Assembly: GCA_012729955.1 (NCBI GenBank)
Contig: JAAYBX010000019.1
Location: 1-43,667 of the forward strand
DNA from: Clostridiaceae bacterium
GTDB taxonomy: Bacteria; Bacillota; Clostridia; DUPQ01
Direction: 5' to 3'
DNA: 43,667 nucleotides
Positions 1 to 43,667 of this stretch are shown in pieces. Numbering within the stretch: the stretch's first letter is position 1; each line of letters opens with the position of its first letter. The notes below the pieces were generated by a model. It saw nothing but the letters and a program-made list of their open reading frames with translations, was not told where the DNA came from and made no database searches. The translations under genes and the position numbers were made by a program.

Positions 1-1
1 A

Positions 2-1039
2 AATAAAGAAATTGTTATACTAAATGTTAAAAAAGGAAAAGATACTCCATATTATTATAAAGGAAAAGCATATCGCAGATCTGACACATTAACTGTAGAA
101 ATTGACAGATTTGAACTCAGAAGACTGGCAATGCAGGGAATGAATATTGATTATGAGAGCAGAATAGCTTCCTCTCAGGTATTAAGCTTTAATACTCTGG
201 AGACAAGATTGAAAGAAGAATTGGGCATAAAAAAAATAAGTCTTGATATATTGAAAACATTAAATTTATATAATCTTGATGGATATTACAATATTGCAGC
301 TGAACTGTTAGCTGACCAGAATAGCATTGAGTTTTCTGGAATAGATATAGTTAAATATGGAAAAAACACAAATACATTTCTTTACAGGGAAAATGTAAAT
401 AAGAAGTCTCTATTGATTCAATTTTACAGAGCAATTGAACTTTATGAACAATATTATTGTTATGAAGAAATAGAGGAATTCAACAGAGTTAAAAAAGAAC
501 TTATACCCAAAGAAGCCTTCAGAGAAGCTTTAGCAAATGCTATGGTACATAGAGTATGGGATATTAATTCATTTATTCAGATTGCTATGTATGACGACAG
601 GATTGAAATAAGCTCACCGGGAGGCTTACCTCATGGATTATCTGAAGATGAATATTTGTTAGAAAATATTTCAGTTTTAAGAAATCCAATAATTGCTTCC
701 ATATTCAATAAGCTTCACATTATCGAGAAATTTGGTACTGGCATAACAAGGATTAAGGAGCAATATTCCGGTTGTATATCAAAACCCAGTTTTAGTATAA
801 GTGAAAATAGAATAAAAATAACACTTCCAGTTACAGATAAAAGAATATTACAGTTAAATGATGACGAAAATTCGGTATATGCTCTATTGAAAAATAAAAC
901 TTTGTTGTCAAGAAATGAAATCGATATAAAGCTCGGATTTGATAAATCGAAAACTATCAGGATATTAAATAGTCTTATTACTAAAAACATTATCGACAAA
1001 GACGGAAAAGGACTAGCGGTTAAGTACAAACTGAAATAA
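2..1039 (+). CDS. AlbA_2/HATPase-type ATP-binding protein, 5' truncated
   Basis: The frame is open from base 2 to the stop, giving 345 residues with the real start outside the window. The first ~45 residues (YYYKGKAYRRSDT, then an F-E-L-R-R helix) look like the end of an AlbA_2 (Schlafen-like) DNA-binding domain. Residues around EAFREALANAMVHRVW and then EISSPGGLPHGLS and EKFGTGITRIKE match the GHKL-type ATPase domain that usually follows it, with the N-box asparagine and glycine-rich loops visible. The last ~70 residues look like a winged helix. Proteins of this build are putative transcriptional regulators of unknown target. An internal ATG at 131 has no good ribosome site and lies inside the domain, so it was not used as the start. 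Confidence 0.8.
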   Translation, partial: NKEIVILNVKKGKDTPYYYKGKAYRRSDTLTVEIDRFELRRLAMQGMNIDYESRIASSQVLSFNTLETRLKEELGIKKISLDILKTLNLYNLDGYYNIAAELLADQNSIEFSGIDIVKYGKNTNTFLYRENVNKKSLLIQFYRAIELYEQYYCYEEIEEFNRVKKELIPKEAFREALANAMVHRVWDINSFIQIAMYDDRIEISSPGGLPHGLSEDEYLLENISVLRNPIIASIFNKLHIIEKFGTGITRIKEQYSGCISKPSFSISENRIKITLPVTDKRILQLNDDENSVYALLKNKTLLSRNEIDIKLGFDKSKTIRILNSLITKNIIDKDGKGLAVKYKLK

Positions 1040-1097
1040 TACCAATATCTGATAATGCTTAAATCAAGTTTAATATCACTAAAGTAAAGAGGTAACC

Positions 1098-1652
1098 ATG
1101 CAATACGAAATTACACATCTGCCAAAAGAAAAATGGGAAGGTTTCATTGTACCGATAGGTTATACGACTGATAAATATTATGATGTCACTGTCAATAAAA
1201 AAGATAATGGTTTTACTATTGATATAGAGAAGAAAGATTTTGATGTACCGTTTGTATTCACACCTGATATATACGATTATCCTGATAAACTCTATCAGAA
1301 ACACTGGGAAAACGCATGCGCGTCAGGAGTATTGGTTAATAATGAATTAATTGCAGTAATTGAAACTGATCAGGAATTATGGTCCAACCGTCTCAGGATT
1401 ACAGAGTTATGGGTACATGAGGATTATCAGAAGATGGGGTTAGGCCATGCTCTTATCGAGAAAGCCAAGCAGCAAGCAAGAAATGAAAAGAGAAGAGCAG
1501 TAATATTGGAAACACAATCCTGTAATGTCAATGCAGTAGATTTTTATATGCACGAAGGTTTTACACTGATTGGTTTTGATTCATGCTGCTACAGCAATGA
1601 TGATTTAAAAAAGAAGGAAGTACGGCTTGAGTTCGGATGGTTTAATAATTGA
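1098..1652 (+). CDS. GNAT N-acetyltransferase, streptothricin acetyltransferase-like
   Basis: 184 residues, preceded by aaagagg. The acetyl-CoA fold occupies about residues 75-170. Motif A is visible as LRITELWVHEDYQKMGLG, with the Q-x-x-G-x-G pyrophosphate loop at 111-116, followed by LETQSCNVNAVDFYMHEGF (motif B). The ending YSNDDLKKKEVRLEFG resembles the streptothricin acetyltransferases SatA/Sat4, which acetylate the beta-lysine amine of streptothricin. The N-terminal ~70 residues are an extra beta-rich part also found in that group. Family membership is clear; resistance to streptothricin is inferred only from resemblance. It stands alone between two unrelated genes. Confidence 0.82.
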   Translation: MQYEITHLPKEKWEGFIVPIGYTTDKYYDVTVNKKDNGFTIDIEKKDFDVPFVFTPDIYDYPDKLYQKHWENACASGVLVNNELIAVIETDQELWSNRLRITELWVHEDYQKMGLGHALIEKAKQQARNEKRRAVILETQSCNVNAVDFYMHEGFTLIGFDSCCYSNDDLKKKEVRLEFGWFNN

Positions 1653-1710
1653 ATACTCTCTTCACTTACTTTTTTCTTACTTGTATAATTTAATGGTAAT
1701 CAATCTAGTA

Positions 1711-1719
1711 TGATATAAT
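1711..1719 (+). promoter_or_regulatory. Extended -10 promoter of the Fic gene
   Basis: TGATATAAT is an extended -10 (TG-N-TATAAT) 32 bases before the Fic start codon. No good -35 is present, as is common with extended -10 promoters. Confidence 0.5.
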
Positions 1720-1750
1720 TACTTAAGATAGCACAAAGGAGAGCTTCTAA

Positions 1751-2521
1751 ATGACATACAATAAAATTGTTGCTTTATGGCAGTCATATAATATTTCATC
1801 AGTAAATGATTTGCAGAAATACCTTGATAATTTTCGTATATTATTCGCATATAACTCAGGCAGAATTGAAAACGATGAGATAAATTATCATGATACTAGG
1901 GAAATCTTTGAGAATAGTAAAGTATTAAATTATACAGGAAATACAAGAACTTTATTTGAACAGCAAAATCAGAAAACATGTTACGATTTTCTAATACATA
2001 AAATAGTTAAGAAAGAACCGCTCAGTATTGAATTAATACAAGAAATTCACAGGATTTTAACCTGTGGAACATATGATGAACAAAGATTTATTATGAATAA
2101 TGAAAGACCTGGAGAATTCAAGAAACATGACTATATTACCGGAGTATATGAGGTTGGTTCTTCTTGTGAGCATGTGTTAGAAGATATGACTAATCTTATT
2201 AGCGAAGTTAACTCATATATTGGAAAAGACACTTTAAAGGCAGCTACCTATCTTCATGCAAAATTTGAATATATTCATCCTTTTGCTGATGGCAATGGAC
2301 GCGTCGGAAGAACTATTCTTAATTACTATCTAATGACAAATAATCACCCTCCTCTTATAGTTTATGACGAAGACAAGTATGAGTACTATAATGCTTTGCA
2401 GGAATATGATAAAACTGAATCTCTTGCCAGCCTATTTGACTTTTTTGAAAAAGAAATTATCAAAACATGGAAGAAAAACCTATCTCTTGCAGAGGGTAAG
2501 AAAATCAAAGATAAAAATTAG
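1751..2521 (+). CDS. Fic family protein (AMP transferase fold)
   Basis: 256 residues, start ATG after aaaggagag. The Fic core motif HPFADGNGRVGR runs from H176 to R187, with catalytic His176, the anion-binding GNGR and the second Arg intact. Upstream, SGRIEN at 36-41 fits the inhibitory motif (S/T)xxxE(G/N), so this should be a class II Fic protein with an N-terminal autoinhibitory helix. The flap region (GVYEVGSS, 131-138) lies between. Fic enzymes usually transfer AMP from ATP to a hydroxyl side chain of a target protein; the target here is unknown. No separate antitoxin gene lies beside it, in line with built-in inhibition. Cytosolic: no signal peptide or membrane segment. Confidence 0.9.
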   Translation: MTYNKIVALWQSYNISSVNDLQKYLDNFRILFAYNSGRIENDEINYHDTREIFENSKVLNYTGNTRTLFEQQNQKTCYDFLIHKIVKKEPLSIELIQEIHRILTCGTYDEQRFIMNNERPGEFKKHDYITGVYEVGSSCEHVLEDMTNLISEVNSYIGKDTLKAATYLHAKFEYIHPFADGNGRVGRTILNYYLMTNNHPPLIVYDEDKYEYYNALQEYDKTESLASLFDFFEKEIIKTWKKNLSLAEGKKIKDKN

Positions 2522-2605
2522 AATGGAATGTATGACTTAATGAATAATCAATTAGCTATGTTTAATTTATTATTAGTAATAAATTAAATTCAATGGAGGA
2601 ACAGT

Positions 2606-3055
2606 TTGGACAGATCAGAAAAGGCAGAACTGACAGTATTATGCATGATATATGACGGGGATGAGATACTTCTTCAAAATCGCATTAAAGACAGCTGGAA
2701 AGGATATACCCTTCCAGGTGGCCATGTCGAACCGGGTGAATCATTTGTAAATGCGGTAATTCGTGAAATGAAAGAAGAAACTGGACTTGATGTATTTAAT
2801 CCGATACTTTGTGGAATCAAACAGTTCCCTATTAATGATGGCAGATATATTGTTCTTTTATATAAAACTGATAAATTTAGCGGGAAGTTGATAAGTTCTG
2901 ATGAAGGTGAGATGAAATGGATTAAGAGATCTGAAGTACCCTCGCTTCCCTGTGTTAATGACTTTGATAAACTTCTTAAAGTTTTTGACAATGATGAACT
3001 TTCAGAATTTCAATATGCAGTAAGAGATAATAAATTGATACCTTTAGTTTACTGA
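2606..3055 (+). CDS. Nudix hydrolase
   Basis: 149 residues. The start is TTG at 2606, chosen because ggagga lies five bases upstream and no in-frame ATG precedes the conserved first strand. The Nudix box G-x5-E-x7-REMKEETGL spans residues 39-61 with all metal-binding glutamates present (R53-E54, E57-E58). Such MutT/YtkD-type enzymes cleave nucleoside diphosphates linked to another group, often oxidised nucleotides; the substrate cannot be read from the sequence. It is followed 20 bases later by the next gene on the same strand, so the two are probably co-transcribed. Confidence 0.9.
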   Translation: MDRSEKAELTVLCMIYDGDEILLQNRIKDSWKGYTLPGGHVEPGESFVNAVIREMKEETGLDVFNPILCGIKQFPINDGRYIVLLYKTDKFSGKLISSDEGEMKWIKRSEVPSLPCVNDFDKLLKVFDNDELSEFQYAVRDNKLIPLVY

Positions 3056-3075
3056 TTGCTAACAGAAAGGAATTC

Positions 3076-4026
3076 ATGATGAAAACTGATATGGAAATTA
3101 TTATAGAACATCTCGACAGAACGATAAAAGATCCAATACCAAGACATATCCTGGACAAGGAGATACTTGGTAAAAAAACATCAGATATTTCCAAATATCA
3201 GGAATCCAAGTGGTATAAGCAGCTCATAATCGAGCAGATGAGTAATGGTTCATGGGGCAGATTCCATACGCAAAATACTAAACTAAAGGAAAAGAGAATT
3301 TTTAAAACCACTGAATCAGCTTTAATTCGTGCACGTGAATTATCCCTGCCAAAAGATGACCCGGTTATAAAAAAAGCCATAAAGCTTATGGAAAGATATA
3401 TAAATGGTGAAGAAGACTGGACTGATACAAATGAGCATCATTATGGTTTTCAGATAACATTTAAAACATTAATTGCAGCAAATATCGCTACATTTATTCC
3501 TGATCATCCTCTGGTAATACCTAAAAAAGAGATATGTGCTGAAAATTTGAAAAAAGCATTTATTAATGGTTATTTAAATGAAGATATTTGGGAGTCGGAA
3601 AACAGGAAAAGCAATGAAATTCTCTTAAGACCTTATATGGTATATATACTGTGGTTATTACAGCAGAACAGTTATCTTGATGAGGATACTCAAAGAAACT
3701 ATTTAAACTATATATGTAACAGAAAACAAGGTATATACTACAGGACCAACATGGCTTCCTCTGATATACAAAGTCTTGAATCCAAATATTTCAATACTTG
3801 GCTTACTGGTCTGGAAAATTTAAAAAACTTCACACTTTTTCCTGATTTCATGAAGAAAGGAATATTTCAGCATTTAATAAACGAATCCTACAGATTAATT
3901 CATGATGATGTATGTCTACCGGTTAATCCACCTGTAACTAATCACTACTGTGAATCGTGGAGAGATAAATTATCTCGTAAGAATGACATTATTCTACGTA
4001 TTCTAAGAGTTTTGATAATGTACTAA
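3076..4026 (+). CDS. Uncharacterised protein, possibly an alpha/alpha toroid
   Basis: 316 residues, function not recognised. The sequence is mostly helical and carries one stretch, EQMSNGSWGRFHTQN (about residues 54-68), that resembles the Q-x-x-D/N-G-S-W-G repeat of prenyltransferase/squalene-cyclase toroids, followed by a T-E-S-A-L-I-R-A-R helix. Only this one repeat is clear, and no DxDD or zinc site is visible. There is no signal peptide. The first two codons are both ATG; the shine site gaaagg fits either. It sits between a Nudix gene and a DUF1801 gene with gaps of about 20 bases, so it is probably in one operon with them. Confidence 0.7.
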   Translation: MMKTDMEIIIEHLDRTIKDPIPRHILDKEILGKKTSDISKYQESKWYKQLIIEQMSNGSWGRFHTQNTKLKEKRIFKTTESALIRARELSLPKDDPVIKKAIKLMERYINGEEDWTDTNEHHYGFQITFKTLIAANIATFIPDHPLVIPKKEICAENLKKAFINGYLNEDIWESENRKSNEILLRPYMVYILWLLQQNSYLDEDTQRNYLNYICNRKQGIYYRTNMASSDIQSLESKYFNTWLTGLENLKNFTLFPDFMKKGIFQHLINESYRLIHDDVCLPVNPPVTNHYCESWRDKLSRKNDIILRILRVLIMY

Positions 4027-4048
4027 CACTTATACAAGGAGGACATAT

Positions 4049-4417
4049 ATGGACCTATTCACTGATTATATTCAAGAAATTGACAATACCGAATATCGTG
4101 AGAAGATGAAAAGAATGCTTTTTTGGATAAGCAGGGAGTTTCCTTCATTAGAACCCGTAATAAAATGGAAACAACCGATGTTTACGCATCATGGCACTTA
4201 TATAATCGGGTTCAGCATATCAAAACAGCATATCGCAGTAGCACCAGAACAGGATGCAATTATACATTTTGGAGAGGAAATTAAAAAATCCGATTACACA
4301 TCAACAGAAAACCTGTTCCGGATTAAATGGAATCAGGTTATAGATTATGAATTATTGAAAAAAGTAATTGAGTACAATATCAGTCAAAAGGCTTCCTGTA
4401 ATTCATTTTGGAGATAG
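4049..4417 (+). CDS. DUF1801 family protein (YdhG/Fra-like, frataxin-like fold)
   Basis: 122 residues with an excellent aaggagg seven bases before the ATG. The core EPVIKWKQPMFTHHGTYIIGFSISKQHIAVAPEQ and the end IDYELLKKVIEYNI match DUF1801, the family of Bacillus subtilis YdhG/Fra, which adopts a frataxin-like fold and has been proposed to deliver iron for Fe-S or haem assembly. Many DUF1801 proteins have no known role, so iron handling is an inference. It ends 9 bases before the convergent lipoprotein gene. Confidence 0.8.
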   Translation: MDLFTDYIQEIDNTEYREKMKRMLFWISREFPSLEPVIKWKQPMFTHHGTYIIGFSISKQHIAVAPEQDAIIHFGEEIKKSDYTSTENLFRIKWNQVIDYELLKKVIEYNISQKASCNSFWR

Positions 4418-4426
4418 ACAGAAGAA

Positions 4427-5257
4427 TTAATACCTTTCTGTGTCGACATCAGATTCAGTCACAGTCATCCTTCTCACCTTTTCATATCCTTCAGCCATTT
4501 TAACAGTTTCCATTTCCCCTTTATTAAAGATTGACTTATATGTGAAGTTTACATCAAAAGCAAATTTAGCTTTTATAACTTCCAGCTTTTCCTCTGATAC
4601 ATACATAAAATATGCACGTCCGCTGTCTTCAATACCTCTTTCTACCTGAGAAAATGGCACTTCCAGAAACTGGATTAAAAAAGTCCCATCTGCAAGTATT
4701 ACTGTTTCGCTTACAGCCCGAGTCACTTTTAAACCGTTTCTTTCAACAATTGTTTCAAAATACAGCTGGTTCTTCTTAGTATCCAATGTGCCCGATTCCG
4801 TTATTACATCACCTTGCTGCTGATCAGGAGAAAACCCATCCTCTTCCCGTGTATACTTTTTCCCGAAGGAAATTACATCACCATCAACCTTCCTATACTG
4901 CCCTTCATCAGCAAAGAGTACTCCTGCATCATAATATGCTATGTTTGAAACATGAACCAGCGGTACTAGATAATCAAGACTTATATCAAACATGGAAAAA
5001 TCATCAGTTTCAAAATTGTTAATCATTGGTTCATGCTCTACTACAACATCATTAAATGCAGTAAAAAATTCACTTAACTCCAGTCCTTCATCACTATAGA
5101 TGCCTCTTTGATTTTCAGATGCTTCTTCTTCATCGTCTTCATAAGTATCATTTCCATTATTGTCATGATTCAGATTATCCAGTGTTTTCTGTATAGTACA
5201 TGCGCTAAGCGAAAAAACCAAAATACATATCAGGATAATGGATAAAAACTTTTTCAT
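4427..5257 (-). CDS. Predicted lipoprotein of unknown function
   Basis: 276 residues. The N-terminus is a type II signal peptide: K2-K3, a hydrophobic core, and the lipobox LSAC with the lipidated cysteine at position 20. It is followed by a low-complexity acidic linker rich in N, D and E (about 28-50), typical of surface lipoproteins. The rest is a beta-rich soluble domain without a recognised motif. The protein should be anchored to the outer face of the cytoplasmic membrane. Good ribosome site (aggggggatt) upstream. Transcribed alone, convergent with the DUF1801 gene and divergent from the radical SAM gene. Confidence 0.82.
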   Translation of the reverse strand: MKKFLSIILICILVFSLSACTIQKTLDNLNHDNNGNDTYEDDEEEASENQRGIYSDEGLELSEFFTAFNDVVVEHEPMINNFETDDFSMFDISLDYLVPLVHVSNIAYYDAGVLFADEGQYRKVDGDVISFGKKYTREEDGFSPDQQQGDVITESGTLDTKKNQLYFETIVERNGLKVTRAVSETVILADGTFLIQFLEVPFSQVERGIEDSGRAYFMYVSEEKLEVIKAKFAFDVNFTYKSIFNKGEMETVKMAEGYEKVRRMTVTESDVDTERY

Positions 5258-5392
5258 AATTAATCCCCCCTCTTATTTGACTTTACATTAAAATTGTATG
5301 CTTAGCTATTTTCGAAATATATGCATAATATACTCATGTTTAGTAAATAAAGTGTTATATAATATACTATAGTCCATTAAATCAGATATAAG

Positions 5393-5421
5393 TTTACATA
5401 TAATGGAATATTTGCTAAAAT
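5393..5421 (+). promoter_or_regulatory. Promoter of the radical SAM-GNAT operon
   Basis: TTTACA at 5393-5398 and TAAAAT at 5416-5421 with exactly 17 bases between, 22 bases before the radical SAM start codon. Confidence 0.6.
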
Positions 5422-5442
5422 ACAACATGCTTAGGAGAAGAA

Positions 5443-6558
5443 ATGAAAATATCTAAAAAAGATGCTTACAAATGGTTCAAGTTCTTTGCTTCCTTACCTG
5501 AAGATGAGCAGCTTATGGCAAAACAGCAGGAAATCGTTTATTCGACATTCGCTCAGATTGAGGAAGTCATCGATAAGCGAGACGCTGAACTCATGGCAGA
5601 TATAAAAGGTATTAAAACACTGCAGAACAGGACATATTATGTCGGTAATGACGATAAGTTTCCTAACGGCTGCAAATCATGTCTTTTGGGTACAGGATTA
5701 AGTGCTGTCAGGAAAACTAATAAATGCAATATTGAATGCAAGTTCTGCTATAACTATGGTGAACTTGATGACATTGCTCCGGTCGGAGAAGGAATGTGGG
5801 AAATTGGCGGGACTAAGTATTATGAAAAAGATATTGATCTTCTGCTTTCTGTTCATAAAAAACCTACAGGTATATCATATGTATATCTTGAGCCTTTCAT
5901 GGAGATTGAAAAATATTATCCGGTTATTAAGAAATTGCATAATGCGGGTATACACCAGCACATGTATACAAATGGAATCCTGGTGACCGAAGAATCTTCC
6001 AAACAGCTTTCTGAATCAGGTCTTGATGAGCTGCGTTTTAATTTAGGAGCAACAAATTGTTCCGACAAAGTGATTAATAATATGAGTACAGCCAGAAGGT
6101 ATATAAAGAATGTCGGTATTGAGACACCAATGACACCTGAATTCTATAAATCGTTTTTTGAAAAGAAAAAACAAATTCTGGATACAGGCATAAGCTTCAT
6201 TAACTGCGCAGAACTACATTTGAATCCTAATAATATAGAAAACTATTATGGTGAGAATATGTATATTTCAAGACATGGGTATATATCACCAGTTTGGAGC
6301 CATGAGCTTACATTAAAATTCATGAAGGCAGCTGATGATGAGAAATGGGACATAGTTGTACATGACTGTTCAAACTATACTAAATTTGCCAGAGGGCTGA
6401 ATCTGACTGAGAAGGAAGGAAAATGGTTTGGCGCTAATGATTACGCATGTGAATTTCCTGTAATCCCTTATGAGTACTTTATTCCAATATTGAAAGACAA
6501 GGATTTCAAATTCTTAAGTGAAGAGGAGCTTCCATCCGGATATATGGAGAGGATATAA
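5443..6558 (+). CDS. Radical SAM protein of unknown substrate
   Basis: 371 residues. The radical SAM cluster motif CxxxCxxC is C95-NIE-C99-KF-C102 followed by YN, which binds the [4Fe-4S] cluster that cleaves S-adenosylmethionine. A second cysteine pair just before it, GCKSC (C77, C80), and later cysteines (in VVHDCSNYTK and DYACEFP) could bind an auxiliary cluster; this is inference. A TIM-barrel-like pattern follows (GISYVYLEPFMEIEKYYP, HMYTNGILV, ELRFNLGA). The substrate is not recognised. The next gene, a double acetyltransferase, begins one base after its stop, so the two are translated together and may act in one pathway. Confidence 0.85.
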   Translation: MKISKKDAYKWFKFFASLPEDEQLMAKQQEIVYSTFAQIEEVIDKRDAELMADIKGIKTLQNRTYYVGNDDKFPNGCKSCLLGTGLSAVRKTNKCNIECKFCYNYGELDDIAPVGEGMWEIGGTKYYEKDIDLLLSVHKKPTGISYVYLEPFMEIEKYYPVIKKLHNAGIHQHMYTNGILVTEESSKQLSESGLDELRFNLGATNCSDKVINNMSTARRYIKNVGIETPMTPEFYKSFFEKKKQILDTGISFINCAELHLNPNNIENYYGENMYISRHGYISPVWSHELTLKFMKAADDEKWDIVVHDCSNYTKFARGLNLTEKEGKWFGANDYACEFPVIPYEYFIPILKDKDFKFLSEEELPSGYMERI

Positions 6559-6559
6559 C

Positions 6560-7516
6560 ATGTTAAAGACAGAACGGCTTACTATAAAACCATATATAGA
6601 TGCTGATCAGGAAGACATGATAAGCATCCTTACAAATAGTATGGTTAGAAAGACATTCATAATTCCAGATTTTGAATCCCATGAAAAAGCTGTCTGTATG
6701 TTTAAAAAATTAATGGCTTGTTCCTATTCTGAAGATCATTATGAAAAAGGGATTTATAGAGAGGATAAGCTTATAGGCTTTGTAAATGATGTAAAGGTCG
6801 ATAAAGACAGCATAGAAATAGGATATGTGATTCATCCGGATTATCATAACCAGGGTTATGCGACTGAAGCATTGAAAGCAGTGATTTCGGATCTTTTCAA
6901 TAAAGGATTTTCCCAAGTGACTGCCGCTACATTTGACTATAACACAGCTAGCAGGCGTGTAATGGAAAAGTGCGGAATGAAACTTACAGACAAAGCAGGT
7001 ACCATCATGCATAACGGTGTATTGAACCGATGTGTGTACTACTCACTTAATAAGTTCAGTTTTAAGATAATCTCCGTATCAGAAAATCCATATTACTCAG
7101 AAAAAGCTGTTGACTGGTTTTCCTCAAAATGGGGTATAGAGAGGAAAGAATATGAGGAAAGCATATCAGATTGCATTACAAGAATAAACAAGCTTCCTAA
7201 GTGGTATCTCGCTCTTGATGCGGAAGATAACATTATTGGCGGTTGCGGACTTATTCAAAATGATTTTGTTGACAGGACTGACCTTTATCCCTATCTTTGT
7301 GCTTTATTTGTAGAGAAACAGGCAAGAGGCCATTCATTAGGCGGTAAGCTGTTAAACTATGCTAGAACTGAAGCTGCCAAAATGGGATTTGATATGGTAT
7401 ATTTATGCACTGACCACACCTCATATTATGAAAGATATGGATGGGAGTATCATACACAGGGACACCATCATGATGGAAGTATTTCCAGAATATACAGAGC
7501 AGCTTCAATAGTATAA
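6560..7516 (+). CDS. Tandem GNAT acetyltransferase (two domains)
   Basis: 318 residues from the ATG at 6560, chosen because ggagagga lies seven bases upstream, inside the end of the radical SAM gene; a frame start further up at 6518 has no such site. The first half (1-150) is a RimJ/RimL-type GNAT: MLKTERLTIKPY, then IEIGYVIHPDYHNQGYATEAL with the Q-x-x-G-x-A loop, and NTASRRVMEKCGM. The second half (about 165-318) is another GNAT type: CALFVEKQARGHSLGGKLL with R-x-x-x-L-G-G, then YLCTDHTSYYERYGW. Each half alone has the usual domain length, so this is a natural fusion. Substrates unknown. Confidence 0.85.
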   Translation: MLKTERLTIKPYIDADQEDMISILTNSMVRKTFIIPDFESHEKAVCMFKKLMACSYSEDHYEKGIYREDKLIGFVNDVKVDKDSIEIGYVIHPDYHNQGYATEALKAVISDLFNKGFSQVTAATFDYNTASRRVMEKCGMKLTDKAGTIMHNGVLNRCVYYSLNKFSFKIISVSENPYYSEKAVDWFSSKWGIERKEYEESISDCITRINKLPKWYLALDAEDNIIGGCGLIQNDFVDRTDLYPYLCALFVEKQARGHSLGGKLLNYARTEAAKMGFDMVYLCTDHTSYYERYGWEYHTQGHHHDGSISRIYRAASIV

Positions 7517-7600
7517 AAACAAGCTTTGTATTTAAAACCAGTATGCAGAAAGAAATATATATACAGACACATCTTATGTCAGAGTTATTACGAATCAAAT

Positions 7601-7633
7601 TAGTATATAATCCTAATTGAAATAGTATATAAT
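7601..7633 (+). repeat. 11-bp direct repeat upstream of the HerA-type gene
   Basis: TAGTATATAAT occurs at 7601-7611 and again at 7623-7633, a period of 22 bases or about two helical turns. Each copy contains TATAAT, so they may be alternative -10 boxes or binding half-sites. The first copy is also flanked by AATTAG and CTAATT. Confidence 0.45.
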
Positions 7634-7690
7634 TAAGCTACTGGTTCTATTCCCAGCATCAAAATGTCTAAACAAACGGAGGGTTATATA

Positions 7691-10114
7691 ATGCAGGATT
7701 TTGAAAAACTCGGAGTATTCTATTTAGGAAAGAAATATGATATAGAAAACAGGATATTGAAAGAAGATTATGTTCTTTTAAAATCAAAGGATTTAACTAC
7801 ACATGCAGTAATTATAGGAATGACAGGAAGCGGCAAGACAGGTCTAGGAATAGGGATTATTGAAGAGGCTATGATGGATAATATTCCGGTTATAGCCATT
7901 GATCCAAAAGGCGACTTAACAAACCTTGCTCTTACATTCCCTCTTTTAAGAGGAGAGGATTTTCGTCCCTGGATAAATCTACAGGAAGCTTCAAATAAAG
8001 GTATGGAACCAGACCAATATGCTATGGCTCAGGCAGATTCATGGAAAAAGGGGTTATCCGAATGGGGTCAGGACGGATTAAGGATCCAGAGCCTGAAAAA
8101 CGAGTCTGAAGTAAAAATATATACGCCCGGAGGTTCTTCAGGTATAGGAGTTTCTGTCCTGAAGTCCTTCAATGCTCCCACAAAGGAAGTATTAGCTGAC
8201 AAAGATACATATCGAGACAGGATAAGCGCTACTACAACAGGTCTTCTATCCCTGCTTGGCATAAATGCAGATTCCTTTACAAGCAGAGAATTTATACTTA
8301 TATCAAAAATACTGGATAACAGCTGGTCAGCAGAAAAAAGCATAACATTACCGCAGCTTATAGCCGAAATTCAAAACCCGCCATTTGACAAAATAGGCGT
8401 AATGGATATAAACAGCATATATCCTTCAAAAGACCGCTTTACATTGGCTATGCTGCTTAATAACCTGATCGCACACCCAGGATTTGAAGCTTGGCTGGAA
8501 GGAGAGCCTTTGAATATTGACAGATTCTTTTATGGTGATTCAGGAAGATCAAAAGTCTCTGTATTTTCTATCTCTCATCTTTCAGACAGTGAGAGGATGT
8601 TCTTTGTCACTATGCTGTTAAATGAAGTGCTGTCATGGGTCAGAAGCCAGCCAGGGACAGGAAGTTTAAGAGCAATGATATATATGGATGAACTGTTCGG
8701 TTATCTTCCTCCTGTTGCAAATCCCCCATCAAAAGCACCTTTACTCACATTACTTAAACAAGCCCGTGCTTTCGGCCTGGGTCTGGTGCTTTCAACACAG
8801 AATCCTGTTGACCTTGACTACAAAGCCCTGTCAAATGCAGGAACCTGGTTCATCGGAAGGCTGCAGACTGAAAGAGACAAACAAAGAGTACTGGAAGGAT
8901 TAGAAGGTGCTGCAGCCGGAGGCAGTTTTAACAAAAACCGTACAGAACAGATATTAGCGGGTATAGGGCAGAGAGTCTTCTATCTGCACAGCGTTCATGA
9001 AAACGAGCCAGTCATATTTAACACAAGATGGGTTATGTCTTATCTCGCAGGGCCATTGACAAAGGATCAGATCGCTAAGCTTCCCGCACAGAACATAGAA
9101 TCAGACAGGTCTGCTTCGCATGAACCTGTTGCTCAGAAGGATATTGACACATCTGTTACACAACAGGATTTATCTTCAGCAATTGTGCTGCCTCCCACAA
9201 TAAAGCAGGTATATATTCCAGAAAAAACCCGTACCAGAGGCAAGCTGATTTACAAACCCGCTGTAGTGGGAATAGCTGATGTCATGTATAACAGTGAAAA
9301 GCACATGATAACTGCTACCAAGAGCTATACAATACTGACTCAGTTCAATGACGGACCTGTAACTCTGGACTGGAATCAGTCACAGATCATTGATGTGGAA
9401 TTAAATGATATTGAGACATTCCCAGCAGATGGAGCTCTTTTTTCTGATTGTCCTTCAGCTGCCGCCAATGTAAAAAATTATGATTCATGGAAAAAATTAT
9501 TAGCACAGCATATCAGGACAAACTTATCTTTGAAACTTTATTCATCACCCAAACTTAAACTTGTCTCAGAGTATGGCGAAGAAGAGAGGGATTTCTTAAT
9601 CAGAATGCAGCATTATGCACACGAAAAGAGAGATACGGATCTCGAAGCGATGAAGAAGAAATACAGTTCGAAAATGCAGACTCTGGAAAATGCGCTTATA
9701 AGAGCAAGACAAGCAGTAGAAAAGCAGAATGCAATGGCCTCTCAGAAGAAGATGGATGCAATGGTCTCAGCTGGAAGCGCTATCTTAGGAGCTCTTTTTG
9801 GCAGAAAAACCATAAGCTCATCTTCAGTTTCTAAAATAGGTACAGCAGTAAGCAGAACATCAAAAGCCATGAAGAGCGGACAAAGTATAGACCAGGCTGA
9901 AGAAAGATTGAAGTCATTGGAAGTACAGCTCGATACGCTTCAGACAGAACTTGAACAGCAGCTAAAAGACATATCATTCGAATATGACTCTGTTAAGGAC
10001 AAAGTCGAAACAATTGATATACGGGCTGCAAGTACTAACATTACGATTCATTTATTAGCTCTTGCATGGGTTCCATATGAAAAAGGAGAGTTTATGGACA
10101 CAGTGCTTATATAG
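7691..10114 (+). CDS. HerA/VirB4-like P-loop ATPase with C-terminal coiled coil
   Basis: 807 residues from the ATG at 7691, preferred over ATG 7664 because ggaggg lies seven bases before it. Walker A is GMTGSGKT (residues 43-50), the Walker B region is IYMDELFGYLPP with D333-E334, and the sensor-like motif LVLSTQNPVDLDYKALSNAGTWFIGRLQ follows, as in HerA/FtsK-class hexameric pumps and DUF87-type proteins. The last ~180 residues are a long coiled coil (about 630-690 and 735-775) interrupted by a Gly/Ser-rich stretch (AGSAILGALFGRK). No nuclease or SIR2 gene, the usual HerA partners in DNA repair or phage defence, is adjacent. Such proteins may move DNA or proteins; the actual job is unknown. 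Confidence 0.85.
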   Translation: MQDFEKLGVFYLGKKYDIENRILKEDYVLLKSKDLTTHAVIIGMTGSGKTGLGIGIIEEAMMDNIPVIAIDPKGDLTNLALTFPLLRGEDFRPWINLQEASNKGMEPDQYAMAQADSWKKGLSEWGQDGLRIQSLKNESEVKIYTPGGSSGIGVSVLKSFNAPTKEVLADKDTYRDRISATTTGLLSLLGINADSFTSREFILISKILDNSWSAEKSITLPQLIAEIQNPPFDKIGVMDINSIYPSKDRFTLAMLLNNLIAHPGFEAWLEGEPLNIDRFFYGDSGRSKVSVFSISHLSDSERMFFVTMLLNEVLSWVRSQPGTGSLRAMIYMDELFGYLPPVANPPSKAPLLTLLKQARAFGLGLVLSTQNPVDLDYKALSNAGTWFIGRLQTERDKQRVLEGLEGAAAGGSFNKNRTEQILAGIGQRVFYLHSVHENEPVIFNTRWVMSYLAGPLTKDQIAKLPAQNIESDRSASHEPVAQKDIDTSVTQQDLSSAIVLPPTIKQVYIPEKTRTRGKLIYKPAVVGIADVMYNSEKHMITATKSYTILTQFNDGPVTLDWNQSQIIDVELNDIETFPADGALFSDCPSAAANVKNYDSWKKLLAQHIRTNLSLKLYSSPKLKLVSEYGEEERDFLIRMQHYAHEKRDTDLEAMKKKYSSKMQTLENALIRARQAVEKQNAMASQKKMDAMVSAGSAILGALFGRKTISSSSVSKIGTAVSRTSKAMKSGQSIDQAEERLKSLEVQLDTLQTELEQQLKDISFEYDSVKDKVETIDIRAASTNITIHLLALAWVPYEKGEFMDTVLI

Positions 10115-10200
10115 CATTTGTATATTTATCCAATAATCCTTATCTTTCAAATCTTATTCAGTATTATCCTTAAAGGATGATAGCAGTTATTTTGCGAAGT

Positions 10201-10231
10201 TTATATACCTTTGAAAATTGAAGGTATATAA
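10201..10231. repeat. 11-bp inverted repeat upstream of the PfpI-like gene
   Basis: TTATATACCTT (10201-10211) and AAGGTATATAA (10221-10231) are perfect inverted copies with a 9-base gap. It lies about 50 bases before the start codon. No U-run follows, so an operator or 5'-leader hairpin is more likely than a terminator. Confidence 0.5.
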
Positions 10232-10278
10232 TTCAATCAAGAAGTCACAGATTTTTATTATAAACAAGGAGATTAGAA

Positions 10279-10884
10279 ATGGGAAAGAAAGCAGTTTTGG
10301 TTGTTCTAGACCAGTATGCAGATTGGGAAGGAGCATATATATCTTCAATGCTTCTAAATGATCATGTAAGCATAAAAAGCCAGGTTCTTTGGGCATCCAT
10401 TGACCTTTTGCCCAAAAAATCAATGGGAGGGCTGACGATGATTCCTGATATCACACTGGAGCAGATTCCTGAAGATACTGATGCTTTAGTTCTTATCGGA
10501 GGCAAATCATACAGAAAAAGCGAAACCGGCAACCTTACAGCATGTGTGCGAAAATTCATCAATTCAAACAAGGTTACCGGATTTATATGTGATGCGACAT
10601 ATTATGCTGCAAAAGAAGGATTTCTCAACCATGTCAAACATACTGGCAACAGCCTGAGTGAAATTGAACAATTAGCTGGATATACTAATTCAGAAAACTA
10701 TATTAATGAAAATGCTGTCAGTGACAAGAATATTATAACGGCAAATGGGACCAGCCCTGTTGAGTTTGCAGCATTAGTGCTTAAAGCACTGAACTTTCTT
10801 CCTGAAAAAGAAGTTGATTTCATGGCTGATATGCACCTTCTAGGTTATGTAAATGCATTAAGAAAACACGGATACATCGCCTGA
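10279..10884 (+). CDS. DJ-1/PfpI superfamily protein (YdeA-like)
   Basis: 201 residues, start after aaggaga. The fold pattern is that of type 1 glutamine-amidotransferase-like proteins: KKAVLVVLDQYADWEGAY at the start, DALVLIGGKSY in the middle, and the nucleophile elbow GFICDAT with the expected cysteine, then NIITANGTSPVEFAALVLKAL at the end. Members are chaperones, deglycases, proteases or simple stress proteins; the sequence does not decide which. The Glu in DWEGAY (about residue 17) matches the acidic residue that activates the cysteine. It appears to be transcribed alone. Confidence 0.85.
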   Translation: MGKKAVLVVLDQYADWEGAYISSMLLNDHVSIKSQVLWASIDLLPKKSMGGLTMIPDITLEQIPEDTDALVLIGGKSYRKSETGNLTACVRKFINSNKVTGFICDATYYAAKEGFLNHVKHTGNSLSEIEQLAGYTNSENYINENAVSDKNIITANGTSPVEFAALVLKALNFLPEKEVDFMADMHLLGYVNALRKHGYIA

Positions 10885-10951
10885 TTGATCCAAAAGTATC
10901 GCACACTTATGCAATATCATTAAATTATTAATGTTTATCATTAAATATTTA

Positions 10952-10980
10952 TTGACATACATAAATTTCAGTGTTATACT
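10952..10980 (+). promoter_or_regulatory. Promoter of the DUF2975-HTH pair
   Basis: TTGACA (10952-10957), 17-base spacer, TATACT (10975-10980). Just downstream, TTATAC at 10974-10979 and GTATAA at 10985-10990 form an inverted repeat over the -10 and likely start site, a plausible operator for the HTH protein encoded by the second gene. Confidence 0.7.
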
Positions 10981-11010
10981 CCTTGTATAATACGTGTAAC
11001 GGAGGAAGAA

Positions 11011-11604
11011 ATGAAAGTACCAAGTTTAGTAAAGTATAGCAAACTATCGAAAAGCATATCAGGAATAATAAATGTATTATTCTGGGTCGTATTGGGACTG
11101 GCTGCTGCATCCATTCTTGCAGCTATAGGCATAGGAGCATTTCCTAAAGCAATTGACCTTATAACCGCAGATAACAGTTTCAGTATTAGCCCGGACAATA
11201 TAATACGATTTGAAATAACAGCAAGCAGTATATCCGACACGGATATCAGCAATCTCTATTCGCTCCTTTTCATTAGTATCACGTTATTGCTTATAATGAT
11301 CCTTTTTGTACTACAACAGCTCAAAAATATCCTTAAAAATGTAGTTGATGCAAAACCCTTTGCCAAAGAAAATGCAAAAAGCATTATGTATACTGGATAT
11401 ATAGTGATTGCCGGTTCAGTTATAGTTCCGGTCATGAAAGCTTTTATGGTTAACAAAATAGTACATGCTTTTGACATAAGCAATGTAAATGTCGTATACA
11501 CAATAAATACCGAGATACTCATATTAGGCATACTGCTGCTTTTATTAAGTGCAATATTTAATTATGGAGCATACCTGCAGCAAGAGTATGACACGACCAT
11601 ATAG
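11011..11604 (+). CDS. DUF2975 family membrane protein
   Basis: 197 residues with four predicted membrane helices (about 24-47, 87-108, 128-150 and 168-188). The pattern of two N-terminal helices separated by a variable extracellular part, then QLKNILKNVVDAKPFAKENAKSI before the third helix, is that of DUF2975. In Firmicutes this family is nearly always followed by a small YozG-type Cro/CI regulator, as here, 15 bases downstream. The role is unknown; a membrane sensor or anti-regulator for the HTH partner is the usual guess. Start ATG follows ggagg. Confidence 0.85.
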   Translation: MKVPSLVKYSKLSKSISGIINVLFWVVLGLAAASILAAIGIGAFPKAIDLITADNSFSISPDNIIRFEITASSISDTDISNLYSLLFISITLLLIMILFVLQQLKNILKNVVDAKPFAKENAKSIMYTGYIVIAGSVIVPVMKAFMVNKIVHAFDISNVNVVYTINTEILILGILLLLLSAIFNYGAYLQQEYDTTI

Positions 11605-11619
11605 GATAGGAGTGACAAA

Positions 11620-11853
11620 ATGGCAATTATAATACGCCTTGACAGAGTCCTTGCAGACAGAAAAATGCAGCTCAGCGAATTAGCCGATAGCGTAGGAATA
11701 TCTATTGTTAATCTTTCCAACTTAAAAACCGGTAAAGTAAAAGCCATACGCTTCTCGACCCTGAATGAGATATGCAAAGTTCTCAAATGTACACCAGGAG
11801 ATATACTTGAGTATGAATATATGGAAAATGAATCTTCACAAGAGGAAGATTAA
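11620..11853 (+). CDS. Small XRE-family HTH regulator (YozG-like)
   Basis: 77 residues. A complete Cro/CI helix-turn-helix fills the protein: RLDRVLADRKMQLSELADSVGISIVNLSNLKTGKVKAIRFSTL, ending in LKCTPGDILEYE, the signature of the YozG group. The partner gene for a DUF2975 membrane protein lies directly upstream and shares its promoter. It probably controls its own operon through the inverted repeat at 10974-10990. The acidic tail (ENESSQEED) is short and disordered. Confidence 0.9.
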   Translation: MAIIIRLDRVLADRKMQLSELADSVGISIVNLSNLKTGKVKAIRFSTLNEICKVLKCTPGDILEYEYMENESSQEED

Positions 11854-11878
11854 ACAGCCCTATGGAGATTCATTTTTT
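11827..11878 (+). terminator. Possible terminator overlapping the end of the HTH gene
   Basis: AATGAATCT (11827-11835) pairs with AGATTCATT (11866-11874), followed by a T-run to 11878. The loop is long (30 bases) and contains the stop codon, so the call is tentative. Confidence 0.4.
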
Positions 11879-11886
11879 AAGTAACC

Positions 11887-12105
11887 TTAGAATAACTTCT
11901 TTATCTTTCCTAAAAGCCCATCAGCTTTATCTAATTTGAGTTTTGCTTTTACACCATCAATCAGTTTGTTTATCTGATCATCAGGCAAATCCACACCCAG
12001 TACAGACTCAACAGCCTTTACTGGGTTATCCTTAAACTTTTTTGCAAATGATTCATCAGCTTTGATTTTTTTTACTATTTCATCAATTTTTTTCTTTATA
12101 TCCAT
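11887..12105 (-). CDS. 72-residue helical protein resembling NHLP/Nif11-type leaders
   Basis: 72 residues, very lysine-rich, start ATG behind gaggtgag. The central part KADESFAKKFKDNPVKAVESVLGVDLPDDQIN follows the pattern D-x-x-F-x-x-x-F-x-x-x-P-x-x-A-x-x-x-x-L-G-x-x-L-P seen in NHLP and Nif11-type leader peptides. It lacks a double-glycine cleavage site and a Cys/Ser/Thr-rich core, and ends in amphipathic GLLGKIKKLF. No modifying enzyme or peptidase-exporter is adjacent. It is therefore more likely a free-standing small protein with a leader-like fold than a true RiPP precursor. It has its own extended -10 promoter and is convergent with the HTH gene. Confidence 0.75.
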   Translation of the reverse strand: MDIKKKIDEIVKKIKADESFAKKFKDNPVKAVESVLGVDLPDDQINKLIDGVKAKLKLDKADGLLGKIKKLF

Positions 12106-12141
12106 TTATCTCACCTCTTCTTCATATTAACTACTGATTCA

Positions 12142-12150
12142 ATTATAGCA
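12142..12150 (-). promoter_or_regulatory. Extended -10 promoter of the 72-residue protein
   Basis: On the minus strand TGCTATAAT is an extended -10. A TTGTAA lies 14 bases upstream, too near to be a standard -35. Confidence 0.5.
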
Positions 12151-12250
12151 CATATATCTCTTTACAACTCATCTTTATTAATACATTGTCCTAAATAAAT
12201 TTTGTAGCATGCACAGTAACAATATAATATAATTATCAAAGAGGTACTAA

Positions 12251-12748
12251 GTGAAGAATCTTATCTTGATCAACGGAACAATGGGCGCTGGAAAAACAGA
12301 AGTAAGCAATGAACTAAGCAAGATACTCAAAGATAATGTGCTGCTTGATGGAGACTGGTGCTGGAAAATGCATCCTTTCATAGTTAATGATGAAACCAGA
12401 AAAATGGTTATGGATAATATATGTTACCTTATTGGCAATTATATTAAGTGTTCTATATATAAAAACATAATTTTTTGCTGGGTTATGCATGAACAATGGA
12501 TAATTGATGAAATACTGTCTCACCTGAATTTAGAAAATGTGAAAACTCATATATTTACTTTAATGCCTGACAAAGTGAGTTTAAATACAAGACTGCAGTC
12601 GGATATTGACAAAGGCATAAGAGATGCTGACATAGTAGAAAAAAGCTTGGAATACCTTTTAAAATATGAAAAAATAAACAGTATAAAGATTGATGTAAGC
12701 ACCATAACACAAAAGCAAGCTGCAAAATATATTTCTGAATACATTTAA
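12251..12748 (+). CDS. P-loop kinase-like ATPase
   Basis: 165 residues. The start is GTG at 12251, with aaagagg six bases before it. Walker A is GTMGAGKT (residues 9-16) immediately after the first strand, and the short length with LLDGDWCW after strand 2 is typical of small AAA-17/shikimate-kinase-like or nucleotide/antibiotic kinases. The lid region would be around residues 115-130 (NTRLQSDIDKGIRDADIV). The substrate is unknown. The chrA-like gene follows 17 bases later, so they may share a transcript, but no functional link is known. Confidence 0.8.
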   Translation: MKNLILINGTMGAGKTEVSNELSKILKDNVLLDGDWCWKMHPFIVNDETRKMVMDNICYLIGNYIKCSIYKNIIFCWVMHEQWIIDEILSHLNLENVKTHIFTLMPDKVSLNTRLQSDIDKGIRDADIVEKSLEYLLKYEKINSIKIDVSTITQKQAAKYISEYI

Positions 12749-12765
12749 GATGAAGGAAATAATTA

Positions 12766-13977
12766 ATGGAAGAAGATATTAAGATTATTGGCAATAAAGA
12801 AAAAATCAGATGGAGTACATTCCTAAAGGATGTATTAATCTGTTCATTAGGAGCATATGGCGGGCCAGAAGCGCATTATGGCGTTTTTACAGACCAGATG
12901 GTCATTAAAAAGAAGTACCTTACCGAAGAAGAGCTGATAGAATTGATTGCGCTTACAGGGATACTGCCTGGACCGAGCAGTACTCAGACCATAATTTCAA
13001 TAGGATATAAGGTTGGAGGGCCTGTATTGGGTTTTCTGACTATGCTTGTATGGGGGCTTCCTGTAATTATCTTAATGACTATATTATCATTTTTGAGTGC
13101 TTTCCTTGAAAAGCTAAACATCTCTTCTGAAGGATTGAGATATATTGGCCCTATGGCAGTCGCTTTCATTTTAGTAGCTGCCTATAGGATAGGCAAAAAA
13201 GTCATAAAAGATAAAATTACTTTAATCCTGTTTACTTTTGGTGGTGTTGCAACATACTTTTTAAGGATGCCATGGATATATCCCTTAGTTCTGATTATCG
13301 GCGGTGCTGTGTGCATATTTACATCAAAAGAAAAAGACTTATGGAATAAAGTCAGAATTTCCCCTCCATGGAAATACCTTATTGCTTTTGGAACTATCGC
13401 GATACTTAGTATAATTTTAACACTTTTATGGGATAACAGAATTATACACATTTTCGAAAGCTTCTACAGATATGGTTATCTGGTTATAGGGGGAGGACAG
13501 GTCGTAGTCCCTATGATGTACAGCGAGCTTGTGGAAGTAAACCAATATATGACCAATCAGGAATTTTTAACCGGATTCGGTTTAGTTCAGGGTCTTCCTG
13601 GGCCAATGTTCAGTTTTAGCGCATATGCAGCCGGTATGGCTTCAAGGGGCAGTGGCGTGTTAGTTCAGATAATAGGAGCGATTGCAGGCGGCACGGCAAT
13701 ATTCCTTCCTGGTATACTGTTGATATATTTTGTTTATCCTTTATGGGAAAATCTTAAGAAGATTAAAGGAATAAAAACTTCTTTAAAAGGAATAACAGCA
13801 GTTGCAGGCGGTTTAATTAGTGTATCTGCATTAATACTTATGCAAAAAAGTGGATTCACATGGGATAATCTGATTGTTTTTTCACTTACAGCAGTAATGC
13901 TATTGACTAGGAAAATACCTGCACCTGTCATTGTAGCAATTATTATTGCTGCGGGATTCTTAATAAATCCCTTTTGA
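12766..13977 (+). CDS. chrA: Chromate transporter family protein (CHR, two-domain)
   Basis: 403 residues with about 10-12 membrane helices arranged as two related halves. The N-terminal half shows the family motif FLKDVLICSLGAYGGPEAH ... LTEEELIELIALTGILPGPSSTQ, and the C-terminal half repeats it as YGYLVIGGGQVVVPMMYSELVE ... QEFLTGFGLVQGLPGPMFSFSAYAAGM. This matches long-chain ChrA proteins, which export chromate using the proton gradient. In anaerobes without chromate stress they may carry other oxyanions such as sulfate, so the substrate is tentative. Inner membrane location is clear. Confidence 0.88.
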   Translation: MEEDIKIIGNKEKIRWSTFLKDVLICSLGAYGGPEAHYGVFTDQMVIKKKYLTEEELIELIALTGILPGPSSTQTIISIGYKVGGPVLGFLTMLVWGLPVIILMTILSFLSAFLEKLNISSEGLRYIGPMAVAFILVAAYRIGKKVIKDKITLILFTFGGVATYFLRMPWIYPLVLIIGGAVCIFTSKEKDLWNKVRISPPWKYLIAFGTIAILSIILTLLWDNRIIHIFESFYRYGYLVIGGGQVVVPMMYSELVEVNQYMTNQEFLTGFGLVQGLPGPMFSFSAYAAGMASRGSGVLVQIIGAIAGGTAIFLPGILLIYFVYPLWENLKKIKGIKTSLKGITAVAGGLISVSALILMQKSGFTWDNLIVFSLTAVMLLTRKIPAPVIVAIIIAAGFLINPF

Positions 13978-13985
13978 CCAGAGCT

Positions 13986-14441
13986 CTAACCATCAAGAAT
14001 TACAGTTAAAAGCCTTTTAAGTTCCATTACATCCTTCATATTCAGATCTATGCATGAGGATATCCTTTGTGGAACATCCAGAGCTTTCTGTTTGAGACTC
14101 TTCCCCTTTTCGGAAAGAAATACAATGACATTCCGTTCATCTTCAGAGTTTCTTTTTCTGATTATAATTCCTTGCTTTTCCAGTTTTTTCAGCAAAGGAG
14201 TCAACGTTCCAGAATCTAGGTAAAGCTTATTTCCTAAATCTTTTACTGATAAACCGTCATTCTCCCATAATACCAGCATTGTTATATACTGAGTGTAAGT
14301 CAGTTCTAATTCATTAAGAAACGGAGTATACATCCTTATAATTTTTCTCGATGCTGAGTATAGCGGAAAACACAACTGGTTTGAAAGAAGCAAGCTGGAT
14401 TCTGTTTCATCAGCTTTGTTCCTGATCTGTCCATAATTCAT
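13986..14441 (-). CDS. ohrR: MarR-family peroxide sensor, OhrR-like
   Basis: 151 residues from the ATG at 14441; a GTG at 14453 is less likely because its shine site would touch it, whereas gaggtg lies four bases before the ATG and overlaps the stop of the upstream gene, so translation is coupled. SNQLCFPLYSASRKI carries Cys24 at the position of the redox cysteine of OhrR, and LTYTQYITMLVLWENDGLSVKDLGNKLYLDSGTLTPLLKKLEKQGII is the winged helix. OhrR represses until organic peroxide oxidises this cysteine. Its partner here is a glutathione peroxidase gene instead of the usual ohr. Confidence 0.88.
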   Translation of the reverse strand: MNYGQIRNKADETESSLLLSNQLCFPLYSASRKIIRMYTPFLNELELTYTQYITMLVLWENDGLSVKDLGNKLYLDSGTLTPLLKKLEKQGIIIRKRNSEDERNVIVFLSEKGKSLKQKALDVPQRISSCIDLNMKDVMELKRLLTVILDG

Positions 14442-14449
14442 TTCGCACC

Positions 14450-14989
14450 TCACTCCTGCAGAAGATTCAGTATATCTTTCTCTATGTCTTCAGGTTTAGT
14501 TGCAGGTTCATATCTTCTTATAACATTGCCATTTCTGTCTACAAGGAATTTCGTAAAATTCCATTTTATATCTTTCGTGCTTATAACCTTTTTAATTTTA
14601 TTGAGAATATTGCCAATTCCCTTGTCTTGAGTATCTTTTTCATCCTCAGGCGTGTTCTCCTTTAACCAAGCAAATAGAGGGTGTGCGTTCTTGCCGTTAA
14701 CATCAATCTTTGCAAAGGTCTTAAATTTGGTACCAAATTTCAACTGGCAGAAACTGGCAAGTTCCTCATCACTTCCTGGAGCCTGATTTAAAAACTGATT
14801 GCATGGAAAATCAAGTACTTCAAATCCCCTATCGGCATACTTATCGTACAATTTTGATAGCCCGTCATATTGAGGAGTGAATCCGCACCCTGTAGCTGTA
14901 TTAACTATCAAGAGCACCTTATTCTTGTATTCTGCTAAAGAGATATTGTTCTGATTTGTATCTTTTACAGTTAGTTCGTATATTGACAT
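14450..14989 (-). CDS. Glutathione peroxidase-family thiol peroxidase (BtuE/BsaA type)
   Basis: 179 residues. The peroxidatic cysteine is C35 in NTATGCGFTPQY, coded by an ordinary cysteine codon, not selenocysteine. The other active-site residues are visible: Q65 in FPCNQF, and W143-N144 in KWNFTKFLVDRNG. C81 (FCQLKFGTKF) stands where the resolving cysteine of thioredoxin-dependent members lies, so reduction by thioredoxin is more likely than by glutathione. It reduces hydroperoxides in the cytosol. It is the first gene of an operon with an OhrR-like repressor, which points to induction by organic peroxides. Confidence 0.92.
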   Translation of the reverse strand: MSIYELTVKDTNQNNISLAEYKNKVLLIVNTATGCGFTPQYDGLSKLYDKYADRGFEVLDFPCNQFLNQAPGSDEELASFCQLKFGTKFKTFAKIDVNGKNAHPLFAWLKENTPEDEKDTQDKGIGNILNKIKKVISTKDIKWNFTKFLVDRNGNVIRRYEPATKPEDIEKDILNLLQE

Positions 14990-15014
14990 AATATTTCTCC
15001 TTTATGATTATTAT

Positions 15015-15058
15015 ATTTAATACTATTAAATTTTATACGATTTAATTTTATATGTCAA
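15015..15058 (-). promoter_or_regulatory. Promoter and probable OhrR operator of gpx-ohrR
   Basis: Minus-strand TTGACA (15058-15053), 17-base spacer, TAAAAT (15035-15030). The half-site ATTTAAT/ATTAAAT occurs three times: 15015-15021, 15025-15031 and 15040-15046. The first two form the palindrome ATTTAAT-ACT-ATTAAAT overlapping the -10 and start; the third is in the spacer. This AT-rich dyad layout fits MarR/OhrR repression. Confidence 0.6.
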
Positions 15059-15134
15059 CACTAAATTTTCAAATATGCATTTATTATTTCTGCACATCAA
15101 GTGATATAATGAATACACAAAAGAGGAAATTGAA

Positions 15135-16055
15135 ATGATTAAGGAAAAAAGAAGTAATATATTAGGCTGGATAGGCGTAGGTATCACAACAATTTTCTCT
15201 AGCATATGGGCATATTGGGGTTCAATAGAGAATTTTCATGAAGGCTGGTATTCCGTTTCCATATGGGAAAATCTTTTTATGCTCTTTTTCCAGTATCTGT
15301 TGTTCGCTATAGTATTCGTCGTGCTTGGGGTTATAACCCTGAAATGGAAAATAGCCGGACTAATACTTCATATACTGCTTGCAGGATTCAGCATATGGTT
15401 TTTTTCAGGAGCAAATTTTCTTGTTATTGGCTTAATGATAGTCATACCGATTATCGGGCTTGGGCTTCTATATTACTTTGGCAAACCGAAACCAAAGAAG
15501 TGGGCATACCGTTCATTAATCTTCATTCCGCTTATTATCATCATAGCTGTATTTATACCTATGGCTATAAAAGTATCTAAAAGGGTAAATGACAATGATT
15601 TTGGAACAAGAATAATCGAAGGAAATGAAGTAACGTTAGTATGGGCACCAAGAGGTCCTGGCTGGCCAGATAGCGGAACTACATGGGATGAAGCAATAGA
15701 TATATGCAGATATCTTTCAGAAGATGGAACAACCGTAATGGATGAAATACAGGACATATGGAGATTACCGACTGTTGATGAAGCAGTAAGATCTATGATG
15801 CTCCACGGTGAGAATGTAAACGGAGTATGGTACCCAGATGAGAAAAAAGCTGTGTATGATAAAACACCGGATAAGGAATCGCCTTTATGGGATGTGCATT
15901 CACAAGTAATATATTACTGGACAAGCGAGTCTGAAAAAGATAATGCTGATCGGGCATATATCATCGTATATCATGGAGGCATTCATTCAAAAATGAAAAT
16001 TGATGGACAGAGTTACTTAAGCTTCAGAGCTGTAAAGAATGTTTTGGATGATTAA
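15135..16055 (+). CDS. Membrane protein with C-terminal Lcl/DUF1566 domain
   Basis: 306 residues. Five hydrophobic segments occupy the first ~150 residues (about 10-30, 45-65, 70-90, 95-115 and 130-148), followed by a soluble part. The latter (about 160-304: VTLVWAPRGPGWPDSGTTWDEAIDICRYL ... WRLPTVDEAV ... VIYYWTSESEKDNADRAYIIVYHGG ... SYLSFRAVKNV) matches the Lcl C-terminal/DUF1566 domain, related to the formylglycine-enzyme/C-type-lectin fold and often found on cell surfaces. The role is unknown. Start ATG after agagg. It is transcribed alone, divergent from the peroxidase operon. Confidence 0.78.
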   Translation: MIKEKRSNILGWIGVGITTIFSSIWAYWGSIENFHEGWYSVSIWENLFMLFFQYLLFAIVFVVLGVITLKWKIAGLILHILLAGFSIWFFSGANFLVIGLMIVIPIIGLGLLYYFGKPKPKKWAYRSLIFIPLIIIIAVFIPMAIKVSKRVNDNDFGTRIIEGNEVTLVWAPRGPGWPDSGTTWDEAIDICRYLSEDGTTVMDEIQDIWRLPTVDEAVRSMMLHGENVNGVWYPDEKKAVYDKTPDKESPLWDVHSQVIYYWTSESEKDNADRAYIIVYHGGIHSKMKIDGQSYLSFRAVKNVLDD

Positions 16056-16200
16056 TCTATAATAAAAAATAACAAATTTTCAAACATCTCTTGCATGGCT
16101 TGAGTACTGATGATATTGTAATTAAGTTATAGTAAAGGGTAATAACTTTACAGATATAATAATTTATGATTTGTATGATTACTCATTAGGAAGGTATAAT

Positions 16201-16929
16201 ATGGACGACTCGAAAGTGTTTTTAATGATATCGATATTCGCTGTTAGCGCTTTAGTTGTGAATTCAATAGGCATTTATGTGATTTACAAAAATAAGAAGT
16301 GGGTGGAAAAATACAAAGAATATTTTATGTGTTTTGCTGCAGGCGTTCTCATTTCTGCTCCTTTAATATCCGCTTTCCCTGAAGCTATTGAGAAGAATCA
16401 TAATGCAGGATTTGCAGCTCTTGTCGGTTTTGTATTCATGCTTTTCAGTAACAGGTTAATTAAACACCATACGCATCAGGATGAACTTGCATTCGGTATT
16501 ACTGCGATTCAAGGAATAGGCATTCATTCATTGCTTGACGGTATTACATATACTGTTACTTTCAGCGCAAGTATCTTTGCAGGACTCGCATCAGGCATAG
16601 GACTTGTCGTTCATGAATTTACAGAAGGTGTCATTACCTTTTCGGTTTTATTAAAAGGCGGAGTAAGCGCAAAGAAGTCCCTTCTCTATTCTTTTCTTGT
16701 TGCCGGTCTTACTACTCCGATTGGTGCATTTATTGCATATCCTTTAATAAGAAAACTAAGTGACTCGGCATTAGGGCTTGCTCTGGGATTTGTAGTCGGC
16801 GTCCTAATATATATTTCAGCTGCTCATCTTCTGCCTGAAGCAAAAGCACATGAAAAGAAACACTCTATGTTTGCTCTTTGTGCAGGTATAGCCTTATCTG
16901 TAGGATTGTCCTTTTTACATAATCACTGA
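16201..16929 (+). CDS. ZIP-family divalent metal transporter
   Basis: 242 residues from the ATG at 16201, which has aggaagg six bases upstream; a longer frame from a TTG at 16171 has no shine site. Eight membrane helices are predicted. The two metal-binding helices carry HSLLDG (H109, D113) and HEFTEG (H138, E139, E142), the signatures of TM4 and TM5 in ZIP proteins, and a histidine pair (HHTH, about 89-92) sits in the preceding loop. It should import zinc or another divalent metal. An imperfect operator-like repeat, GTAAAG-N8-CTTTAC at 16132-16151, precedes a TATAAT at 16155-16160. A terminator follows. Confidence 0.92.
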   Translation: MDDSKVFLMISIFAVSALVVNSIGIYVIYKNKKWVEKYKEYFMCFAAGVLISAPLISAFPEAIEKNHNAGFAALVGFVFMLFSNRLIKHHTHQDELAFGITAIQGIGIHSLLDGITYTVTFSASIFAGLASGIGLVVHEFTEGVITFSVLLKGGVSAKKSLLYSFLVAGLTTPIGAFIAYPLIRKLSDSALGLALGFVVGVLIYISAAHLLPEAKAHEKKHSMFALCAGIALSVGLSFLHNH

Positions 16930-16966
16930 TATACTTAAATTACTTAATATCAATAAATACTATCAT

Positions 16967-16993
16967 GCTGCTATATAGAATAGCAGCTTTTTT
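16967..16993 (+). terminator. Rho-independent terminator of the ZIP gene
   Basis: GCTGCTAT and ATAGCAGC form a perfect 8-bp stem with a 5-base loop, followed directly by six T. Confidence 0.9.
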
Positions 16994-17029
16994 GTTAAAA
17001 GCAAATACCCTAATATTACTTATTATTAC

Positions 17030-17073
17030 TTAGTTATTGACATATATTCCTTTATGCTCTATTATATAACTAA
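17030..17073 (+). promoter_or_regulatory. Promoter of the HTH-hydrolase operon with flanking inverted repeat
   Basis: TTGACA (17037-17042), 17-base spacer, TATTAT (17060-17065). TTAGTTAT (17030-17037) and ATAACTAA (17066-17073) are perfect inverted copies that bracket the whole promoter, possibly two half-sites for the HTH protein of the operon. Confidence 0.6.
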
Positions 17074-17094
17074 AAGCATTATAAAGGAGGAACT

Positions 17095-17559
17095 ATGACA
17101 GCAAAACTATATACGATAAATGAACTCAGCAGAATACTGGATCTTCATCCTAAAACTATTTTAAGGTTTATAAAAGAAGGAAAAATACAAGCTAATAAGA
17201 TTGGCAGGACCTGGAGAGTGACTGAAGATGAATTAAAGTCTTTTTGCCATGGAGAACTTGCAAGGAAAGATATACCGGTATTAAAACCTGATTATGATAC
17301 TCTTCATGACCGCATATCAATATCTGCAGTAATAGAGATTAAAGAACAGAATTCGGAAGAAGCATCTAGAATATCCAACATGTTTATGGCAGTGCTAAAC
17401 AGCGAGTCAGATGCCAAAAACAGATCCCGTTTCGATTTCTTCTACTACCCGGAAATAGAAAAAGCAAAATATGTTTTTTACGGATCAGCTGATTTCGTAA
17501 CAAGAATAATTGAAATGTTTAATCAGTTAACTAACAGCGAGGATAAAAAGAATGAATAG
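17095..17559 (+). CDS. Excisionase/MerR-type HTH domain protein
   Basis: 154 residues, start behind aaaggagg. Residues 4-55 (LYTINELSRILDLHPKTILRFIKEGKIQANKIGRTWRVTEDELKSF) form a helix-turn-helix of the excisionase (HTH_17) type. The remaining ~95 residues are a mixed domain without a known name, possibly for ligand binding or dimerisation (ISISAVIEIKEQNSEEASRISNMFMAVLNS). It overlaps the hydrolase gene by eight bases, which implies translational coupling; HTH_17-alpha/beta hydrolase pairs of this kind recur in Firmicutes. It probably regulates its own operon. Confidence 0.85.
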   Translation: MTAKLYTINELSRILDLHPKTILRFIKEGKIQANKIGRTWRVTEDELKSFCHGELARKDIPVLKPDYDTLHDRISISAVIEIKEQNSEEASRISNMFMAVLNSESDAKNRSRFDFFYYPEIEKAKYVFYGSADFVTRIIEMFNQLTNSEDKKNE

Positions 17560-18403
17560 GAACATATACAGATCTGACCAAGGAAGAGAGTTAATCGAAA
17601 AATATTATACAGATATATTATCATGTTATATGGATTATCCGTATGAAGAACTATATATTGATACAGACATCGCAAAAACACATGTCTTGAAGTTCGGAGA
17701 CTCCATCAAACCACCCTTGTTTATGTTTCATGGCTCCACATCAAACAGTGCGACCTGGCTTGGAAGCATATTATATTTCATAAATGACTTTACTATATAC
17801 TGTGTTGATATACCCGGTGAACCTGGTTTAAGTGAACCTGCAAGATGTGAGCTTAATACTGATGAGCCTCTAAAATGGATTGAATCATTATTGGATAATA
17901 TGAAAATAGGTAAAGCTTTTATTCTTGGAATGAGCCTTGGCAGCTGGTATGCCATGAATTTTACGATTAACAGACCTGACAAGGTGCATGCCCTTTCTAT
18001 GATAACTGCGGGAGGATTTGCTCCCATGAAGAAATCCTTTATATTTAAAGTTTTATTCGCTTCAATTCTTGGTGATAATGGTAAAAAAGTAATGAACAAT
18101 GCGATATACTACAAAACTGCTGTCCCAGATGAAGTTATTGCATTCCAGTCTTTGGCTGCAGCCCATTTTAATCCTTTAATGGAGCCTCTTCCAATCTTTA
18201 CTGATGAGCAGATAAGTAATATATCAGTTCCATTACAGTTTTTCGGAGGTGATCATGACAGCCTTATTGATTCAGTCAGAACCGCAAAAAGGATAAAAAC
18301 AAACTATCCATCGGCAGATGTACACATACTTAAGGATACCGGTCATGTAATCCTTGATCAGTTTGAAAATATCTTCAGTTTCTTTAAAAAAACAATTATT
18401 TAA
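17552..18403 (+). CDS. Alpha/beta hydrolase
   Basis: 283 residues. The nucleophile elbow is GMSLGS with Ser128; the oxyanion region is FHGSTSNSATW (59-69); the acid is D234 or D236 in GGDHDSL; and the histidine is H265 in DTGHVIL. This is a full catalytic triad of an esterase/lipase-type alpha/beta hydrolase in the cytosol. The substrate is unknown. The start overlaps the HTH gene, so both proteins come from one message and the hydrolase may make or remove the signal that the HTH protein senses (inference). Confidence 0.9.
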   Translation: MNRNIYRSDQGRELIEKYYTDILSCYMDYPYEELYIDTDIAKTHVLKFGDSIKPPLFMFHGSTSNSATWLGSILYFINDFTIYCVDIPGEPGLSEPARCELNTDEPLKWIESLLDNMKIGKAFILGMSLGSWYAMNFTINRPDKVHALSMITAGGFAPMKKSFIFKVLFASILGDNGKKVMNNAIYYKTAVPDEVIAFQSLAAAHFNPLMEPLPIFTDEQISNISVPLQFFGGDHDSLIDSVRTAKRIKTNYPSADVHILKDTGHVILDQFENIFSFFKKTII

Positions 18404-18430
18404 TTTTTATATGGTTAACTGCATAAGCAA

Positions 18431-18476
18431 TTGACATTTGAGTACAATAAGTTATACTTGTATTACTTGTATAACT
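18431..18476 (+). promoter_or_regulatory. Promoter and operator of the AbrB-ABC operon
   Basis: TTGACA (18431-18436), 16-base spacer, TATACT (18453-18458). AGTTATAC (18450-18457) and GTATAACT (18469-18476) form a perfect inverted repeat with an 11-base gap, and inside it TACTTGTAT occurs twice in tandem (18455-18463, 18464-18472). The element covers the -10 and start site, as expected of a repressor site, most simply for the AbrB-type protein that follows. Confidence 0.65.
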
Positions 18477-18494
18477 GTTTTTTGAGGAGGATAA

Positions 18495-18803
18495 ATGAAA
18501 TCAGATAAGGCTGTAAACCAAAGATATATGGGGTCTGTTAAAATAGGGCCTAAAGGGCAGATAGTAATACCTAAGGAAGTACGTGATATGTTTGACATAA
18601 AAACAGGAGATACTCTGGTACTACTGGCAGATGCACAAAAAGGAATTGCTATAGAACGAATGTCTTTTTTCCATAGTATAGCAGATGCTATACTTGAAGG
18701 AAGATCAAAAGAGATATATCAAGAACATTCTGAAACTGACAGTCTAAATTTCGCGAAAGGTATAAAGAAAATTACAGATGAGAATGAGAGAGGAATGAAA
18801 TGA
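18495..18803 (+). CDS. AbrB/MazE/SpoVT-family DNA-binding protein
   Basis: 102 residues, start behind gaggagg. Residues 12-55 hold the swapped-hairpin AbrB fold: MGSVKIGPKGQIVIPKEVRDMFDIKTGDTLVLLADAQKGIAI. The C-terminal half is helical. No toxin gene is adjacent, so it is a regulator, not a MazE antitoxin. Its stop overlaps the start of the ABC ATPase gene in ATGA. AbrB-type genes next to a two-gene ABC exporter are a recurrent arrangement in Clostridia, where the regulator presumably sets exporter expression. Confidence 0.9.
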   Translation: MKSDKAVNQRYMGSVKIGPKGQIVIPKEVRDMFDIKTGDTLVLLADAQKGIAIERMSFFHSIADAILEGRSKEIYQEHSETDSLNFAKGIKKITDENERGMK

Positions 18804-19528
18804 CAGCAATAAGAACAGAAAACCTTACTAAAAAATTCAAGGGTATCACAGCAGTCAACAACCTGAACATGGAAATAATGGAAAATGAACTATTCGCTCT
18901 TTTAGGTGTCAATGGTGCCGGGAAAACAACTACTATCAAAATGTTATCCTGCCTGATTAAGCCCAGTGAAGGAGATGGATATATTTTCGGTAAAAGCATT
19001 ACAAAAGATTCATATAACATTAAGCCGATAATTAATGTCTCACCCCAGGAAACTGCAGTCGCACCAAATCTTACCGTAATGGAAAATCTGGAGCTGATTG
19101 CGAGAATATATGGAAATGACAAGAATTCATCATTAGTAAAAACCAAGAATATTATTGCTTCTTTCGGTTTAGGCGAAGTACAGAAGCAGAAAGCAAAAAT
19201 ATTATCTGGCGGATATCAAAGAAGGCTCAGTATCGCTATGGCATTAATCTCTGAACCAAAACTTCTTTTTCTTGACGAACCGACTTTAGGACTGGATGTT
19301 CTTGCAAGAAGAGAGTTGTGGAAAGTTATAAAAAAGCTGAAGGAAAATATGACTATCATACTCACTACACACTATCTCGAAGAAGCAGTGGCTTTATCAG
19401 ACCGTATAGGGATAATGGTAAAAGGCGAACTGAAAATCATTGGAACCTCTGCAGAAATAACCAGGAAAGCAAATGCAGCTAATTTTGAAGATGCTTTCAT
19501 CTATATTTCAGAAAGTGAGGCAGTGTAA
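18800..19528 (+). CDS. ABC transporter ATP-binding protein
   Basis: 242 residues. Walker A GVNGAGKTT (36-44), signature LSGGYQRRLS (from 135), and Walker B LLFLDEPTLGLD with D159-E160 are all intact; the H-loop is in TTHYLEEA. It belongs to the ABC-2/DrrA-type group that energises small two-protein exporters. Translation is coupled to the AbrB gene through a four-base overlap, and the permease gene starts one base after its stop. Confidence 0.95.
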   Translation: MTAIRTENLTKKFKGITAVNNLNMEIMENELFALLGVNGAGKTTTIKMLSCLIKPSEGDGYIFGKSITKDSYNIKPIINVSPQETAVAPNLTVMENLELIARIYGNDKNSSLVKTKNIIASFGLGEVQKQKAKILSGGYQRRLSIAMALISEPKLLFLDEPTLGLDVLARRELWKVIKKLKENMTIILTTHYLEEAVALSDRIGIMVKGELKIIGTSAEITRKANAANFEDAFIYISESEAV

Positions 19529-19529
19529 T

Positions 19530-20267
19530 ATGAAAATTTCAGCATTTGCTTTACGTAACAGCAGGGAGATTTTAAGAGACAAACTGAATCTGGCTTTCGG
19601 TTTGGGCTTTCCTCTTATAGTTCTTCTTTTATTATCTGCAATTCAGGCGAACATACCTGTAGAGCTCTTTGCAATAGATCATATTACCCCAGGCATTGCG
19701 GTATTCGGCTTGTCATTCATATCCTTATTCTCAGGAATGCTTATAGCAAAAGACCGTACAAGCTCTTTTATGTTACGGTTATATATTTCACCAATGAAGT
19801 CATCTGACTTCATACTTGGTTATACTCTGCCTTTGCTTCCAATGGCAGTAATGCAGACAATAATATGCTTTATTGCCGCAATAGCATTAGGTCTTACTAT
19901 AAGCATGAATATATTATTGGCAATAATTGTACTGATACCTTCAGCAGTGCTTTTCATCGCAATAGGGTTATTATGCGGAAGTATTTTCAATGACAGACAG
20001 GTCGGAGGCATCTGTGGAGCCCTTTTAACCAATTTATCAGCCTGGCTGTCAGGAACATGGTTCGACCTTTCACTGGTCGGAGGGACATTTAAGAAAATTG
20101 CGGAACTGCTGCCCTTTTCACATGCAGTCGATGCAGGAAGAGCCGCAATGGCAGGGCAGTTTGATATGATAATACCACATCTTATCTGGGTAATCGGATA
20201 TGCTGCGGTTATACTTGTACTTGCAATATATGCATTTACTGTTAAAGCAAAGAGTGACAATAAGTAA
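19530..20267 (+). CDS. ABC-2 type permease
   Basis: 245 residues from the ATG at 19530; a frame extension back to 19473 would overlap the ATPase gene by 56 bases and lacks a shine site, whereas gtgagg is nine bases before this ATG. Six membrane helices are predicted, with the ABC-2 layout: RNSREILRDKLNLAFGLGFPLIVLLLL at the start and KIAELLPFSHAVDAGRAAMAGQ before the last helix, as in DrrB/NodJ-like exporters. It pairs with the preceding ATPase. The exported compound is unknown; drugs, lipids or peptides are possible. Confidence 0.9.
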   Translation: MKISAFALRNSREILRDKLNLAFGLGFPLIVLLLLSAIQANIPVELFAIDHITPGIAVFGLSFISLFSGMLIAKDRTSSFMLRLYISPMKSSDFILGYTLPLLPMAVMQTIICFIAAIALGLTISMNILLAIIVLIPSAVLFIAIGLLCGSIFNDRQVGGICGALLTNLSAWLSGTWFDLSLVGGTFKKIAELLPFSHAVDAGRAAMAGQFDMIIPHLIWVIGYAAVILVLAIYAFTVKAKSDNK

Positions 20268-20305
20268 GAATAATAAAAAGCGGGTAAAGGAAGTAACACA
20301 AGTAA

Positions 20306-20752
20306 ATGGATAAAACTGATTTAATAGCACCATGCGGAATGAACTGCAGTTTATGTGTAGCATACCAATTTATGAAATATGATTTCAACAAAAAAGGTTT
20401 CCATAAAAGATACTGCCCAGGATGTATCCCAAGAAATAAGCACTGTCAATTCATGGCGCATCATTGTGATTTGGTTGGAAAAGGAAAGATACGTTTTTGT
20501 AGTGAATGCCAAAACTTCCCTTGCAAATACTTAAAAGCTTTGGATAAAAGATACAGCACAAAATACAACATGAGTATGATTGAAAACCTGAAATACATCT
20601 CATCGAATGGTATTGACGCATTCTTTACAAAAGAAGAAGAAAAATGGAAGTGTGAGATATGCAAAAGTATCAAATGCTGCCATAACGGCTTGTGTCTTCC
20701 TTGTGAGATTGATATACTTTCAGGTGATAAAAAGTATAAAAGGAGTAAATAA
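20306..20752 (+). CDS. Cysteine-rich DUF3795 protein
   Basis: 148 residues with about 17 cysteines, in pairs such as CGMNCSLC, YCPGC, FCSECQNFPC, CEICKSIKCC and LCLPCEID. The opening LIAPCGMNCSLCVAYQ and CxxCxNFPCxxLKxLDKRYSTKYxMSMIENL are typical of DUF3795, thought to bind zinc or an Fe-S cluster. No catalytic motif is known. It is cytosolic. It follows the ABC permease by 38 bases and could be read through from it. Confidence 0.85.
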   Translation: MDKTDLIAPCGMNCSLCVAYQFMKYDFNKKGFHKRYCPGCIPRNKHCQFMAHHCDLVGKGKIRFCSECQNFPCKYLKALDKRYSTKYNMSMIENLKYISSNGIDAFFTKEEEKWKCEICKSIKCCHNGLCLPCEIDILSGDKKYKRSK

Positions 20753-20980
20753 TTGAGAATGAAAAAAGAAAACTGGTATAAATTCATGTATGTAATAAGC
20801 GGACTTCTTGTTGTTGGATTCATTATAAGGCTTACAGCCGACTATATACAGTATGACCCTATAGCTACTTCTTTCCCTTTTTACGCTTCAGTATTAATGA
20901 GAAGCATTGAATTTCTGCTTCCTTCATTAATAGTTTTCATAACTGCCATTATCTTTAAAAAATATGCAAAAAAGAACTGA
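20753..20980 (+). CDS. Small two-helix membrane protein
   Basis: 75 residues; start TTG at 20753, seven bases after aggag (an ATG two codons later is 13 bases away, so less likely). Two hydrophobic segments (about 11-30 and 50-68) with lysines at both ends suggest a small integral membrane protein. No family recognised. It begins directly after the DUF3795 stop codon, so the two are co-translated, and ends six bases before the convergent glycosidase gene. Confidence 0.65.
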   Translation: MRMKKENWYKFMYVISGLLVVGFIIRLTADYIQYDPIATSFPFYASVLMRSIEFLLPSLIVFITAIIFKKYAKKN

Positions 20981-20986
20981 TGTCAG

Positions 20987-23185
20987 TTATATATTTACTT
21001 CTGTTTTTCTTTCATCTTCTTTATCTTCAAATACAAGGGAATTTATCTTCCCATCCTCATATTCTACGGTTACGGATTTCGAAGAGTAAAGCGGCAGTTT
21101 AAAAGACACATTCCAGTTTTTGGGCCATGCACCGAATAAAAGATTCTTTTCCTCTGATGAAGCTAAAAGAGTATGTATAAATCCAATGCTTAATCCGTTT
21201 GCATGATCCTGGTCTGGAGTCTCATCATAATTCGGACCGTATATACCAGGGAAAGAGTATCTCTCATCTGTCATATTCGCCTGTTTTAAAAGTATATTCA
21301 TTGCCTGCTCAGTTAATCCTAACAATGCTGCTTGTATGCAATCCTGAGACCACCCTTTTCCAGCTTTTTCCTTTCTTTCATTAAATGCATTAATTGCGTA
21401 ATTAAAAAGAGGATTTTCCTTATTAAGATAAGTATGCATATAAAACGGGAATACCGAGTAAAGTTCAGGATTTTCTGAGTTCCTTCTTTTTATATCTATT
21501 AAGGTTTGACAAGGCAGAAGCTTATATTCATCCTTCGGGTAATCCACTAGTATGTCCCTTATTTTTTTTGATATATCTTTAAGTTCATCAGTGAGATCCT
21601 CACAAATATTCAGTTCCTTTGTCAAAGCATCAAGACCTGCAATATCCGGTAGATCATTAACACAATCCTGATATGTTTCCAGGGATGACACAGGTTTCAT
21701 AAGGATCTTGCCATCTAATGTATCAAAATGCTCATAGAAGAAGATGAGAGTCTCTTTGGAAAATTCATAAGCAATTTGCAGGTATTTATTATTTTTTGAA
21801 TATTTCGCGCCAAGAAGCATAAGATACGCCAGCTCCAGCATCCCGTTATAATGCCAGCGGATATAATGGTTACCAATCTGTCCTGGAAGATGGAGCCATG
21901 TTCCTTTTTCATACCTTTTATTATCCTCCTGAGGAATACAGTAGTTGCTCATACAGTAAAGTCCGCTTATAGTGAAAGTCTCTGGAAGAAGCATCCCGTT
22001 ATGGCCGTAATATGCAAAACATCTGTGCTTTGCTATCGGTATCAACCCATACATAAGATTATATAGTGGTTCCATTCCACTAAAATCACCGCTTAGCAGC
22101 ATGTTCCAGTATATGTGTCTTGTGTTCTGTATCCAGAAAGCAGCTCCCCATCTGCGGTAATCCCAGGTTATCCTTCCTGGAGTTACTTCCTGAGGATAGG
22201 TAACAAATATGGAACCGTTAAATTTTATTGGTACAGGACCCTTCCCTGCACACCCGTTGAAGTATTTCTGATATATCCATGCTTTTGTAAGAAGCTTTGC
22301 ATCTTCTGTTCCATATGCATATATATAGTATCTGTTCCAGTATTCATTCCAATCTTTTATATGTCTGTCAAAACTATTTAATTCGTCGAACCCATCTGCT
22401 TCTTTTGTTATCTTCTTTTCCCAGCTCTTATGTGAATCTGTTTTTTCTGTTAAAGACCATATCTGCATTTTACTGCTAAGCACCTGCTTTTCTGTCCTTA
22501 AAAAAATAGATCCTTCTTTATCCACTGGCCTTAAATCTTCAGATACTGCGTATGTCCCGAATGTCAAGTTAATAAATGGATCACGATATACTTCCTGGTC
22601 TTTTGAATACAGATTTTGAGCATGGAATGAATAATTATAACAGGATACTTCATTCCTGTGATACTGTATTATCCCTCTCTTGTTTTCAGATAAACTGACA
22701 GTATCAGAACTTTCAGATATATTATGAAATCTAGCAGTGCCTGACATTGCATAATTACTGAAATCTTTCTCCAGGTCGTGTGAGCTTACCGGCTGATCTC
22801 TATAGTTGTCAATCGTATATTTTAAATTTACCGGGATTTCCGAATTTATGGAAAAACACAATACATCTTTGTTGTAGTCTATATACAATTTTACTTCCGC
22901 TTTATCTGATTTTATCTTGAGTACAGCTTTTTTCAGATCAAGATGCGTTTCTGAATCACTGTTAAAAATATTCGGAGAAATAGAAATGCAGGATTTGCAT
23001 GTTTTTAATATTCTTCCCAGTTCAGAAAAATTGTCAGTTGCGGATAACAGAAGATGGATATCTGTCGTATTTTCTGCGGTTACCCATACAGAAGCTCCTA
23101 TCCGGCCGTTTCCGATTGGTATAAACTTTTCATATGAATCCGGTAATTTCGCAATATAGTCATAACTGGAAATATCATGTTTCAT
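20987..23185 (-). CDS. GH95-like glycoside hydrolase
   Basis: 732 residues, start ATG behind gaggtgac. The N-terminal PIGNGRIGASVWV matches the opening of GH95 and related (DUF5703-type) enzymes. A beta-sandwich part (to about 270) is followed by an (alpha/alpha)6 barrel (about 290-660). WDYRRWGAAFWIQNTRHIYWNML resembles the GH95 barrel segment with paired asparagines, and DQDHANGLSIGF lies near the end of the barrel, where GH95 has an acidic residue; the assignment of catalytic residues is tentative. A C-terminal beta domain follows. There is no signal peptide, so it should act on sugars already taken up, for example alpha-L-fucosides or galactosides. Confidence 0.75.
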   Translation of the reverse strand: MKHDISSYDYIAKLPDSYEKFIPIGNGRIGASVWVTAENTTDIHLLLSATDNFSELGRILKTCKSCISISPNIFNSDSETHLDLKKAVLKIKSDKAEVKLYIDYNKDVLCFSINSEIPVNLKYTIDNYRDQPVSSHDLEKDFSNYAMSGTARFHNISESSDTVSLSENKRGIIQYHRNEVSCYNYSFHAQNLYSKDQEVYRDPFINLTFGTYAVSEDLRPVDKEGSIFLRTEKQVLSSKMQIWSLTEKTDSHKSWEKKITKEADGFDELNSFDRHIKDWNEYWNRYYIYAYGTEDAKLLTKAWIYQKYFNGCAGKGPVPIKFNGSIFVTYPQEVTPGRITWDYRRWGAAFWIQNTRHIYWNMLLSGDFSGMEPLYNLMYGLIPIAKHRCFAYYGHNGMLLPETFTISGLYCMSNYCIPQEDNKRYEKGTWLHLPGQIGNHYIRWHYNGMLELAYLMLLGAKYSKNNKYLQIAYEFSKETLIFFYEHFDTLDGKILMKPVSSLETYQDCVNDLPDIAGLDALTKELNICEDLTDELKDISKKIRDILVDYPKDEYKLLPCQTLIDIKRRNSENPELYSVFPFYMHTYLNKENPLFNYAINAFNERKEKAGKGWSQDCIQAALLGLTEQAMNILLKQANMTDERYSFPGIYGPNYDETPDQDHANGLSIGFIHTLLASSEEKNLLFGAWPKNWNVSFKLPLYSSKSVTVEYEDGKINSLVFEDKEDERKTEVNI

Positions 23186-23203
23186 TTGTCACCTCTTATA
23201 TAA

Positions 23204-23258
23204 ATTATATCATTATGCGTATTAACATAGTGCACAATAAAATGTTATTGTGTATAAT
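23204..23258. promoter_or_regulatory. Divergent promoter region with a central inverted repeat (glycosidase / purC)
   Basis: On the minus strand TGATATAAT (23212-23204) is an extended -10 for the glycosidase. On the plus strand TATAAT lies at 23253-23258 for purC. Between them CACAATAA (23233-23240) and TTATTGTG (23245-23252) form a perfect 8-bp inverted repeat with a 4-base gap, directly against the plus -10 and about 45 bases before the minus start. No good plus -35 is present. Confidence 0.55.
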
Positions 23259-23353
23259 TCTATGCATATTAAAGTATAACCCAGTCAGACGGTTCAATCA
23301 GGATTCTGTACAGGTTTATGCCCTTAATAACAAACATATGAGAGGTATTGGGA

Positions 23354-24037
23354 ATGAAAAAAGTATATACAGGAAAAACAAAAGACGTATACAGCATGGA
23401 AGATGGCAATTATCTTTTAAAGTTTAAGGATGATGTGACAGGAACTGACGGAGTTTTTGATCCTGGTGCTAATACTGTCGGACTAAAAATCGAAGGAGCC
23501 GGGAAAGCCGGACTAAAGCTTACTAAATATTTCTTTGAGAAGATAAACAGCCACTCTATTCCAACGCATTATATAAGTGCTGATATAGACAATCAGACAA
23601 TGACAGTCAAACCAGCTAAAGTATTCGGTAAGGGAGTAGAGGTCATATTAAGATACAGAGCTGTAGGCAGTTTTTACAAAAGATACGGAATGTATTGTAA
23701 ACAAGGGCAGCATCTTGATGGTTATGTGGAAGTAACATTGAAGGATGATGACAGAAATGACCCTCTCATAACTGATGAGGCATTGCAGATGCTTGGGATA
23801 ATGACAAAAGACGAGTATCGGACTCTTGTAGATATGACAAGGAAAATCGGTGCTATCATAAAAGAAGAGATGCTTAAAAAAGAGCTTGAACTCTATGATA
23901 TTAAATTCGAGTTCGGAAGAGTAGGATCAGACAATCATGTAGCACTTATTGATGAGATTTCCGGAGGTAATATGCGGGCTTTTTACAAAGGGAAATATAT
24001 TGAGCCGCTTGAATTGGAAAAGATGATGCTCAAATAA
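23354..24037 (+). CDS. purC: Phosphoribosylaminoimidazole-succinocarboxamide synthase (SAICAR synthetase)
   Basis: 227 residues from ATG 23354 (agaggt seven bases upstream). It joins CAIR and aspartate with ATP in purine synthesis. Family marks include the start [17 protein letters not shown], the nucleotide-binding region [36 protein letters not shown] and the metal/ATP motif [15 protein letters not shown]. The length is normal. It is not in a pur operon here: the next genes are mscL and a CorA-type transporter. I looked for a guanine-type riboswitch in the 160-base leader and found none. Confidence 0.93.
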
Positions 24038-24060
24038 TATTAATCTATCGGGAGGTACAT

Positions 24061-24543
24061 ATGCGAAAACGTATTAAGAAAGAAAAAGTAAAATTAGTAG
24101 CAGAATTTAAGAAATTCATAACTAAGGGAAATGTAATCGATCTTGCAGTCGGTGTAATAATCGGATCTGCGTTTTCCAAGATTGTATCTTCCCTTGTAAA
24201 TGACATTATAATGCCTTTGATAGGCTTAATAATGGGAAAAGTGAATTTTAAAGAACTTAAATGGGTACTTACATATGATGCTGAAGGAAATGCTGCGTCA
24301 TCAGTAAATTACGGAATGTTTATACAGTATGTCGTTGATTTTCTCATTATGGCTGTATTTGTCTTCCTGTTAGTAAGATTATTTGCAGTACTTAGAAAAA
24401 AAGCGGAAGAACTTAAAGAAAAAGCAAAAAAGGAAGAAGAAACTCAGAATATTCAGCCTGCGGTTCCGCCAGCTCCTCCCGTTTTGACAAAAGAAGAACT
24501 GCTTCTTACTGAAATCCGAGATATACTCAAGGCACAGAAATGA
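24061..24543 (+). CDS. mscL: Large-conductance mechanosensitive channel
   Basis: 160 residues behind gggaggt. [44 protein letters not shown] is the conserved first helix and pore of MscL; the second helix is about 85-107, and the C-terminal part is a charged helix ([16 protein letters not shown]) with a proline-rich linker. The pentameric channel opens at high membrane tension to release solutes during osmotic downshock. Its stop overlaps the start of the next gene in ATGA. Confidence 0.95.
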
Positions 24544-25532
24544 ACAATAATACATCACAGAAACTAAACATCACTGTGACTGAATACAATGCAGATGAAA
24601 TTTATGAATACTCAGTGCATAGTCTTGAAACACTGGGGAAAAATAAGGAAGGTTCCATAAGATGGATTGATATAGATAACGAATGCGGTAAAGGACTATG
24701 CGATCAGCTTTCCAGCTTGTATAATATCCATCCTGTGGTACTTGAAAACATTTCTGAAAAAAAGCAAAGGCCTAAACTGGAAGATTACGAGGATTTCCTG
24801 TTTGCGATTGCGACTATGCTTTATAAGAAAAACGAATTTCTTGTTGCAGAGGGAATCACATTCCTGTTGGGTGATGATTATGTTATTTCCATAGGTGATT
24901 TGGATGGTGATGTTTTTGACATAGTCAGAAAAGAAATTTATACTCCCAAAAGCCATATACGAAGATCCGGTCCAGATTATCTGCTTTACCGTCTATTAGA
25001 CTCAATAACTGACAGTTACTTTGAGACTCTTTATGATATTGAGGAAAGGATAGATCTGCTAGAAGAAGAGATAATCAGGAATGCATCAAATGATCTGTTA
25101 GCCAGAATAAGGTCAGTTAAGAGTGATAACCAGCTGGTCTCCAAATCCATAATACCTTTTAAAGAATCCCGCTCCATATTAATAAACAAACCATCAAAAT
25201 TCATTACCCCATCTGTCACCCCGTATATGAATGAAGTTTATGAGCATATAAAGGAAGCAATAGAACTATCTGAAACATACCGTGAAATGATAATGGATCT
25301 GATGGAGCTGTTCTATACTTCGACTAGCTATAAGCTAAATGAAATAATAAAGGTATTAACAATTATATCTACAATATTCATACCTCTTACATTCATTGTC
25401 GGAGTTTACGGTATGAACTTCAAATACATACCGGAATTGTATTACAAATGGTCTTACCCTGTATTGTGGGGAATAATGCTTATAATAACTGGCTTAATGA
25501 TTTATTACTTCAAAAAAAAGAAGTGGTTCTGA
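24540..25532 (+). CDS. corA: CorA-family divalent cation transporter
   Basis: 330 residues. The N-terminal cytosolic domain is followed by two C-terminal membrane helices. The pore signature is YGMNF with G291-M292-N293 at the end of the first helix, and the protein ends in the usual basic tail KKKKWF. CorA proteins are pentamers that import magnesium, or cobalt and nickel; some relatives export zinc. Translation is coupled to mscL by a four-base overlap. A hairpin terminator lies just downstream. Confidence 0.93.
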
Positions 25533-25545
25533 TACAGATACAGAA

Positions 25546-25587
25546 AAAGGGCTGTATATTGTCTTAAAACAATTACAACAGCCCTTT
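25546..25587 (+). terminator. Hairpin terminator after the purC-mscL-corA run
   Basis: AAAGGGCTGT (25546-25555) pairs perfectly with ACAGCCCTTT (25578-25587), and inside the loop ATTGT (25558-25562) pairs with ACAAT (25569-25573). The T-run is short but A/T flanks occur on both sides. Confidence 0.75.
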
Positions 25588-25635
25588 AATTAGCATTTCC
25601 CGCTGATGGCAGTCAAGTATAGTAAGCAGTTCGAT

Positions 25636-25710
25636 ATAAGGAGGTTGCGGGTTATACCTTGCACTTTACGTGTTGGCTTCACGTTTAGTGGTTGTTAATA
25701 TTATAACCTT
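25636..25710. other. Structured intergenic element, possibly a small RNA
   Basis: In the gap between the corA and clpB 3' ends, GGTTATA (25650-25656) pairs with TATAACC (25702-25708), and inside it ACGTG (25668-25672) pairs with CACGT (25680-25684) around the loop TTGGCTT. The stretch is less AT-rich than its surroundings. Its wording (TTGCACTTTACGTGTTGGCTT) reminds me of the conserved RNA next to putative holin-like toxin genes in Firmicutes, but no such toxin frame is seen here. Strand and function are open. Confidence 0.35.
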
Positions 25711-25751
25711 ATTGATACATAATATCAATAATTATTTATATTTATACTATT

Positions 25752-28358
25752 CTAGTTCTCTGCTTTCACTGTAAGCCCATTATCATCGTAATCAACATAG
25801 AGCATTGTGTCAGGTTCCAAATCCTGCGACAATATCATTCTTGCAATAAGTGTCTCCACGTGACTTTGTATATATCTCTTTAAAGGACGTGCTCCATAAA
25901 TGCTGTCAAATCCCTGATCTACGATATATTCTTTTGCAGACTCAGATATCTTTATGTTAAGTTTTTTCTCCTTCAGTCTGTTTTCCAGATTTTTAATCAT
26001 AAGGCCGACAATAGACATAATCTCGGTTCTTGATAAAGGTTTATAAAATACTATTTCATCCAGTCTGTTTAAAAACTCCGGGCGGAACTGCTGCTTTAAA
26101 AGAGAATCTACCATACTCCTTGCTTGCAAAGATATTTCATTATCTTTTGTTATTCCCTCAAGTATGTACTGGGTTCCAAGATTTGAGGTCAGTATTATAA
26201 TTGTATTTTTAAAATCAACGGTACGCCCTTGTGAATCCGTTATCCTGCCATCATCTAAAACCTGCAACAGGATATTAAACACTTCAGGATGCGCTTTCTC
26301 TATTTCATCAAATAATACAACCGCATACGGTTTTCTTCTCACAGCTTCTGTAAGCTGTCCGCCTTCCTCGTATCCTACATAACCCGGAGGTGCTCCTATC
26401 AGTCTGCTTACTGAAAATTTTTCCATATACTCGCTCATATCAATTCTTACTATATTTTTCTCATCATCAAAAAGCGCCTGAGCAAGAGCTTTGGCAAGTT
26501 CGGTTTTCCCAACACCGGTAGGACCAAGGAATAAAAATGAACCTATAGGCCTGTTAGGATCTTGAATTCCTGCTCTTGACCGGATTATGGATTCGGTTAC
26601 TTTTCTGACCGCCTCTTCCTGGCCTATTACCCTTCTGTGCAGTATCTCTTCAAGTCCCAAGAGTTTTTCCCTTTCGCTCTGCATAAGTTTGGATACCGGA
26701 ATACCAGTCCATCTTGCGACTATTAAGGCTATCTCTTCTTCGGTAACCTTATCCCTTAAAAGAGTACGTTTCTGTTCTGCTTTTTCCTCAATCTCTTCTT
26801 GTTCAACAAGAGCTTTTGTAAGAGCCGGGAGCTTCCCGTATTTAAGTTCAGCTGCCTTGTTTAGATCATATTCTCTTTCAGCTTTTTCAATCTGCGCATT
26901 TATCTTTTCTATCTCTTCCCTGATTTTCTGTACTTTGGATATAGATGTTTTCTCGTTCTCCCACTTGGCTTTCATCTGGTTGAAGACTTCCTTCATTTCA
27001 GCTAATTCCTGCCTTATCTTAGTCAGCTGTTCATTGGAAAGCTTGTCGTTTTCCTTTTTCAACGCAGCCTCCTCAATCTCATGCTGCATTATTTTCCTGG
27101 ATATCGCATCCAGCTCTGAAGGCATGGAATCTATTTCAGTTTTTATAAGAGCGCACGCTTCATCAACCAGATCAATTGCTTTATCTGGCAGAAACCTGTC
27201 AGATATGTATCTGCTGGATAGTGTTGCTGCTGCTATAAGTGCCTTATCTTGTATTTTGACTCCATGAAACACTTCATATCTTTCTTTGAGCCCTCGCAGA
27301 ATGGATATTGTATCCTCAACTGTAGGCTCATTTACCATTACTGGCTGGAACCTTCTTTCTAAAGCAGCATCTTTTTCTATGTACTGACGATACTCATTCA
27401 AAGTTGTAGCTCCTATACAGTGAAGCTCACCTCTTGCTAGCATAGGTTTTAGTAAGTTACCTGCATCCATCGCACCTTCAGTCTTTCCCGCTCCTACAAT
27501 GTTATGAAGTTCATCAATAAAGAGTATTATCCTGCCTTCAGATTTCTTTATCTCCTGAAGAACTGCTTTGAGTCGTTCCTCAAATTCTCCCCTGTACTTA
27601 GCGCCGGCAACTAGTGCTCCCATATCGAGTGAGAATATCTTCCTTTCTTTTAGGTTGTCTGGTACATCACCTCTTACTATCCTTAATGCAAGTCCCTCAG
27701 AAATAGCGGTTTTTCCTACACCTGGCTCACCTATCAGCACTGGATTATTCTTCGTTTTTCTGGATAATATCCTTATAACGTTCCTTATTTCCTCATCACG
27801 TCCTATTACTGGGTCAAGTTTCTGATTTCTTGCTAGTTCTACAAGATCCTGGCCGTATTTCTTAAGCACATCATATGTCGATTCTGGATTATCGGATGTA
27901 ACTTTGGTATTCCCTCTTATTGCAGCAAGCGCTCTGAGGAAGGAATCCTTTGTTATGCCTGTTCCTCTTAAGAGCTCTTTTATTTTTGAATTAGCTGTCT
28001 CAATTATAGCAAGAAATATATGCTCAACTGAAACATATTCATCCTTCATCACTTTTGCCTGCTTTTCTGCCTCATTCAGAGTCTGGTCAGTGTCCTTAGA
28101 AACATAAACCTTATCCGGTTCTCTCCCGCTTCCTGTTACTTTAGGCAGTGCAGACACCAGTTCTTCCGCTTTTTTGATAAGTAATCCAGTATTTAAGTTC
28201 ATCGATACCATCAACTGTATAATAAAGCTTTCAGGCTGATTCAGAAGTACATACAGAAGATGCTCCTGTTCAATCTGCATGTTGCTATACTCTACAGCAA
28301 GACTTTGCGCTTCATTAATTGCTTCTATGGATTTTTGTGTAAATTTCTGTATATTCAT
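25752..28358 (-). CDS. clpB: ATP-dependent disaggregase ClpB
   Basis: 868 residues, the normal length. The N-terminal Clp domain is about 1-145. The first ATPase ring has Walker A GEPGVGKT (210-217), the long coiled-coil M domain spans about 410-530 and distinguishes ClpB from ClpC, and the second ring has GPTGVGKT (612-619). The end lacks a ClpP-binding loop. With DnaK it rescues aggregated proteins. It is the second gene of an operon, 16 bases after a ribbon-helix-helix gene, with no CIRCE or obvious CtsR box in front. Transcription should start at the promoter at 29069-29097. Confidence 0.96.
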
Positions 28359-28374
28359 TTTCTGCCTCCGTAAA

Positions 28375-29046
28375 TTATATTATCATTTCTGCTTTTACAT
28401 AATATTCCCTATATACTGCATATATGCTTGATATCACATAATCGGTGTTCTCTGCATTATCAATATTATCCATGAATATTCTCAATGCTTTATCTAATGC
28501 TGCAATATACGATGCAATTGCCCTTCCAAGGTTTTCCTCTTTATAAGCTATTTGTTTTTTCAAAAAGAAAATTCTTGTATAACAGACATTTTCATATAAT
28601 GTCATTTCCACTTCATCATATGAATCGGGTATCAGCTTTTTTTCTGCTTGCTGCCATATCATAAAAAATCCTTCTATTGCTGTTATCAGACTGCTGCTTT
28701 GTGTTCTTACCTGTGCTTTCAGTTTTAGGAAAGGACCTTTGTCCTGGCTTAAAATTTCAAGACAGTAGCGTATTGTCGGACGATATCTGTAACTTAAGGC
28801 ACTTCGTATGTCCATAAAGGAATTTGAACTCATTTCCACAAATGCATATCTTCCCTGCGGTTCCAAAAAAGCTTTTGCTGCATCAAGAATATCTTTCATC
28901 CTCTGCTGAGGGGTTGTGTATGACACATGAGATGCGAGTACTTCATTAATATAGTTTGAACGGCTTGTCCTCATTGTATATGCAAGCGCATCGATCTTCT
29001 TTATTACCTCATCGTTCAGTATAAGGCTATACACAGATTTCCCCAT
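28375..29046 (-). CDS. Ribbon-helix-helix protein upstream of clpB
   Basis: 223 residues from the ATG at 29046, preferred over a GTG at 29058 because gtgaggg is about five bases before it. Residues 1-40 ([41 protein letters not shown]) fit a ribbon-helix-helix DNA-binding motif: a short beta strand, then two helices joined by a T-S-R-S-N-Y turn. The remaining ~180 residues are helical, of unknown family, and could be a sensor or oligomerisation domain. It is the first gene of the clpB operon, and a 22-bp palindrome adjoins the operon's -35 box. A role as regulator of clpB is inferred, not established. Confidence 0.8.
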
Positions 29047-29068
29047 TACATCCCTCACTTTCGAAACA

Positions 29069-29117
29069 ATTGTAACATTAATCTCTTAATTTGACAATGA
29101 TGTTATATAACATCATT
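29069..29117 (-). promoter_or_regulatory. Promoter and palindromic site of the RHH-clpB operon
   Basis: Minus-strand -35 TTGTCA (29097-29092), 17-base spacer, -10 TACAAT (29074-29069). A perfect 22-bp palindrome, each half reading AATGATGTTAT, occupies 29096-29117 and overlaps the outer end of the -35. It is not followed by a T-run in either direction, so it is a protein-binding site candidate and not a terminator. Confidence 0.7.
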
Positions 29118-29220
29118 AACGAATCCTTCTTTTCCCTGTTATTCATTGATTCATATAAAAAATACATATATATAGATATGTATCCTGGGATAATATAGAA
29201 TAATAATATAGGAGAATCGT

Positions 29221-30495
29221 ATGAAAATAGGATATGCCTGTTTAACAGTTTCAGTCCCTGGAACAGATATAAGAGGATGCATTGCAAAAAATGCTAATAA
29301 TGAAAATTTATATGACATAATATCAATGAATCTGGATTCATTAATGAATATCCTCATATATAATGTAAAGAACGGTATCAGGCTTTTTCGAATCAGTTCT
29401 GATCTGATACCTTTCGGCTCGAGCGTAATAAATAAGCTTGAATGGCAAAAGATTTTCAAATCACGCTTTTTTGAAATTGGAGAGTATATAAGGAACAATC
29501 AATTAAGGGTATCCATGCATCCAGGTCAGTATACAGTATTAAATTCATTAAACGAGGATGTTGCTAAAAGAGCAGTTGATGATCTGTTGTACCACTGCGA
29601 TGTTCTAGATTTAATGGAGTGCGACAATTCATGCAAAATCATACTGCATATAGGTGGAGCATATGATAACAAACAAAAAGCAATTGAAAGATTCAAAGAA
29701 AACTATATCAAGCTTGATGCACGTATAAAGAAACGTCTGATAATAGAAAACGATGACAGGATTTTTAATATAAGTGAAGTGCTGGATATAGCGAATCAGC
29801 TGAAAATACCAGTGGTGTATGATAACCTTCATAATTATGCCAATCCTTATGATGAAAGCATAACTGATCTGCAGTGGATAAAGCAGTGTTCCTCAACATG
29901 GACAAAAAAGGACGGAAATCAGAAGATCCATTACTCACAACAGGACAAAGGGAAAAAAACAGGCTCTCACTCCCAGACAATTTCCCTTAGTGAATTCTTA
30001 CAATTTTACCGGAACATATCCTCTTCTGATACAGATATTATGCTGGAAGTCAAGGATAAGAACATATCTGCTGTGAAATGCATTAATGCAGTATCAGATA
30101 AAAGAAAGATATCAGCTCTGGAAGATGAATGGGCAAGATATAAGTACAGTGTGCTGGAAAAATCGCATAAGCATTATCTTGAGATAAGAAACCTGATCAA
30201 GGACAAGAATTCATATCCTGTGATGGAATTTTATTCATTAATAGAAGAAGCTTTGAAAATGCAAGGGTCTGTTAATTCCTCTATCAACGCTTTCGAGCAT
30301 GTCTGGGGCTACTTCAAGGATAAAGCTGACGATAAAGAAAAGAAAAAGATACAGGCTCTTATAGAGAACTATAAGAGCGGTACATCAGTAAATATTGAAA
30401 ATGATTCTATAAAAGTAAAATCCTTTCTGATGAAGCTAAGTGAAAAATACAATGAAGCTTATCTTTTGAACTCATACTATTTCTATTTGCAATAA
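29221..30495 (+). CDS. uvsE: UV-damage endonuclease UvsE with fused C-terminal DUF1722 domain
   Basis: 424 residues. The first ~300 match UVDE, a TIM-barrel endonuclease that nicks 5' of UV photoproducts and other lesions: MKIGYACLTVSVPG, FRISSDLIPFGSS, LRVSMHPGQYTVLNS, IILHIGGAYDNK, LIIENDDR and VVYDNLHNYANP, with metal-binding His, Glu and Asp present. The family is usually near 300-320 residues. The extra ~120 residues (from about 302: WARYKYSVLEKSHKHYLEIRNL, HVWGYFKDKADDKEKKKIQALIENYKSG at 360-387, AYLLNSYYF) match DUF1722, the domain of YbgA encoded beside photolyase in E. coli. Transcribed alone, divergent from the clpB operon. Confidence 0.9.
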   Translation: MKIGYACLTVSVPGTDIRGCIAKNANNENLYDIISMNLDSLMNILIYNVKNGIRLFRISSDLIPFGSSVINKLEWQKIFKSRFFEIGEYIRNNQLRVSMHPGQYTVLNSLNEDVAKRAVDDLLYHCDVLDLMECDNSCKIILHIGGAYDNKQKAIERFKENYIKLDARIKKRLIIENDDRIFNISEVLDIANQLKIPVVYDNLHNYANPYDESITDLQWIKQCSSTWTKKDGNQKIHYSQQDKGKKTGSHSQTISLSEFLQFYRNISSSDTDIMLEVKDKNISAVKCINAVSDKRKISALEDEWARYKYSVLEKSHKHYLEIRNLIKDKNSYPVMEFYSLIEEALKMQGSVNSSINAFEHVWGYFKDKADDKEKKKIQALIENYKSGTSVNIENDSIKVKSFLMKLSEKYNEAYLLNSYYFYLQ

Positions 30496-30525
30496 GATAA
30501 TTAAAAATACAACAGGAGTCGCAAC

Positions 30526-31548
30526 ATGAACAGAAGAGATACAGTTATACAAGCATTGAAGCACCAGCAGACTTTAGTTTGCCCTTTTAGTGCCAACTTT
30601 ACAAAACAAGCCCAGGCTAATCTCATTAACTATACGAAAGATCCGGATATACTGTCAAAATTAGACTCATATACCCATATGGCAGAATATTGGGGGCGTC
30701 CGACCCAGATTTTGAACAGGCCTGACTTCTATAAAGATGACTTCGGTATAATATGGAACCGTTCCGGAGCTGATAAGGATATAGGTATTCCAGAAAGTAA
30801 TGTTATCCTGGATATAGATAACAATGATTACACTCTGCCAGCTATTGATGAGCCTTACCTTAGGAATATGATTGAAACTCTTGTCAAAACAAGCGATGAC
30901 AGATTCGTCATAACCGGTATTGGTTTTTCGCTTTTTGAAAGAGCATGGAGTCTCGCCGGAATGCCGCAGGTACTTATGGCAATGGCAGAAGACTCAGAAG
31001 GACTTCATAAGCTTTTTGACGATATATGCGAATTTAATCTAAAAATTATCGATATTGCGATGGATTACGATATTGATGCAATCTATTTCGGAGATGACTG
31101 GGGACAGCAGAAAAATATGATAATGGGTCCTGAATACTGGAGAAAATTCATTAAGCCCAGATTAAAAAGAATGTATGGCAAAGCAAAAGAAAAAGGGCTT
31201 TTCGTTATACAGCATTCCTGCGGAGACATTCATGCAATATTTGACGATCTTATAGAAATAGGTCTTGACTGTTATCAGACTTTCCAACCGGAAATTTATG
31301 ATATAGAAAATATGAAGAAAATTTATTCTGGTAAACTTTCCTTCTGGGGCGCTATCTCGACCCAGCAGCTTCTGCCTGTCGCAAATGCTGATGAGGTAAG
31401 ACGGGAAACTGCAAGAATAATGAAAATACTTTCAAAAAATGGTGGATACATAGCATCTCCTACACATGCAATAGAATTTGATGTCCCACCTCAGAATATC
31501 CTCGCCATGTATGATGTATTTATGAATCAGAAGGAATATATGGTATAA
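30526..31548 (+). CDS. Uroporphyrinogen decarboxylase-family protein (methyltransferase-like)
   Basis: 340 residues of the URO-D superfamily barrel. It lacks the N-terminal arginine pattern of true HemE. VIQHSCGDIHAIFDDLIEIGLDCYQTFQP has the His-x-Cys arrangement of the zinc site in the methylcobamide:CoM methyltransferase-like members (MtaA/MtbA, CmuA), and FGDDWGQQKNMIMGPEYWRKFIKPRLKRM is typical of that branch. These act on corrinoid-bound methyl groups or are uncharacterised. No corrinoid protein gene is adjacent, so the substrate is unknown. It follows uvsE by 30 bases and may share its transcript. Confidence 0.85.
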   Translation: MNRRDTVIQALKHQQTLVCPFSANFTKQAQANLINYTKDPDILSKLDSYTHMAEYWGRPTQILNRPDFYKDDFGIIWNRSGADKDIGIPESNVILDIDNNDYTLPAIDEPYLRNMIETLVKTSDDRFVITGIGFSLFERAWSLAGMPQVLMAMAEDSEGLHKLFDDICEFNLKIIDIAMDYDIDAIYFGDDWGQQKNMIMGPEYWRKFIKPRLKRMYGKAKEKGLFVIQHSCGDIHAIFDDLIEIGLDCYQTFQPEIYDIENMKKIYSGKLSFWGAISTQQLLPVANADEVRRETARIMKILSKNGGYIASPTHAIEFDVPPQNILAMYDVFMNQKEYMV

Positions 31549-31636
31549 TTTATACATAAATGCTATTTGAAAATGATATATAGTCTGCAATTTACAAACT
31601 TTTATGGATGATGACCGATCAGGAAAGGAGTCAGAC

Positions 31637-32119
31637 ATGACTAATCTGCAATTTGCTATTAAAATGGAATATGACGGTGAAAAATTTTACAAACAACAGG
31701 CAAAACTGAATAAAGATAACGGGCTTCATACAGTATGCATGATGCTTGCAGAAGACGAAAAAAACCATGCTAGAATTCTTGAGAATAAAATGAATAATCT
31801 TGAATACGATTTGCCTCCATCAGCACTTTCAGACCAGAAGACGATATTTGAAAATTTAAATGGAGTCTCATTAGATGAAAAAGAGAAATTAAATCAGTTG
31901 GATTTTTATCGCATTGCAGCTGATATGGAAAAACAAAGCATTAAATTATATGTCAAATACCTCGAGGCTTCCCCGGGCAAAAAAAGTCAGGAGATGTATG
32001 GATACCTCATAAAGCAGGAGCAGCTTCATTATGAAGTGATTGATGCGCTTGCAGAAGCATTAAGGAATGCTGAGGAGTGGGTAGAAAATGCAGAATTCGG
32101 CAATAGGCCGGAATATTAG
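31637..32119 (+). CDS. Rubrerythrin-like ferritin-family protein
   Basis: 160 residues from the ATG at 31637 (aaggag six bases upstream; a frame start at 31604 has none). It is a four-helix bundle with glutamates spaced for a di-iron site: MEYDGEKFY (first), LAEDEKNHARIL with ExxH, DMEKQSIKLY, and KQEQLHYEVI. There is no C-terminal rubredoxin domain, so it would need an outside electron donor. Such proteins reduce hydrogen peroxide in anaerobes. It opens a tight run with a flavodiiron protein, MsrAB and a diguanylate cyclase. Confidence 0.85.
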   Translation: MTNLQFAIKMEYDGEKFYKQQAKLNKDNGLHTVCMMLAEDEKNHARILENKMNNLEYDLPPSALSDQKTIFENLNGVSLDEKEKLNQLDFYRIAADMEKQSIKLYVKYLEASPGKKSQEMYGYLIKQEQLHYEVIDALAEALRNAEEWVENAEFGNRPEY

Positions 32120-32135
32120 ATAGAAAGGGATTTTT

Positions 32136-33317
32136 ATGAAGAAATTAGTAAAGAATAACGTATACTGGGTAGGAAAAACAGACTGGGAACTGAAAAAATT
32201 TCATGGAGACGAGTATTCTACTCATCACGGCTCAAGTTACAACAGTTACCTTATATTAGAAGAAAAGACCGTCCTTATAGATACTGTATGGGCGCCATTT
32301 GATAATGAATTTGTTGAGAATCTGGAAAAAGAGGTTGACTTAGCCAAGATAGACTTCATTGTTTCAAATCATGGTGAAGTTGACCACAGCGGAGCACTTA
32401 ACAAACTTATGGAGAAAATCCCGAATACCCCTATATACTGCAGTGCCAATGCAGTTAAATCATTAAAGGGACAGTATTTCAAAAATTGGGATTTAAGGAT
32501 ATTAAAAACTGGAGATACTCTGGATATAGGCAATGGAAAGCAGCTGGTTTTTGTTGAAATGCGTATGCTGCACTGGCCAGACAGTATGGCAGCTTACCTT
32601 ACAAAAGACAATATACTATTTAGTAATGACGCATTCGGACAACACTATGCGTCAGATCATCTCTTTAATGACCTTGTTGATCAGTGCACGCTATATGCTG
32701 AGGCAGAGAAATATTATGCAAATATACTAACTCCATTTAGTGCAGTATTGAAAAAGAAATTGGAAGAAATCCATTCAATGAATCTGGATATAGATATAAT
32801 CGCACCGAGCCATGGCATTATATGGAGAGATAATCCGCTGCAGATAGTGGATAAATACATTTCATGGTGTGATGATTACAAGGAAAATCTCATTACAATT
32901 ATTTATGACACCATGTGGAACGGAACTAAGACGCTTGCTGAAAAGATAGCACAGGGCATTCGCGAAAAAGATGCTGATGTCCAGATTAAGATATTCAATC
33001 TGCCAAAAAGCGATATGAATGATATTGCTACACAAATTTTCAAATCCAAAATGGTGCTTTTGGGTTCCCCGACAATAAATAACTGCGCACTGCATTCGCT
33101 TGCAGCATTAACCCACTATATGAAAGGTCTGAAATTTAAAAACAAAAAAGCAGCAGCATTTGGATGTTACGGATGGTCAGGCGAGTCAGTCAGGATATTG
33201 AATGAAATGCTTAACGATGCCGGTTTTGATGTTGTAAATGATGGCCTGAAATGTTTATGGAACCCAGATTCTGAAGTATTAGAAAAAGCATTTGATTTTG
33301 GAAAGGATATTGCATGA
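32136..33317 (+). CDS. fprA: Flavodiiron protein (FprA, oxygen/NO reductase)
   Basis: 393 residues. The N-terminal beta-lactamase-like domain carries the di-iron ligands H79-x-E81-x-D83-H84 ([10 protein letters not shown]), then H in MLHWPDS, D in FSNDAFG and H in APSHG. The C-terminal flavodoxin domain (about 252-390) binds [21 protein letters not shown] and [17 protein letters not shown]. These enzymes reduce oxygen to water or nitric oxide to nitrous oxide using rubredoxin or F420-type donors. It sits between a rubrerythrin-like gene and msrAB (four-base ATGA overlap), a clear oxidative-stress operon. Confidence 0.95.
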
Positions 33318-34297
33318 GCATCAATTCAAATGAGATATATCTTGCAGGAGGATGTTTCTGGGGTATAGAAAAATACTTTTCAGTTATAAAAGGTGTATTA
33401 AGCACACTAGTAGGGTATGCTAATGGTAATACTGAAAATCCTACTTATCAGCAGGTATGCCATGAAAACACAGGGCATGCTGAAACTGTCAAAATAACAT
33501 ATGATAAGGAAGTAACAACTCTTGAATTCCTGCTGGACATGTTTTACGATGTGATAAACCCTGTGTCTGTAAACAGACAGGGTAATGATATCGGATCTCA
33601 ATACAGAACAGGAATATATTATACCGACAAATCAGATCTTGATATAATAAAAAAATCAATTCATAAACTTCAGGAAAAATTTGATAAGCCAGTCGCGATT
33701 GAGATAATGCCTTTGCTCAACTTCTACCCCGCTGAAGAATATCATCAAAAGTATCTGGACAAGAATCCTAATGGATACTGCCATATATCACCTGTTAAAA
33801 TTCAGCAGGCAGCCAATATTAAACAAACTGAAAAAGATGAAAAAAGAAGATTCTACAAAAAAAGCGACGATGAACTAAAAAAAACACTGACTCGCCTTCA
33901 GTATGATGTAACACAGAAAAATGCCACTGAACCTCCTTTTCAAAATGAGTATTTTGATAATACAAAGTCGGGAATATATGTAGATATAACATCTGGAGAA
34001 CCTTTATTCCTTTCGACAGATAAATTTGATTCTGGATGTGGCTGGCCAAGCTTTACCAAACCGATAGATACTAAAAAAGTAAAAAATAAGACCGATTTTA
34101 CACATGGTATGAAAAGAATTGAAGTAAGAGCGTTTATATCAGATTCCCATCTTGGACATGTATTTACTGATGGGCCTGTGAGTAAAGGCGGTTTACGTTA
34201 CTGTATAAACAGCGCTTCTATAAGATTCATACCCAAGGAGGATATGGAAAAAGAAGGATATGAAGATTTCATCTCTCTGATTTCAGAAAAGGAGTAA
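33314..34297 (+). CDS. msrAB: Bifunctional peptide methionine sulfoxide reductase MsrA/MsrB
   Basis: 327 residues. MsrA comes first with the catalytic Cys14 in [12 protein letters not shown] and the family stretch [23 protein letters not shown]; MsrB follows (about 175-320) with [21 protein letters not shown] and the catalytic Cys297 in [12 protein letters not shown]. The Zn-binding CxxC pairs of many MsrB proteins are absent, as in PilB-type MsrB. The two domains repair S- and R-methionine sulfoxide. Overlaps the flavodiiron gene and is followed three bases later by a diguanylate cyclase gene. No signal peptide, so it is cytosolic. Confidence 0.95.
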
Positions 34298-34300
34298 CAG

Positions 34301-35260
34301 ATGAATGATTATGAAAAAAGGATAGAAGCTCTTGAGAAAAAGCTTAATGAGGTAATGGAGCTCAATCAGCAGCTTATAACTGAAAAACAGCAGGACCTGA
34401 ATCTGAATTACGCATGGACTGGAAACCTTGGACAATGGTACTGGCATGTTCCTTCAAATAAAGTTACATTCAATCCTTTAAAAATTACTGTTCTAGGTTA
34501 TAGCGAATCCGAAATTCCTGATGAGGTCTCTTATCAATATTTTACTGATAAATTACATCCTGAGGATTATGAAAAAGCAATGCAGATAATGAGAGATCAT
34601 CTTCAAGGGAAAATTCCTGTCTATGAGCTGGAATACAGAATAAAAGCTAAGGACGGTTCATATAGGTGGTATTATGACCGCGGGAAAATTACACAGTATG
34701 ATGAAAACAATAAACCAACGATGCTCGCAGGTATAGTGTTTGATATAACTGAAAAGAAGAAGTTAGAAGAACAGCTTTCTGAACTTTCATTTACAGATGG
34801 CCTGACAAAGGTAAAAAATCACAGAGCACTGCTTCAGATACTCGAAAAAACTGCCAGACTTTCCGTGGCCGGAAACGAATCATTCTGCATAGCTCTTTTC
34901 GATTTGGATCATTTCAAAAAAGTAAATGATACAAAAGGACATGTATGCGGTGACATGGTATTGGAAAATATAGCAAGAATAATGAAGGATAATGTGAGAG
35001 AAAAAGACACTGTAGGCAGATATGGCGGAGAAGAGTTTATGGTTATTTATCCATCTACACATCTGCAAGAAGCAGTAATACTTACCGAAACAATACGTGA
35101 AAAAATTGAGAAATTCCAGTTCCCATGTGATGTCTCAGCCACAATAAGCGCAGGAGTATGTGAGTCGGATGAAACAAGCACTATAGAATTAATAAGAAAA
35201 GCAGATACACTGCTGTATAAAGCAAAAAACAATGGAAGAAACAGAATTGAATCATGCTGA
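34301..35260 (+). CDS. PAS-GGDEF diguanylate cyclase
   Basis: 319 residues: a short coiled coil (1-32), a PAS_3-type sensor domain (about 45-152, with the PAC end YRWYYDRGKITQYDENNKPTMLAGIVFDITEKK) and a GGDEF domain (about 160-318). The active site reads GGEEF (242-246), with the metal-binding FDLDHFKKVND, and the product-inhibition site RxxD (R233-D236) sits exactly five residues before it, so it should make c-di-GMP under feedback control. No membrane segment. It is the last gene of the rubrerythrin-flavodiiron-msrAB run, which suggests that its PAS domain reads a redox or oxygen-related cue (inference). Confidence 0.92.
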   Translation: MNDYEKRIEALEKKLNEVMELNQQLITEKQQDLNLNYAWTGNLGQWYWHVPSNKVTFNPLKITVLGYSESEIPDEVSYQYFTDKLHPEDYEKAMQIMRDHLQGKIPVYELEYRIKAKDGSYRWYYDRGKITQYDENNKPTMLAGIVFDITEKKKLEEQLSELSFTDGLTKVKNHRALLQILEKTARLSVAGNESFCIALFDLDHFKKVNDTKGHVCGDMVLENIARIMKDNVREKDTVGRYGGEEFMVIYPSTHLQEAVILTETIREKIEKFQFPCDVSATISAGVCESDETSTIELIRKADTLLYKAKNNGRNRIESC

Positions 35261-35311
35261 ATATTGATAAATATAGACACAAAAGATAAAATAAATATGT
35301 AATATTGCATT

Positions 35312-35320
35312 GGGGGGGGG
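35312..35320 (+). repeat. G9 homopolymer in a translation-initiation region
   Basis: Nine consecutive G, followed by TGGTG and the ATG at 35328. In such AT-rich DNA this is striking; it overlaps the shine site of the next gene and could vary in length by slippage. Confidence 0.8.
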
Positions 35321-35327
35321 TGGTGTT

Positions 35328-35624
35328 ATGAAGTTTTTGCCTAAAAGCCTGGCAGGCAGATTATCGGTCATCCTGACAGCTGTTTCCTTAATCATGCTAG
35401 CAGTTTTCTTTATTTCAATGCTGTTTGGCACATCAGATTTCGATTCCCGTTTTTGGGATGTTACTGTATGCATATGCGTCATAAGCGAACTGCTTGCGCT
35501 TATTTTCTCTATGACTGCGCAAATAAGATTTTCCGATAAGACGATATCTGTATATATAAGCCTGGTGTTATCAGCGCTTGTCATTTCATTCGTCCTTATA
35601 CATTCATTATTTATTAAAGAATAA
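35328..35624 (+). CDS. Small membrane protein, three predicted helices
   Basis: 98 residues from the ATG at 35328, which has a G-rich ribosome site about 8-16 bases upstream; a TTG at 35310 in the same frame would code part of the G-tract and is less likely. Three hydrophobic segments (about 13-33, 43-63 and 73-92) with basic residues at the N-terminus (KFLPKSLAGR). No family recognised. It lies between the cyclase and the Rrf2 gene and may be the last gene of the preceding run. Confidence 0.65.
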   Translation: MKFLPKSLAGRLSVILTAVSLIMLAVFFISMLFGTSDFDSRFWDVTVCICVISELLALIFSMTAQIRFSDKTISVYISLVLSALVISFVLIHSLFIKE

Positions 35625-35644
35625 CCCGTCATCATTTAATTCCT

Positions 35645-35671
35645 GTAATCCTATGGTATAATAGGGATTAC
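35645..35671 (+). promoter_or_regulatory. Promoter and operator-like repeat of the Rrf2 gene
   Basis: Extended -10 TGGTATAAT (35654-35662). GTAATCC (35645-35651) and GGATTAC (35665-35671) are perfect inverted copies flanking it; allowing one extra G the match extends inward to ten pairs. A repressor bound here would cover the -10, as expected for autoregulation by the Rrf2 protein. Confidence 0.6.
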
Positions 35672-35684
35672 TGGAGAAGATTTA

Positions 35685-36095
35685 ATGAAAATATCAACAA
35701 AAGGACGATATGCACTTAGAATAATGATTGAACTTGCGCAAAAAACAGATAAAAAGCCTGTTTCTTTAAAGCAGATTTCACAAAACCAGGATATTTCTGC
35801 AAAATACCTGGAATCCATAATAAGTACGCTTCATAAAGCAGGATTCGTGTTCAGCACAAGAGGAAACAATGGCGGGTATATTTTGGCAAAAGATGCATCT
35901 GAGTATACTATAGGCTCTATCTTGAAAACTACAGAGGGCAGTTTATCACCTGTAAACTGTTTAGAATGTGAACCCAACAGATGTAAAAGAGCAGCAGAAT
36001 GCATGACCCTTCCATTATGGAGGAATATAGATAAAATGATAAACCAGTATCTTGATTCCGTAACTCTGAAGGATTTACTCGATAAAAATATTTAA
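35685..36095 (+). CDS. Rrf2-family transcriptional regulator
   Basis: 136 residues. The winged helix is MKISTKGRYALRIMIELA ... SLKQISQNQDISAKYLESIISTLHKAGFVFSTRGNNGGYILAK, the hallmark of Rrf2/IscR/NsrR proteins. The C-terminal part carries cysteines at NCLECEPNRCKRAAEC, near the three used by IscR and NsrR to bind an Fe-S cluster, so it may sense Fe-S status, oxygen or nitric oxide. No isc/suf genes are adjacent; the neighbours are oxidative-stress genes upstream and nagB downstream. It is probably transcribed alone from its own promoter. Confidence 0.9.
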   Translation: MKISTKGRYALRIMIELAQKTDKKPVSLKQISQNQDISAKYLESIISTLHKAGFVFSTRGNNGGYILAKDASEYTIGSILKTTEGSLSPVNCLECEPNRCKRAAECMTLPLWRNIDKMINQYLDSVTLKDLLDKNI

Positions 36096-36155
36096 ATGAC
36101 TTTAATATGATTTATTTTTGATGTATCATAAAAGAAAAAGGAAAGAGGGATAGTG

Positions 36156-36926
36156 ATGAAGATTATTGTTAAAGATAATTACCAGGAATTGAGCAGATTG
36201 GCTGCATCTGTTATTTCTGATCTGGTAAGAAAAAAACCTGACTGCGTATTAGGGTTTGCAACAGGCGCGACACCTATCGGGACATATCATGAGCTTGCAA
36301 GGTTGCACAAAGAAGAGGGCTTGGATTTTTCAAAAGTCAGATCATTTAATCTGGACGAATATTTGGGGTTAACCATTAATCTTAATCTGCCTTATGAGCT
36401 GGACCAGTCATATGCAAGATTCATGTATGAAGAGCTGTTTAAGAGAATAAATATAAGAGAAGAAAATACCCATGTGCCTTACGGGCTTACAGAGAATCCA
36501 GAAAAATTCTGTGAAGAATATGAAAAAATGATTAAGGATACTGGTGGTATTGATCTGCAGATTCTTGGTATAGGCGGAGATGGACACTTGGGGTTCAATG
36601 AGCCTGGATCTTCATTTGACTCAAGAACAAGGGTTGAAAGCCTTACTCAGAAAACAGTGGATGACAATTACGAAGCATTCTATAAGAAAGCCGGAGTATC
36701 AAAAGATGATATGCCGCGTAAAGCTCTTACCATGGGTATTGCCACTATTTTAGAAGCAAAAAGCGCTCTTATGCTTGTAAGCGGAAGCAGTAAAGCAGAT
36801 ATAATAAAAAAAGCGCTCGAGGATCCGATAACAACAGAAGTCACTGCTTCAGCTATTCAAATGTTCAAAGGTGATGCAATAGTGATTCTTGATAAAGCCG
36901 CAGCATCCAAACTTACGAGGATCTAG
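36156..36926 (+). CDS. nagB: Glucosamine-6-phosphate deaminase
   Basis: 256 residues from ATG 36156 (agaggga five bases upstream; a GTG lies one codon earlier). It converts glucosamine-6-phosphate to fructose-6-phosphate and ammonia. Active-site residues are visible: D67-E68 in SFNLDEYLGL, D142 and H144 in GIGGDGHLGFNEPGSSF, and E149. Also typical are LGFATGATPIGTYHEL at the start and the C-terminal SALMLVSGSSKADIIKKAL. No nagA or transporter gene is adjacent. A strong terminator follows directly. Confidence 0.95.
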   Translation: MKIIVKDNYQELSRLAASVISDLVRKKPDCVLGFATGATPIGTYHELARLHKEEGLDFSKVRSFNLDEYLGLTINLNLPYELDQSYARFMYEELFKRINIREENTHVPYGLTENPEKFCEEYEKMIKDTGGIDLQILGIGGDGHLGFNEPGSSFDSRTRVESLTQKTVDDNYEAFYKKAGVSKDDMPRKALTMGIATILEAKSALMLVSGSSKADIIKKALEDPITTEVTASAIQMFKGDAIVILDKAAASKLTRI

Positions 36927-36947
36927 AATCAATATGTAAAATATCTG

Positions 36948-36983
36948 CGCATTCATGAAATCAAATCCTCATGAATGCGTTTT
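36948..36983 (+). terminator. Rho-independent terminator of nagB
   Basis: CGCATTCATGA (36948-36958) and TCATGAATGCG (36969-36979) form a perfect 11-bp stem with a 10-base loop, followed by four T. Confidence 0.85.
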
Positions 36984-37016
36984 ATAATATATCATAATTA
37001 ACAAAAGGAAATACCC

Positions 37017-38213
37017 ATGAACAGATTATTGATTAAATTGTTCGTAAAGAACCATGAAAATACAGAAAATACTGTAGTCAGAAGCGCATATGGCATGCTT
37101 GCAGGCATATCTGGCTTATCAGTCAACATACTGCTTTTTATAGGTAAACTAATTATTGGTTTATTATCCAAAAGCATCGCAGTTGTAGCAGACTCTTTTA
37201 ATAATCTTTCAGATGCCGGCTCTTTCTTTATTAGTGTGCTGGCATCAAAACTTTCAAAAAAACCTGCTGATAAAGAGCATCCTTTCGGTCACGAAAGAAT
37301 TGAATATATAGCAGCCCTGCTCATATCTTTCATTATCATGAATGCAGGGCTTACACTCTTTTTGAATTCTGTTAAAAGAATATCTGAACCAGAAATAATG
37401 GTATTTGAATGGTCTTTCATTATAGCTCTTGCAGTAAGCATGCTGTTTAAGGCATGGGTAATGTTTTTTAATAGGGATATTGGTATAAGAATAAATTCGT
37501 ATGTTCAGAAAGCTGCTTTTCTTGACTCAAGAAATGATTTAATAGTCACAGCCTTAACTATAGTTTCTATGATAATTGCGAAGTATTTCAACTTTTCAAT
37601 TGACAGTTATGTAGGTATAGGAGTATCGGTCTTTGTATTTTTATCAGGTTTTAAAATAGCAAAGGGTACACTAATGCCATTACTTGGTTCTGCTGCAGAC
37701 AAGAAGCTCTATGAGAAAATTACTCAGAAAGTGGAGAGTTACAAAGGAGTAATTGGCAGCCATGACCTTATCGTGCATAATTACGGGCCATCAAATATAA
37801 TGGCTACTATACATGCCCAGGTTCCAAATAATATGGATATGCAAAAGGTACATGATGTGATTGACAGGATTGAGAGGGATGTTTACAAGGAGATGGGAAT
37901 CCATCTGGTCATACACATGGATCCGCAGGAAGTTAATGACATTAGGTTTTTTATATACAAGTCGCTTCTTGTGGATATTGTAAAAAGACTTGACCCTAAT
38001 GCTGATATTCATGACTTTCATGCAAAGTTCAGAAAGGATCAGATAAATCTGGAGTTTGATGTTACTGTGCCTCACTCATATACTGATGAGCAGGAAAAGA
38101 CTCTTTCTGTAAACATACAAAAAGAATTTGCAAAATCGAATCCTTCCATAAAATGCGACATAACAATAGAGCATGGCTTTATTGACGAGGATAATCCTGC
38201 AAGTAAGTTCTAA
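37017..38213 (+). CDS. Cation diffusion facilitator (CDF) family transporter
   Basis: 398 residues, six predicted membrane helices in the first ~230, then a long cytosolic domain. Helix 2 carries ADSFNNLSDAGS and helix 5 FLDSRNDLIVTA, giving an N/D-D/D site of the kind seen in manganese exporters (MntE-like), in contrast to the H-D site of zinc exporters; this metal assignment is an inference. KPADKEHPFGHERIEYI between helices 2 and 3 is a family hallmark. The C-terminal part (about 230-398) holds one dimerisation domain and probably a second, since it is longer than usual (~90 residues). Confidence 0.9.
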   Translation: MNRLLIKLFVKNHENTENTVVRSAYGMLAGISGLSVNILLFIGKLIIGLLSKSIAVVADSFNNLSDAGSFFISVLASKLSKKPADKEHPFGHERIEYIAALLISFIIMNAGLTLFLNSVKRISEPEIMVFEWSFIIALAVSMLFKAWVMFFNRDIGIRINSYVQKAAFLDSRNDLIVTALTIVSMIIAKYFNFSIDSYVGIGVSVFVFLSGFKIAKGTLMPLLGSAADKKLYEKITQKVESYKGVIGSHDLIVHNYGPSNIMATIHAQVPNNMDMQKVHDVIDRIERDVYKEMGIHLVIHMDPQEVNDIRFFIYKSLLVDIVKRLDPNADIHDFHAKFRKDQINLEFDVTVPHSYTDEQEKTLSVNIQKEFAKSNPSIKCDITIEHGFIDEDNPASKF

Positions 38214-38236
38214 AACGCACGATTAATAAATAATTA

Positions 38237-38263
38237 TTGACAAACGATAATTATATGTATAAT
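38237..38263 (+). promoter_or_regulatory. Promoter-like hexamers directly before a terminator
   Basis: TTGACA (38237-38242) and TATAAT (38258-38263) are both consensus, but only 15 bases apart. The terminator hairpin starts 10 bases later, so any transcript would be about 30 bases long. Confidence 0.35.
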
Positions 38264-38273
38264 AAAGCAAAAC

Positions 38274-38301
38274 AAGAAGAACCGTTTCTCCGGTTCTTCT
38301 T
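38274..38301. terminator. Bidirectional terminator between the CDF gene and hcp
   Basis: AAGAAGAACCG (38274-38284) and CGGTTCTTCTT (38291-38301), a perfect 11-bp stem with a 6-base loop. T-rich flanks on both strands suit the two convergent genes. Confidence 0.85.
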
Positions 38302-38351
38302 TTATAGTCTATATTTTTCAGATTATTTCTATCCGATACGTTTAGTGCATA

Positions 38352-39941
38352 TTATCCCAGTATTTTCTTAAGGTCCTCTTCCGGTGTTGAAATGGGGGTT
38401 ACGGAATAATTTTTTACAAGAAAGTCCAGTACATTCGGTGATACGAAAGCAGGCAGAGTCGGCCCTAAATAGATATTCTTTATCCCAAGAGCAAGAAGTG
38501 TAAGCAGTATACAAACAGCTTTCTGCTCATACCATGAAAGGACAAGTGTTAATGGGAGCTCATTTACTGAACAGCCGAAAGCTTCTGATAAAGCTATTGC
38601 CACCTTAATTGCGGAATAAGCATCATTACATTGGCCCATATCCATTATTCTGGGTAACCCTTCAATCGTCCCAAGATCCAGATCATTAAATCTGTATTTT
38701 CCGCAAGCGACAGTCAGTATAATGGAATCATTAGGTGCCTTTTTAACAAAATCCGTGTAATAATTCCTGCCTGGTTTTGCACCATCACATCCTCCGACTA
38801 AGAAGAAATGTCTTATTTTTCCTCTCTTAACCGCGTCCACAACTTTATCAGCAACTGAAAGGACTGTTCCATGTCCGAAACCGGTCAGCACTTCTTTACC
38901 ACCGTTAATACCCTTCATTTCATGGTCTTTTTCATAGCCTTTAAGTTCAAGCGCTTTTTCGATAACAGGAGTGAAATCTTTTTCATCGCCGATATGTACC
39001 ATTTTGGGATATTGTACGACTTCTGTTGTGAATATCCTGTCTGCATAGTTGTCCTTGACAGGCATGATGCAATTAGTGGTAAACAATACCGGAGCAGGTA
39101 TGTCTTTAAATTCTTTCTGCTGATTCTGCCATGCAGTACCGAAATTTCCTTTTAAATGCTTATATGCTTTCAGCTTCGGATATCCATGCGCAGGAAGCAT
39201 CTCGCCGTGAGTATAAATATTTATACCCTTTCCTTCAGTCTGTTTAAGTAACATGTGAAGGTCTTTAAGGTCATGGCCGGATATTACTATGAATGGTCCT
39301 TTTTCAATTGTAAGAGTAACCTTTGTCGGAACCGGCGTTCCATATGTCCCCGTGTTAGCTTTATCAAGCAACTCCATGCACTTTAGATTTACCTGTCCTG
39401 TTTCCATTACCACTGGCAGAAGGTCCTCCATTGTCCAGTCTTCGCCTATAACAAACATTGCTTTATATATGAACTCTGTTACTTCATCACTGGTATAACC
39501 TAACACCATTGCATGATATGCATATGCAGCCATACCTCTTAAGCCAAGCAGAATTAGCGATTTTAAGGAGCGTACATCCTCATTGTCATTCCACAATTCA
39601 CTCATATCAAAATCATCGCTCTTGGAACAGGCAGAAGCACAGCAAGCGCATTGAGGAGCTAACAGATTTTTTTCCTCATGGACTTTATCAATTAATTTCA
39701 TCAGTGATTCATCATCAAAATTAACATTGGTTATGGTGGTAAATAATCCTTCAAGCATAATACGATCAGTGGACATATATGCTCCATTTGAATTAACTGC
39801 TCTTGCAAGGCCAATCAGGGCACCTGTTAATTTATCCTGCAGATTTGAAGTCTTGGCAGTTTTACCGCATGTTCCAACACTGCCAAGGCATGCAGTTCCT
39901 TTTACAGTCTGTTCGCACTGGAAACAAAACATTTCTGACAT
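38352..39941 (-). CDS. hcp: Hybrid cluster protein (hydroxylamine/NO reductase)
   Basis: 529 residues. The N-terminal cysteines C6-x2-C9-x8-C18-x6-C25 bind the [4Fe-4S] cluster found in Hcp of anaerobes. Ligands of the hybrid Fe-S-O cluster are in APQCACCASACSK, LFTTNCIMPV, FFLVGGCDGAKPGRNYY and the following TVACGKYRFND region. It is of the long class without the extra insertion. Hcp reduces nitric oxide or hydroxylamine and protects against nitrosative stress. Last gene of a three-gene operon with two ferredoxin-type genes that can supply electrons; controlled by the divergent Crp/Fnr-type gene (inference from the shared site). Confidence 0.96.
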   Translation of the reverse strand: MSEMFCFQCEQTVKGTACLGSVGTCGKTAKTSNLQDKLTGALIGLARAVNSNGAYMSTDRIMLEGLFTTITNVNFDDESLMKLIDKVHEEKNLLAPQCACCASACSKSDDFDMSELWNDNEDVRSLKSLILLGLRGMAAYAYHAMVLGYTSDEVTEFIYKAMFVIGEDWTMEDLLPVVMETGQVNLKCMELLDKANTGTYGTPVPTKVTLTIEKGPFIVISGHDLKDLHMLLKQTEGKGINIYTHGEMLPAHGYPKLKAYKHLKGNFGTAWQNQQKEFKDIPAPVLFTTNCIMPVKDNYADRIFTTEVVQYPKMVHIGDEKDFTPVIEKALELKGYEKDHEMKGINGGKEVLTGFGHGTVLSVADKVVDAVKRGKIRHFFLVGGCDGAKPGRNYYTDFVKKAPNDSIILTVACGKYRFNDLDLGTIEGLPRIMDMGQCNDAYSAIKVAIALSEAFGCSVNELPLTLVLSWYEQKAVCILLTLLALGIKNIYLGPTLPAFVSPNVLDFLVKNYSVTPISTPEEDLKKILG

Positions 39942-39953
39942 ATATAATCCTCC

Positions 39954-40142
39954 TTATTCTTCTATATGAATAACTGAAACGGGGCAGCTATCTACAGCTT
40001 CACGTACGCTATCCTCATTTGATGCATCAGCTTCATTGCAAACCTCAGCAAATCCATCATCATTCATGCAAAATACACTTGGGCAAGTATCTGCACACAA
40101 ACCGCAACCAATACATCCGTCCTGATCAATTGTTACTTTCAT
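39954..40142 (-). CDS. Small 4Fe-4S ferredoxin
   Basis: 62 residues from the ATG at 40142, which has aaagga about eight bases upstream; a frame extension of nine residues back to 40169 has no such site. C10-IG-C13-GL-C16-ADT-C20 near the start and SCPVS near the end bind one [4Fe-4S] cluster, with C20 and C25 free for a disulfide or a second site, as in Desulfovibrio and Thermotoga ferredoxins. It lies 12 bases before hcp and is its likely electron donor. Confidence 0.92.
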   Translation of the reverse strand: MKVTIDQDGCIGCGLCADTCPSVFCMNDDGFAEVCNEADASNEDSVREAVDSCPVSVIHIEE

Positions 40143-40201
40143 TTTTATGTTCCTTTCTTTTTCTCGCATATTTCTTATTATTTCTTTTTGACTACATTAA
40201 C

Positions 40202-40912
40202 TTAATCTAATATCCTTCCGTCAGTAGAGATAGTGACTGATTGCCAGGGAATCATTTTGCCACATGTCCTTAATGCTTCTTTTGCAGCGAATTCAAGTCC
40301 TCCGCAACAGGGTACTTCCATCCTGACGATTGTAACGCTCTTTATGTTATTTCTCTTTAAAATCTCAGTTAGTTTTTCTGTGTAAGATCCCATATCAAGT
40401 TTGGGGCAGCCTATCACAGTGATTCGGTTCTTAATGAAATCCTCATGAAAATTACCATATGCATACGCAGCGCAATCTGCAGCAATAAGCAGATTGGAAT
40501 TATTGAAGAATCCTGCTTCTACTGGAACAAGTTTCAACTGTACCGGCCATTGTCTTAAATAGGATGCAGAAGGTTTACATGCGCTACAAGATTCATCACT
40601 GCTTTCCTTCAATGTCCTTACAGCGGAACCTGGACAGCTGCATGATGATGTTTGGGCAGCTCTTGCTTTTGCTTCCCTCAGCTTCTTAGCTTCCACTGCT
40701 GCATGATTGTACTCCTCTGCTTCCCTTTCCTCAAAGGAAATTGCATTTGTCGGACATGCAGGCAGACAGTCTCCAAGACCATCGCAGTAGTCATCACGGA
40801 TTAATTTAGCTTTACCGTTTACCATTCCTATAGCACCTTCATGACAAGCTTTTGCGCATAATCCGCATCCATTACATAAACTCTCATCAATCTTTATAAT
40901 CTTCCTAATCAT
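40202..40912 (-). CDS. Dicluster ferredoxin-domain protein of the hcp operon
   Basis: 236 residues. Two Fe-S motifs stand at the N-terminus: CNGCGLCAKACHEGAI (13-28) and an altered second one, YCDGLGDCLPACPTNAI. A Cys-rich linker (SSCSCPG, ESCSACKPS) follows, then a domain of about 120 residues with ADCAAYAYGNF, VIGCPKLD and PCCGGLEF, whose cysteines may bind another metal. Proteins like this are encoded with hcp in Clostridia and are taken to be its redox partner. First gene of the operon, start ATG behind aaggg. Confidence 0.88.
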   Translation of the reverse strand: MIRKIIKIDESLCNGCGLCAKACHEGAIGMVNGKAKLIRDDYCDGLGDCLPACPTNAISFEEREAEEYNHAAVEAKKLREAKARAAQTSSCSCPGSAVRTLKESSDESCSACKPSASYLRQWPVQLKLVPVEAGFFNNSNLLIAADCAAYAYGNFHEDFIKNRITVIGCPKLDMGSYTEKLTEILKRNNIKSVTIVRMEVPCCGGLEFAAKEALRTCGKMIPWQSVTISTDGRILD

Positions 40913-40964
40913 TTTTTCACCCTTTTCGTTACTCAGTATTGTAAAAAGAACTGGATTTGTTAGT

Positions 40965-41022
40965 ATTGTAGCTTAATACACTCATACAGTCTGTTGCAAT
41001 TGCAACATATATAGTTTAAAAT
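40965..41022. promoter_or_regulatory. Shared palindrome and divergent promoters of hcp operon and its regulator
   Basis: TGTTGCAATTGCAACA (40992-41007) is a perfect 16-bp palindrome. For the hcp operon, -10 TACAAT lies at 40970-40965 (minus), 21 bases from the site, which puts the site centre at -41.5 if transcription starts at 40958, the class II position of Crp/Fnr activators. For the plus strand, TTGCAA at 40994-40999, 17-base spacer and TAAAAT at 41017-41022 form a promoter whose -35 lies inside the same palindrome. Confidence 0.7.
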
Positions 41023-41064
41023 CAAATAATAAAGTTATTTCTTCCCAGATAGAAAGGAAGCATC

Positions 41065-41733
41065 ATGGAAACTCTTGATTTATATGCTCTATCTCAAAAA
41101 GTAAAGCTTTTTGATGGGATCTCTTCTGACTGTTTAAACAGCATGCTTAACTGTTTAGGCGCGAAGACGGTGTGGTACAAGCGTAATGAGATTATACTTA
41201 TGGCTGATGACAGTATAGAAAGTTTAGGGCTGGTTCTTGAAGGGTCTGTGCTGATTTCATCTGAAGATTTCATGGGAGTAAGATCCATTATGGCTGTAGT
41301 AGAAAAATATGATATTTTTGCTGAAGCTTTTGTATGTGCAAATATAACCAAATCTCCTTTTACAATAGCTGCAGCAGATAACTGCAGAATAATGTGGCTT
41401 AAATTCCCAAGAATAATACAGACATGCAACAAAGCATGCCAGTTTCATTCAAAGCTTATTGAAAACATGATGAATCTTCTTGCTTTTAAGAATCTGCAGA
41501 TGCACCAGAAATTAAATATTCTGTCAAAAAGAAATCTCAGGGAAAAAATACTTGCATATCTGCAAATAAACGCTTCGAAGACAAAATCGAAAACTTTTGA
41601 GATCCCACTTTCGAGAAATGAGCTTGCAGATTATCTTAATGCTGACAGAGCTGCACTTTCTCGCGAACTTGGAAGAATGAAAGATGAAGGCGTAATAGAC
41701 TTCAGTCTTAACAGTTTCAAAATCCTATACTGA
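41065..41733 (+). CDS. hcpR: Crp/Fnr-family regulator, HcpR-like
   Basis: 222 residues. The first ~120 form a cyclic-nucleotide-binding-like beta roll (KLFDGISSDCLNSML, WYKRNEIILMADDSIESLGLVLEGSVLISSED), then the long dimer helix, and a C-terminal HTH_Crp domain: LREKILAYLQINASKTKSKTFEIPLSRNELADYLNADRAALSRELGRMKDEGVI. It lacks the Arg/Ser cAMP signature and the N-terminal Fnr cysteine cluster, as in HcpR. HcpR senses nitric oxide through haem in studied members and activates hcp. The gene is divergent from the hcp operon with a shared palindrome between them; the name rests on context. Confidence 0.85.
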   Translation: METLDLYALSQKVKLFDGISSDCLNSMLNCLGAKTVWYKRNEIILMADDSIESLGLVLEGSVLISSEDFMGVRSIMAVVEKYDIFAEAFVCANITKSPFTIAAADNCRIMWLKFPRIIQTCNKACQFHSKLIENMMNLLAFKNLQMHQKLNILSKRNLREKILAYLQINASKTKSKTFEIPLSRNELADYLNADRAALSRELGRMKDEGVIDFSLNSFKILY

Positions 41734-41741
41734 GTTATCAG

Positions 41742-42560
41742 TTATTTCAGATTAGTTATTTTCCCTGCAGGCACCATTACAGGTTCTCTGTCTATGTCCA
41801 GCCAGACATCGGTGCAGCTGGGGTTATATACCATTGAATCATCAGCACTGAACTTCAGGTTCTTAACTGCATCTGAATAATCTTTTATCTGGATGTTTGT
41901 TGCATACCATATATCATCTCTCCCGCTTATGCGTTTGCAGAACTCTTCAATTACATGCCATTTGTCACCGAATCTGGAAAACTCATAACTGTGTCCCCAT
42001 ACATAGAAAAGAGGCATTTCCATATTCCATCTAGAACTGTCAAAGTAAGATATCAGATCGAGAGCATCGTTGTGATGGCATGTCGGATGCCAAGTCAGAA
42101 AATCATCAGGCATATAGAAAGATTTATGGCTTTTGGTAGTTCTGGAATATTCCATATCCAGATACCTCAAGTGATTTATGACATCATCATTATAATAACC
42201 ATATGGGTAGGACATGCCTCTTACTGGGTAACCGGCTATATCTTCCAAAGCTTTTTTATCATCCATCACTTCATGTATAAATCTGTTGTTATTTACAGCT
42301 CTTAGATCACAGTGATTAACCGTATGTACTGAAATTTCATGCCCTTCATAGAGTTTTTTTGCATCAGCCATCTTAATTTTCTCTGGTTGTGCAGGATAAT
42401 CGTCTCTGTCAAGATATCTGGAATTAAGATGAAATGTCCCTTTTATTCCATACTTATTAAATAATTCTACAAGCCTGTAATCTTCAAACGGCCCATCATC
42501 ATAACTCATTGTCAGAGCTTTCGGTTTTTTACCTGTAAAGTATTTTGCGGATATTAACAT
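41742..42560 (-). CDS. Polysaccharide deacetylase (NodB-type)
   Basis: 272 residues from ATG 42560 (agagg five bases upstream; a GTG two codons earlier overlaps this site). The NodB domain has TMSYDDGPFED with D21-D22, the metal-binding H79-x3-H83 (SVHTVNH), and SYPYGYYND. It removes N- or O-acetyl groups from sugar chains. No signal peptide or membrane anchor is visible, unlike cell-wall deacetylases, so the substrate may be intracellular, an oligosaccharide or a small amidated compound. Convergent with the Crp/Fnr-type gene with 8 bases between. Confidence 0.9.
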   Translation of the reverse strand: MLISAKYFTGKKPKALTMSYDDGPFEDYRLVELFNKYGIKGTFHLNSRYLDRDDYPAQPEKIKMADAKKLYEGHEISVHTVNHCDLRAVNNNRFIHEVMDDKKALEDIAGYPVRGMSYPYGYYNDDVINHLRYLDMEYSRTTKSHKSFYMPDDFLTWHPTCHHNDALDLISYFDSSRWNMEMPLFYVWGHSYEFSRFGDKWHVIEEFCKRISGRDDIWYATNIQIKDYSDAVKNLKFSADDSMVYNPSCTDVWLDIDREPVMVPAGKITNLK

Positions 42561-42654
42561 AAGCACCTCTTTTTATAATCATATTATACATCCAAAAAAC
42601 AGTTTATGGGATATAATAAAGGAAACCGGATTTGAGGAAACAGGGAATATAAAA

Positions 42655-43146
42655 ATGAAATACCATGTAAGAAAAGCTCAGATAAAAGATATTGAAGATA
42701 TTATCCGTTTATTAAAGCAGATAGCTCAGCTGCATCATGAGAAAAGACCTGAAATTTTCAAAGACAGCGCGAGCAAATATACGCAAGAGCTGATGCATTT
42801 CAAAGTTAAGAAAACTGATGAGTATATAGCTGTTGCAGTTGATGAAAAAGACAAAGTCGCAGGTTACATATTCTGCATGTTTGAAACAAAGAAAGATCAT
42901 CTTGTACTGCAGGACAGAAAGATACTATATATTGATGACTTCTGTGTAGATGAGGATAAAAGAGGGTCTGGTATCGGTTCACTTCTGCTTGATCATGTTC
43001 AGACATATGCAAAAAAAGATAATTATGACGCAATTGAGCTTAATGTGTGGGAGTTTAATGAAAATGCATTAAATTTCTATATAAACCATGGATTTTCCAC
43101 TAAATACAGACGATTGGAACTTATAGCAGATGATAAGGAAATTTAA
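42655..43146 (+). CDS. GNAT N-acetyltransferase
   Basis: 163 residues, one GNAT domain: YHVRKAQIKDIEDIIRLLKQIAQLHHEKRPEIF at the start, YIDDFCVDEDKRGSGIGSLLLDHVQTYAKK with the R-G-S-G-I-G acetyl-CoA loop, and AIELNVWEFNENALNFYINHGF. The substrate is unknown. A nitrilase-family gene starts 13 bases after it, so the two are probably in one operon. Confidence 0.88.
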   Translation: MKYHVRKAQIKDIEDIIRLLKQIAQLHHEKRPEIFKDSASKYTQELMHFKVKKTDEYIAVAVDEKDKVAGYIFCMFETKKDHLVLQDRKILYIDDFCVDEDKRGSGIGSLLLDHVQTYAKKDNYDAIELNVWEFNENALNFYINHGFSTKYRRLELIADDKEI

Positions 43147-43158
43147 GAGAGACCAACT

Positions 43159-43667
43159 ATGAAAATATACATTGTACAACCAGCATATCCAAAGAAAGAG
43201 GCTGATAAAAAAAGCGTTATCGATTTTTTTACACAGTCACTTGATTCAATACCGGATGATGCCGACCTTATACTCCTACCGGAATTTGCTAATATTCCAG
43301 GAGCAGCAAACTATGAAGATATGATTGCAGATTATAACCTCAATACCGATATTCTTGTAAGTAAAGTAATTTCTACTGCAAAAAGGACAAACAGCCTTGT
43401 TGCTGTAAATACTGCATATAAAACTGATACCGGCTTTAGAAACAGCACGCTTCTATATGACAGTAGCGGAACTCTTGTATACAGATATGATAAACAGCAC
43501 CTTACATATGCAGAAAAAGAGATATTCAAGCTGGATTATTCATACAGATACAGAAAAGATATCCCCTGCTTTATTGATATTAACGGATTAAGGTTGGCAT
43601 TTATGACCTGTTATGATACATACTTTTTAGAGTATATTGAGTATATACGCTCTAAAAAACCCGATAT
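43159..43667 (+). CDS. Nitrilase-family carbon-nitrogen hydrolase, 3' truncated
   Basis: The frame runs from ATG 43159 to the window edge (169 full codons). Opening MKIYIVQPAYPKK and the Glu-Lys-Cys triad of the nitrilase superfamily are visible: E42 in LILLPEF, K112 in RYDKQHLTYAEKEIF and C151 in LAFMTCYDTYF. Members hydrolyse nitriles, amides or carbamoyl groups. The aromatic-rich LEYIEY after the cysteine does not match NitFhit, omega-amidase or N-carbamoylputrescine amidase clearly, so the substrate is open. The shine site (agagag) is modest. Follows a GNAT gene in probable operon. Confidence 0.88.
   Translation, partial: MKIYIVQPAYPKKEADKKSVIDFFTQSLDSIPDDADLILLPEFANIPGAANYEDMIADYNLNTDILVSKVISTAKRTNSLVAVNTAYKTDTGFRNSTLLYDSSGTLVYRYDKQHLTYAEKEIFKLDYSYRYRKDIPCFIDINGLRLAFMTCYDTYFLEYIEYIRSKKPD

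Follow-up and report, generated by a model that had tools for sequence, protein, structure and literature searches.

A ribbon-helix-helix protein encoded beside clpB is a predicted autorepressor of the chaperone operon in Clostridia

In the 43,667-nucleotide stretch of Clostridiaceae DNA analyzed here (the window), clpB is preceded by a gene, termed rhh below, that encodes a protein with a predicted N-terminal ribbon-helix-helix (RHH) domain. Comparative sequence analysis indicates that the rhh protein is very probably a dedicated autorepressor of rhh-clpB, acting in place of control by CtsR or HrcA. An earlier note on this DNA had proposed an autoregulated RHH-clpB switch; its outline stands with respect to gene linkage (31/31 loci), a dyad at the promoter (31/31), the occurrence of one site per genome, the lack of a CIRCE or CtsR box and the usual absence of CtsR, and the elements that we infer are DNA binding by the rhh protein, the sign of regulation and the oligomeric state. 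The control of ClpB in Firmicutes is usually told only in terms of CtsR and HrcA. CtsR is the class III heat-shock repressor of Firmicutes, is autoregulated, and leaves the promoter when proteins misfold. No published account of an RHH regulator of clpB was found among open-licence papers, most of them represented by title or abstract.

Results

rhh and clpB are linked in all loci

The genes of the window and the domains of the rhh protein are located as follows:
28375 to 29046, minus strand: rhh gene, 223 aa (ATG at 29046, stop ending at 28375), with an RHH_1 N-terminus and a family of full-length homologues
Residues 1-45 of the rhh protein: N-terminal RHH domain
Residues about 65-223 of the rhh protein: C-terminal domain of about 160 aa, fold unrecognised
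25752 to 28358, minus strand: clpB, 868 aa, matching TIGR03346 with 1333 bits (above the cut-off), 16 bp downstream of rhh

The open reading frame coordinates and the TIGR03346 match agree with the earlier description of a 223-residue protein encoded 16 bases before clpB. Profile searches of 391 genomes from the class detected full-length homologues in 28, and a phylum sample of 398 added a single genome belonging to a different class (G696). Two more came from other collections, namely the Subdoligranulum variabile record OY725857.1 (335 kb) and the faecal contig MT839315.1, and these 31 loci, with identities of 28-80% for the rhh homologues, form the set analyzed below. Weak matches with E near 1e-3 (e.g., L032 and L033), which are fragments lacking an adjacent clpB, were left out of the count, and in a fourth congener (G003) a contig end cuts clpB, so that rhh there was treated as missing data. 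A search of viral contigs found no relative.

In all 31 loci clpB lies directly downstream of rhh on the same strand, which answers the question raised earlier of whether homologues stay beside clpB; the distance from the rhh stop to the clpB start ranges in the class set from a 7-base overlap up to 213 bases. The distances among RHH proteins and among ClpB proteins are correlated (Mantel r 0.77, reached by 0/5000 permutations). This strict one-to-one linkage and correlated evolution, and the large C-terminal domain with its invariant positions, would be expected if the rhh protein were mainly a partner of ClpB, an adaptor or co-chaperone working through its C-terminal domain, with RHH autoregulation serving only to set its own dose. 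The same features are compatible with a repressor role too, most ClpB proteins function without an rhh protein, and the protein matches no adaptor family; we consider the partner explanation unlikely.

In a ClpB tree, the ClpB of the window clusters with ClpBs that are likewise RHH-linked, together with a few under CIRCE control, and is split (100/100) from the CtsR-boxed ClpB of the sister genus. The simplest reading is that the rhh-clpB unit was transferred into the genus of the window, the alternative being differential loss. Two loci are filed as mobile elements, OY725857.1 (L112) as 'plasmid 23' and MT839315.1 (L113) as 'Bacteriophage sp.'; both carry rhh-clpB and the dyad, and both are probably bacterial chromosomal contigs.

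The rhh protein has an RHH-type N-terminal sequence and a C-terminal domain of its own

The full-length protein of the window falls under the Pfam cut-offs, and the RHH_1 score of this member alone lies beneath the curated cut-off. At the level of the family, 18 of 19 N-termini match PF01402 (RHH_1; best 1.1e-6), and the N-terminal family profile aligns with the structures of CopG and Rv0298 over residues 1-37 (E 0.0036 for CopG and 0.0015 for Rv0298, within a range of 0.0015-0.0038), in line with the N-terminal RHH pattern noticed earlier in this protein. The N-terminal consensus reads M-x-K-S-x-Y-S-L-x-L-x-D-E-V-V-x-x-I-D...NRS-x-L-I-N-x-I-L-A-E. By these strand-helix-helix profile matches the rhh protein is a predicted member of the RHH (CopG/MetJ/Arc) superfamily. 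The assignment of the fold rests on sequence profiles because the AlphaFold monomers were poor or a single helix: a full-length model from three sequences reached a pLDDT of 51, and the 48-aa N-terminus, modeled alignment-free as a monomer, gave one long helix, the beta-ribbon forming only in the dimer.

The C-terminal domain contains ten invariant residues (Y86, Y88, P90, Y94, R114, L120, F127, E135, R158 and Y180), and its family profile found no relative in Pfam or the PDB. The earlier note had taken this domain to be helical; the low-confidence model is mixed alpha/beta, which would not clearly fit an all-helical domain.

A 40-bp dyad is conserved at the promoter

The promoter region contains the following elements, all on the minus strand:
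29092 to 29097: -35 hexamer, TTGTCA
29069 to 29074: -10 hexamer, TACAAT, after a 17-bp spacer; kept in three congeners
29096 to 29117: perfect 22-bp palindrome, AATGATGTTATATAACATCATT; core and inner spacers symmetric in this species
29087 to 29126: 40-bp dyad, the predicted operator, GGATTCGT-TAATGATG-TTATATAA-CATCATTG-TCAAATTA; layout common to 31/31 loci
29103 to 29110: dyad core, TTATATAA; conserved in all loci, with small variants in family f54
29119 to 29126: outer left arm, GGATTCGT, consensus WAAnTYGT; the G before the last base invariant in 31/31
29087 to 29094: outer right arm, TCAAATTA, consensus ACAARTTW; overlaps the -35, the second-position C invariant in 31/31

Both the promoter TTGTCA-17-TACAAT and the perfect palindrome are present as claimed earlier, including the end coordinate 29117. 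The palindrome AATGATGTTATATAACATCATT is the only perfect one of at least 22 bp in the window, where 0.05 would be expected from a first-order Markov model of the window, and it is unique across the 2.28-Mb genome even with up to 3 mismatches allowed. It is imperfect in two congeners, and its outer letters vary even within the genus. Its core TTATATAA is conserved, the outer letters of its half-sites are species-specific, and the conserved outer arms had been overlooked. The exact 22-bp sequence was rejected as the operator, being not kept in congeners, and palindrome searches in homologous promoters returned unrelated matches.

What is conserved at the promoters of all 31 loci is the consensus WAAnTYGT-N8-TTATATAA-N8-ACAARTTW, in which the invariant G of the left arm mirrors the invariant C of the right arm. 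When 28 promoters were aligned on TTATATAA and the -35, the conserved left arm emerged although it had not been used for anchoring. For scoring, each genus contributed a single locus (21 genera by the groups used); the left arm matched the right arm's reverse complement with 4.1 bits at the symmetric offset, compared to -14.4 (sd 1.9) elsewhere, and 0/20000 random placements reached 4.1 bits. Three held-out loci (L080, L112 and L113), which were not used in defining the motif, fit the dyad with 1, 0 and 2 mismatches, respectively. The two arms are separated by 32 bp, or three helical turns, which places them on one side of the helix; the core, 16 bp from each arm, faces the other side and could serve as a third binding site or, with its many TpA steps, as a flexible hinge. 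The earlier note had asked whether the site is kept in relatives that retain the gene pair, as the dyad is throughout the 31 loci. The restriction of the exact 22-bp palindrome to this species would be in keeping with a coincidence of palindrome and RHH pattern in an AT-rich intergenic region, with clpB expressed constitutively. Such an explanation is contradicted by the dyad itself, found in 31/31 loci and 21 genera with invariant arm positions, and we regard it as barely credible.

The position of the dyad points to repression

The -35 is overlapped by the dyad's right arm in 29 of 31 loci. In the remaining two, L018 and L025 (family f60, genus g112), the intact dyad is located immediately downstream of TTGACA-17-TATCAT. 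Because the dyad can occupy either the -35 or the stretch just after the -10, repression is favored, and its position points to repression as the predicted mode of control. The greater part of the dyad is upstream of the -35 in the majority of loci, a position compatible with an rhh protein that binds there and activates clpB transcription. Against activation stand the overlap of the right arm with the -35, the placement of the dyad wholly past the -10 in L018 and L025, and promoters that already have good hexamers at 17-bp spacing; activation is improbable. In L018 and L025 the entire dyad appears to have shifted from the -35 to a position just past the -10, a natural operator relocation.

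The gene divergent from rhh (29221 to 30495, plus strand) encodes a UvdE/UvsE UV endonuclease with a DUF1722 domain fused at its C-terminus. Control of this uvsE gene from the dyad was considered and rejected: congener L005 has a different divergent gene there, and the dyad stays with rhh.

The dyad is found at a single site per genome

Of the 28 RHH genomes in the class sample, 16 contain an exact match to the dyad, in each case at rhh and nowhere else; 3 of 363 RHH-less genomes also contain one, fewer than the 5 genomes matched by the reversed control pattern. Elsewhere in the RHH genomes, looser half-sites occur beside unrelated genes and have no consensus arms, and a search of these genomes for a regulon beyond rhh-clpB found none. 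The rhh-clpB pair thus appears to be a single-site system. A wider regulon was rejected, since the additional TTATATAA-N5-TTGWCA sites adjoin unrelated genes and are missing arms except at L036 in one congener, where they are off consensus. That site (G001:C27:14131-14149), which is away from rhh, is the symmetric TACCTTGA-N8-TTATATAA-N8-ACAAGGTA, with arms off the family consensus, and is probably due to chance.

Binding of the dyad by the RHH protein is a prediction from sequence, which leaves room for another regulator to read the dyad while the RHH protein binds elsewhere. Enrichment of the dyad is confined to genomes that carry rhh, and in those the dyad is found only at rhh; clpB genes without rhh have no dyad, even within family f60. 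Another reader of the dyad is, on these observations, highly improbable.

CIRCE or CtsR boxes occur at many clpB genes that lack rhh

Scanning of the whole window for CIRCE (TTAGCACTC-N9-GAGTGCTAA, up to 5 mismatches) and for the CtsR box (up to 3 mismatches) detected neither, which upholds the earlier statement that no CIRCE is seen at clpB. Likewise, 0 of the 28 RHH promoters of the class carries a CIRCE or a CtsR box; a conserved CtsR or HrcA box, the finding that the earlier note had named as counting against its proposal, was not found at the RHH loci. Among RHH-less clpB genes with readable upstream sequence (n=14), a perfect CIRCE is present at five and a CtsR box at three, another five sit behind the end of a dnaJ-like gene (C-terminus read by eye), and one has none of these. 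The contrast extends to single families. In f60, RHH occurs in three genomes and CIRCE in two, the clpB without rhh carrying a perfect CIRCE in place of the dyad; in f1, the genus of the window has RHH and its sister genus has a CtsR box.

CtsR is encoded in 4 of 28 RHH genomes, compared with 264 of the 363 genomes without RHH (Fisher p = 1e-9, with phylogeny ignored), and the genus of the window is among those that retain it. HrcA is present in 28 of 29 genomes with RHH, and was not detected in the incomplete assembly to which the window belongs. The rhh protein itself has no match to PF05848 or PF01628. In the genome of the window (L114, C149:9000-16000), ctsR is followed by a radA-like gene (identified by eye), and a scan of this 7-kb region around ctsR, allowing up to 2 mismatches, detected no CtsR box.

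Discussion

A working model for rhh-clpB control

We propose that the N-terminal RHH domains dimerize and would bind the 40-bp dyad through its arms and core, and that the bound protein would occlude the -35 and so repress rhh and clpB together. The C-terminal domain probably links RHH dimers over the length of the operator in a NikR-like manner, and may relay a proteotoxic-stress signal upon which the DNA would be released; ClpB would then rise and, with new repressor, repression would return. Arc, MetJ and CopG have a known centre spacing of 8-11 bp. That one RHH dimer sits on each of the three subsites is not certain, because the arm-to-core distance of 16 bp exceeds this spacing. Candidate signals are heat lability, aggregate titration and feedback from ClpB or DnaK. 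By analogy with HrcA-GroEL, HspR-DnaK and CtsR, the precedents for chaperone feedback or heat lability, these two mechanisms are the leading possibilities.

Comparison with known systems

The predicted rhh system is like CtsR in having a clp gene as its target and in autoregulation. CtsR is a winged-helix protein that recognizes a GGTCAAA repeat and has a regulon of several genes, whereas the rhh system has an RHH fold (by profile), a different operator and one target, and CtsR is missing from 24 of 28 genomes carrying rhh. HrcA with CIRCE is likewise a chaperone-operon repressor, as is predicted for rhh, acting at an inverted repeat, and controls some of the related clpB genes; the rhh protein belongs to another family, would use another inverted repeat, and no CIRCE is found at rhh-linked clpB.

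With CopG, Arc, MetJ and NikR the rhh protein has in common a predicted N-terminal RHH domain, a dyad at its promoter and, by prediction, autorepression, but it differs from the known RHH repressors in that its dyad is a three-part element of 40 bp and its target is a chaperone. In NikR a C-terminal tetramerization domain, which is nickel-binding and ACT-like, bridges separated half-sites; the C-terminal domain of the rhh protein matches neither NikR nor any PDB or Pfam family. Similarity to the RHH of antitoxins (VapB, MazE and RelB types) is weak and far beneath the curated cut-offs, and in contrast to these antitoxins the rhh protein is about three times longer and is partnered by clpB in 31/31 loci, with no toxin.

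Significance

Some 7% of the class genomes sampled, as well as gut Oscillospiraceae such as Subdoligranulum, would thus contain an unannotated dedicated regulator with a defined predicted operator, and this switch would explain how clpB is controlled where CtsR is missing. The protein and its dyad offer a ready protein/DNA pair with which to examine how repressors detect damaged proteins, and the switch, being compact and single-target, could be used in stress reporters. More tentatively, the rhh proteins may form a separate class of Clostridia heat-shock repressor beside CtsR and HrcA, devoted to one chaperone, whose C-terminal domain would read ClpB or aggregate load and whose cassette, together with its operator, would move between lineages and replace a resident clpB controlled by CtsR or HrcA.

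Elsewhere in the window, a 327-aa open reading frame (33314 to 34297, plus strand) resembles a fused MsrA-MsrB methionine sulfoxide reductase. Near it are a rubrerythrin-like gene (31604 to 32119) and a flavodiiron-like gene (32136 to 33317), and the group, as judged by eye, resembles an oxidative-stress cluster.
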